From NCBI GenBank assembly GCA_017466125.1, contig JAFTUS010000017.1:1-39905 (forward strand): 39,905 bases of DNA, in the 5' to 3' direction. The DNA comes from Lentisphaeria bacterium (GTDB lineage: Bacteria > Verrucomicrobiota > Lentisphaeria > Victivallales > Victivallaceae). The translations under genes and the position numbers were made by a program. Below are positions 1 through 39,905 of this stretch, in pieces. The notes under the pieces were generated by a model. It saw nothing but the letters and a program-made list of their open reading frames with translations. It did not search any database and had not been told where the DNA came from. How positions within the stretch are numbered: position 1 is the first letter of the stretch; each line of letters opens with the position of its first letter.

Positions 1-63
1 ATTATTCAGATGGGATATGACGATATCTTCATCCGGTATAATGAACTGCACTCAAGTTACTGA
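1..63 (+). CDS. Possible C-terminal tail of the intron-encoded reverse transcriptase/maturase (partial)
   Basis: An open frame enters from the left edge and stops with TGA at 61-63, directly against domain V, encoding 20 residues ending in YNELHSSY. In ORF-bearing group II introns the reverse transcriptase is encoded in domain IV and ends just before domain V, so position and frame fit. No RT or maturase motif lies in this short piece. The assignment rests on position only, and the frame could be fortuitous. Confidence 0.3.
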   Translation: MIQMGYDDIFIRYNELHSSY

Positions 64-139
64 ACCGCCGTATGCCGAACGGCACGTACGGTGGTGTGAG
101 AGGACGGCTGTCCAAATAATGGACAGCCTCCTACTCGAT
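1..139 (+). mobile_element. Group IIC intron, 3' end (domains V and VI)
   Basis: The element runs off the left edge. Domain V is visible at about 63-97: an ACCGCCGT arm pairs with ACGGTGGT around a GAAC tetraloop. It closely resembles the Oceanobacillus iheyensis group IIC domain V as I remember it, including a CGC catalytic triad in place of AGC. Domain VI follows: GGCTGTCC (106-113) pairs with GGACAGCC (121-128) across an AAATAAT loop, and the lower stem leaves A133 bulged as a textbook branch-point adenosine. The intron should end after T139 (CTACTCGAT). Known family behaviour: IIC introns insert just downstream of terminator hairpins or attC sites. The 5' part of the intron and the upstream exon are outside the window, so activity cannot be judged. 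Confidence 0.88.
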
Positions 140-214
140 TAGTTCATTTCAAGAAGATTTTGGTAAATCGTAAAACAGCAATGACAAATTTTTTCTTGAA
201 AAAAGGGGGGAGAT

Positions 215-1219
215 ATGAAGCCTGGACAAACCTTCACAAAACAATTCATTTTTAATAGCCGGATGATCGGGGAAATAAAAATAAAGAAAACGTCTTTTAT
301 TTCCATTTTACCTCAATATATCTGCTGCATTCTGATATTATTGACTGCGTCAGGTTACAAAAAATTGGATACCGCAAAGCCGGAAACAGAAAATCGTATC
401 GCAGAAGAACTCAAATATCCGTTGAAAGGTAAAATACATACGCCAATAAAACTGTATAAAAACATCTATTCCGGATTATCCGGAGAATACTTTAAAAAAT
501 ATTTTTCAAAGGACGATATGAAGGAAATCTCTTTCCTGTGGAAAGATACCCTGTTGAGAGTTAAATATGACGATTTCTTTATCAACGATGACAAGCCGTA
601 CTATCAGGAGTTCGCAGGGTTGAATTCCAATAATCAACTGGTGAAAATAAAGAAAGACGACAGAGAAAAATACTCTTTTCTGCTTGGAGTCCAATTGAAA
701 TTTACTCCTACTCAAAACATTACAGTTCAAACTTATATTGACAAGTTCAAAAAAGATTATCCCAATCTGAAACAGAGGGGGAGCGTTTCAAACAGTTTCG
801 TCCGCACACATCTTCTGCCGGAAGAACTGATCGATCAGGAATTTTTCAACACAGCAAGCGAAAAAACAGCCCCAAAGGTCAGAAGTCATGATAAGGAAGC
901 TGCTGAAAGAAATACGCTCAGGGCTGTATATATGTATTTGTTTTATCATCCGCCTCAAGAAAAAATTATACTTAGCAATGACAATGTTGAAATTGTATTG
1001 AGCGGAAATTATAATTTCACATTATCCCGATTGGAAATTAAGGATAAAAGAGTTGAGGTTGCGTATTATTTGCAAGATGTCACAATTTCCATCATAGATG
1101 TTCAGTTATTGAAATATCGGAAACAAATAGAGTGTGACTTGAGAAATGCAATAAAAGAATACAATAAAAAGGGGGCTGAAAAGAAAAAAGCGAAAGAATT
1201 GCAGCAATTAAATTTCTGA
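215..1219 (+). CDS. Hypothetical exported protein, AT-rich
   Basis: 334 residues of unrecognised family. A strong GGGGGGA ribosome-binding site at 205-211 supports the ATG at 215; an in-frame ATG at 263 is possible. Residues 26-47 form one hydrophobic stretch (about ILPQYICCILILLTASG) typical of a signal peptide or membrane anchor. It ends LTASG-Y, where a lipobox would have Cys, so it looks like a lipoprotein signal with the cysteine replaced by Tyr (TAC versus TGC). The rest is rich in Lys, Asp and Glu, with a Lys-rich tail. Base composition is clearly more AT-rich than the metabolic genes to the right and it sits directly after a group II intron, suggesting acquired DNA. Its last 12 bases overlap the end of the convergent downstream gene. 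Confidence 0.7.
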   Translation: MKPGQTFTKQFIFNSRMIGEIKIKKTSFISILPQYICCILILLTASGYKKLDTAKPETENRIAEELKYPLKGKIHTPIKLYKNIYSGLSGEYFKKYFSKDDMKEISFLWKDTLLRVKYDDFFINDDKPYYQEFAGLNSNNQLVKIKKDDREKYSFLLGVQLKFTPTQNITVQTYIDKFKKDYPNLKQRGSVSNSFVRTHLLPEELIDQEFFNTASEKTAPKVRSHDKEAAERNTLRAVYMYLFYHPPQEKIILSNDNVEIVLSGNYNFTLSRLEIKDKRVEVAYYLQDVTISIIDVQLLKYRKQIECDLRNAIKEYNKKGAEKKKAKELQQLNF

Positions 1220-2023
1220 CTGTTGTTTTTCCCCGGGGAGCGGGGTGTCGATCCGGCAGTCGGGCAGGGCTTTTTGCAGTGCAGTTACGGCGTTTGCTCC
1301 GGTGCAGTGAAAAAGACTGAGGTGTTTTATTCCGTAATTCCGCAGAAAAACGGCAGTCTCCTGCAAACGTTTTTCTGAAGCGCGGCGCAGGTGCAGTCCG
1401 CCGATGACCGTATGGATCGTTATTTCAGGCCGGACTTTGCGGCAGAACTCCAGTGTATTGATGATCCCCGCATGACAGCAGCCCGAAATGAGCGTTCCTC
1501 CCGCGGTCAGCAATGCCTGTTCCTCCGGGATGATGTCAACTGAAATGCACTCCTTTTCACGGTAGAAATCACCGCCGCAATCCTCATCGGAAAGACGCGG
1601 GATCGGTCCGGTGAGCCAGAGCCCCGGCATGATTTCAGTGAAGTTTTCAACGTAAGTGATTTTGCTTTTTTTCAGAACGGAGAGCGATTTTTCCGGCATG
1701 GAAATATCGTGTACCGAACCGTCGGCGTGACGGCTGAAGTGAGGAAGTTCAACTCCGGGCGCACACCACACACACTGCGGAGCAAGGGCGGCGAGCCCTC
1801 CGGTATGGTCATAGTGTCCGTGGGACAAAATGACTTCAGAAATCGTTTCCGGAGCGATCCCTGCGGTGCGTAAATTCGGCAGCAGAGCCTCCCCCGCACC
1901 GGTGTCGAACAGGATCTTTCTGCCGTCCGTTTCCAGCAGCAGAGCCAGCCCGAACTCCGGCATAAACCCCGGAGCAGACAGTTCATCGACCAGCAGTGTG
2001 ACGTTTATTTTTTCAGAGACCAT
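1208..2023 (-). CDS. MBL-fold metallohydrolase (MJ0301-like)
   Basis: 271-residue metallo-beta-lactamase-fold protein, probably cytoplasmic. Residues 68-73 give the metal motif H-G-H-Y-D-H followed by TGG. Later come SGCCHAGIINT (second metal His), GGLHL and a C-terminal HCTG, the pattern of the archaeal MJ0301-type group often annotated as 7,8-dihydropterin-6-yl-methyl-4-(beta-D-ribofuranosyl)aminobenzene-5'-phosphate synthase. That name is an annotation habit rather than proof of substrate in a bacterium. The ATG at 2023 is chosen because GAGGGG lies just upstream; a longer frame would run into the LacI gene. It lies 37 bases after the LacI gene on the same strand and is probably co-transcribed with it. 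Confidence 0.85.
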   Translation of the reverse strand: MVSEKINVTLLVDELSAPGFMPEFGLALLLETDGRKILFDTGAGEALLPNLRTAGIAPETISEVILSHGHYDHTGGLAALAPQCVWCAPGVELPHFSRHADGSVHDISMPEKSLSVLKKSKITYVENFTEIMPGLWLTGPIPRLSDEDCGGDFYREKECISVDIIPEEQALLTAGGTLISGCCHAGIINTLEFCRKVRPEITIHTVIGGLHLRRASEKRLQETAVFLRNYGIKHLSLFHCTGANAVTALQKALPDCRIDTPLPGEKQQSEI

Positions 2024-2060
2024 TTTCCCCTCACTGAAAATTGATTTCAACAAACATTCA

Positions 2061-3038
2061 TCACTGTTGAGTCCGGTTTTTGACACTGTTGCGCTGAATG
2101 ATTTCGTAGGGGATGGGCGGCGGAAAATTGTTTTTGCCCTGAACGATTTCCAGACACTGTGCGGCAATTTTTTCATAAGGCATACGGATCGCCGTCAGAG
2201 GGACAGGGTTGACCCGGTTGTAAAACTCGGAGTCCCCGACGATAATGGAGCAATCATCCGGCACGCGCCAACGCAGATCCTGTAAAATACGGGCAACTTT
2301 TCCGCCTTCGGTCGCATTGGGGCAAATGAGTGCAGTGATGTTCTGCCGCAGAAGTTCGCTCAACGCCTGATGCGGTTCGTTGTTATGCGTGTAAATAACC
2401 ATGCCGTTCAGCGGCAACCCGCGCTCTTTCATCGCCTCACGGAACCCCGCTTCTTCCTCCATAAAACGCCAGTAGACCTCCCGGCCGCTGCCGGTATTCA
2501 GAAAACCGATACGGTGATGGCCGTTTTTGCACAGCAGATCCACGGCATCACGGATGGATTTCCGGTGATCGGCGGAAACGGAAAAACAGTTCGGTTCCGT
2601 CCGTTCCGGCAAGCGGTTCACATAGATGAGCGGAATAACAAGGTGACTGCTCCAGTAATCCATCACATTATCCAGTCCCCCCAGAGAGATCACCGCATCG
2701 AATCCGCTGTTTCCGACCAGCGGGAAAGCCGAAGCCTGTGCGACGACAGTCGCATAACCGCCCTGATGAAAAACGGCATGAAGAGCATTGAGAAGTTCGT
2801 AATAATATTCGCCGTTGATCAATCCGGCGGCATCACTGGTCAGCACCAGAACTTTTCCGGCACGGGAAGTATGCTGAAACTGGTAATTACTCCGGGCGAT
2901 CTCGGCAGAAATCCTCTGCCGGACTTCCTCATCCACATGCGGCCGTTTGTAGAGAACCCGGCTCACTGTTGCCGGAGAAACTCCGCAGTTTGCGGCGATA
3001 TCAGCGATCGTCACACCATTTTTTTTCGGTCTTGCCAT
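2061..3038 (-). CDS. LacI-family transcriptional regulator
   Basis: 325 residues. An N-terminal helix-turn-helix at residues 9-30 (VTIADIAANCGVSPATVSRV) is classic LacI/GalR, followed by a hinge and a periplasmic-binding-protein-like sugar-sensing domain from about residue 60 with the usual INTGS-, HRIGF- and AIRMPYE-type strands. An AAGGAG ribosome-binding site precedes the ATG. It is divergent from the glycyl radical enzyme gene across about 190 AT-rich bases that contain one near-match to the TTTCATGAAA palindrome, making it a candidate reader of that motif. The effector is unknown; a carbohydrate is expected from the family and the neighbours. Confidence 0.95.
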   Translation of the reverse strand: MARPKKNGVTIADIAANCGVSPATVSRVLYKRPHVDEEVRQRISAEIARSNYQFQHTSRAGKVLVLTSDAAGLINGEYYYELLNALHAVFHQGGYATVVAQASAFPLVGNSGFDAVISLGGLDNVMDYWSSHLVIPLIYVNRLPERTEPNCFSVSADHRKSIRDAVDLLCKNGHHRIGFLNTGSGREVYWRFMEEEAGFREAMKERGLPLNGMVIYTHNNEPHQALSELLRQNITALICPNATEGGKVARILQDLRWRVPDDCSIIVGDSEFYNRVNPVPLTAIRMPYEKIAAQCLEIVQGKNNFPPPIPYEIIQRNSVKNRTQQ

Positions 3039-3076
3039 ACTTGCTCCTTAATGCAGAAATCTGTACCATTTTCTAT

Positions 3077-3104
3077 AAGATACCATGCTTTGCAGAAAAT
3101 TCAA
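3077..3104 (-). promoter_or_regulatory. Probable promoter of the LacI gene
   Basis: On the minus strand, TTGAAT (3104-3099) and TATCTT (3082-3077) are separated by 16 bases, about 40 bases upstream of the LacI start. The -10 is imperfect, so this is a moderate-strength sigma-70-like prediction. Confidence 0.4.
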
Positions 3105-3113
3105 ATTGGATTT

Positions 3114-3127
3114 TATTTTATGAAATA
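3114..3127. promoter_or_regulatory. Operator-like palindrome variant (LacI/GRE intergenic)
   Basis: TATTTTATGAAATA differs by one base from the core of the perfect palindrome at 7298-7319 (TATTTCATGAAATA). It lies between the divergent LacI and glycyl radical enzyme promoters, next to the LacI -35. A 7-bp inverted repeat (ATATTGT 3127-3133, ACAATAT 3151-3157) follows. Confidence 0.45.
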
Positions 3128-3173
3128 TATTGTCATAAAGATTTTTTTTCACAATATAAATCCTTTTTTATTC

Positions 3174-3201
3174 TTTACTTTTTCCTTTCCTGTGGTATAG
3201 T
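3174..3201 (+). promoter_or_regulatory. Probable promoter of the glycyl radical enzyme gene
   Basis: An extended -10, TGTGG-TATAGT (-10 hexamer 3196-3201), follows a T/C-rich tract with TTTACT (3174-3179) at a 16-base spacing. The same TGTGGTATAnT string occurs before the prepilin-type gene at 7428. Transcription would begin near 3208, leaving a short leader with the ribosome-binding site AAAGGGAG at 3216-3223. Confidence 0.5.
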
Positions 3202-3230
3202 ATATCAGTAAATTGAAAGGGAGTATTCTC

Positions 3231-5243
3231 ATGTTTGAAAAAGCACCGGCTCTTTTGCTTACACTGCAAAATGAAACCATACGGAAATTTTCCGGAATTG
3301 ATGATCCTATGCTGTTGGGGACGGAACTCTTTTGTGCCGCCCTGGAAAATCTGCCGCTTGGAAAATCGGACGAATTTCCTTACCCGGGGATCTTCGGTCT
3401 GGAATTTACCACACCGGAAATCCGTGCCGATTGGGAAAAACGGATCGCCGCAGACGGGCAGAACCGTCCGTCTTTCAGCAGTATCCCGCCGTTTTTTCAC
3501 TCTCTCGCCGATGTCGGGTGCAACGTCGATGACGGCGGACGGGGGCATACGACCATTGATTTCAGCGAAGTCCTGCAAAAAGGCCTGAAAGCCATTTATG
3601 CGCAAGTCGCCGACGGGGAAACGCCCTTTGAAAAATGCGCCCGCCGAACCCTTCTTGCCGTAAAAGAATTCGCCGCAAAATCCGGTTGCCGTGTCCCGTG
3701 GGAACCGGCTCGAAATCTGGACGAAGCCTTGCAGAGTATCTGGCTCGTCTACGAATGTATCATCATTTCAGAACTGGTTCCCTACTCCTACTCCTGGGGG
3801 CGCATGGATCAGTATTTACTGCCTTTTGTTTCAGATGTAAGAGAAGAAGTTCTGACTGAAAAAATGGCTCTCTTTTTCCGTTTTCTCAATCAGGTCAACT
3901 TCAACGACGATGCGTCTGCCTTGAATGTCGGCGGCGTTGAGGGTTTCAATAAGGTTTCCCGTGCCATCGTTGAAGCGGCGGCACGGAACCGGATGCCCGC
4001 CCCCATGCTCACGGTGCGTATCTGCAAAAATTTCCCGGCTGAAGATTGGGAGCGTATCTTACGCCCGGAACTTCTTGCCTGCGGTCAACCGACCCTGTAC
4101 GGCGAAGAGTCCTGCCGTGCGGCTCTGCGCCGCCGGGGGGTGCCGGAAGAAACGCTCCCGAACTGGGCGGCAAATTCCTGCATGGGACTGGTCATACCCG
4201 GCGAAGAGTGGCAGGATATGTGGGGTGCGGTACTCCCGCTGACGCTCGCTTTGGAACCGGTGTTGAACGCAGGGCATTTCTTCCGGGAAAACCATCCTTT
4301 TGACAGCGGCGTTTCCCCGCAGAAAATCACCTCTTACGACATCTGTTACCAGCAGTTGCTCGCATACATCAAAGCCCTTTTCAAAACAGCCGTTGCCGCC
4401 GAAAAAGCCCGCTGTGCCGAACTGACGAGCCATTTTCAGAATGTTTTTGTTTCACTTTTCTACAAAGATTGTATTTCCCGGCAGAAAGAGGTGCGTAACG
4501 GCGGCGTAAAATCCCGCACGATGATCGTGGAAACAATGGGAATGGTCAATCTGGCGGACTCTCTTTTCTCCATAAAGAAACTGGTGTTTGAAGAGAAAAA
4601 ATATACTCTTCCGGCATTGACAGCAGCCCTGAAAAATGATTTCGCCGATGCTCCGGAACTGCTGGCAGATATCGCCGGACTGCCGAAATTCGGCGAAAAT
4701 AAAGGAGAAGCGGAAAATATCCTTAAACAGTTGACCGCCGATGTCGCCGAAATCGCTGAAAGTTTCAGCGGCAACGGATTTTTCTGCGCCCCGTCGCTGC
4801 ATACACTGCACAACCATATCAACTATGGATTGCTGCTTGGCGCAACTGCGGACGGCAGACGGGCGGGAGAACCGCTTGCCAAAAATGCCGGAACGTCCCC
4901 CGATGTGCAGACTGCCCATACATCTCTTATCCTTGCCGCCTCATGCTGGGATCAATCCCGATTTTCCGGCGGTCAGCCGCTCGATCTCTGGATACAGGCA
5001 AGTGACTGGTATGATCGTGAGCATGTCAAACGGTACGCCGCACTCTTCAGTACCTACTTCGACCGGGGCGGACTTCAACTTCAAATCAACGGAGCCGACC
5101 CCGCCGAACTCCGGGAGGCGTTGGAGCATCCCGAAAAATACGGTCACTTGATCGTGCGCATCGGCGGCTTCAGTATGCGTTTCGTGGAACTTCACCGCAA
5201 AGCGCAGGAAGACTTCATCCGCCGTTTTGCCAGCGGGATGTAG
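3231..5243 (+). CDS. Atypical glycyl radical enzyme (pyruvate formate-lyase family)
   Basis: 670 residues; the start is the ATG at 3231 behind AAAGGGAG, not the TTG at 3213. The C-terminal motif VRIGGFS places the radical glycine at Gly646, 24 residues from the end as in the family. The conserved ADGRRAGEPLAKNAGTSP segment is present about 100 residues earlier. The expected thiyl-radical cysteine is Cys317 in NSCMG. Most dehydratase- and lyase-type members have Cys-x-Glu and PFL has Cys-Cys; here Gly occupies the Glu position. Length is below the usual 760-900. No radical-SAM activase is in the window, so activation must come from elsewhere. The gene is divergent from a LacI regulator. Membership is firm; substrate and reaction are unknown. 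Confidence 0.85.
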   Translation: MFEKAPALLLTLQNETIRKFSGIDDPMLLGTELFCAALENLPLGKSDEFPYPGIFGLEFTTPEIRADWEKRIAADGQNRPSFSSIPPFFHSLADVGCNVDDGGRGHTTIDFSEVLQKGLKAIYAQVADGETPFEKCARRTLLAVKEFAAKSGCRVPWEPARNLDEALQSIWLVYECIIISELVPYSYSWGRMDQYLLPFVSDVREEVLTEKMALFFRFLNQVNFNDDASALNVGGVEGFNKVSRAIVEAAARNRMPAPMLTVRICKNFPAEDWERILRPELLACGQPTLYGEESCRAALRRRGVPEETLPNWAANSCMGLVIPGEEWQDMWGAVLPLTLALEPVLNAGHFFRENHPFDSGVSPQKITSYDICYQQLLAYIKALFKTAVAAEKARCAELTSHFQNVFVSLFYKDCISRQKEVRNGGVKSRTMIVETMGMVNLADSLFSIKKLVFEEKKYTLPALTAALKNDFADAPELLADIAGLPKFGENKGEAENILKQLTADVAEIAESFSGNGFFCAPSLHTLHNHINYGLLLGATADGRRAGEPLAKNAGTSPDVQTAHTSLILAASCWDQSRFSGGQPLDLWIQASDWYDREHVKRYAALFSTYFDRGGLQLQINGADPAELREALEHPEKYGHLIVRIGGFSMRFVELHRKAQEDFIRRFASGM

Positions 5244-5257
5244 AAAAATCTCTGATG

Positions 5258-7135
5258 TCAAATTTCCGTCATCAGGCAAAGCATGGAGCCGCCGGCACGG
5301 AAATCCGGAAAAGGCAACGTAAATTCGTTTTCCGTTACCGTCAGAGTCTCTTCCCGGTGCCAGCCTTTTTCATCCACGATACTCAATTTGAACTTCGCCG
5401 GAAGCGTGATTCCCTCCAAACGGATTTTACGGATTTTTTCAAAGTCATGGAAACGGCTGATGAGCAAAGCGCATTTGCCTGTTTTACTCTTTCCCGCCAG
5501 CAGATAGAAGGGCTGACGGCTCTCTGCAAACATGCGTTGCGGATAGTCGTGAAGCAATTCTCCGATGTACAGCATGGAGTAATAGTTGGCGTTGGGCTTA
5601 CCCGCCTGATCGAAAAATCCGAACATGTTCGCCCCGCAGCCATAATAATATGCCTGATCGAGTGGATTATCGTGAAAGAGAGTCATCAAGGCTCCATTGT
5701 ACGCTGCAGAAGAAACTCCGCAAAAACCCCGATCCGGATGATAATAACTGTCTTGCAGCAATTCGATACTGTCCTGATAGGAATTTTCATGGTTGCTGTA
5801 ACAGGAGTTGCCGGGAATAAAATGCCATTCGGTCAAAAAGAGTTCAGCATTGGAGTAACCGTTTTCGTCAAGGATTTTACGGGCCTTCCCGATACGTTCC
5901 GCCATTTCCTCGGGTGATTGCAAATAGCCGTGATAAGAAACAAAATCCAGCGGCACACCGTTGGCACGGCAATATTTCAGAAAATCCGGGATCGGAACGA
6001 GATTACAAAAACCGGGTCCGCCGATTTTCAAATCCGGAAACTCTTTTTTGAGAAATTTTGCAGTAATTGCGAAAAATTCCATAAACTGTTCCATCGTACC
6101 ACCCCAGCAGGAGGGATTTTCCGGTTCGCACCATATTTCCCAGTATTTCAAGCCGTAATGCTGACCGTTTTTGCCCCAGCCGTAATTGTAATGGCGGATG
6201 ATATTTGCCAATATGCGGGCGTATTTGGCAAAATCTTCCGGCGGAGTGATATTATTCTTTTTCAATGCATGGTCAATACTTGCGCCGAGACGGTAGAGAA
6301 CTGTCTGACCGTTGCCGATCATATCCGCCATGATATCATCAGTCGGTTCAAAACAGTAATTTGCCGGATCATTTTCGTCAAGATGCGGCAGAGGGAAAAT
6401 AAACGGAGTATCAATAATTCTCATGCCGGGATTGCCCAATGCCATATCATGGGTTCGGGTCGCAACAAAACGCAATTTGCGGAACTCCGGACGGTGATCA
6501 CGGAAAGCACGGGTACTCAAATTGGGGTTGTAACTGGAGTTGTGCAACCCTTTACGCAAATTGCCGCACGCTTTGCTGAAATCGACTTTTGCCGCCGGAG
6601 AAGTGACTGCCCCGGAAAATTTTCCGGTAATATCCTGACAACGGAAAGACCAGCCGTTTGAACCACTGCGAAGCCGTATTGCCAATATGTTGCTCCCTGC
6701 ACGGAAACGGCCAGAGACCCGATGTTCCGTATAAGGGCTGCCGCTGCCTTTGGGGAATGTCGTGTAGATTTTTTCACCATTCAGATAAAGATCCCACCAG
6801 TAATCGCCCCGGAGCAGCAGTTCCCGGCAGGGTTCGCCATCGTAATCAAAAGAACAATAGAGCCACCCCTCCTGTCCGGGTTTGCCAAGAAAATATTTCT
6901 GCAAATCAACTGTCCCCTGAACATCAGCGGCAACCTCTATGCCCGCTTTGCCATTCATAACAGCCGGGCACTCTGTCAAAACCGGAATTCCTTTATATTC
7001 CGCTCCTGTTTCAAAAAAGATCCATTTTTCCATTTTCTGCTCCTTTAATTTGTTGCTTTTACCGTAATTTAAATTTTTACATCCCGCCGCCATTACAAGA
7101 ACAGCACAGATCATAAGAGAGAATAATTTTTTCAT
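5258..7135 (-). CDS. GH39-like glycoside hydrolase, lipoprotein
   Basis: 625 residues. The N terminus is a lipoprotein signal: charged MKKL, a hydrophobic core and the lipobox MAAGC with Cys19. A beta-sandwich carbohydrate-binding-like region (about 60-180) precedes a GH-A clan TIM barrel with acid/base candidate Glu337 in IWCEPE and nucleophile candidate Glu436 in LTEW, the spacing and context of GH39 beta-xylosidase-like enzymes. The Asn that normally precedes the acid/base (NEP) is Cys here. A C-terminal beta domain follows. The ATG at 7135 has a modest AGGT site. A second in-frame ATG at 7033 has a perfect AAAGGAG and would give a cytoplasmic form without the signal. It converges on the glycyl radical enzyme gene, 14 bases apart. 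Substrate unknown. Confidence 0.8.
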   Translation of the reverse strand: MKKLFSLMICAVLVMAAGCKNLNYGKSNKLKEQKMEKWIFFETGAEYKGIPVLTECPAVMNGKAGIEVAADVQGTVDLQKYFLGKPGQEGWLYCSFDYDGEPCRELLLRGDYWWDLYLNGEKIYTTFPKGSGSPYTEHRVSGRFRAGSNILAIRLRSGSNGWSFRCQDITGKFSGAVTSPAAKVDFSKACGNLRKGLHNSSYNPNLSTRAFRDHRPEFRKLRFVATRTHDMALGNPGMRIIDTPFIFPLPHLDENDPANYCFEPTDDIMADMIGNGQTVLYRLGASIDHALKKNNITPPEDFAKYARILANIIRHYNYGWGKNGQHYGLKYWEIWCEPENPSCWGGTMEQFMEFFAITAKFLKKEFPDLKIGGPGFCNLVPIPDFLKYCRANGVPLDFVSYHGYLQSPEEMAERIGKARKILDENGYSNAELFLTEWHFIPGNSCYSNHENSYQDSIELLQDSYYHPDRGFCGVSSAAYNGALMTLFHDNPLDQAYYYGCGANMFGFFDQAGKPNANYYSMLYIGELLHDYPQRMFAESRQPFYLLAGKSKTGKCALLISRFHDFEKIRKIRLEGITLPAKFKLSIVDEKGWHREETLTVTENEFTLPFPDFRAGGSMLCLMTEI

Positions 7136-7164
7136 ACTTTACCTGTTTTTGTTGCTTGCATAAA

Positions 7165-7192
7165 AATATACTTTATTTTTTCTCTGATGCAA
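7165..7192 (-). promoter_or_regulatory. Probable promoter of the GH39-like gene
   Basis: On the minus strand TTGCAT (7192-7187) and TATATT (7170-7165) are 16 bases apart, about 30 bases upstream of the ATG at 7135. The palindrome array begins about 15 bases further upstream. Confidence 0.5.
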
Positions 7193-7207
7193 ATTTGTTA
7201 TTACGCT

Positions 7208-7221
7208 TTTTTCATGAAAAA
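7208..7221. promoter_or_regulatory. Operator-like palindrome, copy 1
   Basis: Perfect 14-bp palindrome TTTTTCATGAAAAA, centre 7214.5. It is upstream of the GH39 -35 and is the first member of a helically phased array. Confidence 0.6.
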
Positions 7222-7235
7222 TATATGTGCATTAT

Positions 7236-7255
7236 TTATTTTTCATGAAAAATAA
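7236..7255. promoter_or_regulatory. Operator-like palindrome, copy 2
   Basis: Perfect 20-bp palindrome (TTATTTTTCA and its mirror), centre 7245.5, which is 31 bp from copy 1. Confidence 0.65.
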
Positions 7256-7297
7256 CAAATAATCACTCATCCTATGCGGCTTTTATGCCATTCCTTC

Positions 7298-7319
7298 ATA
7301 ATATTTCATGAAATATTAT
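7298..7319. promoter_or_regulatory. Operator-like palindrome, copy 3
   Basis: Perfect 22-bp palindrome (ATAATATTTCA and its mirror), centre 7308.5, which is 63 bp from copy 2. It is the longest and most symmetrical copy. Confidence 0.65.
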
Positions 7320-7334
7320 ATTTTTTATGATTTA

Positions 7335-7345
7335 TTTCATTGAAA
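7335..7345. promoter_or_regulatory. Operator-like palindrome, imperfect copy 4
   Basis: TTTCATTGAAA has one extra central T relative to TTTCATGAAA. Its centre at 7340 is 31.5 bp from copy 3, and it lies just upstream of the presumed -35 region of the prepilin-type gene. Confidence 0.45.
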
Positions 7346-7361
7346 ATTTTTCTTTTCCCGC

Positions 7362-7390
7362 TTTCTTTTTTTCATAAATTGTGGTATAAT
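7362..7390 (+). promoter_or_regulatory. Extended -10 promoter of the prepilin/GH operon
   Basis: TGTGG-TATAAT (-10 hexamer 7385-7390) is a near-ideal extended -10 and compensates for a poor -35 (TTTCTT, 7362-7367). It follows a T/C-rich tract, as in the promoter at 3174-3201. It would drive the five-gene operon starting at 7428. Confidence 0.6.
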
Positions 7391-7427
7391 ATCTCCAGAA
7401 CCCCAAAACTTAAAACAGGAGAACCAA

Positions 7428-8168
7428 ATGAAAAAACAATTCACGCTAATCGAACTGTTGGTCGTCATTGCGATCATCGCCATCCTCGCCGGTATGCTGC
7501 TGCCCGCTTTGAATAAAGCCCGCGACAAAGCCCGTGCCATTGCCTGTACCAGCAATTTGAAACAAATCGGTAATGGTATCCATCTCTATTGCGGCGATTT
7601 CAACGATCTGCTGCCCGTTGTCACTGAAAATGACAATGCTATCGAATGTGCGCTCATTGCACCTTATACTCAAGAGGCTGACAACTACGCCCATACCCCC
7701 ATGACAGGATTCAAGATCCCCTGTTCCACCGGACTGAAAGGAATGTTCTTCTGCCCCGCCGCCAACAATGCCGGTACGGGCGGTACAAAATATTATCCCT
7801 CTTACAAAGCCATCATCCGTGATGTGAATAAACCCACTTCCACTGATTTCTGGGCGGACAAGTCCGTAAAGGCAACTTGGGGTTCCATAACCACCATTTG
7901 CAGCGGCAACGCCATTACCCGTCTGAACCCCTCCAATATGATCATGACCGAACAGGGATACAACCGTGCCAACGGCGATAAAATCTATTGTTCTCCCCGC
8001 GCGATTTTTCAAGCGGACTGGTTCTACGGTTATGCTACAAACAGTACATGGATCGCCAACCATAACAATCTCCAGAGTGCCAATATGTTTGCCGCAGACG
8101 GCTCTGTGCATTACATCGTCAAAGCCGAAAAAACCAGTTTTAAAACCGGAACTCTCATCCCTAATTGA
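7428..8168 (+). CDS. Prepilin-type N-terminal cleavage/methylation protein
   Basis: 246 residues; the AGGAGA site sets the ATG. The N terminus [19 protein letters not shown] is a type IV prepilin/pseudopilin signal with Glu at mature position 5, but Gln rather than Gly at -1. The segment continues into LLPALNKAR, as in the large Planctomycetes/Lentisphaerota family. A C-terminal [14 protein letters not shown] resembles the H-X9-DG motif with a slightly longer spacer. Members are inner-membrane-anchored pseudopilins of unclear role. It is the first gene of an operon with four glycan genes (18 bases to the next), so a role in exporting, displaying or assembling the hydrolases is plausible but unproven. 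No type II secretion genes are in the window. Confidence 0.88.
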
Positions 8169-8186
8169 TAAAAGGGTTTCTCCAAA

Positions 8187-11120
8187 ATGAAATATCTGTA
8201 CAGCATATTGCTGACACTCCTTGCCGGAGTGGCGGCATGGGGAAATGTCGTTTTCAATCCCGGTTTTGAAATGGGTACTGACGGTTTCATCATCAACCGT
8301 TTTCTCACCCCTGCACTCAATCCGGAACTGAAATATCACCCCCTTGAAATCGACAGCCATTCCGCCCCAAAAGGCAAAAAACAACTCAAAATTGCCAATC
8401 CTTACGGTGAGAAATTTGAACTTCACACCAAAGGATTTGCCCTGAAGCAAAATACGCCATACCGTTTTTCCGTCCTTGCCAAAGGTCAGAATAAAGCAAA
8501 AATCCAAGTGTTGATCTACGGCATCAACGAGTTGAACGGAAAGTGGCAGACTGTTTTCAGCAAAAAATTTGATTTGAGTGATACGTACAGAGAGTATCAG
8601 GGGACGTTCAACATCGGCAGCCGGGTCGGTCAGGTTTGGCATATCCTGATCATGCCGGTCGATAAAATCCACAAACACCCCATCTTTCTGGATGACCTTT
8701 CAGTAAGGGAGGAAAATACCCCCCCCGCCGGAAAACTTGAAGGTACTGTTCTCTCGGAACGACTGACGGAAATGGAAAACAAAACCATCCCGCTCACCCT
8801 CAAACTCCACAATGATACGGCTTCAGCAATCAAAAAAACCATTACAGTAAGAGGGGTCGATGAAGTTTTCAAACAAGAGGTATTCCGCAAGGAGATCCCC
8901 GTTGAACTCGCCCCCGGCGAAGCCGGAAATTACACTTTTGAGCGCAAACTCTCCCGTTACGGAGCCATTACCCTCTATGCGGACGGCGTGGATAAACTTC
9001 TGGTCGGCTATTATCTCGTCATCGGTAAATACAATGCAAAGCCCATCGACCTTATGAAAGAATTCTGTGTCGGCATCAATGGCGGCTTGAATTACATCTG
9101 GTCGGAAAATCCGGCTTACCGCACTCTCAACGCCCCGTTGGAAAAGTATCCTGAAATGTACGCCCGTATCGGATGCCGTCTGGTGCGGGAGCATGACGGC
9201 GGCACCGCCTCCACCCAGTGGGTCGCATTGGAACCACAGGAGGGCAAATGGGATTTTTCGCACCTTGATCTGGCCACTTCCCTTTTCGGAAAATATAAAA
9301 TCGAACTCCTCCCGGTTCTCGGCAGAGTTGAATTTGTCATACCGCAGAAAAACGTAAAACTCAACGCCAATCAGCCTCAATGGCTGGCGGATAAAAGCCC
9401 CTTCCAAAAGCCCGATCTCGGCGGTTGGAGCCGCAACCGGGTCATCCATCCTCCCGCCGAAAACTGGCGGAAGTACGTCCGCACTGTTGCGGAAAGATTG
9501 AAAGGCAAAATTCAGGTTTACGAAATCATCAATGAACCCAATCTTGTTTTGTGGCCCAAACCGTATGTCAAATACCTCAATATCGCCCTTGAAGAGATAC
9601 GCAAAGCTGATCCTGCGGCAAAAATTGCCGGGTTCGGTCTGACCAGTGATTTCGGTACTGATGCAGGCAAGTGGATGAAAGCGGCAAAGGGAATTGAATT
9701 TCCGGAGATCGATATTGCCGGATTTCACCCCTACGACAGCCGGACACTGGGTTCAGTCAATGCCGCCGACGACGATATCGCCCGGATCCGCAAACGGTAC
9801 CCCGCCAATATGCAGTTGTGGAATACCGAAGTCTACTACCTTTATGATTTCGGTTTCAACAATATCTATCTTCAACAGGCTAAAGTCAAACCCTATCACG
9901 GGGCATGGCGTTTCCTCACCGACCTTGCCGAAGGCGTGGGCCAGTCCACAGCGGCGCACCACTCTCTGCTTTTCAAAAGCGTTCTGATCCCCGGATTTCA
10001 CTGCAATCCGCCGCTGGACATGATCCCCTCCGAAAACGCCGGTGCGCTCAATACGCTTGCACGGCATCTGGAGGGCGGCAAATGTATCTTCAAAAAGAAA
10101 TTCGATTCCGGACTCATCCTCTATGCGTTCCGCAAGCGGGACAATACGCTCATGGCGGCACTCTGGAACTTCCGCGAACAGCAGGGCTTGCAGATGGATC
10201 TTGCCGAATTGCAGATCAAAGACCTTTTCGGCAATCCGGTCAAAGCGGGTATTCTTCCTGTCACACCTTATCCGCTCTATCTTTTCCCCGGCACATTATC
10301 TGAAAATGCCTTTATGGAAAAGTTGAAACAGTTGAATGTGATTTTCGACCGTCCGGTTCAGGCAGTACCGTTTTTACGGATTTTTTCCGGCAACGGCAAA
10401 AGTACCGGAATGCTCTACCTTACCAACATATCCAAAGTTCAGCAGAAGGGAATTGCCGGAGTGAGCGGCGGCGTGAAAAGCACCGGAATGCTCCGCTTTG
10501 ATCTTGCCCCCGGCGAAACGGCAGCGTTTGAATTTCCTGTGACCGTGATCGACCGCAAAAAGCCCGTGGAACTTCGCCTCGGAGCCGGGAAACGCATCCA
10601 CCGTTTTGAACTTAAACCGCTTTTTACTGCCGCAGCAGAAGCCGGAGAAAAACTTGCGCTTGGCAACGGCGATTGTCAGGTGAGCCGGAAAGATGGTAAA
10701 ATCATCATTTCAGGACGCATCAACGACGCCACCGATGCCGGAGTGACCGGGAAACGTTATCCGTGGGATACCGATTCCGCGGAACTTTTCATTGATGCCG
10801 CTCCGGAAAAATTGGGCAAAAAACCGGAAACCTACACACCGCAAACGACCCGTTTTTTCATCACGCCCCGTGACGCGGCAGGCAAACAACTCACCATCTG
10901 GAGCAAACAGTTCAAAGCCGCCGATTGTCGTTTGCAAGTACAATCTGCTGCAAAAGGCTGGGATTTTGAACTTTCATTCCCCGATACGGGATTTGCTCCG
11001 GATAAAATGGGTTTCGATATCGTCATCAACGACTCCGGCAGAAAACGGGTCGGAGCGTGGAGCGAATTCAAAGAGAGTTTCTGCAACCGGCTCGGTTTCG
11101 GGCTGATCCGTTTCAAGTGA
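8187..11120 (+). CDS. Secreted GH-A clan glycoside hydrolase with CBM domains
   Basis: 977 residues. A signal peptide (about 1-18, MKYLYSILLTLLAGVAAWG) is followed by a CBM4/9-like beta-sandwich (NPGFEMGTDGF, about 20-170), an Ig-like linker region (about 180-285) and a TIM-barrel catalytic domain (about 290-690). Catalytic candidates are Glu450 in IINEPN (acid/base) and Glu548 in LWNTEV (nucleophile). A CBM9-like domain closes the protein (about 790-977; ISGRINDA and DTDSAELFIDA are typical). The NEP/TE pattern fits GH39 or GH5-like members of the clan; family and substrate cannot be fixed by eye. Only a weak AAAGGG (8171-8176) precedes the start. It is the second gene of the operon and probably acts outside the inner membrane. 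Confidence 0.82.
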   Translation: MKYLYSILLTLLAGVAAWGNVVFNPGFEMGTDGFIINRFLTPALNPELKYHPLEIDSHSAPKGKKQLKIANPYGEKFELHTKGFALKQNTPYRFSVLAKGQNKAKIQVLIYGINELNGKWQTVFSKKFDLSDTYREYQGTFNIGSRVGQVWHILIMPVDKIHKHPIFLDDLSVREENTPPAGKLEGTVLSERLTEMENKTIPLTLKLHNDTASAIKKTITVRGVDEVFKQEVFRKEIPVELAPGEAGNYTFERKLSRYGAITLYADGVDKLLVGYYLVIGKYNAKPIDLMKEFCVGINGGLNYIWSENPAYRTLNAPLEKYPEMYARIGCRLVREHDGGTASTQWVALEPQEGKWDFSHLDLATSLFGKYKIELLPVLGRVEFVIPQKNVKLNANQPQWLADKSPFQKPDLGGWSRNRVIHPPAENWRKYVRTVAERLKGKIQVYEIINEPNLVLWPKPYVKYLNIALEEIRKADPAAKIAGFGLTSDFGTDAGKWMKAAKGIEFPEIDIAGFHPYDSRTLGSVNAADDDIARIRKRYPANMQLWNTEVYYLYDFGFNNIYLQQAKVKPYHGAWRFLTDLAEGVGQSTAAHHSLLFKSVLIPGFHCNPPLDMIPSENAGALNTLARHLEGGKCIFKKKFDSGLILYAFRKRDNTLMAALWNFREQQGLQMDLAELQIKDLFGNPVKAGILPVTPYPLYLFPGTLSENAFMEKLKQLNVIFDRPVQAVPFLRIFSGNGKSTGMLYLTNISKVQQKGIAGVSGGVKSTGMLRFDLAPGETAAFEFPVTVIDRKKPVELRLGAGKRIHRFELKPLFTAAAEAGEKLALGNGDCQVSRKDGKIIISGRINDATDAGVTGKRYPWDTDSAELFIDAAPEKLGKKPETYTPQTTRFFITPRDAAGKQLTIWSKQFKAADCRLQVQSAAKGWDFELSFPDTGFAPDKMGFDIVINDSGRKRVGAWSEFKESFCNRLGFGLIRFK

Positions 11121-11127
11121 GAAAAAT

Positions 11128-13392
11128 ATGTACCAATTAACAGAAAACTGGCATTTGAAGTTCACTACTCCCGACGGCAGCAGCTATGATATTCCTGCCC
11201 AAGTCCCCGGCAACGTGATCGGCGATCTGGTGCGCAATAATATCTTGCCCGATCCCTTTTTCGGAACCAACTCCCACAAAACTTATCCGTGGGAGAAGGT
11301 CTGCTGGGTCTATGAAAACACCTTCCGCACTCCGGAAACAAAAGCAAACGAAAGAGTTCAACTGACTCTCCATGGAGTCGATACGGTATTTGAACTTTTT
11401 ATTAACGGAAAGTTCGCCGGAAGCGGGAAAAATATGTTTATTGAACACCGGTTCGATATCACAGATTTTCTGATTTCCGACGGCGAAAACCGTATTCAAA
11501 TCACCATCGCTTCCAACGTTATGTGCGAGCGGCATACCAGCCGCCCCGCCGCCTTTGACTGTCAGCCGCACAATTACGCCGGTTGGCATCTGCGGCGCGC
11601 CACCCATACCTACGGCTGGGATATCGCCCCCCGGATCGTCGGTGCCGGATTGTGGCGCACGGTCACGCTTGAAGTGATCAAACCGACCCGCTGGCGGGAG
11701 AGTTACCTCTACACCCAATGGCTCAACAGCGAAAAGGCGGGCATGGTGCTGCATTGGGAATTTGATACCGATGCCGAAGATTTTGACGGATTTTCTGCGG
11801 CGATGACTCTCACTTGCGGCGACTCCTGTTATCATGAAGAGTTTCCGCTCCGGTTCTGTTCCGGGCGTAACTACTTTCAATTTACCGCCCCGAAACTCTG
11901 GTGGCCCAACAAGGCGGGAGAACAGCATCTCTATGATGTTTCTCTCAAACTCTTTCAAAACGGCGAACTTCAGGACGAGATGAACTGGCGCACCGGCATC
12001 CGGGATATCCGGTTGGAACGGAGCGAAACCAACATCAACGGCGAGGGGAAATTCTGTTTCAAAGTGAACAACAAACCCCTTTTCATCACCGGTTCAAACT
12101 GGGTTCCCGCCGATGCGCTCCACGGCGAAAACCGTGAACGTATCCTCAAAAACGTAAAACAATTCAAGGAGTTGAATTGCAATATGATCCGCTGTTGGGG
12201 CGGCGGTGTCTATGAAGATCATGATTTCTTTGACCTCTGCGATGAACTGGGCTTGCTGGTCTGGCAGGATTTCATGCTGGCATGCACCATTCCCCCGCAG
12301 GATCAGGAATTTCTGGAAGAGTTGAGAAACGAGGCTGTTTCTGCGGTAAAAAAACTCCGCCGTCACCCCTCGCTGGCTCTCTGGTGCGGCGATAATGAGT
12401 GCGATCAGCGTTTCTTCGCTGTCAACGACCGCCGCAATCCCTCCATGAACAAAGCGACCAGAGAAATCTTTCCGGAAGTGGTCTTTGCCCATGACCCCGG
12501 CAGGGATTATCTGCCGAGTTCTCCCTATATGGCAGATGAAATCAAGGAGCGGAACTTGCGCTACTCCTCTCCGGAACAGCACCTCTGGGGACCGCGCGAC
12601 AACTGGAAATCCCCGTTTTACCTCAATCCCAGTGCCATTTTCGCCAGTGAGATCGGGTATCTCGGCATGCCTGCTTTTGAAAGCGTAAAAAAATTCATCC
12701 CCGCCGGCTCGCTCAACAAACGTTCTGCGGAAAATTCTGACTGGCTCTGCCATGCAGCACAGCCGTTCAACGAGAAAAACGGCTGTTACGCCTACCGTAT
12801 CGGCATGATGCACGAACAGGTGGAGGGTTTCTTCGGCTCCGTTCCGGAAAAACTGGAAGATTTCGCTGAAGCATCACAAATCGTTCAAGCGGAGGCGATG
12901 AAATATTTCGTGGAAAATTTCCGCAAAGACAAGGGGAAACGCACCGGCATCATCTGGTGGAACGCCATCGACTGCTGGCCGCAGTTTTCCGATGCCGTCA
13001 TCGACTACTATTACAACTGGAAACTGGCGGCGCACTATTTGAAAAACGTTCAGCAATCCGTACTTCTCATGTTCAGTGAACCGGAAGCGTGGTGTATCAG
13101 ACTTCACGGTATCAACGATCATCAGAGAGAAATCCGTCTGCACTACACCGTGACCGATCTTGAAACGCAGCAGTGCTGCCTGACCGGAGATGCCATACTT
13201 CCGGCGGATACCTCCTGCGAACTTGCGGCATTGCGTATCAGTCTCGGAAAACAGCAGATTTTCCGGATCGATTACAGTTACGACGGCAGGAAATGTTTCA
13301 ACCATTATCTGCTGGCGGCTCCGCCGGTCGATAAAAATTTGTATAAAAAATGGCTTGAAGTTTTCAACTCTCTCAATTTTGCAGTATATTAA
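11128..13392 (+). CDS. GH2 beta-mannosidase-like enzyme
   Basis: 754 residues without a signal peptide, so probably cytoplasmic. The N-terminal sugar-binding domain carries the beta-mannosidase pattern PAQVPGNVIGDLVRNNILPDPFFG and WVYENTF. The catalytic barrel has GSNWVPAD, MIRCWGGGVYE and LVWQDFMLAC, acid/base candidate Glu424 in WCGDNECD and nucleophile candidate Glu508 in FASEIGYLG. GH2 beta-mannosidases usually read WCGNNE; the Asn before Glu is kept. At 754 residues it is shorter than typical 800-870-residue members, mainly in the C-terminal beta domain. Expected reaction: release of terminal beta-mannose. It starts 7 bases after the previous stop, with weak ribosome-binding signal, so translational coupling is likely. 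Confidence 0.88.
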   Translation: MYQLTENWHLKFTTPDGSSYDIPAQVPGNVIGDLVRNNILPDPFFGTNSHKTYPWEKVCWVYENTFRTPETKANERVQLTLHGVDTVFELFINGKFAGSGKNMFIEHRFDITDFLISDGENRIQITIASNVMCERHTSRPAAFDCQPHNYAGWHLRRATHTYGWDIAPRIVGAGLWRTVTLEVIKPTRWRESYLYTQWLNSEKAGMVLHWEFDTDAEDFDGFSAAMTLTCGDSCYHEEFPLRFCSGRNYFQFTAPKLWWPNKAGEQHLYDVSLKLFQNGELQDEMNWRTGIRDIRLERSETNINGEGKFCFKVNNKPLFITGSNWVPADALHGENRERILKNVKQFKELNCNMIRCWGGGVYEDHDFFDLCDELGLLVWQDFMLACTIPPQDQEFLEELRNEAVSAVKKLRRHPSLALWCGDNECDQRFFAVNDRRNPSMNKATREIFPEVVFAHDPGRDYLPSSPYMADEIKERNLRYSSPEQHLWGPRDNWKSPFYLNPSAIFASEIGYLGMPAFESVKKFIPAGSLNKRSAENSDWLCHAAQPFNEKNGCYAYRIGMMHEQVEGFFGSVPEKLEDFAEASQIVQAEAMKYFVENFRKDKGKRTGIIWWNAIDCWPQFSDAVIDYYYNWKLAAHYLKNVQQSVLLMFSEPEAWCIRLHGINDHQREIRLHYTVTDLETQQCCLTGDAILPADTSCELAALRISLGKQQIFRIDYSYDGRKCFNHYLLAAPPVDKNLYKKWLEVFNSLNFAVY

Positions 13393-13415
13393 ATAAAATA
13401 GAAGGAAAGTAAAAA

Positions 13416-14267
13416 ATGAAAAAAATTATTTATTGTTTTGTTGTTTTTTCTCTTGTTTCCGCTCTTTGCGGAGCCGATATCCCGCTGAAAATCAAACTGG
13501 AAATGCCGTGGAAAGCGGCGAATGGCACTTATACACTGGATTATTCCGGCAAACTGTGGCCGAAACTGATTCTCTCTTTTCCCGCCCAAAAAGGCAAAAC
13601 CTACAAATTTTCCTGTGAAGTAAGGTTGGAAAAACCGGTGAAACGCATGGAAGGTCTGCGTGCCAACCCCGGCAAAGAATTTGCCCCCTATACCCACTAT
13701 ATTTACGCCAAAGCCGATACGGAAAAAATCAGCATCAATCTCAATCCGGGAGAACCCAACCAGTTGCAGGTTCGTAACTGCAAAGTGGAAGAAATGACCG
13801 CTCTTCCGACTGAAAACCTCATCTGGAACGGCGATTTTGAAAATGCCTCTTTCGGCAATGTTTTCATGATCGGCAGTTGGGCGGATCAGGCATCCGGCGG
13901 CAGGTGGCTTGCTTCTCCGGATTTTCTCTACGGCGAAAAGAGTCTCCAGATGCCCATGCCTGTTTCCGGCAAGGTCAACTCGCTGGTTACGCCTGACCTG
14001 CCGGTGCGTTCCAACGGCAAAATCAAAGTCACTTTCTGGGCAAAAGCGGACAAACCGCAGGGGCTGACTGTGCAGTTTGATTTCCTCGGACAATTCAAAA
14101 AACATCTCTATTACCTTAAAACATTCAATTTGAATACCGAATGGCAGGAATACACGATGGAATATGATATTCCCGAACTCCAAAGACCGCTTGTCCGCCT
14201 CTGCTTCAGCCGCAAACACGCTCCCGGAGCGGTCTGGCTGGATATGGTAGACCTCCGGGTGGAATAA
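13416..14267 (+). CDS. Secreted carbohydrate-binding-like protein (CBM4/9-type fold)
   Basis: 283 residues with an AAGGAAAG ribosome-binding site. A signal peptide (MKKIIYCFVVFSLVSALCGA, cleavage near residue 20) is followed by two beta-rich parts. The second (from about residue 130) opens with ENLIWNGDFENASFG and continues GRWLASPDFLYGEKSLQMPMP, a pattern common to CBM4/9-like jelly rolls. No catalytic motif is visible. As the fourth gene of the operon, between the GH2 and GH38 enzymes, it probably captures substrate in the periplasm or at the surface. The ligand is unknown. Confidence 0.68.
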   Translation: MKKIIYCFVVFSLVSALCGADIPLKIKLEMPWKAANGTYTLDYSGKLWPKLILSFPAQKGKTYKFSCEVRLEKPVKRMEGLRANPGKEFAPYTHYIYAKADTEKISINLNPGEPNQLQVRNCKVEEMTALPTENLIWNGDFENASFGNVFMIGSWADQASGGRWLASPDFLYGEKSLQMPMPVSGKVNSLVTPDLPVRSNGKIKVTFWAKADKPQGLTVQFDFLGQFKKHLYYLKTFNLNTEWQEYTMEYDIPELQRPLVRLCFSRKHAPGAVWLDMVDLRVE

Positions 14268-14276
14268 GGATTTATT

Positions 14277-16571
14277 ATGCAAGTTCATATCATCAGTTCG
14301 TTCCACTACGATTACCTCTATCTGGAGAATTCTGAAACATATTTTCAACTTGGCTTCCGTATTCTTGACAAAGCAATGGAACTTCTTGAAGCGGAACCGG
14401 AGTGGAACTTTACCGTCGAACAGACCATCCTGATAGAAGAGTATCTGCGCCGTTTCCCGGAGAAGCGTCCCGTCATGCGCCGTTTCGCCGGTGAAGGCCG
14501 CCTCTCTTTTGCTCCCGGCATGTACGTTATGCCCGACATGAATATGGTCGATGCGGAGTCCCTCTTTCTGCTGGCAAAATACGGCAAAAACTTTTTGCAG
14601 GAAAATTTCGGAACTGATGCCAAAGCGTGTTGGATCGCCGACTGCTGGGGACACCACGCCCAACTGCCGCAAATCCTGAAACAATGCGGCTATGATGGTT
14701 ACTTTTTCTGGCGTTGTATGCGGCATGATCTGGAGAAGACCGATTTCCGCTGGAAAGGGTTGGACGGATCAGAAATCACGACTCACTGGCTGGCAACCGG
14801 CTACGCCGATATCAATTTCCACTCGGAAGATACCGTACTTCACGCGGAAGAACTCTCTTTTGCCGCCGGAACGGCTGATGATATCCAACAAAGACTGGAT
14901 AAAATTTCCCTTTATGCGGGAGACACGCCCCGTCTGCTCTGCAACGGCGGCGATTTCCGGATGCCGCAAGAATTTGGCGGGAAAGTTTTGCGTACACTCA
15001 ACAGGACAGGCAACTTGCCGCCGATGAAATTTTCCACGCCGGAAAAATTCTTAAAGGAACTCGCCGGTGCAGAACTGCCGCAGGCCTCGGGGGAGTTCAA
15101 CGGAGCATTTCAGGGGTGCTATTCCACCAATATCCTCATCAAACAACTGCTCTATTACAACCGGGAGCAACTGCTGGCAAAAGAGACGCTGGGTGCGTTG
15201 ACCGGCAAAGACGGAGTTTCCGGTGAAGAGTGGAAAAAACTGCTGCGCCACTTCTTTCACGATACGGTCTGCGGAACGATTTGCGATGATGCGCTCCGTG
15301 CGGCTGTAACGGAACTGCGTTCCCTTTATGACAACAACCGCTCCTCCGGAAATTGTCTTTTCAACCCTGTTCTGCGCCGCCGTCATGAAGTGTTTCAGGA
15401 TGAAAACGGACAACGCCGGGAAGTCACGCTATCCCCCTTTGAAAGCCGTGAATTTTCCGATTTCCCGGAGATGCCGGAATTGAGAACCTCCGCTGCCGGA
15501 TGTTTTGAAAACCGCTTCTACCGCTGTACTTACGATGAAAAAGGACGCATCACCTCCCTGAAAACCCATCAGAAGAGAGAACTGGTCGATGCCTCCTCTC
15601 CGGCATGGTTCGGATTACCTGTCATGCAAATGGATCACGGCGACAACTGGCTTTTGTATGATGCACCGCTCAACGGCGGCTGTGATGCGGCGGCATTCAC
15701 CGACAATCACCCTGATCCGCTTTTCCGGGAAACGCTCCGTAACGGACTTGTCAACAACAGTCCTTTTTTCGCCAATATCGACCATGCGGAAATCAGCAAT
15801 TCTTCCCGTGAATGTGTTATCATCCAGCACGGGCATCTGCAATTCTGGCAACTCCGGGTGGATTTCAAGTTGACCGTAAATCTGGACGATGTTTCCCCGC
15901 TTTTGAAATTCAAACTGGATATCACGCCCACGGGGAAATATTACCGGCTGCGGGCGGCATTCCCGACTGCGCTGCAAACCGGGAATATCCATCACGGTAT
16001 TCCCGGCGGCATCCAGCTGCGGGACAACTGCGAATACCCGGCTGACGGTTTTATCCATTACGGCGATACGCAAAGCGGCCTCTTTCTTCTCAACCGGGGT
16101 ATTCCCGGCAACAATGTGGATGAGAACGGTGTCATGCTGCTGTCGCTCTTCCGTGCCGTTGCCATGGAGTACAAGTGCGCCAGCGAAGGCTCTTTCAACC
16201 GGAACGTTCCTCATTCTTTTGAATACGCCATTCTGCCCCATGACGGCGGCTTGTACGACTCCGGCAATGCGGAAGCGATCGAGAACTATCTGCGTCCGCT
16301 TCAGCGGGCGGCAGAACCCTGTAAGGGCATCTGGCAGGAACTTCCCGCCAACGTGCGTCTTCTGGCATTGCGGAAACACCCACAGGGGCTTTTCCTGCGC
16401 CTTGCCGAAGTCTGGGGACAACCGGCGGAAAACGTCCTGCCCTTCCCCTGCCTCCCGTCAGACGGACTGGAAAACATTCAATACAGCGGGAACGTCACTC
16501 CGGACTTCCGTCCCTTTGAAATCAAAAATTATATATGGAGCAGCAACGGGATCTCCCCTGTGAAAAATTAG
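14277..16571 (+). CDS. GH38-like alpha-mannosidase
   Basis: 764 residues, no signal peptide. GH38 metal and catalytic residues can be placed: His10-x-Asp12 (FHYD) for zinc, nucleophile Asp122 in CWIADCWGHHAQLPQIL (the family signature), and zinc-ligand candidate His328 in FFHDTVCGTICDD. The usual H-T-H-W-D-R-E-W opening is altered to SSFHYDYLYL, though both zinc ligands remain. The C-terminal half is beta-sandwich, as in the family. Expected reaction: hydrolysis of alpha-mannosides, for example from N-glycans or alpha-mannan. It starts 9 bases after the CBM-like gene and ends the operon, converging on hrpA. Confidence 0.88.
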   Translation: MQVHIISSFHYDYLYLENSETYFQLGFRILDKAMELLEAEPEWNFTVEQTILIEEYLRRFPEKRPVMRRFAGEGRLSFAPGMYVMPDMNMVDAESLFLLAKYGKNFLQENFGTDAKACWIADCWGHHAQLPQILKQCGYDGYFFWRCMRHDLEKTDFRWKGLDGSEITTHWLATGYADINFHSEDTVLHAEELSFAAGTADDIQQRLDKISLYAGDTPRLLCNGGDFRMPQEFGGKVLRTLNRTGNLPPMKFSTPEKFLKELAGAELPQASGEFNGAFQGCYSTNILIKQLLYYNREQLLAKETLGALTGKDGVSGEEWKKLLRHFFHDTVCGTICDDALRAAVTELRSLYDNNRSSGNCLFNPVLRRRHEVFQDENGQRREVTLSPFESREFSDFPEMPELRTSAAGCFENRFYRCTYDEKGRITSLKTHQKRELVDASSPAWFGLPVMQMDHGDNWLLYDAPLNGGCDAAAFTDNHPDPLFRETLRNGLVNNSPFFANIDHAEISNSSRECVIIQHGHLQFWQLRVDFKLTVNLDDVSPLLKFKLDITPTGKYYRLRAAFPTALQTGNIHHGIPGGIQLRDNCEYPADGFIHYGDTQSGLFLLNRGIPGNNVDENGVMLLSLFRAVAMEYKCASEGSFNRNVPHSFEYAILPHDGGLYDSGNAEAIENYLRPLQRAAEPCKGIWQELPANVRLLALRKHPQGLFLRLAEVWGQPAENVLPFPCLPSDGLENIQYSGNVTPDFRPFEIKNYIWSSNGISPVKN

Positions 16572-16573
16572 TC

Positions 16574-16605
16574 TGCGTTTTGTATAAAGTCTTTTCAAAA
16601 ACGCA
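16574..16605 (-). terminator. Possible terminator between GH38 and hrpA
   Basis: TGCGTTTT (16574-16581) pairs with AAAACGCA (16598-16605) across a 16-base loop. Read on the minus strand the hairpin is followed by GACTAATTTTT. The stem is A/T-rich and overlaps the end of hrpA, so the call is weak. Confidence 0.3.
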
Positions 16606-19600
16606 ACTCTTCCCAGGCTTGCGGGAGTTTCTTTAACGGCGTGCGGATGCCGAGCGGAACTTCGGGGGCAAATACGGATAAACGGCTCTCCTCCAACAAC
16701 TCCCAGAACTCCTCAAGCCCCGGCTTCTCCGCGATTTCAACCCCCTCCGCCGCCAGACGGAAACGTTCTGTAAACTCCTCCAACTGCTCCATTTTCAACT
16801 CATCTTTGCCGGGGGCGGCAGTCAGACGCTCCACCCTGAGTTTCAGCCCCCGCAGATAACGGGAGTAGTTTTCAAAAACCATGCGGCTTTTCAAAAAGTG
16901 CGGACGGAAAAGAAAGTCATGATGTTCTTTCACATCATGCCAGCAAATCCCCGAGGCGGAGCGCACTTTCGGAAAAAGTCCGGTGATGACGGCATCGGTT
17001 TTGTAAAGCGTGTGAAGCATTTTCACGCGGTCATCAAGCATATTTCCCAACTCCTGTCTTGCGCCTTCTGCGGCAATGCCGTAACTTATTTCGTCACGCA
17101 GTTCCCACGGGTCGCCGATCGCCTCAAGTATGGCGGCATCCAGCAGATCATCTGCGTAATCCCGGTAGTTGAGAAACCACGACAGTTCCATATTCCGCTC
17201 CAAACGGATACTGCGTTTGAGAAACTTGAGCTGTTCGGCGTGTTCAAGGCGGAATAGACGGATCACGCCCCGGCGGTGGTGCATTTGCGCCTCATTCTCT
17301 TTCAGATAAAGCCCCGAACCCACGCTTTCGCCCTCATCGCACAAGGCGGGATAAGCCATTTTCCCGCCGCCGTTGGGGAGTTGGACTTCAAACGGCAGCG
17401 GTTTCAGTCCCGGCCACACCTTGCTGCCGGACTGTTCAAAATTCCGGACTCCCGCAACCGCATTGGAGAGACGGGAACCGATGTTCCGGCTCTCCGGAAC
17501 GGTGTAATGGATCGCTTTGACCCGTCTTTTTCCGGAAAGTTCGGCAAGTTTCATTTTAAGATATTCCGGCAGACGGACACTCTCAAAATCGGCGGGCGCA
17601 ACCGGTTCGCCGGTCTCTTTGCGGACGTATTCGGCGAGAGCGGCAAAAAGCGGCTGTTCACTGAAAATATCTCCGGCATCGACCGCTTCAAGAAACTGCT
17701 CCGCAAACCCCGCAATGGGGTTGAGCTGCTGACGGATGTATTTGGGGAGAGCGCGCAGACACAATTCGACTTTTTCGGTGACATATCCCGGCACAAGATA
17801 GTCCAACGCCCACGGCGGCAGTACGTTGAGTTGATCTTCGGGGACGAACAGCGTTATGCCGTCCCCCTCTTCTCCGGGCATGAATTGGTAGCGCAGCGGG
17901 AATTTCTGACCGGAAAACTCCAGAAAATCGGGGTAATCCTCTTCATACCACTCCACAAACTGTTCCTGCATGATGTCGTCGGAACGGAACGAGTAATCCT
18001 GTTTGTCGCGGCGCAGAAGTTCTTTCAGTTCACGGACAGATGTGACGCTTTCCGGCAGCAGTTCCAGATAGTGTTCCACGGCGGCTTCGGTGTCGAGTAC
18101 CGTTCCGGGGCGGCGTATTTTTTCTTCCAGTTTCCGCAGTTTGTTCAGGGCATCCGCACTTTTTTCAAGCCACGTTCCGGCGAGGGAGAACGCTCCTGTT
18201 GCCAGTGCTTCACGGATGAAGATCTCCCGTGCCTCTTTCGGGTGGGTCTTGGCGTAATGCACCCGGCGGCCATTGTGGATGAGAAGTCCGCCGAATGTGA
18301 GCCGCTCACGGGCGTAGACAAAGCCGCTCTCTTTATCCCAGTAAGGCTGATCGTAGATGCGTGTGCAGAGGTGCGGAGCCGCCTGTTCTGCAAACTCCGG
18401 CTTGATGCGGGCGTTCTGCCGCGCAAAAAGGCGGCTGGTCTCCACGATGGCAAAACTCATTATCCATTGTGGAACGGGTTTCTTTTTGTGTAGTCCCGAC
18501 CCGGGGAAGATCTGGAACTTTTTCCCCGCAGTACCGTGAAAATACTGCTCTTCGGGGAGGTAATGGGCAATGTGGCGGGGAATGCCCGAAAGCAGTGCGA
18601 CATGGAGCGGGTCATACGGGATGTTTTCCAGTACGCCCGGAGTCTCTTTCAAATTCCATTTCAGACTTTTGCCGTTTTCCAGCAGATCATCGACCAGATT
18701 GCGCCATTCGCGGAGGCGGTTGAAGTTGTAGAAATTCTTTTTGCAGAAGTTCCGCAGCAGACGGTTGGAAGTACATTCAGAAACAACTGCGTTCCAGAGG
18801 TTTATGATCGAAAGAAAGTCGGAGTCGCCGTCACGGAAACGGCGGTGCGCCTCATCGGCGGCCTGCTGTTTTTCCAGCGGGCGTTCCGCCGGGTCCTGAA
18901 TGGAGAGGTAAGCGGCGATGACCAGTGCTTCGGGCAGTACCCGCTTGCGTTCGGCACTCAAAAGCATCTTTCCCAACTGGGGGTCGATGGGCAGAGCGGC
19001 AAGTTTCCACCCCTCCGGAGTCAGTTTGCCGTTGACCTCCAATGCCCGCAGATCTTCAAGGGTGCGCAGCCCCTCCCGTACTGCGGCGGAGGGCGGCGGA
19101 TTGATGAAGGGGAAACGGTCGATGCGGGGCAAACCGAGCGACGCCATCTGCAAAATGACTCCCGCCAATCCGGTACGTTTGATTTCGGGGTCGGTGTAGG
19201 CACTTGCTCTGGCGAGGTCATCTTCGCTGTAAAGGTGTACGCACACGCCTTCGGCGATACGTCCGCACCGCCCCCGCCGCTGACGTGCGCTTGCCTGACT
19301 GATGGTTTCGATCTGCAACTCTTCGATTTGTGTCCGCGGATTGTACCGTTTGATGCGCGCCTGTCCGGAGTCGATGACGAAACGGATGCGGGGAATGGTC
19401 ACGCTGGTTTCGGCAACGTTGGTGGCAAGGATGATGCGCCGCTGACTGCCGGGGTTGAACACCTTTTGTTGATCGCCCACGGCAAGGCGTCCGAAAAGCG
19501 GCAGGACTTCGGTGTTGCGGTAGTTGCGTCCTGCAAGCAGATCGGTCGCCTCGCGGATCTCCCGTTCTCCGGGCAGAAAAACCAGTATATCGCCCTGTGC

Positions 19601-20296
19601 ATCCAGCGTGCTGACATGTTCCACGGCTCTGCCGATGTGACTGGAAAGGTCTTCGTCGAACTCTTCCGGCGGCATAAAAACATCCTCTACCGGAAAGGTT
19701 CTGCCCTCAATACTGATCAAAGGAGCATTGTTGAAAAAACGGACAAAATTCTCTGTATCCAGCGTTGCCGACGAGATCGCCACTTTCAGGTCGGGGCGGC
19801 GGGGCAGCAGTTCTTTGAGGTAGCCGAGCAGAAAATCGATGTTCAGCGAGCGTTCATGTGCTTCGTCGATGATGATGGTCTGATACTGGCGCAAAAGCCG
19901 GTCGTTACGGGTCTCCGCAAGCAGGATGCCGTCGGTCATGAATTTCAGGACGGTGCGGGAAGTCGTGCGGTCGTCGAACCGCACCTGATAACCGACTTCA
20001 TTGCCGGTTTCGCAATTCAGTTCAGCGGCGGCGCGGCGCGCCATGGCAACGGCGGCGAGACGGCGCGGCTGGGTACAGCCGATGCGCCCGCTTCTGCCGA
20101 AACCGGCTTGCAGGGCGATTTTGGGCAGTTGTGTCGTTTTGCCGCTGCCGGTATCACCGGCAACGATAATGACCTGATGACTCTGCCATGCCGCTTTGAT
20201 TTCGGCGGCATGGCGGGTGATGGGCAGAACGTCCGGCAGTTCCAGACGGAATTTTTCTATTGCCGAAACAAATTCCGGGCGTTCCCGCATGGACAT
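16595..20296 (-). CDS. hrpA: ATP-dependent RNA helicase HrpA (DEAH box)
   Basis: 1233 residues, near the usual length of about 1300. Walker A is GDTGSGKTT (47-55), motif Ia TQPRRLAA follows, the DEAH box is at 144-147, SAT at 176-178, and motif VI reads QRRGRCGR. The helicase core is followed by the winged-helix/HA2 region and a long C-terminal domain typical of bacterial HrpA. Known role: ATP-dependent RNA remodelling, linked in E. coli to mRNA processing and rescue of stalled ribosomes. It starts 3 bases after the hisB stop and is the last gene of a four-gene minus-strand run, so it is probably translationally coupled. Start choice: ATG at 20296 or the second ATG at 20290; no clear ribosome-binding site separates them. 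Confidence 0.95.
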   Translation of the reverse strand: MSMRERPEFVSAIEKFRLELPDVLPITRHAAEIKAAWQSHQVIIVAGDTGSGKTTQLPKIALQAGFGRSGRIGCTQPRRLAAVAMARRAAAELNCETGNEVGYQVRFDDRTTSRTVLKFMTDGILLAETRNDRLLRQYQTIIIDEAHERSLNIDFLLGYLKELLPRRPDLKVAISSATLDTENFVRFFNNAPLISIEGRTFPVEDVFMPPEEFDEDLSSHIGRAVEHVSTLDAQGDILVFLPGEREIREATDLLAGRNYRNTEVLPLFGRLAVGDQQKVFNPGSQRRIILATNVAETSVTIPRIRFVIDSGQARIKRYNPRTQIEELQIETISQASARQRRGRCGRIAEGVCVHLYSEDDLARASAYTDPEIKRTGLAGVILQMASLGLPRIDRFPFINPPPSAAVREGLRTLEDLRALEVNGKLTPEGWKLAALPIDPQLGKMLLSAERKRVLPEALVIAAYLSIQDPAERPLEKQQAADEAHRRFRDGDSDFLSIINLWNAVVSECTSNRLLRNFCKKNFYNFNRLREWRNLVDDLLENGKSLKWNLKETPGVLENIPYDPLHVALLSGIPRHIAHYLPEEQYFHGTAGKKFQIFPGSGLHKKKPVPQWIMSFAIVETSRLFARQNARIKPEFAEQAAPHLCTRIYDQPYWDKESGFVYARERLTFGGLLIHNGRRVHYAKTHPKEAREIFIREALATGAFSLAGTWLEKSADALNKLRKLEEKIRRPGTVLDTEAAVEHYLELLPESVTSVRELKELLRRDKQDYSFRSDDIMQEQFVEWYEEDYPDFLEFSGQKFPLRYQFMPGEEGDGITLFVPEDQLNVLPPWALDYLVPGYVTEKVELCLRALPKYIRQQLNPIAGFAEQFLEAVDAGDIFSEQPLFAALAEYVRKETGEPVAPADFESVRLPEYLKMKLAELSGKRRVKAIHYTVPESRNIGSRLSNAVAGVRNFEQSGSKVWPGLKPLPFEVQLPNGGGKMAYPALCDEGESVGSGLYLKENEAQMHHRRGVIRLFRLEHAEQLKFLKRSIRLERNMELSWFLNYRDYADDLLDAAILEAIGDPWELRDEISYGIAAEGARQELGNMLDDRVKMLHTLYKTDAVITGLFPKVRSASGICWHDVKEHHDFLFRPHFLKSRMVFENYSRYLRGLKLRVERLTAAPGKDELKMEQLEEFTERFRLAAEGVEIAEKPGLEEFWELLEESRLSVFAPEVPLGIRTPLKKLPQAWEELRF

Positions 20297-20299
20297 AAC

Positions 20300-20884
20300 T
20301 TACAGAGACCCTTTCGTAGAGAGGACTCCCTGAATACGCGGATCGACTGAAAGTGCCTGATCGAGAGCCTTGGCAAACCCCTTGAAAATGGCTTCGTAGA
20401 GGTGATGCACTTCGCCGGACACCATCTGTTTCACGTGCAAATTCATGCCGCTTTTGACAGCGAGAGCCTGAAAAAATTCGTGGAAGAGCCGCACATCCAG
20501 ATCTTTGATCATGGGGGCGGGCGGCTGAACGTCAAAGACCAGACAGGGGCGTCCGGAAAGGTCGAGTGCGATCAGTGCAAGGGTCTCATCCATGGGCAGG
20601 AGAAAGTTCCCGTAACGGCGGATGCCCGCCTTGTCTCCGGCGGCTTTGGCAATGGCTTCGCCCAGCACCAGACCGAGGTCTTCCATCGTGTGGTGATAAT
20701 CCACTTCGATATCGCCTTTCGCGGTCACTTCGAGGTCGAAAAAACCGTGTTTGGCGAATAAAGTCAGCATGTGGTCCATGAAAGGGATACCGGTGTTGAC
20801 GGAAGACTTTCCGCTGCCGTCGATTTCAAAATTCACGGAAATATCGGTCTCTTTTGTTGTACGTTTGATAGAACTGTTGCGCAT
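20300..20884 (-). CDS. hisB: Imidazoleglycerol-phosphate dehydratase
   Basis: 194 residues. The enzyme dehydrates imidazole-glycerol phosphate to imidazole-acetol phosphate in histidine synthesis. Metal-binding signatures are visible: HHTMED at 64-69 with the preceding Asp62, PFMDHML at 35-41, and SGEVHHLYEAIFKGFAKAL near the C terminus. Length matches the monofunctional bacterial enzyme. The ATG at 20884 follows TAGGAG at a good spacing; the TTG two codons earlier is less likely. No other his gene is in the window. It sits between a K+/H+ antiporter and hrpA, an isolated arrangement. Confidence 0.96.
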   Translation of the reverse strand: MRNSSIKRTTKETDISVNFEIDGSGKSSVNTGIPFMDHMLTLFAKHGFFDLEVTAKGDIEVDYHHTMEDLGLVLGEAIAKAAGDKAGIRRYGNFLLPMDETLALIALDLSGRPCLVFDVQPPAPMIKDLDVRLFHEFFQALAVKSGMNLHVKQMVSGEVHHLYEAIFKGFAKALDQALSVDPRIQGVLSTKGSL

Positions 20885-20893
20885 ATTCAACTC

Positions 20894-22378
20894 CTATTTA
20901 TTGAAAGTTTCATCATCGGGGAAAAATTTACTGGCGACCTCCTGCAAACATTCACGGTCGCCCATCATAAGCATACCGTCTCCGAGGTGGATTTTGGTAT
21001 TGCCGCGGGCGAGGATGAATTTCTTATTGCGGCGGATGAGCATGACAAGCACCGTGTGGGGCAAATTGAGTTCGGCAAGGGTTTTGTCGATGGCACTGCT
21101 GTTTCCGGTGACATCGAATTCATGGGTTTCGCCGCTGATCTCATCGGTATGTTCCAGTTCCAGCGGAGCGCGGCTGCGGTCATTGAGCGGGCTGTCCAGT
21201 TTGAGCCAACGCGCCATGGGCATAAGGGTACGCCCTTGCAGGATGACGGACGAAAGAACGAGGAAAAACACCATGTTGAACATCAACCCGGCATTTTCCA
21301 CATTTTTCACCAGCGGGAAAGTCGCCAGCACGATCGGTGCGGCTCCGCGCAAGCCCACCCAGGAAATCAGCGTCTTTTCCCGGATGGAAAAGTTGAAGAA
21401 CGATGTGCAGAGAAACACCGCCGCAGGGCGGGCGACAAACATCAGCACCAACGACAGCACGATGCCGCCGAGCCAGATGCGGTAATCGAGAAGTTCATGC
21501 GGGTTGACCAGCAGTCCGAGGGCGGTAAAGAGGGCGACTTGCATCAGCCATGCCAGCCCGTCGGTAAAGCGGTTGATCCCTTTCTGGTAGTTGTAGCGCA
21601 AATTCCCCATGAAAAGTCCGCAGACGTAGACGGCCATAAATCCGTTGCCGTAACAGAGTTCCGCCACGCCGTAGGCAAAAATCACAAGTGCTGCACTGCA
21701 AACAAGATAGAGTCCTTCGTAATCCAGTTTGAGGCGGTTGAAAACTTGCGCTCCCGCCTTGCCGAAGAGGGCACCGGTGCCGACGCCGATCAGCATTTTT
21801 GCCAGTAACTGCGGGATGAAAAGCCACGGGGAAGTGGTATCGCCGGTGACGACACTGAGCATGAAGATCGTTAGAAACGCCGCCATCGGGTCGTTGCTCC
21901 CGGACTCCAGTTCCAGCAGTCCCCGCAGATTTCCTTTGAGGCTCACCCCTTTGGAGCGGAGAATGGCAAAGACCGCCGCCGCATCGGTGGACGATACGAT
22001 CGCCCCCAGCAGCAGACAGGATTTCAAATCGGCATCGAAGATCAGAGCCGCCCCCAGCCCCAGCAGCAGCGCAGTGACCAGCACCCCCGCCGTTGCAAGG
22101 ACGATCCCGGGCGTCAGGACGGGTTTGATATTTTTGTAACTGGTATCAAGCCCGCCTGAAAACAGGATGAAACACATGGCGACCGTACCGAGGAAATTGA
22201 TTTCCGGTGCCTGTTCTCTGCCGATGCTCACCCAGCCGAGACCGTCCGAGCCGCAGGTCATTCCGACGGCAAGGAACATCAGCAGAATAGGCATGTTGAA
22301 GCGGCTGGAGAGTTTGCTTGAAAACACCCCCAGCAGCAGCAATGCTCCGGCAACAGCCAGGATCTGGTGCGGTTCCAT
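20894..22378 (-). CDS. CPA1-type K+/H+ (or Na+/H+) antiporter with RCK_C domain
   Basis: 494 residues of inner-membrane protein. Residues 1-390 hold about 12 hydrophobic helices with antiporter motifs SSTDAAAVFAILRSKGV and ELESGSNDPMAAFLT, where the Asp residues form the ion site. Residues from about 415 on (EFDVTGNSSAIDKTLAELNLP, then HLGDGMLMMGD) match a TrkA-C/RCK_C regulatory domain. This is the architecture of NhaP2/CvrA potassium/proton antiporters; ion selectivity cannot be read from sequence. A weak AAAGGA lies about 12 bases before the ATG. It is 16 bases downstream of the GH130 gene and 9 bases upstream of the hisB start, consistent with one transcript. Confidence 0.9.
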   Translation of the reverse strand: MEPHQILAVAGALLLLGVFSSKLSSRFNMPILLMFLAVGMTCGSDGLGWVSIGREQAPEINFLGTVAMCFILFSGGLDTSYKNIKPVLTPGIVLATAGVLVTALLLGLGAALIFDADLKSCLLLGAIVSSTDAAAVFAILRSKGVSLKGNLRGLLELESGSNDPMAAFLTIFMLSVVTGDTTSPWLFIPQLLAKMLIGVGTGALFGKAGAQVFNRLKLDYEGLYLVCSAALVIFAYGVAELCYGNGFMAVYVCGLFMGNLRYNYQKGINRFTDGLAWLMQVALFTALGLLVNPHELLDYRIWLGGIVLSLVLMFVARPAAVFLCTSFFNFSIREKTLISWVGLRGAAPIVLATFPLVKNVENAGLMFNMVFFLVLSSVILQGRTLMPMARWLKLDSPLNDRSRAPLELEHTDEISGETHEFDVTGNSSAIDKTLAELNLPHTVLVMLIRRNKKFILARGNTKIHLGDGMLMMGDRECLQEVASKFFPDDETFNK

Positions 22379-22394
22379 GGAGAGTGTTTTTCCT

Positions 22395-23567
22395 TTACAG
22401 TGCGTTATTCTTCTTGATCAGTTCGATACGCTGTGCCACGCATTTGTGCGAGAAAAGCGGATCGGAGGGCGTATTCATCACCCAGTCGCAGAGTTTTTCC
22501 AGTGTGGTCGCGGCAACGTGCATTCTGGTATCGGAAGAGGCGTAGTAGATGAATACCGTACCGTCTTCACGGGCGGCGAGACCGTTGCAGAAGACCACGT
22601 TGGAGACGTCGCCGATGCGCTCTTCTTTGTAGGGGGCGAGGAAGTAGCCGCCGGGAGAATAGATCACCTTGGAGGGGTCGTTCAGATCGCACATGAAAGC
22701 GTAAAGCACATAGCGCAGTCCGGCGGCAGTGTTGCGCACGCCGTGTGCCACGTGGAGCCAGCCGTAAGGCGTTTTAACGGGCGTTGCGCCGCAGCCGTTT
22801 TTGACCTCTTTGACGGTGTGATAGGTCTTGGCATCGACGATCTCTTCACCGACGAGTTCGGCATTTTCCATGGAGTCGGCAAGACCCCAGGCGATACCGC
22901 CGCCCGAACCGGCTTCGATAAAGCCGTCCTGCGGGCGGGTGTAGAAGGCGTATTTGCCGTTGATGAATTCGGGGTGAAGCACCACATTTCTCTGTTGCGG
23001 AGAGGGGGTTTTGAGGTCGGGGAGACGCTCCCAGTTATCCAGATCCTTCGTGCGCACGATACCGCAGGCGGCGACAGCAGAAGAGGTGTCGCCGGGAGCG
23101 GCGGCAGGATCTTTGCGTTCGGTGCAGAAAAGTCCGTAGATCCAGCCGTCTTCGTGTTTGGTCAAACGCATATCATAGACGTTCACATCGGGGTCATCGG
23201 TCTGATCCAGCAGAATGGGGTAGGGGCGGAAGCGGAAATTGTCGATGCCGTTTTCACTTTCGGCAACGGCGAAGAAAGATTTGCGGTCATTGCCTTCGAC
23301 ACGGACGATCATGCAGATCTTGCCGTTCATCTCGATCGCACCGGCGTTGAAAGCGGCATTGACGCCGAGCCGTTCCATGAAGAAAGGATTGGTTTCGGGG
23401 TTGAAATCATACCGCCATTCCAGCGGGATGTGTGCCGCTGTGACAACGGGATTGACATAGCGGTCAAAACAGCCGTTGTACCAGTCGGTATCGATCTGAT
23501 TGGGGCGGGTGACGAGTTCTTCGTAACGGCTGACGGCACGTTCTTTCAACTGTTCAAAAGTGGACAT
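22395..23567 (-). CDS. GH130 4-O-beta-mannosyl-glucose phosphorylase-like
   Basis: 390 residues, the length of characterised GH130 mannosyl-glucose phosphorylases. Five-blade propeller signatures are present: [30 protein letters not shown], and [17 protein letters not shown] with catalytic Asp132. Expected reaction: phosphorolysis of beta-1,4-mannosyl-glucose to mannose-1-phosphate and glucose in the cytoplasm; a mannosyl-GlcNAc substrate is an alternative within GH130. The ATG at 23567 follows AGGAGATC; a longer upstream frame lacks a site. It heads the minus-strand run with the antiporter, hisB and hrpA, and functionally pairs with the GH2 and GH38 mannosidases. Confidence 0.9.
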
Positions 23568-23614
23568 GTTTCTGATCTCCTGTTTGCGTTTTTTTATCGT
23601 AATTTTATATGAAA

Positions 23615-23635
23615 CCCTCCGGGTTTTCCGGAGGG
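23615..23635 (-). terminator. Hairpin terminator after the prepilin-type gene
   Basis: CCCTCCGG (23615-23622) and CCGGAGGG (23628-23635) form an 8-bp GC-rich stem with a 5-base loop. On the minus strand it is followed by TTTCATATAAAATT, a weak U-tract. It lies about 30 bases after the prepilin-type gene and before the GH130 start. Confidence 0.6.
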
Positions 23636-23665
23636 CATCGGCGGATATCCAGAGCAGTTTATGCG

Positions 23666-24340
23666 TTACCGCCAACTGCAGATATCATCGCCGTCATCAT
23701 CGTCGTAATCGGTACTCTGACCGCTGTTGTCCTCGCCGTCAGGTCCGAAGGAATAGGCAATCGCATTGGCGGCAAGTGCCTTGCCGGAAACCGCAGGGTT
23801 GGGGATGACGCCGGAAAAATCGGTGCTGATCAAAAGCACATAGGGATTTCCCCACGGGTCGCGCCAGAGATTTTCCACGTAAGCCGCATCAGTCAAATCA
23901 ATATCTGCCGTGGGGTCAAATTCGCTCTTGGGGTCGAGAAAAGTTATTTTGCGGCGGTTGATATTGATTTCGCCGGATGCCAGTTTGTTCGGGCTGGTCA
24001 ACTCAAGAATGAAATAGTTGTAAGCCTTGAGGGAATCTGCTTTTCCTTTATCCCCCAGACGGAGATATTTGTATTCTTTGGAGTTGACCGTCTTTGACAG
24101 ATAAATATCACTGTCATTGCCGTTTACATCACCGAACTTTTTGGATGTATTGACCATTTTGTGATAAGTTCCCTCCACGCCTTTGAGGGCGGTCAGAATG
24201 GCGTTCATGTCGGCTTTGGCGGCGGTGACGCGCCCCTTCTGCTGGGCAACGAGGACGGCGGGAATGGCAAGACCCGCCAGAATGATGATGATCCCGATGG
24301 TGACCAGCAGTTCGGTCAGGGTAAAGTAATATCTTTTCAT
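23666..24340 (-). CDS. Prepilin-type protein, GspG-like pseudopilin
   Basis: 224 residues; ATG at 24340 chosen for the AGGAGA just upstream. The N terminus [23 protein letters not shown] is a prepilin signal with Glu at +5 and Tyr, not Gly, at -1. The mature part has a long helix and later [11 protein letters not shown] and SFGPDGEDN, close to the C-terminal pattern of type II secretion major pseudopilin GspG (WGNPY, GPDG). The tail [13 protein letters not shown] is very acidic, reminiscent of the Asp-rich calcium loop of GspG. It is divergent from another prepilin-type gene, each with its own promoter. No secretion ATPase or secretin is nearby, so it may serve a system encoded elsewhere. Confidence 0.88.
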
Positions 24341-24375
24341 TTGTAATTCTCCTGTGGTTATATTCATCTTTTCTT

Positions 24376-24404
24376 ATTGTAACAGATAAAGCGGGTTTTT
24401 GCAA
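24376..24404 (-). promoter_or_regulatory. Promoter of the GspG-like gene
   Basis: On the minus strand TTGCAA (24404-24399) and TACAAT (24381-24376) are 17 bases apart, about 36 bases before the ATG at 24340. Confidence 0.6.
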
Positions 24405-24444
24405 GTGAAAATCACAAAAATATACAAAAAAAACGGTTTTTTAC

Positions 24445-24473
24445 TTGACAAAAGCGGTTTTTATCGGTAATAT
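24445..24473 (+). promoter_or_regulatory. Strong sigma-70-like promoter of the prepilin-type gene at 24521
   Basis: A consensus -35 TTGACA (24445-24450), 17-base spacer and TAATAT (24468-24473). CGGTTTTT repeats at 24434 and 24455, 21 bp apart, flank the -35. Confidence 0.75.
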
Positions 24474-24520
24474 ATAGAAAGAGACACATTGCACCCGAAA
24501 ACAAATATGGAGAAAATAAA

Positions 24521-25225
24521 ATGAAAAAACAGAATTTCACCCTCGTTGAAATGCTGACCGTCATCGCCATTATTGCGATCCTCGCCGGTCTGCTCATGCC
24601 CGCCTTGAACAAAGCCCGTCAGTCCGCCCGCACCACTTCCTGTATCAGCAATCAGGGACAGGTGATGAAACTCATCCAGATGCAGATGAATGACAAAAAA
24701 AGCATGTTCAAATCCTTTGACGGCTCCGACAACGGTGCCGCCAATGACGAAAAAAAGACCGGCACAAAACCCTATTGGAGCTGGTATCTGAAAAGCAAAA
24801 AATACACCGGTGATTTTGAAGTCTTGCGCTGTCCCTCCATTACACTGGATGCCGCCAAAGAAGAGGCTGTTAAAGCCAATGCCGCTTATGTGTACGGCGC
24901 AATCTATGACGGCACCGGCACTGCCGGGTTGGATTTCCGCGGCAGTAAATTGCTCCGTTATAAAAAATCTGCCTCCGAAACAGTCGATGTTGCCCCGACC
25001 CAACTGGTCATGGGCGGCTGCTGTGTAACGGAAGTTGATAACGTTCAAACGCCCAATGCTCTTTTTGAAACGGCAAAATCCTATGCCGCTCACGGAGATT
25101 CCTGCAACTTCTTCTTCCTTGACGGCCGCGCCGTTACCATGGAGGCGGAGGCTCTCAAAGGCAAGTATTCTGTTGACAAAGATCACAATGTTATCAAGAT
25201 CGGTGATGTCACTTTCAAGGAATAA
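24521..25225 (+). CDS. Prepilin-type protein with H-X9-DG motif
   Basis: 234 residues; GGAGAA precedes the ATG. The N terminus [23 protein letters not shown] has Glu at +5 and Asn at -1 and continues [14 protein letters not shown]. Near the C terminus [12 protein letters not shown] is an exact H-X9-DG motif, the mark of a large prepilin-associated family in Planctomycetes and Lentisphaerota whose biochemical role is not established. It is a single-gene unit with its own strong promoter and a strong terminator at 25242-25265, which suggests high and independent expression. It does not share the Asp-rich C terminus of its divergent neighbour. Confidence 0.9.
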
Positions 25226-25241
25226 AACCACATTGTTTTCA

Positions 25242-25265
25242 AGCCGGGGCGACCCGGCTTTTTTT
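25242..25265 (+). terminator. Intrinsic terminator after the H-X9-DG gene
   Basis: AGCCGGG (25242-25248), loop GCGA, CCCGGCT (25253-25259), then a run of T through 25265. A textbook rho-independent terminator that ends 4 bases before the next start codon. Confidence 0.9.
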
Positions 25266-25269
25266 ACGG

Positions 25270-27276
25270 ATGTTTACAGAAAAGTACGGATTGAAAGAGT
25301 TGCGCCGTTTCCCGGTCGAAGTGCTGCTTGCGGCGGGGGTGATACTGGGGATTTTGTCTGTGTCGCGCTCGTGGTTCTTTGCGGCGGCGGCTCTTCTCTT
25401 TTTTCTCTTTCCGAAACGGAATACGGCGGCGGCGTTTCTCTTTTTCATTCTCGGCGGGACTTCTGCTTTTTTTCTGCTGCCCCGCACGGCTTCAGAGAGT
25501 GTCTACGGCACGGCAAAACTCCGCATTACCGATATGCGCCTGTCGCAGGCGGAGGGCTTGACGGCTCCCTCGCTGATCGCCGCAGAAATCCTCGAATTCG
25601 CCCCGCACGGAGAAGCCGCAAAACCGCACCGTGAGAAAACTTTTCTGCGCCTCCCTTACGGCAGCAGCGTGAAACTGCATCCGGGCGAACTCTGTCGGGC
25701 GGAAGGACTGCTTGCCGCCCCGCCCGCAAGCGGATTTGCCAACTATCTCTATGCCCGCAAGGTGAAACGGACATTTCAACTTGACCGCATTTCCCGCGAA
25801 ACTCCGCCGTCAGGCTGGCGGAACAGCCTCGCCGTTCTGCGGGATATGCTCCTTGAACAGACGCTTGCCGGAATAGAGGACCCGGAGACGCGCGGACGCA
25901 TCGCCGGACTCTTTTTCAATGCGGGCGGCGGTTTGTCGCACGAAAGCCGCGAACAGTTTCTCCGCTCCGGCACGATCCATATTTTCAGTGTCAGCGGAAT
26001 GCACGTTGCGATGCTCGCGGCTCTGCTTTTGGTCTGTCTGCGGTTCATCCCGGGAATGTGGCGGGAGGGGTGTGTGCTGGCGGTGCTGGTCTGTTATGTG
26101 ATCTCCACCGGAGCAAACGCTCCTGCTCTGCGGGCATTGGGGATGATCGGCTGTTTTCTGGTACTGCGCATGGTGCTGCTGCAAACGCCGCCGCTACGCA
26201 TCCTCTCTCTGATTGCGGCTGTGCTGCTCTCTTTTTCGCCCGGACTGCTTTTCGACATCGGTTTTCTCTACTCTTTTGTCATAACGGCGGTACTGCTTTC
26301 AGGAATGGGGTCTCTGCGGGAGAGCGGGCGTCTGCTCCGGGCGGTCTCTGTTTTTACCCAAACCACACAGGACCGTCTGCGGATACTGAAGTACAGCAAG
26401 CCGATCGTATGGGTCTTGTCGGCACTGAGTATCTCTCTGCTCTCTTTCTGGGGCGGAGTGGCGATTTCGGTATGCAGCCGCGGACTGCTGCTGCCGGGGT
26501 CGGTGGCGGCGAATATTCTGCTTCTGCCGCTGGTGCCGCTGCTCTTTTTCTTCCTCGGGTTCAAACTGCTTTTTGGGTGGCTCCCCGGAGTGGGGACTGC
26601 GGGCGCGTTTCTGCTGAAAAGCGGCTTCTTTCTGCTGGATGCCGTTACCGGAGTGTGTGCCGATGTGCTGTCCTCTCTGCCGGTGATCCGTCCGCCGCTT
26701 GGCGAAGCGGTGCTGTTCTACGCCATGTTTGCTCTCTTTTTGACCGTAAAACGGCACATTTACCGTTTCGGCGCACTCGTTCTTTCGTTTCTTCTGGTGG
26801 GGTCATGGGTCTTGAGGCCGCAGTTTGAACCGCCTTTTACCGCTGTCTTTACGGCGGATGCCGAAACGCCCGTTATGGTCGTGGAGGCCGTTCCCGCTGA
26901 ACACCGCGCCGCCGTGTACGATGCTCCGTCGGCAGACATGAGTTATCTTGCCGCAGAACTGCTTGTCAACAAAGGGATCACTGAAATCGAATTTCTGCGC
27001 TTCAGTCAGCCGAAGAGGGATTTCAGCCGGGGCGCAAAAGCCCTCGCCTCCCAGTTGCCGGTAACGCGTCTCGAACTGCCCGGAAAGAGCCGCAAGACGT
27101 TTCTGAACGCCCTGAAAAAAGATTTTCCGCCGGAAAAACTGCAAACATACTCCGTCCGCCGCAGCCGGGTCTCTGCTGAACCCGGTGACTGCGGATGGCA
27201 GATCACCGTTGACGGGAAGAGGTACTTGCAAACCGCTTCCCGTCAGGTGCAAGTTCTTGTGATACCGGAACGCTGA
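25270..27276 (+). CDS. ComEC/Rec2-family membrane protein with degenerate C-terminal MBL domain
   Basis: 668 residues. Two or more N-terminal membrane helices are followed by an OB-like region (about 80-175) and the ComEC competence domain with IFSVSGMHVAMLAALLL and GANAPALRALGMIG plus about eight more helices. ComEC forms the inner-membrane DNA-uptake channel. The C-terminal 140 residues keep the order of the metallo-beta-lactamase domain (AAVYDAPS, LVNKGITEIEFLRF, then SQPKRDF at 579-585), but where SHPHxDH is expected the His positions hold Gln, Lys and Phe. Catalysis by this domain is unlikely. The ATG lies 4 bases after a terminator T-run with no visible ribosome-binding site; the start is uncertain. 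Confidence 0.82.
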   Translation: MFTEKYGLKELRRFPVEVLLAAGVILGILSVSRSWFFAAAALLFFLFPKRNTAAAFLFFILGGTSAFFLLPRTASESVYGTAKLRITDMRLSQAEGLTAPSLIAAEILEFAPHGEAAKPHREKTFLRLPYGSSVKLHPGELCRAEGLLAAPPASGFANYLYARKVKRTFQLDRISRETPPSGWRNSLAVLRDMLLEQTLAGIEDPETRGRIAGLFFNAGGGLSHESREQFLRSGTIHIFSVSGMHVAMLAALLLVCLRFIPGMWREGCVLAVLVCYVISTGANAPALRALGMIGCFLVLRMVLLQTPPLRILSLIAAVLLSFSPGLLFDIGFLYSFVITAVLLSGMGSLRESGRLLRAVSVFTQTTQDRLRILKYSKPIVWVLSALSISLLSFWGGVAISVCSRGLLLPGSVAANILLLPLVPLLFFFLGFKLLFGWLPGVGTAGAFLLKSGFFLLDAVTGVCADVLSSLPVIRPPLGEAVLFYAMFALFLTVKRHIYRFGALVLSFLLVGSWVLRPQFEPPFTAVFTADAETPVMVVEAVPAEHRAAVYDAPSADMSYLAAELLVNKGITEIEFLRFSQPKRDFSRGAKALASQLPVTRLELPGKSRKTFLNALKKDFPPEKLQTYSVRRSRVSAEPGDCGWQITVDGKRYLQTASRQVQVLVIPER

Positions 27277-27286
27277 CTTCAGCGTT
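27269..27286. terminator. Palindrome spanning both convergent stop codons
   Basis: AACGCTGA (27269-27276), CT, TCAGCGTT (27279-27286) is a perfect 8-bp inverted repeat. The left arm ends in the ComEC TGA and the right arm begins with the complement of the sialidase TGA. A short T-rich stretch follows on the plus side only. It may act as a bidirectional terminator. Confidence 0.45.
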
Positions 27287-29087
27287 TCTCCATCGCCACG
27301 CTGTAAAGGTAAACTCCGGCAGAGTCCGCTGTTTCGGCGGCGGTCTGCAAGTGGAGGTAACTCAACTGGATCTCCTTGCCGAAAGGAGCCGGGAGCGTGC
27401 GGCCGTAGGGGATCGCCACGCTTGCGCCGCAGCCGGATACGGTCAGGATATTTTTGTTGAGATCAAATTCCATATCCACCGTGGAGCGTCTGCCCGGTTC
27501 TGCGATCAAAGTTCCGTTGACCCTGCCTTCGCCGTCGAGGATGAAGGAGAATGGGGACAATTCGCCGACGTATTCATCGCAGGGATTGATCCAGCGGTCG
27601 GCAAGGGAGATACGCACTCCCGCCGTTCCGGGCATGACCGTAAGAACCGCAGAAACAGAACCCTTGCGGCAGCCGGGGAAGTTCCAGACGGCACCTTCAC
27701 GGTCGGAAAGCAGACGGTCGTCCGGATGACGGCCGATCAGCAGAGCCTCGCGGAAATACTCATCCGGAGAGGGCATCAACTGCGCCCCCGGGCGGCGGTT
27801 GTAGGCGCAATGCCCCGCAAGGCGGCATCCGCCGGGAATACTCTTGTAATAGAGGTGGGTACTCCAATTTTCCAGTCCGCGGCTGAAATCATCACTGCGT
27901 TTCTCTGCAAAGAGGAAGTCCAGATCAAAAAGAATGAGCCGGGAACTTTTGATATGCTGTCCGCAGTGGAGCAGAACTTTATTTCCGGGCAGTTCGATCA
28001 GCTGGTTCTGGTGAACACTCTTGTCGTTGAGGAACCAGGAACCGTCATTGGTGCGGAAATCGCTGTTGTTGCGAATCGGATTGAGCGTGATTTCACGGAA
28101 GCCCGTCCACGTTTTGCCCTCATCGCTGGAAACTGCGGCATGGATGGCATCGCGGTTGGTGAAAAAATCCTCCCATTTGCCCGCTCTCTCTTCTGCGCTC
28201 AGCATGGTCTGTGTCTGATGATCGACTTCGGGCAGAGGACAGGTGTTGTTCCAGATGGCGACCATGCGCCCGTCGGAGAGGGTGTAGATCCCCGGCATGG
28301 TGGCGACGGCGTAGAAAATGGAGGGTTTCATTTCGGACCAGGTGATGCCGCCGTCATCGGAGAAACATTCGTAATGGACATCTCTGGAGGTGCGCAGCAG
28401 CATGATGATCCTGCCGGAGGGCGTTTCTGCGAAAGCCGGTTCCGCACCGGGTTCATACCAGCGCATCCCCTTGTGGGGGTAGGTCAGTTCAAAGACGGGG
28501 GGAGCGGGCAGAATGGTTTCGCTCCAGTTTTTCCCTTCCGCATCGCCGAGAAAGACCACCGGGTGGATACGGTCATCTTCCGGCATCCGCCGCTGACCGA
28601 TATTGATCCAGCGTTTCCATTTTTTCAGCGGCAGCGGGAGCCGCTGCAAGTGGACGATGTTATCGCTGATCTTCGTAACCTCCCACGGACCGTCCGCCCC
28701 TTCGGCGGAACGGTAAACGAATGTGCCGGAGGGGTGGTTGTGAAGTTGGACCGCCGCAGGAACGTGGCTTTCGGCACAATGGTTGCTTGAACCGATTTCG
28801 TCCAGATGGGAGATCATGGTAATATAACTGTTGTCCCAGGGGGAGGCGACTCTTGCGCCGGGATCATCTGCCGGAACTTCTTCTGTTACGAAACTCAAAC
28901 CGTTGTCGTTGGAACGCATGACGACAAAAATGGCGTTTTTCTTACCGTTTTCGTGTTCGTGCGCGCGGCAGCCGTACACCCGTATTTCGCCTTCGCGGGT
29001 GATCATCATGGCGCGGTCGGCAAAACGGGGGGCAAGAGCGGTGACTTCCGGTTCAAATATCTCGTTGTAAAGGGCAGAATTTTTCAT
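27279..29087 (-). CDS. Sialidase-like BNR-repeat protein
   Basis: 602 residues without a signal peptide. A six-blade propeller is indicated by Asp boxes FSDDGGITW and SSDEGKTW and by motifs such as PSGRIIMLLRTSRD and ADRAMMITREGEIRVYG. A beta-sandwich C-terminal part (from about residue 430) follows. Proteins of this kind are annotated as exo-alpha-sialidase-like, but many act on other sugars, and the catalytic Arg triad cannot be confirmed by eye. AGGAAGGAG gives a strong ribosome-binding site. The promoter region contains a TTTCGTGAAA near-match to the locus palindrome. Its stop is 2 bases from the convergent ComEC stop. Confidence 0.75.
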   Translation of the reverse strand: MKNSALYNEIFEPEVTALAPRFADRAMMITREGEIRVYGCRAHEHENGKKNAIFVVMRSNDNGLSFVTEEVPADDPGARVASPWDNSYITMISHLDEIGSSNHCAESHVPAAVQLHNHPSGTFVYRSAEGADGPWEVTKISDNIVHLQRLPLPLKKWKRWINIGQRRMPEDDRIHPVVFLGDAEGKNWSETILPAPPVFELTYPHKGMRWYEPGAEPAFAETPSGRIIMLLRTSRDVHYECFSDDGGITWSEMKPSIFYAVATMPGIYTLSDGRMVAIWNNTCPLPEVDHQTQTMLSAEERAGKWEDFFTNRDAIHAAVSSDEGKTWTGFREITLNPIRNNSDFRTNDGSWFLNDKSVHQNQLIELPGNKVLLHCGQHIKSSRLILFDLDFLFAEKRSDDFSRGLENWSTHLYYKSIPGGCRLAGHCAYNRRPGAQLMPSPDEYFREALLIGRHPDDRLLSDREGAVWNFPGCRKGSVSAVLTVMPGTAGVRISLADRWINPCDEYVGELSPFSFILDGEGRVNGTLIAEPGRRSTVDMEFDLNKNILTVSGCGASVAIPYGRTLPAPFGKEIQLSYLHLQTAAETADSAGVYLYSVAMEKR

Positions 29088-29113
29088 ACGGACTCCTTCC
29101 TGATAAATTGCAG

Positions 29114-29123
29114 TTTCGTGAAA
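29114..29123. promoter_or_regulatory. Operator-like palindrome variant before the sialidase gene
   Basis: TTTCGTGAAA, continuing TAT, matches the right half of the 7298-7319 palindrome with one mismatch. It overlaps the -10 of the sialidase promoter, a position typical of repressor sites. Confidence 0.45.
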
Positions 29124-29149
29124 TATACACCCTGTTTATGAAAAAGCAA
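29122..29149 (-). promoter_or_regulatory. Probable promoter of the sialidase-like gene
   Basis: On the minus strand TTGCTT (29149-29144) and TATATT (29127-29122) are 16 bases apart. TTGAACTTGC overlaps the -35 and is the exact inverted copy of the ffh -35 region. Confidence 0.45.
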
Positions 29150-29222
29150 GTTCAAACTTCAGACACTCTTATCAAAATTATGGGATATCTGCGAATTTTA
29201 TGGTAAAAATCGCACTTTTTCC

Positions 29223-29251
29223 TTGAACTTGCAGTAAAATAACGGTATATT
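29223..29251 (+). promoter_or_regulatory. Promoter of the ffh cluster
   Basis: TTGAAC (29223-29228), 17-base spacer, TATATT (29246-29251). The -10 lies inside an inverted repeat AACGGT (29241-29246) / ACCGTT, which could be an operator or simply an AT-rich hairpin. Confidence 0.65.
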
Positions 29252-29299
29252 AAACCGTTATGTTTTGTTTTTATAAATTTATGTAAGGAAAAGTGAAAA

Positions 29300-30748
29300 A
29301 TGTTCGACTCTTTGAGTGACAAACTTCACGATGTTTTCCGGAAACTGCGGGGGCAAAGCACCCTGACCGAAGAGAACATCGCAGAAGCAATGCGCGAGAT
29401 CCGTCTGGCCCTGCTGGAGGCTGATGTCAATTTGCAGATCGTCAGCGAATTTGTTGAAGCCGTCCGCAGCAAATGCATCGGGCAGGAGGTCATCAAAAGC
29501 GTGACCCCCGGTCAACAGGTCGTCAAGATCGTCAACGATCAACTTGTGGAACTCCTCGGCGGCGGAGCCGCTGAACTTGCCTCCGGCGGCAAACCGACCG
29601 TTATCATGCTGGTCGGCCTCCACGGCAGCGGCAAAACCACCACCGCCGGTAAACTTGCCCTCAAATTGCGCAGAGACGGCCGCAAAGTCCTGCTGGTCGC
29701 CGGTGACGTCTACCGCCCCGCCGCGATCGACCAGTTGGAGATCATCGGCCGCGAAGTGGAAGTCCCCGTCCATGCGGAACGTACCAGTATCAACGTTGCC
29801 GCCATCGCCTCCAACGCCGTCCAGTGGGCGGGCAAACAGGGGTTTGATACCGTCATTATCGACACGGCGGGCCGCTTGCAGATCGACAATACCATGGTGC
29901 AGGAACTCGTCCGCATCCGTCAGGCAGTTCAGCCCGATGAGATCCTGCTGGTGGCGGACTCCGCCCTCGGTCAGGAGGCCGTCTCCGTTGCAGAACATTT
30001 CCACCAGGCACTTGAACTGACCGGTTTCATTCTCACCAAACTTGACGGTGATGCCCGCGGCGGTGCGGCCCTCTCCATCCGCAAAGTCACCGGAGTTCCG
30101 GTCAAATTCGCCGGTATGGGCGAAAAACTCGACAGTCTCGAAGTCTTCTACCCCGAACGCATGGCAAGCCGTATCCTCGGCATGGGCGACGTGGTCTCCC
30201 TCGTGGAAAAAGCCGCCGCCGAAATCGATGAGGAAGATGCGAAAAAACTTCAGGAAAAACTGCGGAAAAATCAGTTCGATTACTCGGACTTTCTCTCCCA
30301 GCTGCGCCAGATCACCAAACTCGGCGGCATGGAAAGCATTTTGAAATTCCTCCCCGGCGGCAAACAGCTTTCCGGTCTGCTCTCCGGAATGGACCCCAAA
30401 CATTTTGCCCACATGGAGGCGGTCATCCTCTCCATGACTCCCGCCGAACGGAGCAATCCCGATCTGATGAACTTCTCACGCAAAAAACGTATCGCCAAAG
30501 GTGCGGGCGTTCCCGTGGAGACCGTCAGCAATCTGGTCAAACAGTTTGAGACCATGCGCAAAATGATGAAACAGAACGGTCTGCTGGGCCGTCTGATGGC
30601 AGGCGGCGGTCAGGTTCCCGATACCGGAATGGGGCTCGGCGGTCTGCTCAATGCCCCCGCCCCCATCTCCAAAAAGGCGCAGGATCACAAAAAACGTATT
30701 GCAAAACTTGCCAAAAAGCAGCGCGCCAAACAGCGCAAGCGTAAATAA
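29300..30748 (+). CDS. ffh: Signal recognition particle protein Ffh
   Basis: 482 residues. N domain, then the GTPase G domain with P-loop GLHGSGKTT (106-114), DVYRPAAIDQL, DTAGRL and TKLDGDARGG, then the Met-rich M domain (FSRKKRIAKGAGVP, FETMRKMMKQ) that binds SRP RNA and signal sequences. A very basic tail ends the protein. It targets nascent membrane proteins to FtsY and the translocon. Two substitutions stand out: His108 where Gln is usual in GLQGSGKT, and DSALGQEA where DAMTGQDA is usual. AAGGAAAAG gives the ribosome-binding site. It leads a tightly spaced cluster running to 37040. No SRP RNA gene was recognised in the window. Confidence 0.97.
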   Translation: MFDSLSDKLHDVFRKLRGQSTLTEENIAEAMREIRLALLEADVNLQIVSEFVEAVRSKCIGQEVIKSVTPGQQVVKIVNDQLVELLGGGAAELASGGKPTVIMLVGLHGSGKTTTAGKLALKLRRDGRKVLLVAGDVYRPAAIDQLEIIGREVEVPVHAERTSINVAAIASNAVQWAGKQGFDTVIIDTAGRLQIDNTMVQELVRIRQAVQPDEILLVADSALGQEAVSVAEHFHQALELTGFILTKLDGDARGGAALSIRKVTGVPVKFAGMGEKLDSLEVFYPERMASRILGMGDVVSLVEKAAAEIDEEDAKKLQEKLRKNQFDYSDFLSQLRQITKLGGMESILKFLPGGKQLSGLLSGMDPKHFAHMEAVILSMTPAERSNPDLMNFSRKKRIAKGAGVPVETVSNLVKQFETMRKMMKQNGLLGRLMAGGGQVPDTGMGLGGLLNAPAPISKKAQDHKKRIAKLAKKQRAKQRKRK

Positions 30749-30767
30749 CTTATAAGGAGTTGCTGCC

Positions 30768-31568
30768 ATGTATACACTTATTATTTCCATTTTCGCCGGA
30801 CTCCTTGCCGGCTGGTTCTTCACCAACGATATGAACTCCCCCACCTGGGGTGTTATCTGCGGTGTTGCGGCACTTTTCATCACGCAAATGCTCATCGCAC
30901 TTTTCATCCGCATCAAATCCGGCAAGATCCAGAAAGAGATCGAAACCGTCATGCAGGATGCCCAGGCAAAAGCCAACCGGATGATGGTGCAGTTTGAACG
31001 CCGCCCCCCCGGGAGTCTCAAAGTCGCCCAGCAGCAGTTGGAAAAAGTCCAGACCGATGCCGTGCGCAAAACACTGGAACTCTGCGGGAAATACACCCCC
31101 TTCTACAAGTGGAATTTGATGCTGCCCCGGCAGATCAATGCCATGAAAGTTCAACTGCACTTCCAACTCCGTGAATTCGGCAAAGTCGATGAACTGCTGA
31201 AAAAATCCCTGCTGCTCGACGTCCGCACCAAACTGATCAAACTGGTGCGTCTCTACAAGAAAGAAGATCCCGCACTGGATAAATTCTACAAATCCAAACT
31301 GACCCGCATCAAAGGGGAAGACGGTGCATTCGCCGCCTGTGTTTACGCCTGGATGAAGGTCAGACAGGAGAAATACGACGATGCCGTTGCCGCACTGGTT
31401 CAGGCGAAAAAACTCTCCGACAACGCCGTACTGCTGGAAAATTACGACAAACTGGCAAACGGCAAATACAAACAGTTCAGCAATGCCGGTTTCGGCGATC
31501 TCTGGTACTCCCTCTATCTGGAAGAACCCAAAATAAAGATGCAGCGTCAGCAGCAGCGGATGTTTTGA
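30768..31568 (+). CDS. Conserved hypothetical membrane-anchored helical protein
   Basis: 266 residues of unrecognised family. Two N-terminal hydrophobic helices (about 2-19 and 27-48) are followed by a charged helical stretch (about 52-100) and a soluble, probably TPR-like region (FAACVYAWMKVRQEKYDDAVAALVQAKKL) ending YSLYLEEPKIKMQ. TAAGGAG precedes the ATG. It lies 19 bases after ffh and 10 bases before the MlaE-like gene, so co-expression with SRP and lipid transport is likely. A role as scaffold or accessory factor in the envelope is only a guess. Confidence 0.75.
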   Translation: MYTLIISIFAGLLAGWFFTNDMNSPTWGVICGVAALFITQMLIALFIRIKSGKIQKEIETVMQDAQAKANRMMVQFERRPPGSLKVAQQQLEKVQTDAVRKTLELCGKYTPFYKWNLMLPRQINAMKVQLHFQLREFGKVDELLKKSLLLDVRTKLIKLVRLYKKEDPALDKFYKSKLTRIKGEDGAFAACVYAWMKVRQEKYDDAVAALVQAKKLSDNAVLLENYDKLANGKYKQFSNAGFGDLWYSLYLEEPKIKMQRQQQRMF

Positions 31569-31578
31569 GGTCCCCGTC

Positions 31579-32343
31579 ATGGAACTGCGGCAGATAACAT
31601 CAGCACTGGTAAACCCGGTTGTTTTCATCGGCCGGGTAAGTTCGGTACTGCCGCAGTTCTTTTCAAGAGGAGTCCGGAAACGGGAATTTTTCTACTATCT
31701 GGATCTCTGCGGAACAAAATCCCTCCTGACGGCACTGCTCATCTGTTATCTGACCGGACTGATCCTCGGCATCCAGTCCGCAATACAACTTCAGAAAGTC
31801 GGAACGGAAATCTTTATCGTGGATCTGGTTGGTTTTTCCATCCTCAAGGAGTTCGGGCCGCTGATGGTCGCCTTTATTGCGATCGGACGCGCCGGTTCTG
31901 CCTTCGCCGCCGAAATCGGCACGATGAAGGTCAACGAAGAGATACACGCGCTCTCCACGCTCGGCATCACGCCGGAAGCCTATCTGGTACTGCCCAAACT
32001 TCTGGCAATGGTCATCGCTATGCCCATCCTGACGGTCTTCGGTGACATTGCCGGTGTTCTCGGCGGTTTTACCGTCGGCATCTGCGGGCTGGATATTCCT
32101 GCCGCCGCCTACTGGGAACGCACATTCAACGTACTGCCCATTTCCACATTTCTGGTCGGCTTGAGCAAAAGTTTCGTCTTTGCCGTACTGATCACGCTGG
32201 CGGGCTGTTATTGCGGAAGCTGTACCACGGAGGATGCACAGGGAGTAGGCAGAGGGGCGACCAATGCGGTCGTAACGTCGATCTTTCTGGTGGTGATATC
32301 CGATACTGTCGTTACACTGCTCTACTCTTTTATCGGTTATTGA
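31579..32343 (+). CDS. mlaE: MlaE-family ABC transporter permease
   Basis: 254 residues with about five hydrophobic helices. Family motifs GPLMVAFIAIGRAGSAFAAEIGTMKVNEEIHAL and the later GxxGG and GRGATNAVV segments are characteristic of MlaE/YrbE permeases. In the Mla system it forms the inner-membrane part that moves phospholipids between membranes, with MlaF ATPase and MlaD. Followed by the MlaF-like gene after 12 bases. No MlaB, MlaC or MlaA homologue is visible, so the system is a minimal EFD core, as in many non-proteobacteria. Confidence 0.95.
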   Translation: MELRQITSALVNPVVFIGRVSSVLPQFFSRGVRKREFFYYLDLCGTKSLLTALLICYLTGLILGIQSAIQLQKVGTEIFIVDLVGFSILKEFGPLMVAFIAIGRAGSAFAAEIGTMKVNEEIHALSTLGITPEAYLVLPKLLAMVIAMPILTVFGDIAGVLGGFTVGICGLDIPAAAYWERTFNVLPISTFLVGLSKSFVFAVLITLAGCYCGSCTTEDAQGVGRGATNAVVTSIFLVVISDTVVTLLYSFIGY

Positions 32344-32355
32344 GGAGGAGAAATC

Positions 32356-33123
32356 ATGTCTGAACAAATTCCGGCGATCGAAGTCGATCACCTGACGATC
32401 GGTTATGAACGTAAGAAAACACTGCTTGAAAACATCTCTTTTCAAGTAAACCGGGGAGAGATCTTCTGTATCCTCGGCGGCTCCGGCTGCGGCAAAAGTA
32501 CGCTTCTGAAACATATTATCGGGCTTTACGAGCCGCTCGCCGGTTCGATCCGCATCAACGGGCGGGAGATCACCTCCGCCGACAGCAGCACCAAACGGGA
32601 GATCATGCAGGAATTCGGCGTCACTTATCAGGGCGGCGCACTTTTCGGCTCGATGACTGTTGCGGAAAATATCGCTCTGCCGCTGGAAGAGTACACCAAC
32701 CTTTCCGCCGCAGAGATCGCCGCAGTCGTGGAGCAGAAACTGAAACTGGTCGATCTTGCCGGGTTCGGGGATTACATGCCGTCTGAACTCTCCGGCGGCA
32801 TGAAGAAGCGCGCCGGTGTCGCACGTGCCATGGCTCTTGACCCCAAACTGCTGTTTTTCGATGAACCCTCCGCCGGACTTGACCCCATCACATCGGCGGG
32901 ACTGGATCGTCTGATACTCGATCTGCGGAATAAATTCAATACCACCGTAGTCGTTGTCACGCACGAACTGGACAGTATTTTCACCATCGCCGACCGGGTC
33001 ATCATGCTGGATAAGGCGACGAAGTCCATCGTTGCCGAAGGCCGCCCGGCGGATCTGCTGAATAACTCTGATAATCACTTTGTCCGTTCCTTCCTCGGCA
33101 GGGACGGTTTGAAAACGTTCTGA
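32356..33123 (+). CDS. mlaF: MlaF-type ABC transporter ATP-binding protein
   Basis: 255 residues. Walker A GGSGCGKST (41-49), Q-loop in VTYQGGALFGSMTV, signature LSGGMKKRAGVARAM (about 145-159), Walker B LLFFDEPSAGLDP and switch His in VVTHELDS. LSGGMKKR together with YQGGALFGSMTV is typical of Mla/Ttg2-type ATPases rather than general sugar importers. A very strong GAGGAGGAG ribosome-binding site precedes the ATG. It powers the MlaE/MlaD lipid transporter. Confidence 0.95.
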   Translation: MSEQIPAIEVDHLTIGYERKKTLLENISFQVNRGEIFCILGGSGCGKSTLLKHIIGLYEPLAGSIRINGREITSADSSTKREIMQEFGVTYQGGALFGSMTVAENIALPLEEYTNLSAAEIAAVVEQKLKLVDLAGFGDYMPSELSGGMKKRAGVARAMALDPKLLFFDEPSAGLDPITSAGLDRLILDLRNKFNTTVVVVTHELDSIFTIADRVIMLDKATKSIVAEGRPADLLNNSDNHFVRSFLGRDGLKTF

Positions 33124-33136
33124 AGGAGGAGAAAAA

Positions 33137-34120
33137 ATGAAAGAGCGTGAACAGAATTTCCGGATCGGATTATTTGTCAGCGGCGGAATTTTGCTGCTGC
33201 TGGTGATCCTTTTCTTTCTCGGCATGTCGGATCTTTTCACCCGCAAAGCGGTTTTGCGCACCAGTTTTACCGAATCCGTACAGGGGTTGTCTGTCGGTTC
33301 TCCGGTGAAATACCGCGGGGTCCCCATCGGGACGGTTACGCATATCGCCATACGGGTCGCAGACAAACTGGTACAGGTCGATATGGAAATACAGCGGGAT
33401 CTTTTTGCCGACAAGGGCAGCACCCGGCAGGAGTTCCGGCGTTTTGTGGAAAAGGATCTTCAGCAGGGGTTGCGCTGCCGTCTGGAATATGCCGGGATCA
33501 CCGGAATGAAATTCATCGACTTCGATTACTTCGTTCCGCCGGGCAGTACCATGCCCGCAACGCCGGTCTCGCTGCAGCATGATACAGCGATCTACATTCC
33601 GTCGGTTCCCAGTGCGTTCAAGGATATTTTAAGTGCAGTCGGAACGTCGCTTGACCGCATTGCGCACATCCGTTTCGAGGAGATTTCCGACGGATTGGAG
33701 CAGAGTCTTTCGGAACTTTCCCAACTGCTTTCCGACCCGGCACTGCGTTCCACGATCGCCCGGATCAACGATGCCGCCGAAAATCTGGAGTCAGGCAGCC
33801 GCACGATCGCTCAGGTATTCGATGAACAACGCATCCACGAACTTGCCGACACCCTCCAGAAAAATCTGACTGACATCAACACGCTGACCAATCAGATTTT
33901 GAAGGATTCCCGCGATGCGCGTCTGGCGGAGAGCAGTTCCGCGTTCCGCGATGCCGCCGCCTCGGTAGTTGACAGTCAGCAGCAGTTGGCGAACACGCTG
34001 GACAAGTTGAACCGCACATTGGATTCGCTGCGGGCACTGACGGACTCGCTGGATGATGATCCGTCGTCGCTGCTGCGGGGCAAACAACGCAACACGATCC
34101 ACTTCAAGGAGAAGAAATGA
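33137..34120 (+). CDS. mlaD: MlaD-like MCE-domain protein
   Basis: 327 residues. One N-terminal membrane helix (about 10-30) is followed by an MCE domain (about 38-115) with GLSVGSPVKYRGVPIGTV and a long C-terminal helical part rich in Ser, Leu and Asp (about 165-310) that resembles a coiled coil. MCE domains form hexameric rings that carry lipid across the periplasm. The length, about twice that of E. coli MlaD, comes from the C-terminal helices, which may form a tube or needle as in longer MCE proteins. AAGGAGGAG is the ribosome-binding site. The stop overlaps the next start in ATGA. Confidence 0.92.
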   Translation: MKEREQNFRIGLFVSGGILLLLVILFFLGMSDLFTRKAVLRTSFTESVQGLSVGSPVKYRGVPIGTVTHIAIRVADKLVQVDMEIQRDLFADKGSTRQEFRRFVEKDLQQGLRCRLEYAGITGMKFIDFDYFVPPGSTMPATPVSLQHDTAIYIPSVPSAFKDILSAVGTSLDRIAHIRFEEISDGLEQSLSELSQLLSDPALRSTIARINDAAENLESGSRTIAQVFDEQRIHELADTLQKNLTDINTLTNQILKDSRDARLAESSSAFRDAAASVVDSQQQLANTLDKLNRTLDSLRALTDSLDDDPSSLLRGKQRNTIHFKEKK

Positions 34121-34506
34121 TAAACCATGAATTCCGCCGTAAAACAGCCTTGATCATGGCTGAAGAATCGCGCTACCATGCAGAAGCGTATGAATTTGTC
34201 GCCAATGCCGTTTCGTTCACCACGAAGCGTTTGCCGGAGCATCGTCACGTCAGTGCAGAAGAACTGCTTGAAGGGATGCGCGATTACGCCCGTCAGGAGT
34301 TCGGAGTTGTTTCTGCCGAAGTCCTTTATCACTGGGGGATCCGCACTGCCGCAGATGCGGGGCGTATCGTCTATCTGCTGATCGGAGTCCGGCTGCTTTC
34401 CGCCGCAGAGGGCGACCGCGAAGAGGACTTTTACATCGACTTTGACTTTTCCATTCCGCTGCCCAAAACACGCAAAAAACGCCTCAAAGCACCGGTCATC
34501 TGCTGA
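34117..34506 (+). CDS. Minf_1886-family protein
   Basis: 129 residues. The order RYHAEAYEFV, HVSAEELLEGMRDYARQEFG (44-63) and VLYHWGIRTAADAGRIVYLLI (70-90), ending in an acidic FYIDFDFS strand, matches the Minf_1886 family known from Planctomycetes and Verrucomicrobia. Function unknown. It overlaps the MCE gene by 4 bases (ATGA), so it is translationally coupled to lipid transport genes. The last 15 residues are basic. The family is a useful marker that the organism belongs to the PVC group. Confidence 0.85.
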   Translation: MINHEFRRKTALIMAEESRYHAEAYEFVANAVSFTTKRLPEHRHVSAEELLEGMRDYARQEFGVVSAEVLYHWGIRTAADAGRIVYLLIGVRLLSAAEGDREEDFYIDFDFSIPLPKTRKKRLKAPVIC

Positions 34507-34523
34507 AGTACAAAGGGTTTTCT

Positions 34524-37040
34524 ATGAAATTTTATGCTGACACGATCTGTCATACGCTTGAAAACGGAGTGCAGGTCTACCTTTTTCCGCAACCGGTGAG
34601 TTCTGTTATCGTTCAGTGCGTTGTCCGCACCGGCAGTATCCATGAAAGTTCCGCCCTCGGATGCGGGCTTTCGCACTTCCTGGAACACATGATGTTTCAG
34701 GGATGCGACCGCTACCCCGGTACTTCCGCCTCGGATACCATCGACGCCCTCGGCGGAAACATCAACGCTTATACCAGTTTCGACCATACCAGTTACTACG
34801 CAGAAGCCGCCGGATACCATCTGCTCAAAATCATCGACGTGATCGGTTCAATGGTACGTCACCCCCATTTCCCCGAAGAACGTTTCAAATCTGAACGGGA
34901 AGTCATCCTCCGGGAACAGGAGTTGGGACAGGATAACCCCGACCACCGGCTGTTTGAGGTTTTCAACGGACTGCTCTACAAACATCATCCGCTCCGGGTC
35001 CCCATCATCGGACACCGGGAAATGATCGCCTCCGTCACCAGAGAAATGATGTGCAGTTACTACGAAAAACGCTACACCCCCGGACGCACATTCTGGGTCA
35101 TTACCGGAAATTTTGAACCCGCCGCCGCATTGGAAGCCGTCCGGCAGCAGATGGCAGACTGGACCCCTGCTCATCTCGCCGAACAACTCCTGCCGGAAGA
35201 ACCGCCCCTCTGTCAGCAGCGGAAAGAGACTTTTCAGTTTGACGACCCCCTGACCCGTCTGGCAGTCGGTTTCCAACTCCCGCCTGTCACCGACCGGGAT
35301 ATTCCGGCTCTGGATATTGCGTCGGGAATTCTGGCTCAAGGTGACGGTTCCCGCCTGATCCGTATTCTGAAAATGGAAAAAACGCTCGCCGTTACTCTGC
35401 GCAGTTACTGCATGTCCATCGCCGGACGGGGGTTTTCCGGCATCTTCGGTGCCGCCGTCCCCGCCAAACTGGCAAAATTGGAAACGGCTCTGCTCAAAGA
35501 ATTGGAAAATATCCGCAAAAACGGCTTTACCACCCCGGAAATCAAACGGGAAAAAACACAGCAGATGGCAGATACGCTCCGCAATCAGCGCAGTTTGAGA
35601 GAGGTCGCTGCCAACATCGTCAGCGGCGTTGTCGCCGCCGATTCCCCCGCCCTCTCCGACCGTTACATGGAACGGCTCAACGCCGTCACTCCCGATGAAG
35701 TCAACGCCGCCGCCGCAAAATATTTCAACGCCGATACTTTCGCCGTTGTCCGGCAGGAACAGCCGCAGAAACGAACCGTCTGCGCCGCCAAATGCAAGTC
35801 CGCCGCCATTCAGCCGCAGACTGCCGTTCTCGCCAAAGGGACCCGCTGCGTCACCATGACCGACCGCCGCCTGCCGCTGGTGGAGGTAAGTCTGCTGCTG
35901 CCGGGTGGGGCGATCTTTGAACCCGCCTCCATGACCGGCGTCAGCGGTCTCGTTGCCGATACGCTCTTTTCCGGTGCAGGAAAATACAGCGAAACCGCAC
36001 TGCTCGAAGCCTTCGACGCATGCGGCGCAGAAATCAACATCAATGCCGGGCTGAACTCCCTGATGCTGGATATGAGCGTGCCGCGCAAATCTTTTCGCAA
36101 AGCACTCGATCTGCTCGGAACAATGCTCGGCTCTCCCCGTTTTGAGGCAGATGCATCCGAACGGGAAAAACAGAACCGGCTGGAACTGATCCGCAGCCGC
36201 CGTCAGGACCCCAAGGCCCGCGCCGCCTTTGAGTGCAGCCGTCTGCTTTACGGCAATCATCCCTACTCCTGGGGAACGCTGGGGCTGGAAGAGGCTTTCG
36301 GGGCGATCACCCCGGAAGAGGCCGCCGCCTTTTACCGTTCTTTGTGGAACAGAGGTCAGGTCATCTTCGGTTTCGGCGGGGACTGCACCCCCGATGAGGC
36401 GTTTCGCTGGGGCTGTGAACTGGATGATATGATCGCTTTCAACGCTCCTGCAATACCGTTGCCGCCGCCCCCGGTGTTCCCGGCAGAACCGCAGACGAAA
36501 CACATCCTTCTGCCCCGCGAACAGACCGCCGTACTGCTGGCATTGCCCGGACCGCCGCTGAAAGATGACCGGCTCAATGACTGCGAGATCCTTCAGCACG
36601 CTGAAAACGGCTTGTCAAGCACGCTTTTCAAGCGCATCCGGGAAGATAATGCGCTGGCGTACACGACCGGATTTCAACTTTCCGGCGGTTTCCACGCCGG
36701 ACAATTCCGCTTCTTTGCCATCACCGGTGCCGCCTCTGCGGAAAAAGCGGCGGGTCTCCTCCGGGAAGAGGTACAGCGTCTGGCGGCGGAAGGTCTGACG
36801 GAAGCAGAATTCAACGCCGCACGCGAGGGTGCTGTTTTCGCCGTCAGCAAAATCGCCGACTCCGTGGCGGCGGCTCTGCCGGGCCTGCTGCTTGAACTGC
36901 ATTACGGGCATCCGGCAAACGAACTTTTCAGTCACCGTGAAAAACTGCTCGGGCGTTCAAGAGACGGGGTGAATAGACTGCTGAAAGAGTATTTTTCCAA
37001 TGCAGTAACCGTGGAAGTACACGCCGGAAAAATGCCGTAA
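34524..37040 (+). CDS. M16-family zinc metallopeptidase, two-domain
   Basis: 838 residues, no signal peptide. The inverted zinc motif H51-F-L-E54-H55 and the third ligand Glu131, 76 residues after the second His, fit the family rule. The N-terminal half is the active M16 domain; the C-terminal half (from about residue 430, KGTRCVTMTDRRLPLVEVSLLLPGG) repeats the fold without HxxEH, as in PqqL- and YmxG-related enzymes. AAAGGG precedes the ATG. It is the last gene of the ffh-Mla cluster. Substrate unknown; small peptides are expected for M16 chambers. Confidence 0.93.
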   Translation: MKFYADTICHTLENGVQVYLFPQPVSSVIVQCVVRTGSIHESSALGCGLSHFLEHMMFQGCDRYPGTSASDTIDALGGNINAYTSFDHTSYYAEAAGYHLLKIIDVIGSMVRHPHFPEERFKSEREVILREQELGQDNPDHRLFEVFNGLLYKHHPLRVPIIGHREMIASVTREMMCSYYEKRYTPGRTFWVITGNFEPAAALEAVRQQMADWTPAHLAEQLLPEEPPLCQQRKETFQFDDPLTRLAVGFQLPPVTDRDIPALDIASGILAQGDGSRLIRILKMEKTLAVTLRSYCMSIAGRGFSGIFGAAVPAKLAKLETALLKELENIRKNGFTTPEIKREKTQQMADTLRNQRSLREVAANIVSGVVAADSPALSDRYMERLNAVTPDEVNAAAAKYFNADTFAVVRQEQPQKRTVCAAKCKSAAIQPQTAVLAKGTRCVTMTDRRLPLVEVSLLLPGGAIFEPASMTGVSGLVADTLFSGAGKYSETALLEAFDACGAEININAGLNSLMLDMSVPRKSFRKALDLLGTMLGSPRFEADASEREKQNRLELIRSRRQDPKARAAFECSRLLYGNHPYSWGTLGLEEAFGAITPEEAAAFYRSLWNRGQVIFGFGGDCTPDEAFRWGCELDDMIAFNAPAIPLPPPPVFPAEPQTKHILLPREQTAVLLALPGPPLKDDRLNDCEILQHAENGLSSTLFKRIREDNALAYTTGFQLSGGFHAGQFRFFAITGAASAEKAAGLLREEVQRLAAEGLTEAEFNAAREGAVFAVSKIADSVAAALPGLLLELHYGHPANELFSHREKLLGRSRDGVNRLLKEYFSNAVTVEVHAGKMP

Positions 37041-37116
37041 TACGGGAAATCGGGTGTTTTTTTCACCAAAAACAATAAAAAAAACAATTTTTTTTAAAGA
37101 AATAGTATATTTGGTA

Positions 37117-37144
37117 TTGAAAAACTTTTTTTTTCGCTTATAGT
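37117..37144 (+). promoter_or_regulatory. Promoter of the candidate small RNA / exonuclease leader
   Basis: TTGAAA (37117-37122), 16-base spacer, TATAGT (37139-37144). Predicted initiation is about 37150-37152, where the base-paired stem of the RNA candidate starts. Confidence 0.65.
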
Positions 37145-37147
37145 AGT

Positions 37148-37248
37148 AAATGTTCGAGGTCAGATTTGTTCAGGCTCTATACGCAATTTCTCCTCTTCAT
37201 AATTACTCCTCTAAGCGTCTGGGCAACTGACCTTGAACGTTTTTTTTT
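37148..37248 (+). ncRNA. Candidate structured small RNA or attenuator leader
   Basis: The outer stem is GTTCGAGGTCAG (37152-37163) with CTGACCTTGAAC (37227-37238), 12 bp with one G-U, extendable to 16 bp with flanking A and T bases. The inner stem is TTGTTCAG (37166-37173) with CTGGGCAA (37219-37226), then ACGC (37181-37184) with GCGT (37215-37218). The 30-base apical loop holds CTCCTCT twice (37190-37196, 37206-37212). Nine T follow (37240-37248), so the RNA carries its own terminator, and a promoter ends directly upstream. It matches no RNA family I recognise; it lacks the SRP RNA tetraloop region and is too short for 6S. It could be a free sRNA of about 97 nt or a transcription attenuator for the exonuclease gene 14 bases downstream. 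Confidence 0.6.
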
Positions 37249-37261
37249 AGAAAGGGAAACT

Positions 37262-38257
37262 ATGAAAGATGAAATGATCCTGATCGATGCGTTTTCGCAG
37301 ATATTCCGCTCTTTTTTTGCGATCCGCCAACTTCTGACCAATTCCAGAGGGGAGCCGACCAATGCCCTCTACGTCTTTACCCGTCTGCTGCTGAAAATCG
37401 ACGCCGACTATCCCTCTGACTGCGGTGCGCTGCTTTTCGATTGCGGCAAACCGGCGTTCCGCACGGAACTCAACCCTGAATACAAAGCCAACCGCCCCCC
37501 CATGCCCGACGCTCTGCGCCAACAGTTGCCGGTGATCCGGGAAATGGCGGAGGCGTTCGGCTGGCCGCTGCTGGAAGAACCGGACTACGAAGCCGACGAT
37601 CTGATCGGCGCATTTGCGCTCCATACCCCGCGCAATGTGCGGATCGTTTCCAGCGATAAAGACCTCGGACAACTTATCAGCGACCGTATCACCATGCTCG
37701 TTCCCGCCCCGCAGAACGGTTTCTCCGTGCGGGATGCCGCCGCATGTCAGGAAAAATTCGCCGTCCCGCCCGAACTTCTGGTGGATTACCTTGCCATTAT
37801 CGGTGATGCCTCCGACAACATTCCCGGCATCAACGGCCTCGGCCCCAAAGGAGCCGCCGAACTGCTCAACACCTTCGGCAGCATTGATTCCTGGGTCGAT
37901 ACGATCGACGAAACCTTTGCCCAATCCAAATATGGCAAAAAATTGGCAGGAAACGCCCCTCTGCTGAAGAAAAACCAAAATCTGATACGTCTGCGTACCG
38001 AATTGCCGGAACGCTTCAGCGACCCCGAAAAACACCTTATCCGCCGACAGCCCGATTGGGCGAAGATACGGACGCTCTGCGAACGGATGGAATTGAAAAG
38101 CATCCTGAAAGATCTTCCGCAGGAGTCCATCCCGGCAGAACAGGAAGTTGAGCCGGATCTTTTCTCTTTTGCCGCCGTCCCGGAAGCGGCCCCCGTTGCT
38201 CCTCCCGAAGAACCGGGAGAGGCCAAAGAAGAAATGGTGCAGGGTTTGCTCTTTTAA
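37262..38257 (+). CDS. Stand-alone 5'-3' exonuclease (Pol I N-terminal domain type)
   Basis: 331 residues; ATG at 37262 behind AGAAAGGGA, since the upstream TTG extension overlaps the RNA candidate. PIN/FEN-like signatures are MILIDAFSQIFRSFFAI with Asp9, YKANRPPMPDALRQQLP, EADDLIGAFA and SSDKDLGQLI, followed by the helix-hairpin-helix segment IPGINGLGPKGAAELL. These metal-dependent flap and 5' nucleases remove Okazaki primers. The polymerase part is absent. A Pro/Glu/Ala-rich tail of about 40 residues ends in QGLLF, a good match to the bacterial sliding-clamp-binding pentapeptide. Whether a full-length polA exists elsewhere cannot be seen. Confidence 0.93.
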   Translation: MKDEMILIDAFSQIFRSFFAIRQLLTNSRGEPTNALYVFTRLLLKIDADYPSDCGALLFDCGKPAFRTELNPEYKANRPPMPDALRQQLPVIREMAEAFGWPLLEEPDYEADDLIGAFALHTPRNVRIVSSDKDLGQLISDRITMLVPAPQNGFSVRDAAACQEKFAVPPELLVDYLAIIGDASDNIPGINGLGPKGAAELLNTFGSIDSWVDTIDETFAQSKYGKKLAGNAPLLKKNQNLIRLRTELPERFSDPEKHLIRRQPDWAKIRTLCERMELKSILKDLPQESIPAEQEVEPDLFSFAAVPEAAPVAPPEEPGEAKEEMVQGLLF

Positions 38258-38288
38258 CTTGCCGAATACCTAACCGAAAGGAATTTTT

Positions 38289-39485
38289 ATGGGTTTATGT
38301 GATGATTTTCTATGCCCTTACTATGGGCAATTACCCTATCAGGAGTATGAACTGCTCAGCCGCTCCGTGCGACAGCTGGAAAATAACCGGAGCGGCCTTT
38401 ACCCCGGAGACACCTCCCCGTGGCTTCCTCTGCGGGGGATAAAGCCCAATTCGACCCATTTCAAGGGCGTGTGGAACTGGGATAGTGCCTTCCACGCAAT
38501 GGCCGTCTGCCGCTGGGATGTGGAACTTGCACGGGAACAGGTCCGTATTTTTCTGAATATCCAGGGGGAAGACGGGATGTTCCCCGATGTATGGCGAATG
38601 GAGACCAATGAAATTTTCCGTGGATGCTCCAAGCCGCCGGTCTTTCCGTGGGCAGTGTGGGAACTGGAAAAACAGGAGCATAACGAAACCTTTTTGCAGG
38701 ACTGCCGCAAAGCGTTCCGTAAAAATCTGGAATTCTGGTACAACCGCAGGGGCGGTGCAGAAAATAACGGTCTCTGTCACTATGACGGCGAAAGCAAAGA
38801 TCCTGAAGAACGGCAGCTTTACGGCGGCTGGGAATCCGGCTGGGACAACTCCCCCCGCTGGGACAACGGCATACAATTCCAGCTGGCGGTCGATTTGAAC
38901 TGCTATCTGGTTATCGCATACAGGGCGATGGCCCATTTTGCCCGTCTCTCAAATGACGAAGCAGATGCGGCCGACTGGCAGCAGAAAGCCGATTCTCTTG
39001 CCCAAAAGATCGAGGAAACATTCTGGGATGAGCAAAGCGGCTGTTATTTCGATTACGATATCCGTAAAAAAGATTTCACCCGTGAAATCACCCCCGCCTC
39101 TTTTATGCCGCTTTTTCTCGGGACGGCATCGCCGGAACGGGCGGAAAAAATGGCAGAGATCGCCCGCGAACATATGATGCCGCACTGGCCGTCCGTCAGT
39201 TATCATTCCGCCGCTTTCGATCCTGACGGTTACTGGCGGGGACGGGCCTGGCTCAATATTGCCTATTTCGCCCTGAAGGGATTGAAAATGTACGGATTCG
39301 ATGATATCGCTGATGAGGGGCGCAGAGTCATCCTCGACCGGGTCGCCCGCTCTGCCGCCGGACCTGCGGAAAATTATGACCCCGTGACCGGGGAACCGAG
39401 AGGGTTGCCGCACTTCAGCTGGAGCGCAGTCTTCTGCATCAAATTTCTGCAAGACTGGAATACGCCGGAAATTTTCAACACTTGA
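38289..39485 (+). CDS. GH63/GH37-like (alpha/alpha)6 glycoside hydrolase
   Basis: 398 residues, no signal peptide. Clan GH-G signatures are visible: GVWNWDSAFHAMA (61-72), ESGWDNSPRWD with acid candidate Asp186, YWRGRAWLNIAYFALKG, and base candidate Glu361 in AENYDP. The ESGWD and ExYD motifs are those of trehalase (GH37) and of GH63 enzymes such as mannosylglycerate hydrolase and mannosyl-oligosaccharide glucosidase; the short single-domain length fits the bacterial GH63-like group better. AAAGGAA precedes the ATG. It follows the exonuclease gene after 31 bases and is the last clear gene of the window. Substrate uncertain. Confidence 0.85.
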   Translation: MGLCDDFLCPYYGQLPYQEYELLSRSVRQLENNRSGLYPGDTSPWLPLRGIKPNSTHFKGVWNWDSAFHAMAVCRWDVELAREQVRIFLNIQGEDGMFPDVWRMETNEIFRGCSKPPVFPWAVWELEKQEHNETFLQDCRKAFRKNLEFWYNRRGGAENNGLCHYDGESKDPEERQLYGGWESGWDNSPRWDNGIQFQLAVDLNCYLVIAYRAMAHFARLSNDEADAADWQQKADSLAQKIEETFWDEQSGCYFDYDIRKKDFTREITPASFMPLFLGTASPERAEKMAEIAREHMMPHWPSVSYHSAAFDPDGYWRGRAWLNIAYFALKGLKMYGFDDIADEGRRVILDRVARSAAGPAENYDPVTGEPRGLPHFSWSAVFCIKFLQDWNTPEIFNT

Positions 39486-39905
39486 TAATGCCATACGTTT
39501 CTTGCACAAGAGACGTCGTTTCCCCCGTCCGTACCCATAGACGATGCAGACATCACAAGAGATCGCACTTGTCACGGCGAAATGCAATGAAGCCGGAAAG
39601 CGCCGCCGTACGTCTCTTACGCAAGAAACGCCATTCGTCCGTTCAACCACGGCGGATGCATTGCGAGCCAAGGTCGAAGGGCAATCAAGGCGCGGCAAGG
39701 GAACCGTCTCCGCAAAAGCTCCGCCGTGTCAAGGCTGGATCACGTCCGGGTACGACCTGGGGCGGGGTACGCGCTACGCGCGGATTTTTACTTAAAGTTC
39801 CGGAGGCTCGAGAGCCCCGCACGGGGCGACAGCCGACCACTACCGAGGCCGACGTTCGGCCGCTCAAGCGGAAAAGCCGGAAGAACCCTCCTGCGAAATG
39901 GAACA
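39486..39905. other. 420-base tail without an assignable gene
   Basis: Short frames exist on both strands, one open on the plus strand to the right edge, but none has a ribosome-binding site or a recognisable family. The first part contains a pair of inverted repeats (see 39495-39630). The last 100 bases are GC-rich and hold several tight inverted repeats: GGCTC/GAGCC (39805-39816), CCCCG/CGGGG (39815-39826), GGCCGA/TCGGCC (39847-39861) and CCGCT/AGCGG (39860-39871). Neighbouring repeats share their CC bases. This could be part of a structured RNA or mobile element cut by the window edge; I cannot name it. Confidence 0.5.
39495..39630. repeat. Possible MITE-like element with terminal inverted repeats
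   Basis: ACGTTTCTTGCACAAGAGAC (from 39495) recurs in inverted form at 39610-39630 as ACGTCTCTT-ACGC-AAGAAACG, with only a few differences. Each copy is itself nearly palindromic. The bases CCAT lie immediately outside both ends (39491-39494 and 39631-39634; GCCAT if extended by one), which could be a target-site duplication. The interior of about 95 bp has no ORF. A single copy in the window cannot prove mobility. Confidence 0.35.

Follow-up and report, generated by a model that had tools for sequence, protein, structure and literature searches.

A single-hairpin small RNA family of Victivallaceae with two Shine-Dalgarno-complementary motifs in one conserved loop

In Firmicutes, LhrC and RsaE/RoxS carry short unpaired C/U-rich motifs (UCCC) that base-pair to ribosome-binding sites, in many cases with redundancy. 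The alpha-r14/NfeR1 RNAs of rhizobia (alphaproteobacteria) fold into three hairpins with CCUCCUCCC unpaired in each, and their action on translation starts has been shown experimentally (PMC10746234). Yfr1 of cyanobacteria is 54–69 nt long and exposes one unpaired ACUCCUCACAC between two stem-loops (PMC2190773).

The window, by which we mean the whole 39,905-nt stretch of Lentisphaeria DNA analyzed here, contains a predicted small RNA between an M16-peptidase gene and a 5′-3′ exonuclease gene (Table 1; Pfam 5_3_exonuc_N, 5.8e-46, and 5_3_exonuc, 3.7e-21). Folding of positions 37150–37250 yields a hairpin at 37150–37240, in which a 2-nt bulge separates an outer stem of 14 bp from an inner stem of 10 bp and the loop measures 35 nt (MFE −31.9 kcal/mol, z = −5.36; 0/200 shuffles as good), and one structure dominates. 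The two CTCCTCT copies in the loop start 16 nt apart. A preliminary description of the window had proposed a promoter TTGAAA-16-TATAGT, two exact CTCCTCT copies at this spacing and a stem closing onto nine T, all of which are present. Its architecture of a 12–16 bp stem, an 8-bp stem and a 30-nt loop was right in kind, with sizes that differ slightly from those of the fold. Elsewhere in the window, where the contig begins, positions 63–139 match a group II intron domain (Rfam RF00029, 48.3 bits).

Table 1. Features of the small-RNA locus and its flanking genes, in window coordinates.
Feature	Position	Strand	Evidence
M16-peptidase gene, other flank of the RNA	34524–37040		
σ70-type promoter TTGAAA, 16-nt spacer, TATAGT	37117–37144	+	1 found vs 0.6 expected in shuffles
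Small RNA, predicted transcript ~97–100 nt	37150–37248	+	Ends predicted; fold, covariance-model matches, stem covariation
Outer stem 5′ arm, paired over 14 bp to 37227–37240	37150–37163	+	Fold and two-sided changes
Inner stem 5′ arm, paired over 10 bp to 37217–37226	37166–37175	+	Fold; inner stem in nearly all members
Large unpaired loop, 35 nt, nearly invariant in the family	37179–37213	+	Fold and alignment
CUCCUCU copy 1, context UUCUCCUCUUCA	37190–37196	+	Sequence, alignment
CUCCUCU copy 2, context UUACUCCUC	37206–37212	+	Sequence, alignment
Inner stem 3′ arm	37217–37226	+	Fold
Outer stem 3′ arm, also terminator stem	37227–37240	+	Fold and covariation
T9 tract, intrinsic terminator	37240–37248	+	Sequence; T-rich tract after stem in nearly all members
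5′-3′ exonuclease gene encoding 331 aa; its start codon lies 13 nt past the RNA	37262–38257	+	Pfam

CUCCUC is complementary to GAGGAG, and the loop that exposes it is unpaired and nearly invariant, as is characteristic of anti-Shine-Dalgarno RNAs. Like alpha-r14/NfeR1, the Victivallaceae RNA combines repeated, ultraconserved pyrimidine anti-Shine-Dalgarno motifs that are unpaired with stems that differ in sequence. However, in place of three hairpins each with an unpaired CCUCCUCCC it has one hairpin with two CUCCUCU copies in a single loop, and it occurs in a Lentisphaerota family where no Hfq was detected. With Yfr1 it shares a single-stranded ultraconserved motif, lineage-wide conservation and a terminator at the 3′ end; in contrast to Yfr1, no pair of stem-loops flanks an unpaired ACUCCUCACAC, the two copies of its CUCCUCU motif lie inside one large loop, and the phylum is another. 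LhrC and RsaE/RoxS differ in motif (UCCC rather than CUCCUC) and architecture, and no homology to them is found via Rfam. Alpha-r14/NfeR1 and Yfr1 are the closest systems by principle. The RNA belongs to neither and forms a new family, probably of the known anti-Shine-Dalgarno kind of sRNA.

With a covariance model (R1) built from 19 sequences, the element was identified in 49 of the 137 genomes searched in the order. All 49 are Victivallaceae, the family of the window itself, and include Victivallis vadensis; the element is nearly always present as a single copy (V. vadensis DSM 14823 and strain zth2 have one each). Among 388 genomes of the phylum, those outside Victivallaceae gave no R1 match under strict filters that could miss very divergent forms. 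A 108-base BLAST query recovered the element from all nine genomes of the genus and from many Victivallaceae genomes, and in a collection covering 84,980 species the 24-nt loop core has exact matches in 31 contigs, every one of them from Lentisphaerota. An exact search of viral contigs with a 23-nt loop core found none, leaving phage-borne copies unsupported. Rfam 15 assigns no family to positions 37000–37400 of the window (best match bglG-cis-reg, 20.9 bits against a required gathering score of 80) or to ten further loci with members. Departures from the single copy include two near-identical copies 5.5 kb apart in one genome (G021) and, in another (G085), an extra diverged copy away from the exonuclease. 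In addition, an intergenic segment of V. vadensis G007 (L079, 2304–2406) bears a weak likeness to the loop (27 bits, 84% over 32 nt). This segment has further GGAG-type boxes on the opposite strand and no good hairpin; it may be a decayed copy or a partner sequence.

Alignment of the members supports the stem. In a sequence-based MAFFT alignment, 8 of 12 outer-stem pairs show two-sided changes, and covariation is 0.455 compared with 0.205 in shuffled and at most 0.151 in slid controls. Among 51 distinct sequences, two-sided changes occur in 12/12 modelled pairs, 92.5% of cells pair and covariation reaches 0.784 (0.273 shuffled, at most 0.155 slid), values from an alignment that was fitted to the covariance model and so favours it. 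Of the two controls, the shuffles ignore relatedness whereas the slid controls retain it. The 25 invariant alignment columns all lie within the loop, where the near-invariant stretch spans ~38 nt. Nearly all members form an inner stem and have a T-rich tract behind the hairpin, and most have a TATAGTA-like −10 and a TTTGAWWW-like −35 element just before the hairpin. In the divergent members (L128–L147) the loop is shorter and its letters changed, the spacing of the motifs differs and the CAU between them is altered in several, but both CUCCUC copies are kept; L147 fits the model most poorly and may not belong to the family. Both the compensatory changes and the conservation of the two copies had been named in the preliminary description as checks, and its proposal of a small RNA with two CUCCUCU motifs and its own promoter and terminator is upheld by them and by the conservation of the family. 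We are highly confident that the RNA family is real.

Pairing between the loop and translation starts was analyzed in 1.6 Mb of the zth2 genome, where GAGGAG lies in the Shine-Dalgarno window of 41 of 1,206 called genes compared with 3 in an upstream control stretch (~14-fold). At thresholds of −16, −18 and −20 kcal, 232, 121 and 56 genes pair with the loop at their starts, and the maxima for 60 shuffled loops were 222, 120 and 54; at −18 kcal or better the shuffled mean was 56. The excess over the best shuffled loop is small. In the window itself, the claim of the preliminary description that strong Shine-Dalgarno sites match the motif is only weakly borne out: AGGAG sites occur, and the full GAGGAG core, to which the motif would bind, is found at none of the called genes. 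We found no Hfq in 70 Victivallaceae genomes with a search that was positive in 5 of 14 control genomes. From these comparisons, action of the loop on Shine-Dalgarno sites is plausible, and we consider it probable that the RNA is a stand-alone, trans-acting sRNA of Victivallaceae that masks GAGGAG-type sites without Hfq.

Candidate targets were sought in 2.0 of the 3.2 Mb of zth2. The top prediction is a nickel superoxide dismutase (Pfam Sod_Ni, 1.6e-26; −31 kcal), whose start reads AGAGGAG-caaaa-ATGAAGAGGA; the loop complement is AGAGGAG-taatt-ATGAAGAGGA, and both of its modules align in register with this start. The gene is present in 14 of 70 genomes. Its site is kept in a sister genome (G136, −26 kcal), is even stronger in G090, and is ordinary in other lineages; nine other RNA-bearing genomes combined give p ~0.05. 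G090, which is 73% complete, has the strong site, and the RNA itself was not found there. This pattern is suggestive of nickel superoxide dismutase as a candidate target in some lineages. In Victivallis, trxB is another candidate, with GAAGAGGAG in 4 of 9 genomes; trxB of the other genera read lacks GAAGAGGAG, and as the strong Shine-Dalgarno match is found mainly in Victivallis we rejected trxB as a family-wide target. No target conserved across Victivallaceae was found, and long loop matches in 46 family genomes reveal no recurrent gene or mRNA.

The loop can also be read as a generic antisense of SD-N5-AUG-AAG-AGG, a usual M-K-R start of exported proteins. In that case one RNA, in bacteria without detected Hfq, might hold down translation of the whole class of secreted and envelope proteins, with nickel superoxide dismutase among its strongest targets. 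Among the best 50 predicted targets in zth2, 23 are exported-like by a simple home-made rule (7.8 expected), and 0/80 shuffled loops reach this number; the 16S anti-Shine-Dalgarno sequence, used as a control, gave 9 and did not show the effect. The enrichment likely arises because M-K-R starts supply the codons AAG AGG that complete the match. When 463 genes of mixed origin, taken from other genomes, were ranked in this way, the effect was absent at the top (3/25 and 5/50 exported-like genes), in a set with only 48 exported genes and crudely called starts. We hold this class-wide role to be doubtful.

The neighborhood of the RNA bears on whether it acts in cis. Homologous structures, whose existence in relatives had been another proposed check, lie upstream of the exonuclease in most places and away from it in others. 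Of 51 distinct places, 36 have the exonuclease downstream in the same orientation at a distance of up to ~250 nt and 2 have it ~1.4 kb away, the gene upstream of the RNA varies, and in about a dozen species the start codon lies 12–20 nt beyond the hairpin match, which leaves little space for a second promoter. The linkage is old and genuine, and in the species with so short a distance the exonuclease mRNA probably reads through the terminator. These observations would fit an RNA that is a leader, with the hairpin serving as a terminator or attenuator in the exonuclease 5′ UTR and a ligand of the loop deciding read-through. However, the RNA is not always upstream of this gene: in 13 of 51 places, one of which (L116) has only 168 nt of downstream sequence, no exonuclease was found nearby, and these copies retain loop, stem and U-tract, with the next gene convergent in several. 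Therefore the RNA is not solely a cis attenuator, and its occurrence apart from the exonuclease favors a role in trans. In addition, three Victivallis genomes (L004, L006, L008) have a TTGACA box between RNA and exonuclease, and the one fold computed for the window copy is dominated by a single structure in which no antiterminator is apparent. We regard the leader as an unlikely account of the family. The preliminary description had left the choice between a regulator in trans and an exonuclease attenuator; the attenuator alone does not hold, and read-through is likely where the start codon is close.

The conservation of the loop raises the alternative that, in place of pairing with mRNAs, it is the target of an RNA-binding protein or acts as a sponge for a second regulatory RNA. 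Invariance over ~38 nt exceeds the need of two Shine-Dalgarno-pairing motifs, the near-invariance of the letters outside CUCCUC (CUAUACGCAAUUU) is not accounted for by such pairing, and a conserved mRNA target was not found. The motif spacing and the letters between the motifs nevertheless vary in divergent members, which would be odd if one protein covered the loop. In zth2 the loop shows a preference for pairing with translation starts, and no candidate partner RNA for a sponge was identified; we judge this alternative quite improbable. The reverse complement of the loop resembles a translation start (SD-AUG-AAG-AGG-AGA), as would be expected of a long antisense to one mRNA start, for example that of a prepilin, or of a minus-strand mini-gene MKRRNCV. 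A 771-aa gene of V. vadensis G007 (L080, C30:3867) does carry an 18-nt perfect loop complement at its start (GAGGAGTAATTATGAAGA); judged by eye, this gene looks like an ornithine/lysine/arginine decarboxylase, and it is a possible species-specific target. Nevertheless, a recurrent gene is absent among the 46 family genomes, the prepilin starts of the window genome read AAGGAGAACAAAAAATGAAACAA and differ from the loop complement, and changes of +1 and −4 nt disrupt the mini-gene frame. The reading as an antisense to a single mRNA or as a mini-gene is largely refuted, and we give it very little credence.

In the window genome (G000, 3.8 Mb) the prepilin N-terminal methylation domain PF07963 is matched at least 140 times, a very large expansion. 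Several prepilin genes (L033, L036, L043, L047 and others) have, directly at their 5′ end, a ~125-bp repeat with inverted ends (TTCGCATAATATTGATTATGT ... ACATAATCAATATTATGCGAC), the right end of which supplies the ATG of the prepilin frame (MRRFTLIELL...). The repeat has at least 10 near-identical copies, some with no prepilin after them, and has the look of a small mobile element by which genes acquire an upstream region and a start codon.

As a trans-acting sRNA, the Victivallaceae RNA could work as follows. The stem would hold the loop open, end transcription and stabilize the RNA without Hfq, and each CUCCUC module would pair with Shine-Dalgarno sites of the GAGGAG type. In the mRNAs that match best, the second module would cover the Shine-Dalgarno sequence and the first the AUG and codons 2–4 (AAG AGG), such that ribosome binding would be blocked. 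Where the exonuclease start lies just past the U-tract, read-through of the terminator would probably make the exonuclease mRNA, and the RNA would double as its leader.

A brief literature search returned no description of an sRNA family restricted to Victivallaceae, and within the scope of that search this appears to be the first such family with comparative support. Post-transcriptional regulation by the RNA is directly testable in V. vadensis DSM 14823 and in zth2, owing to its single copy in each. The family offers a clean case of an sRNA whose terminator is probably read through for a downstream gene in some species and which is freed from that gene in others, and it seems that the anti-Shine-Dalgarno principle is at work here in a lineage without detected Hfq.
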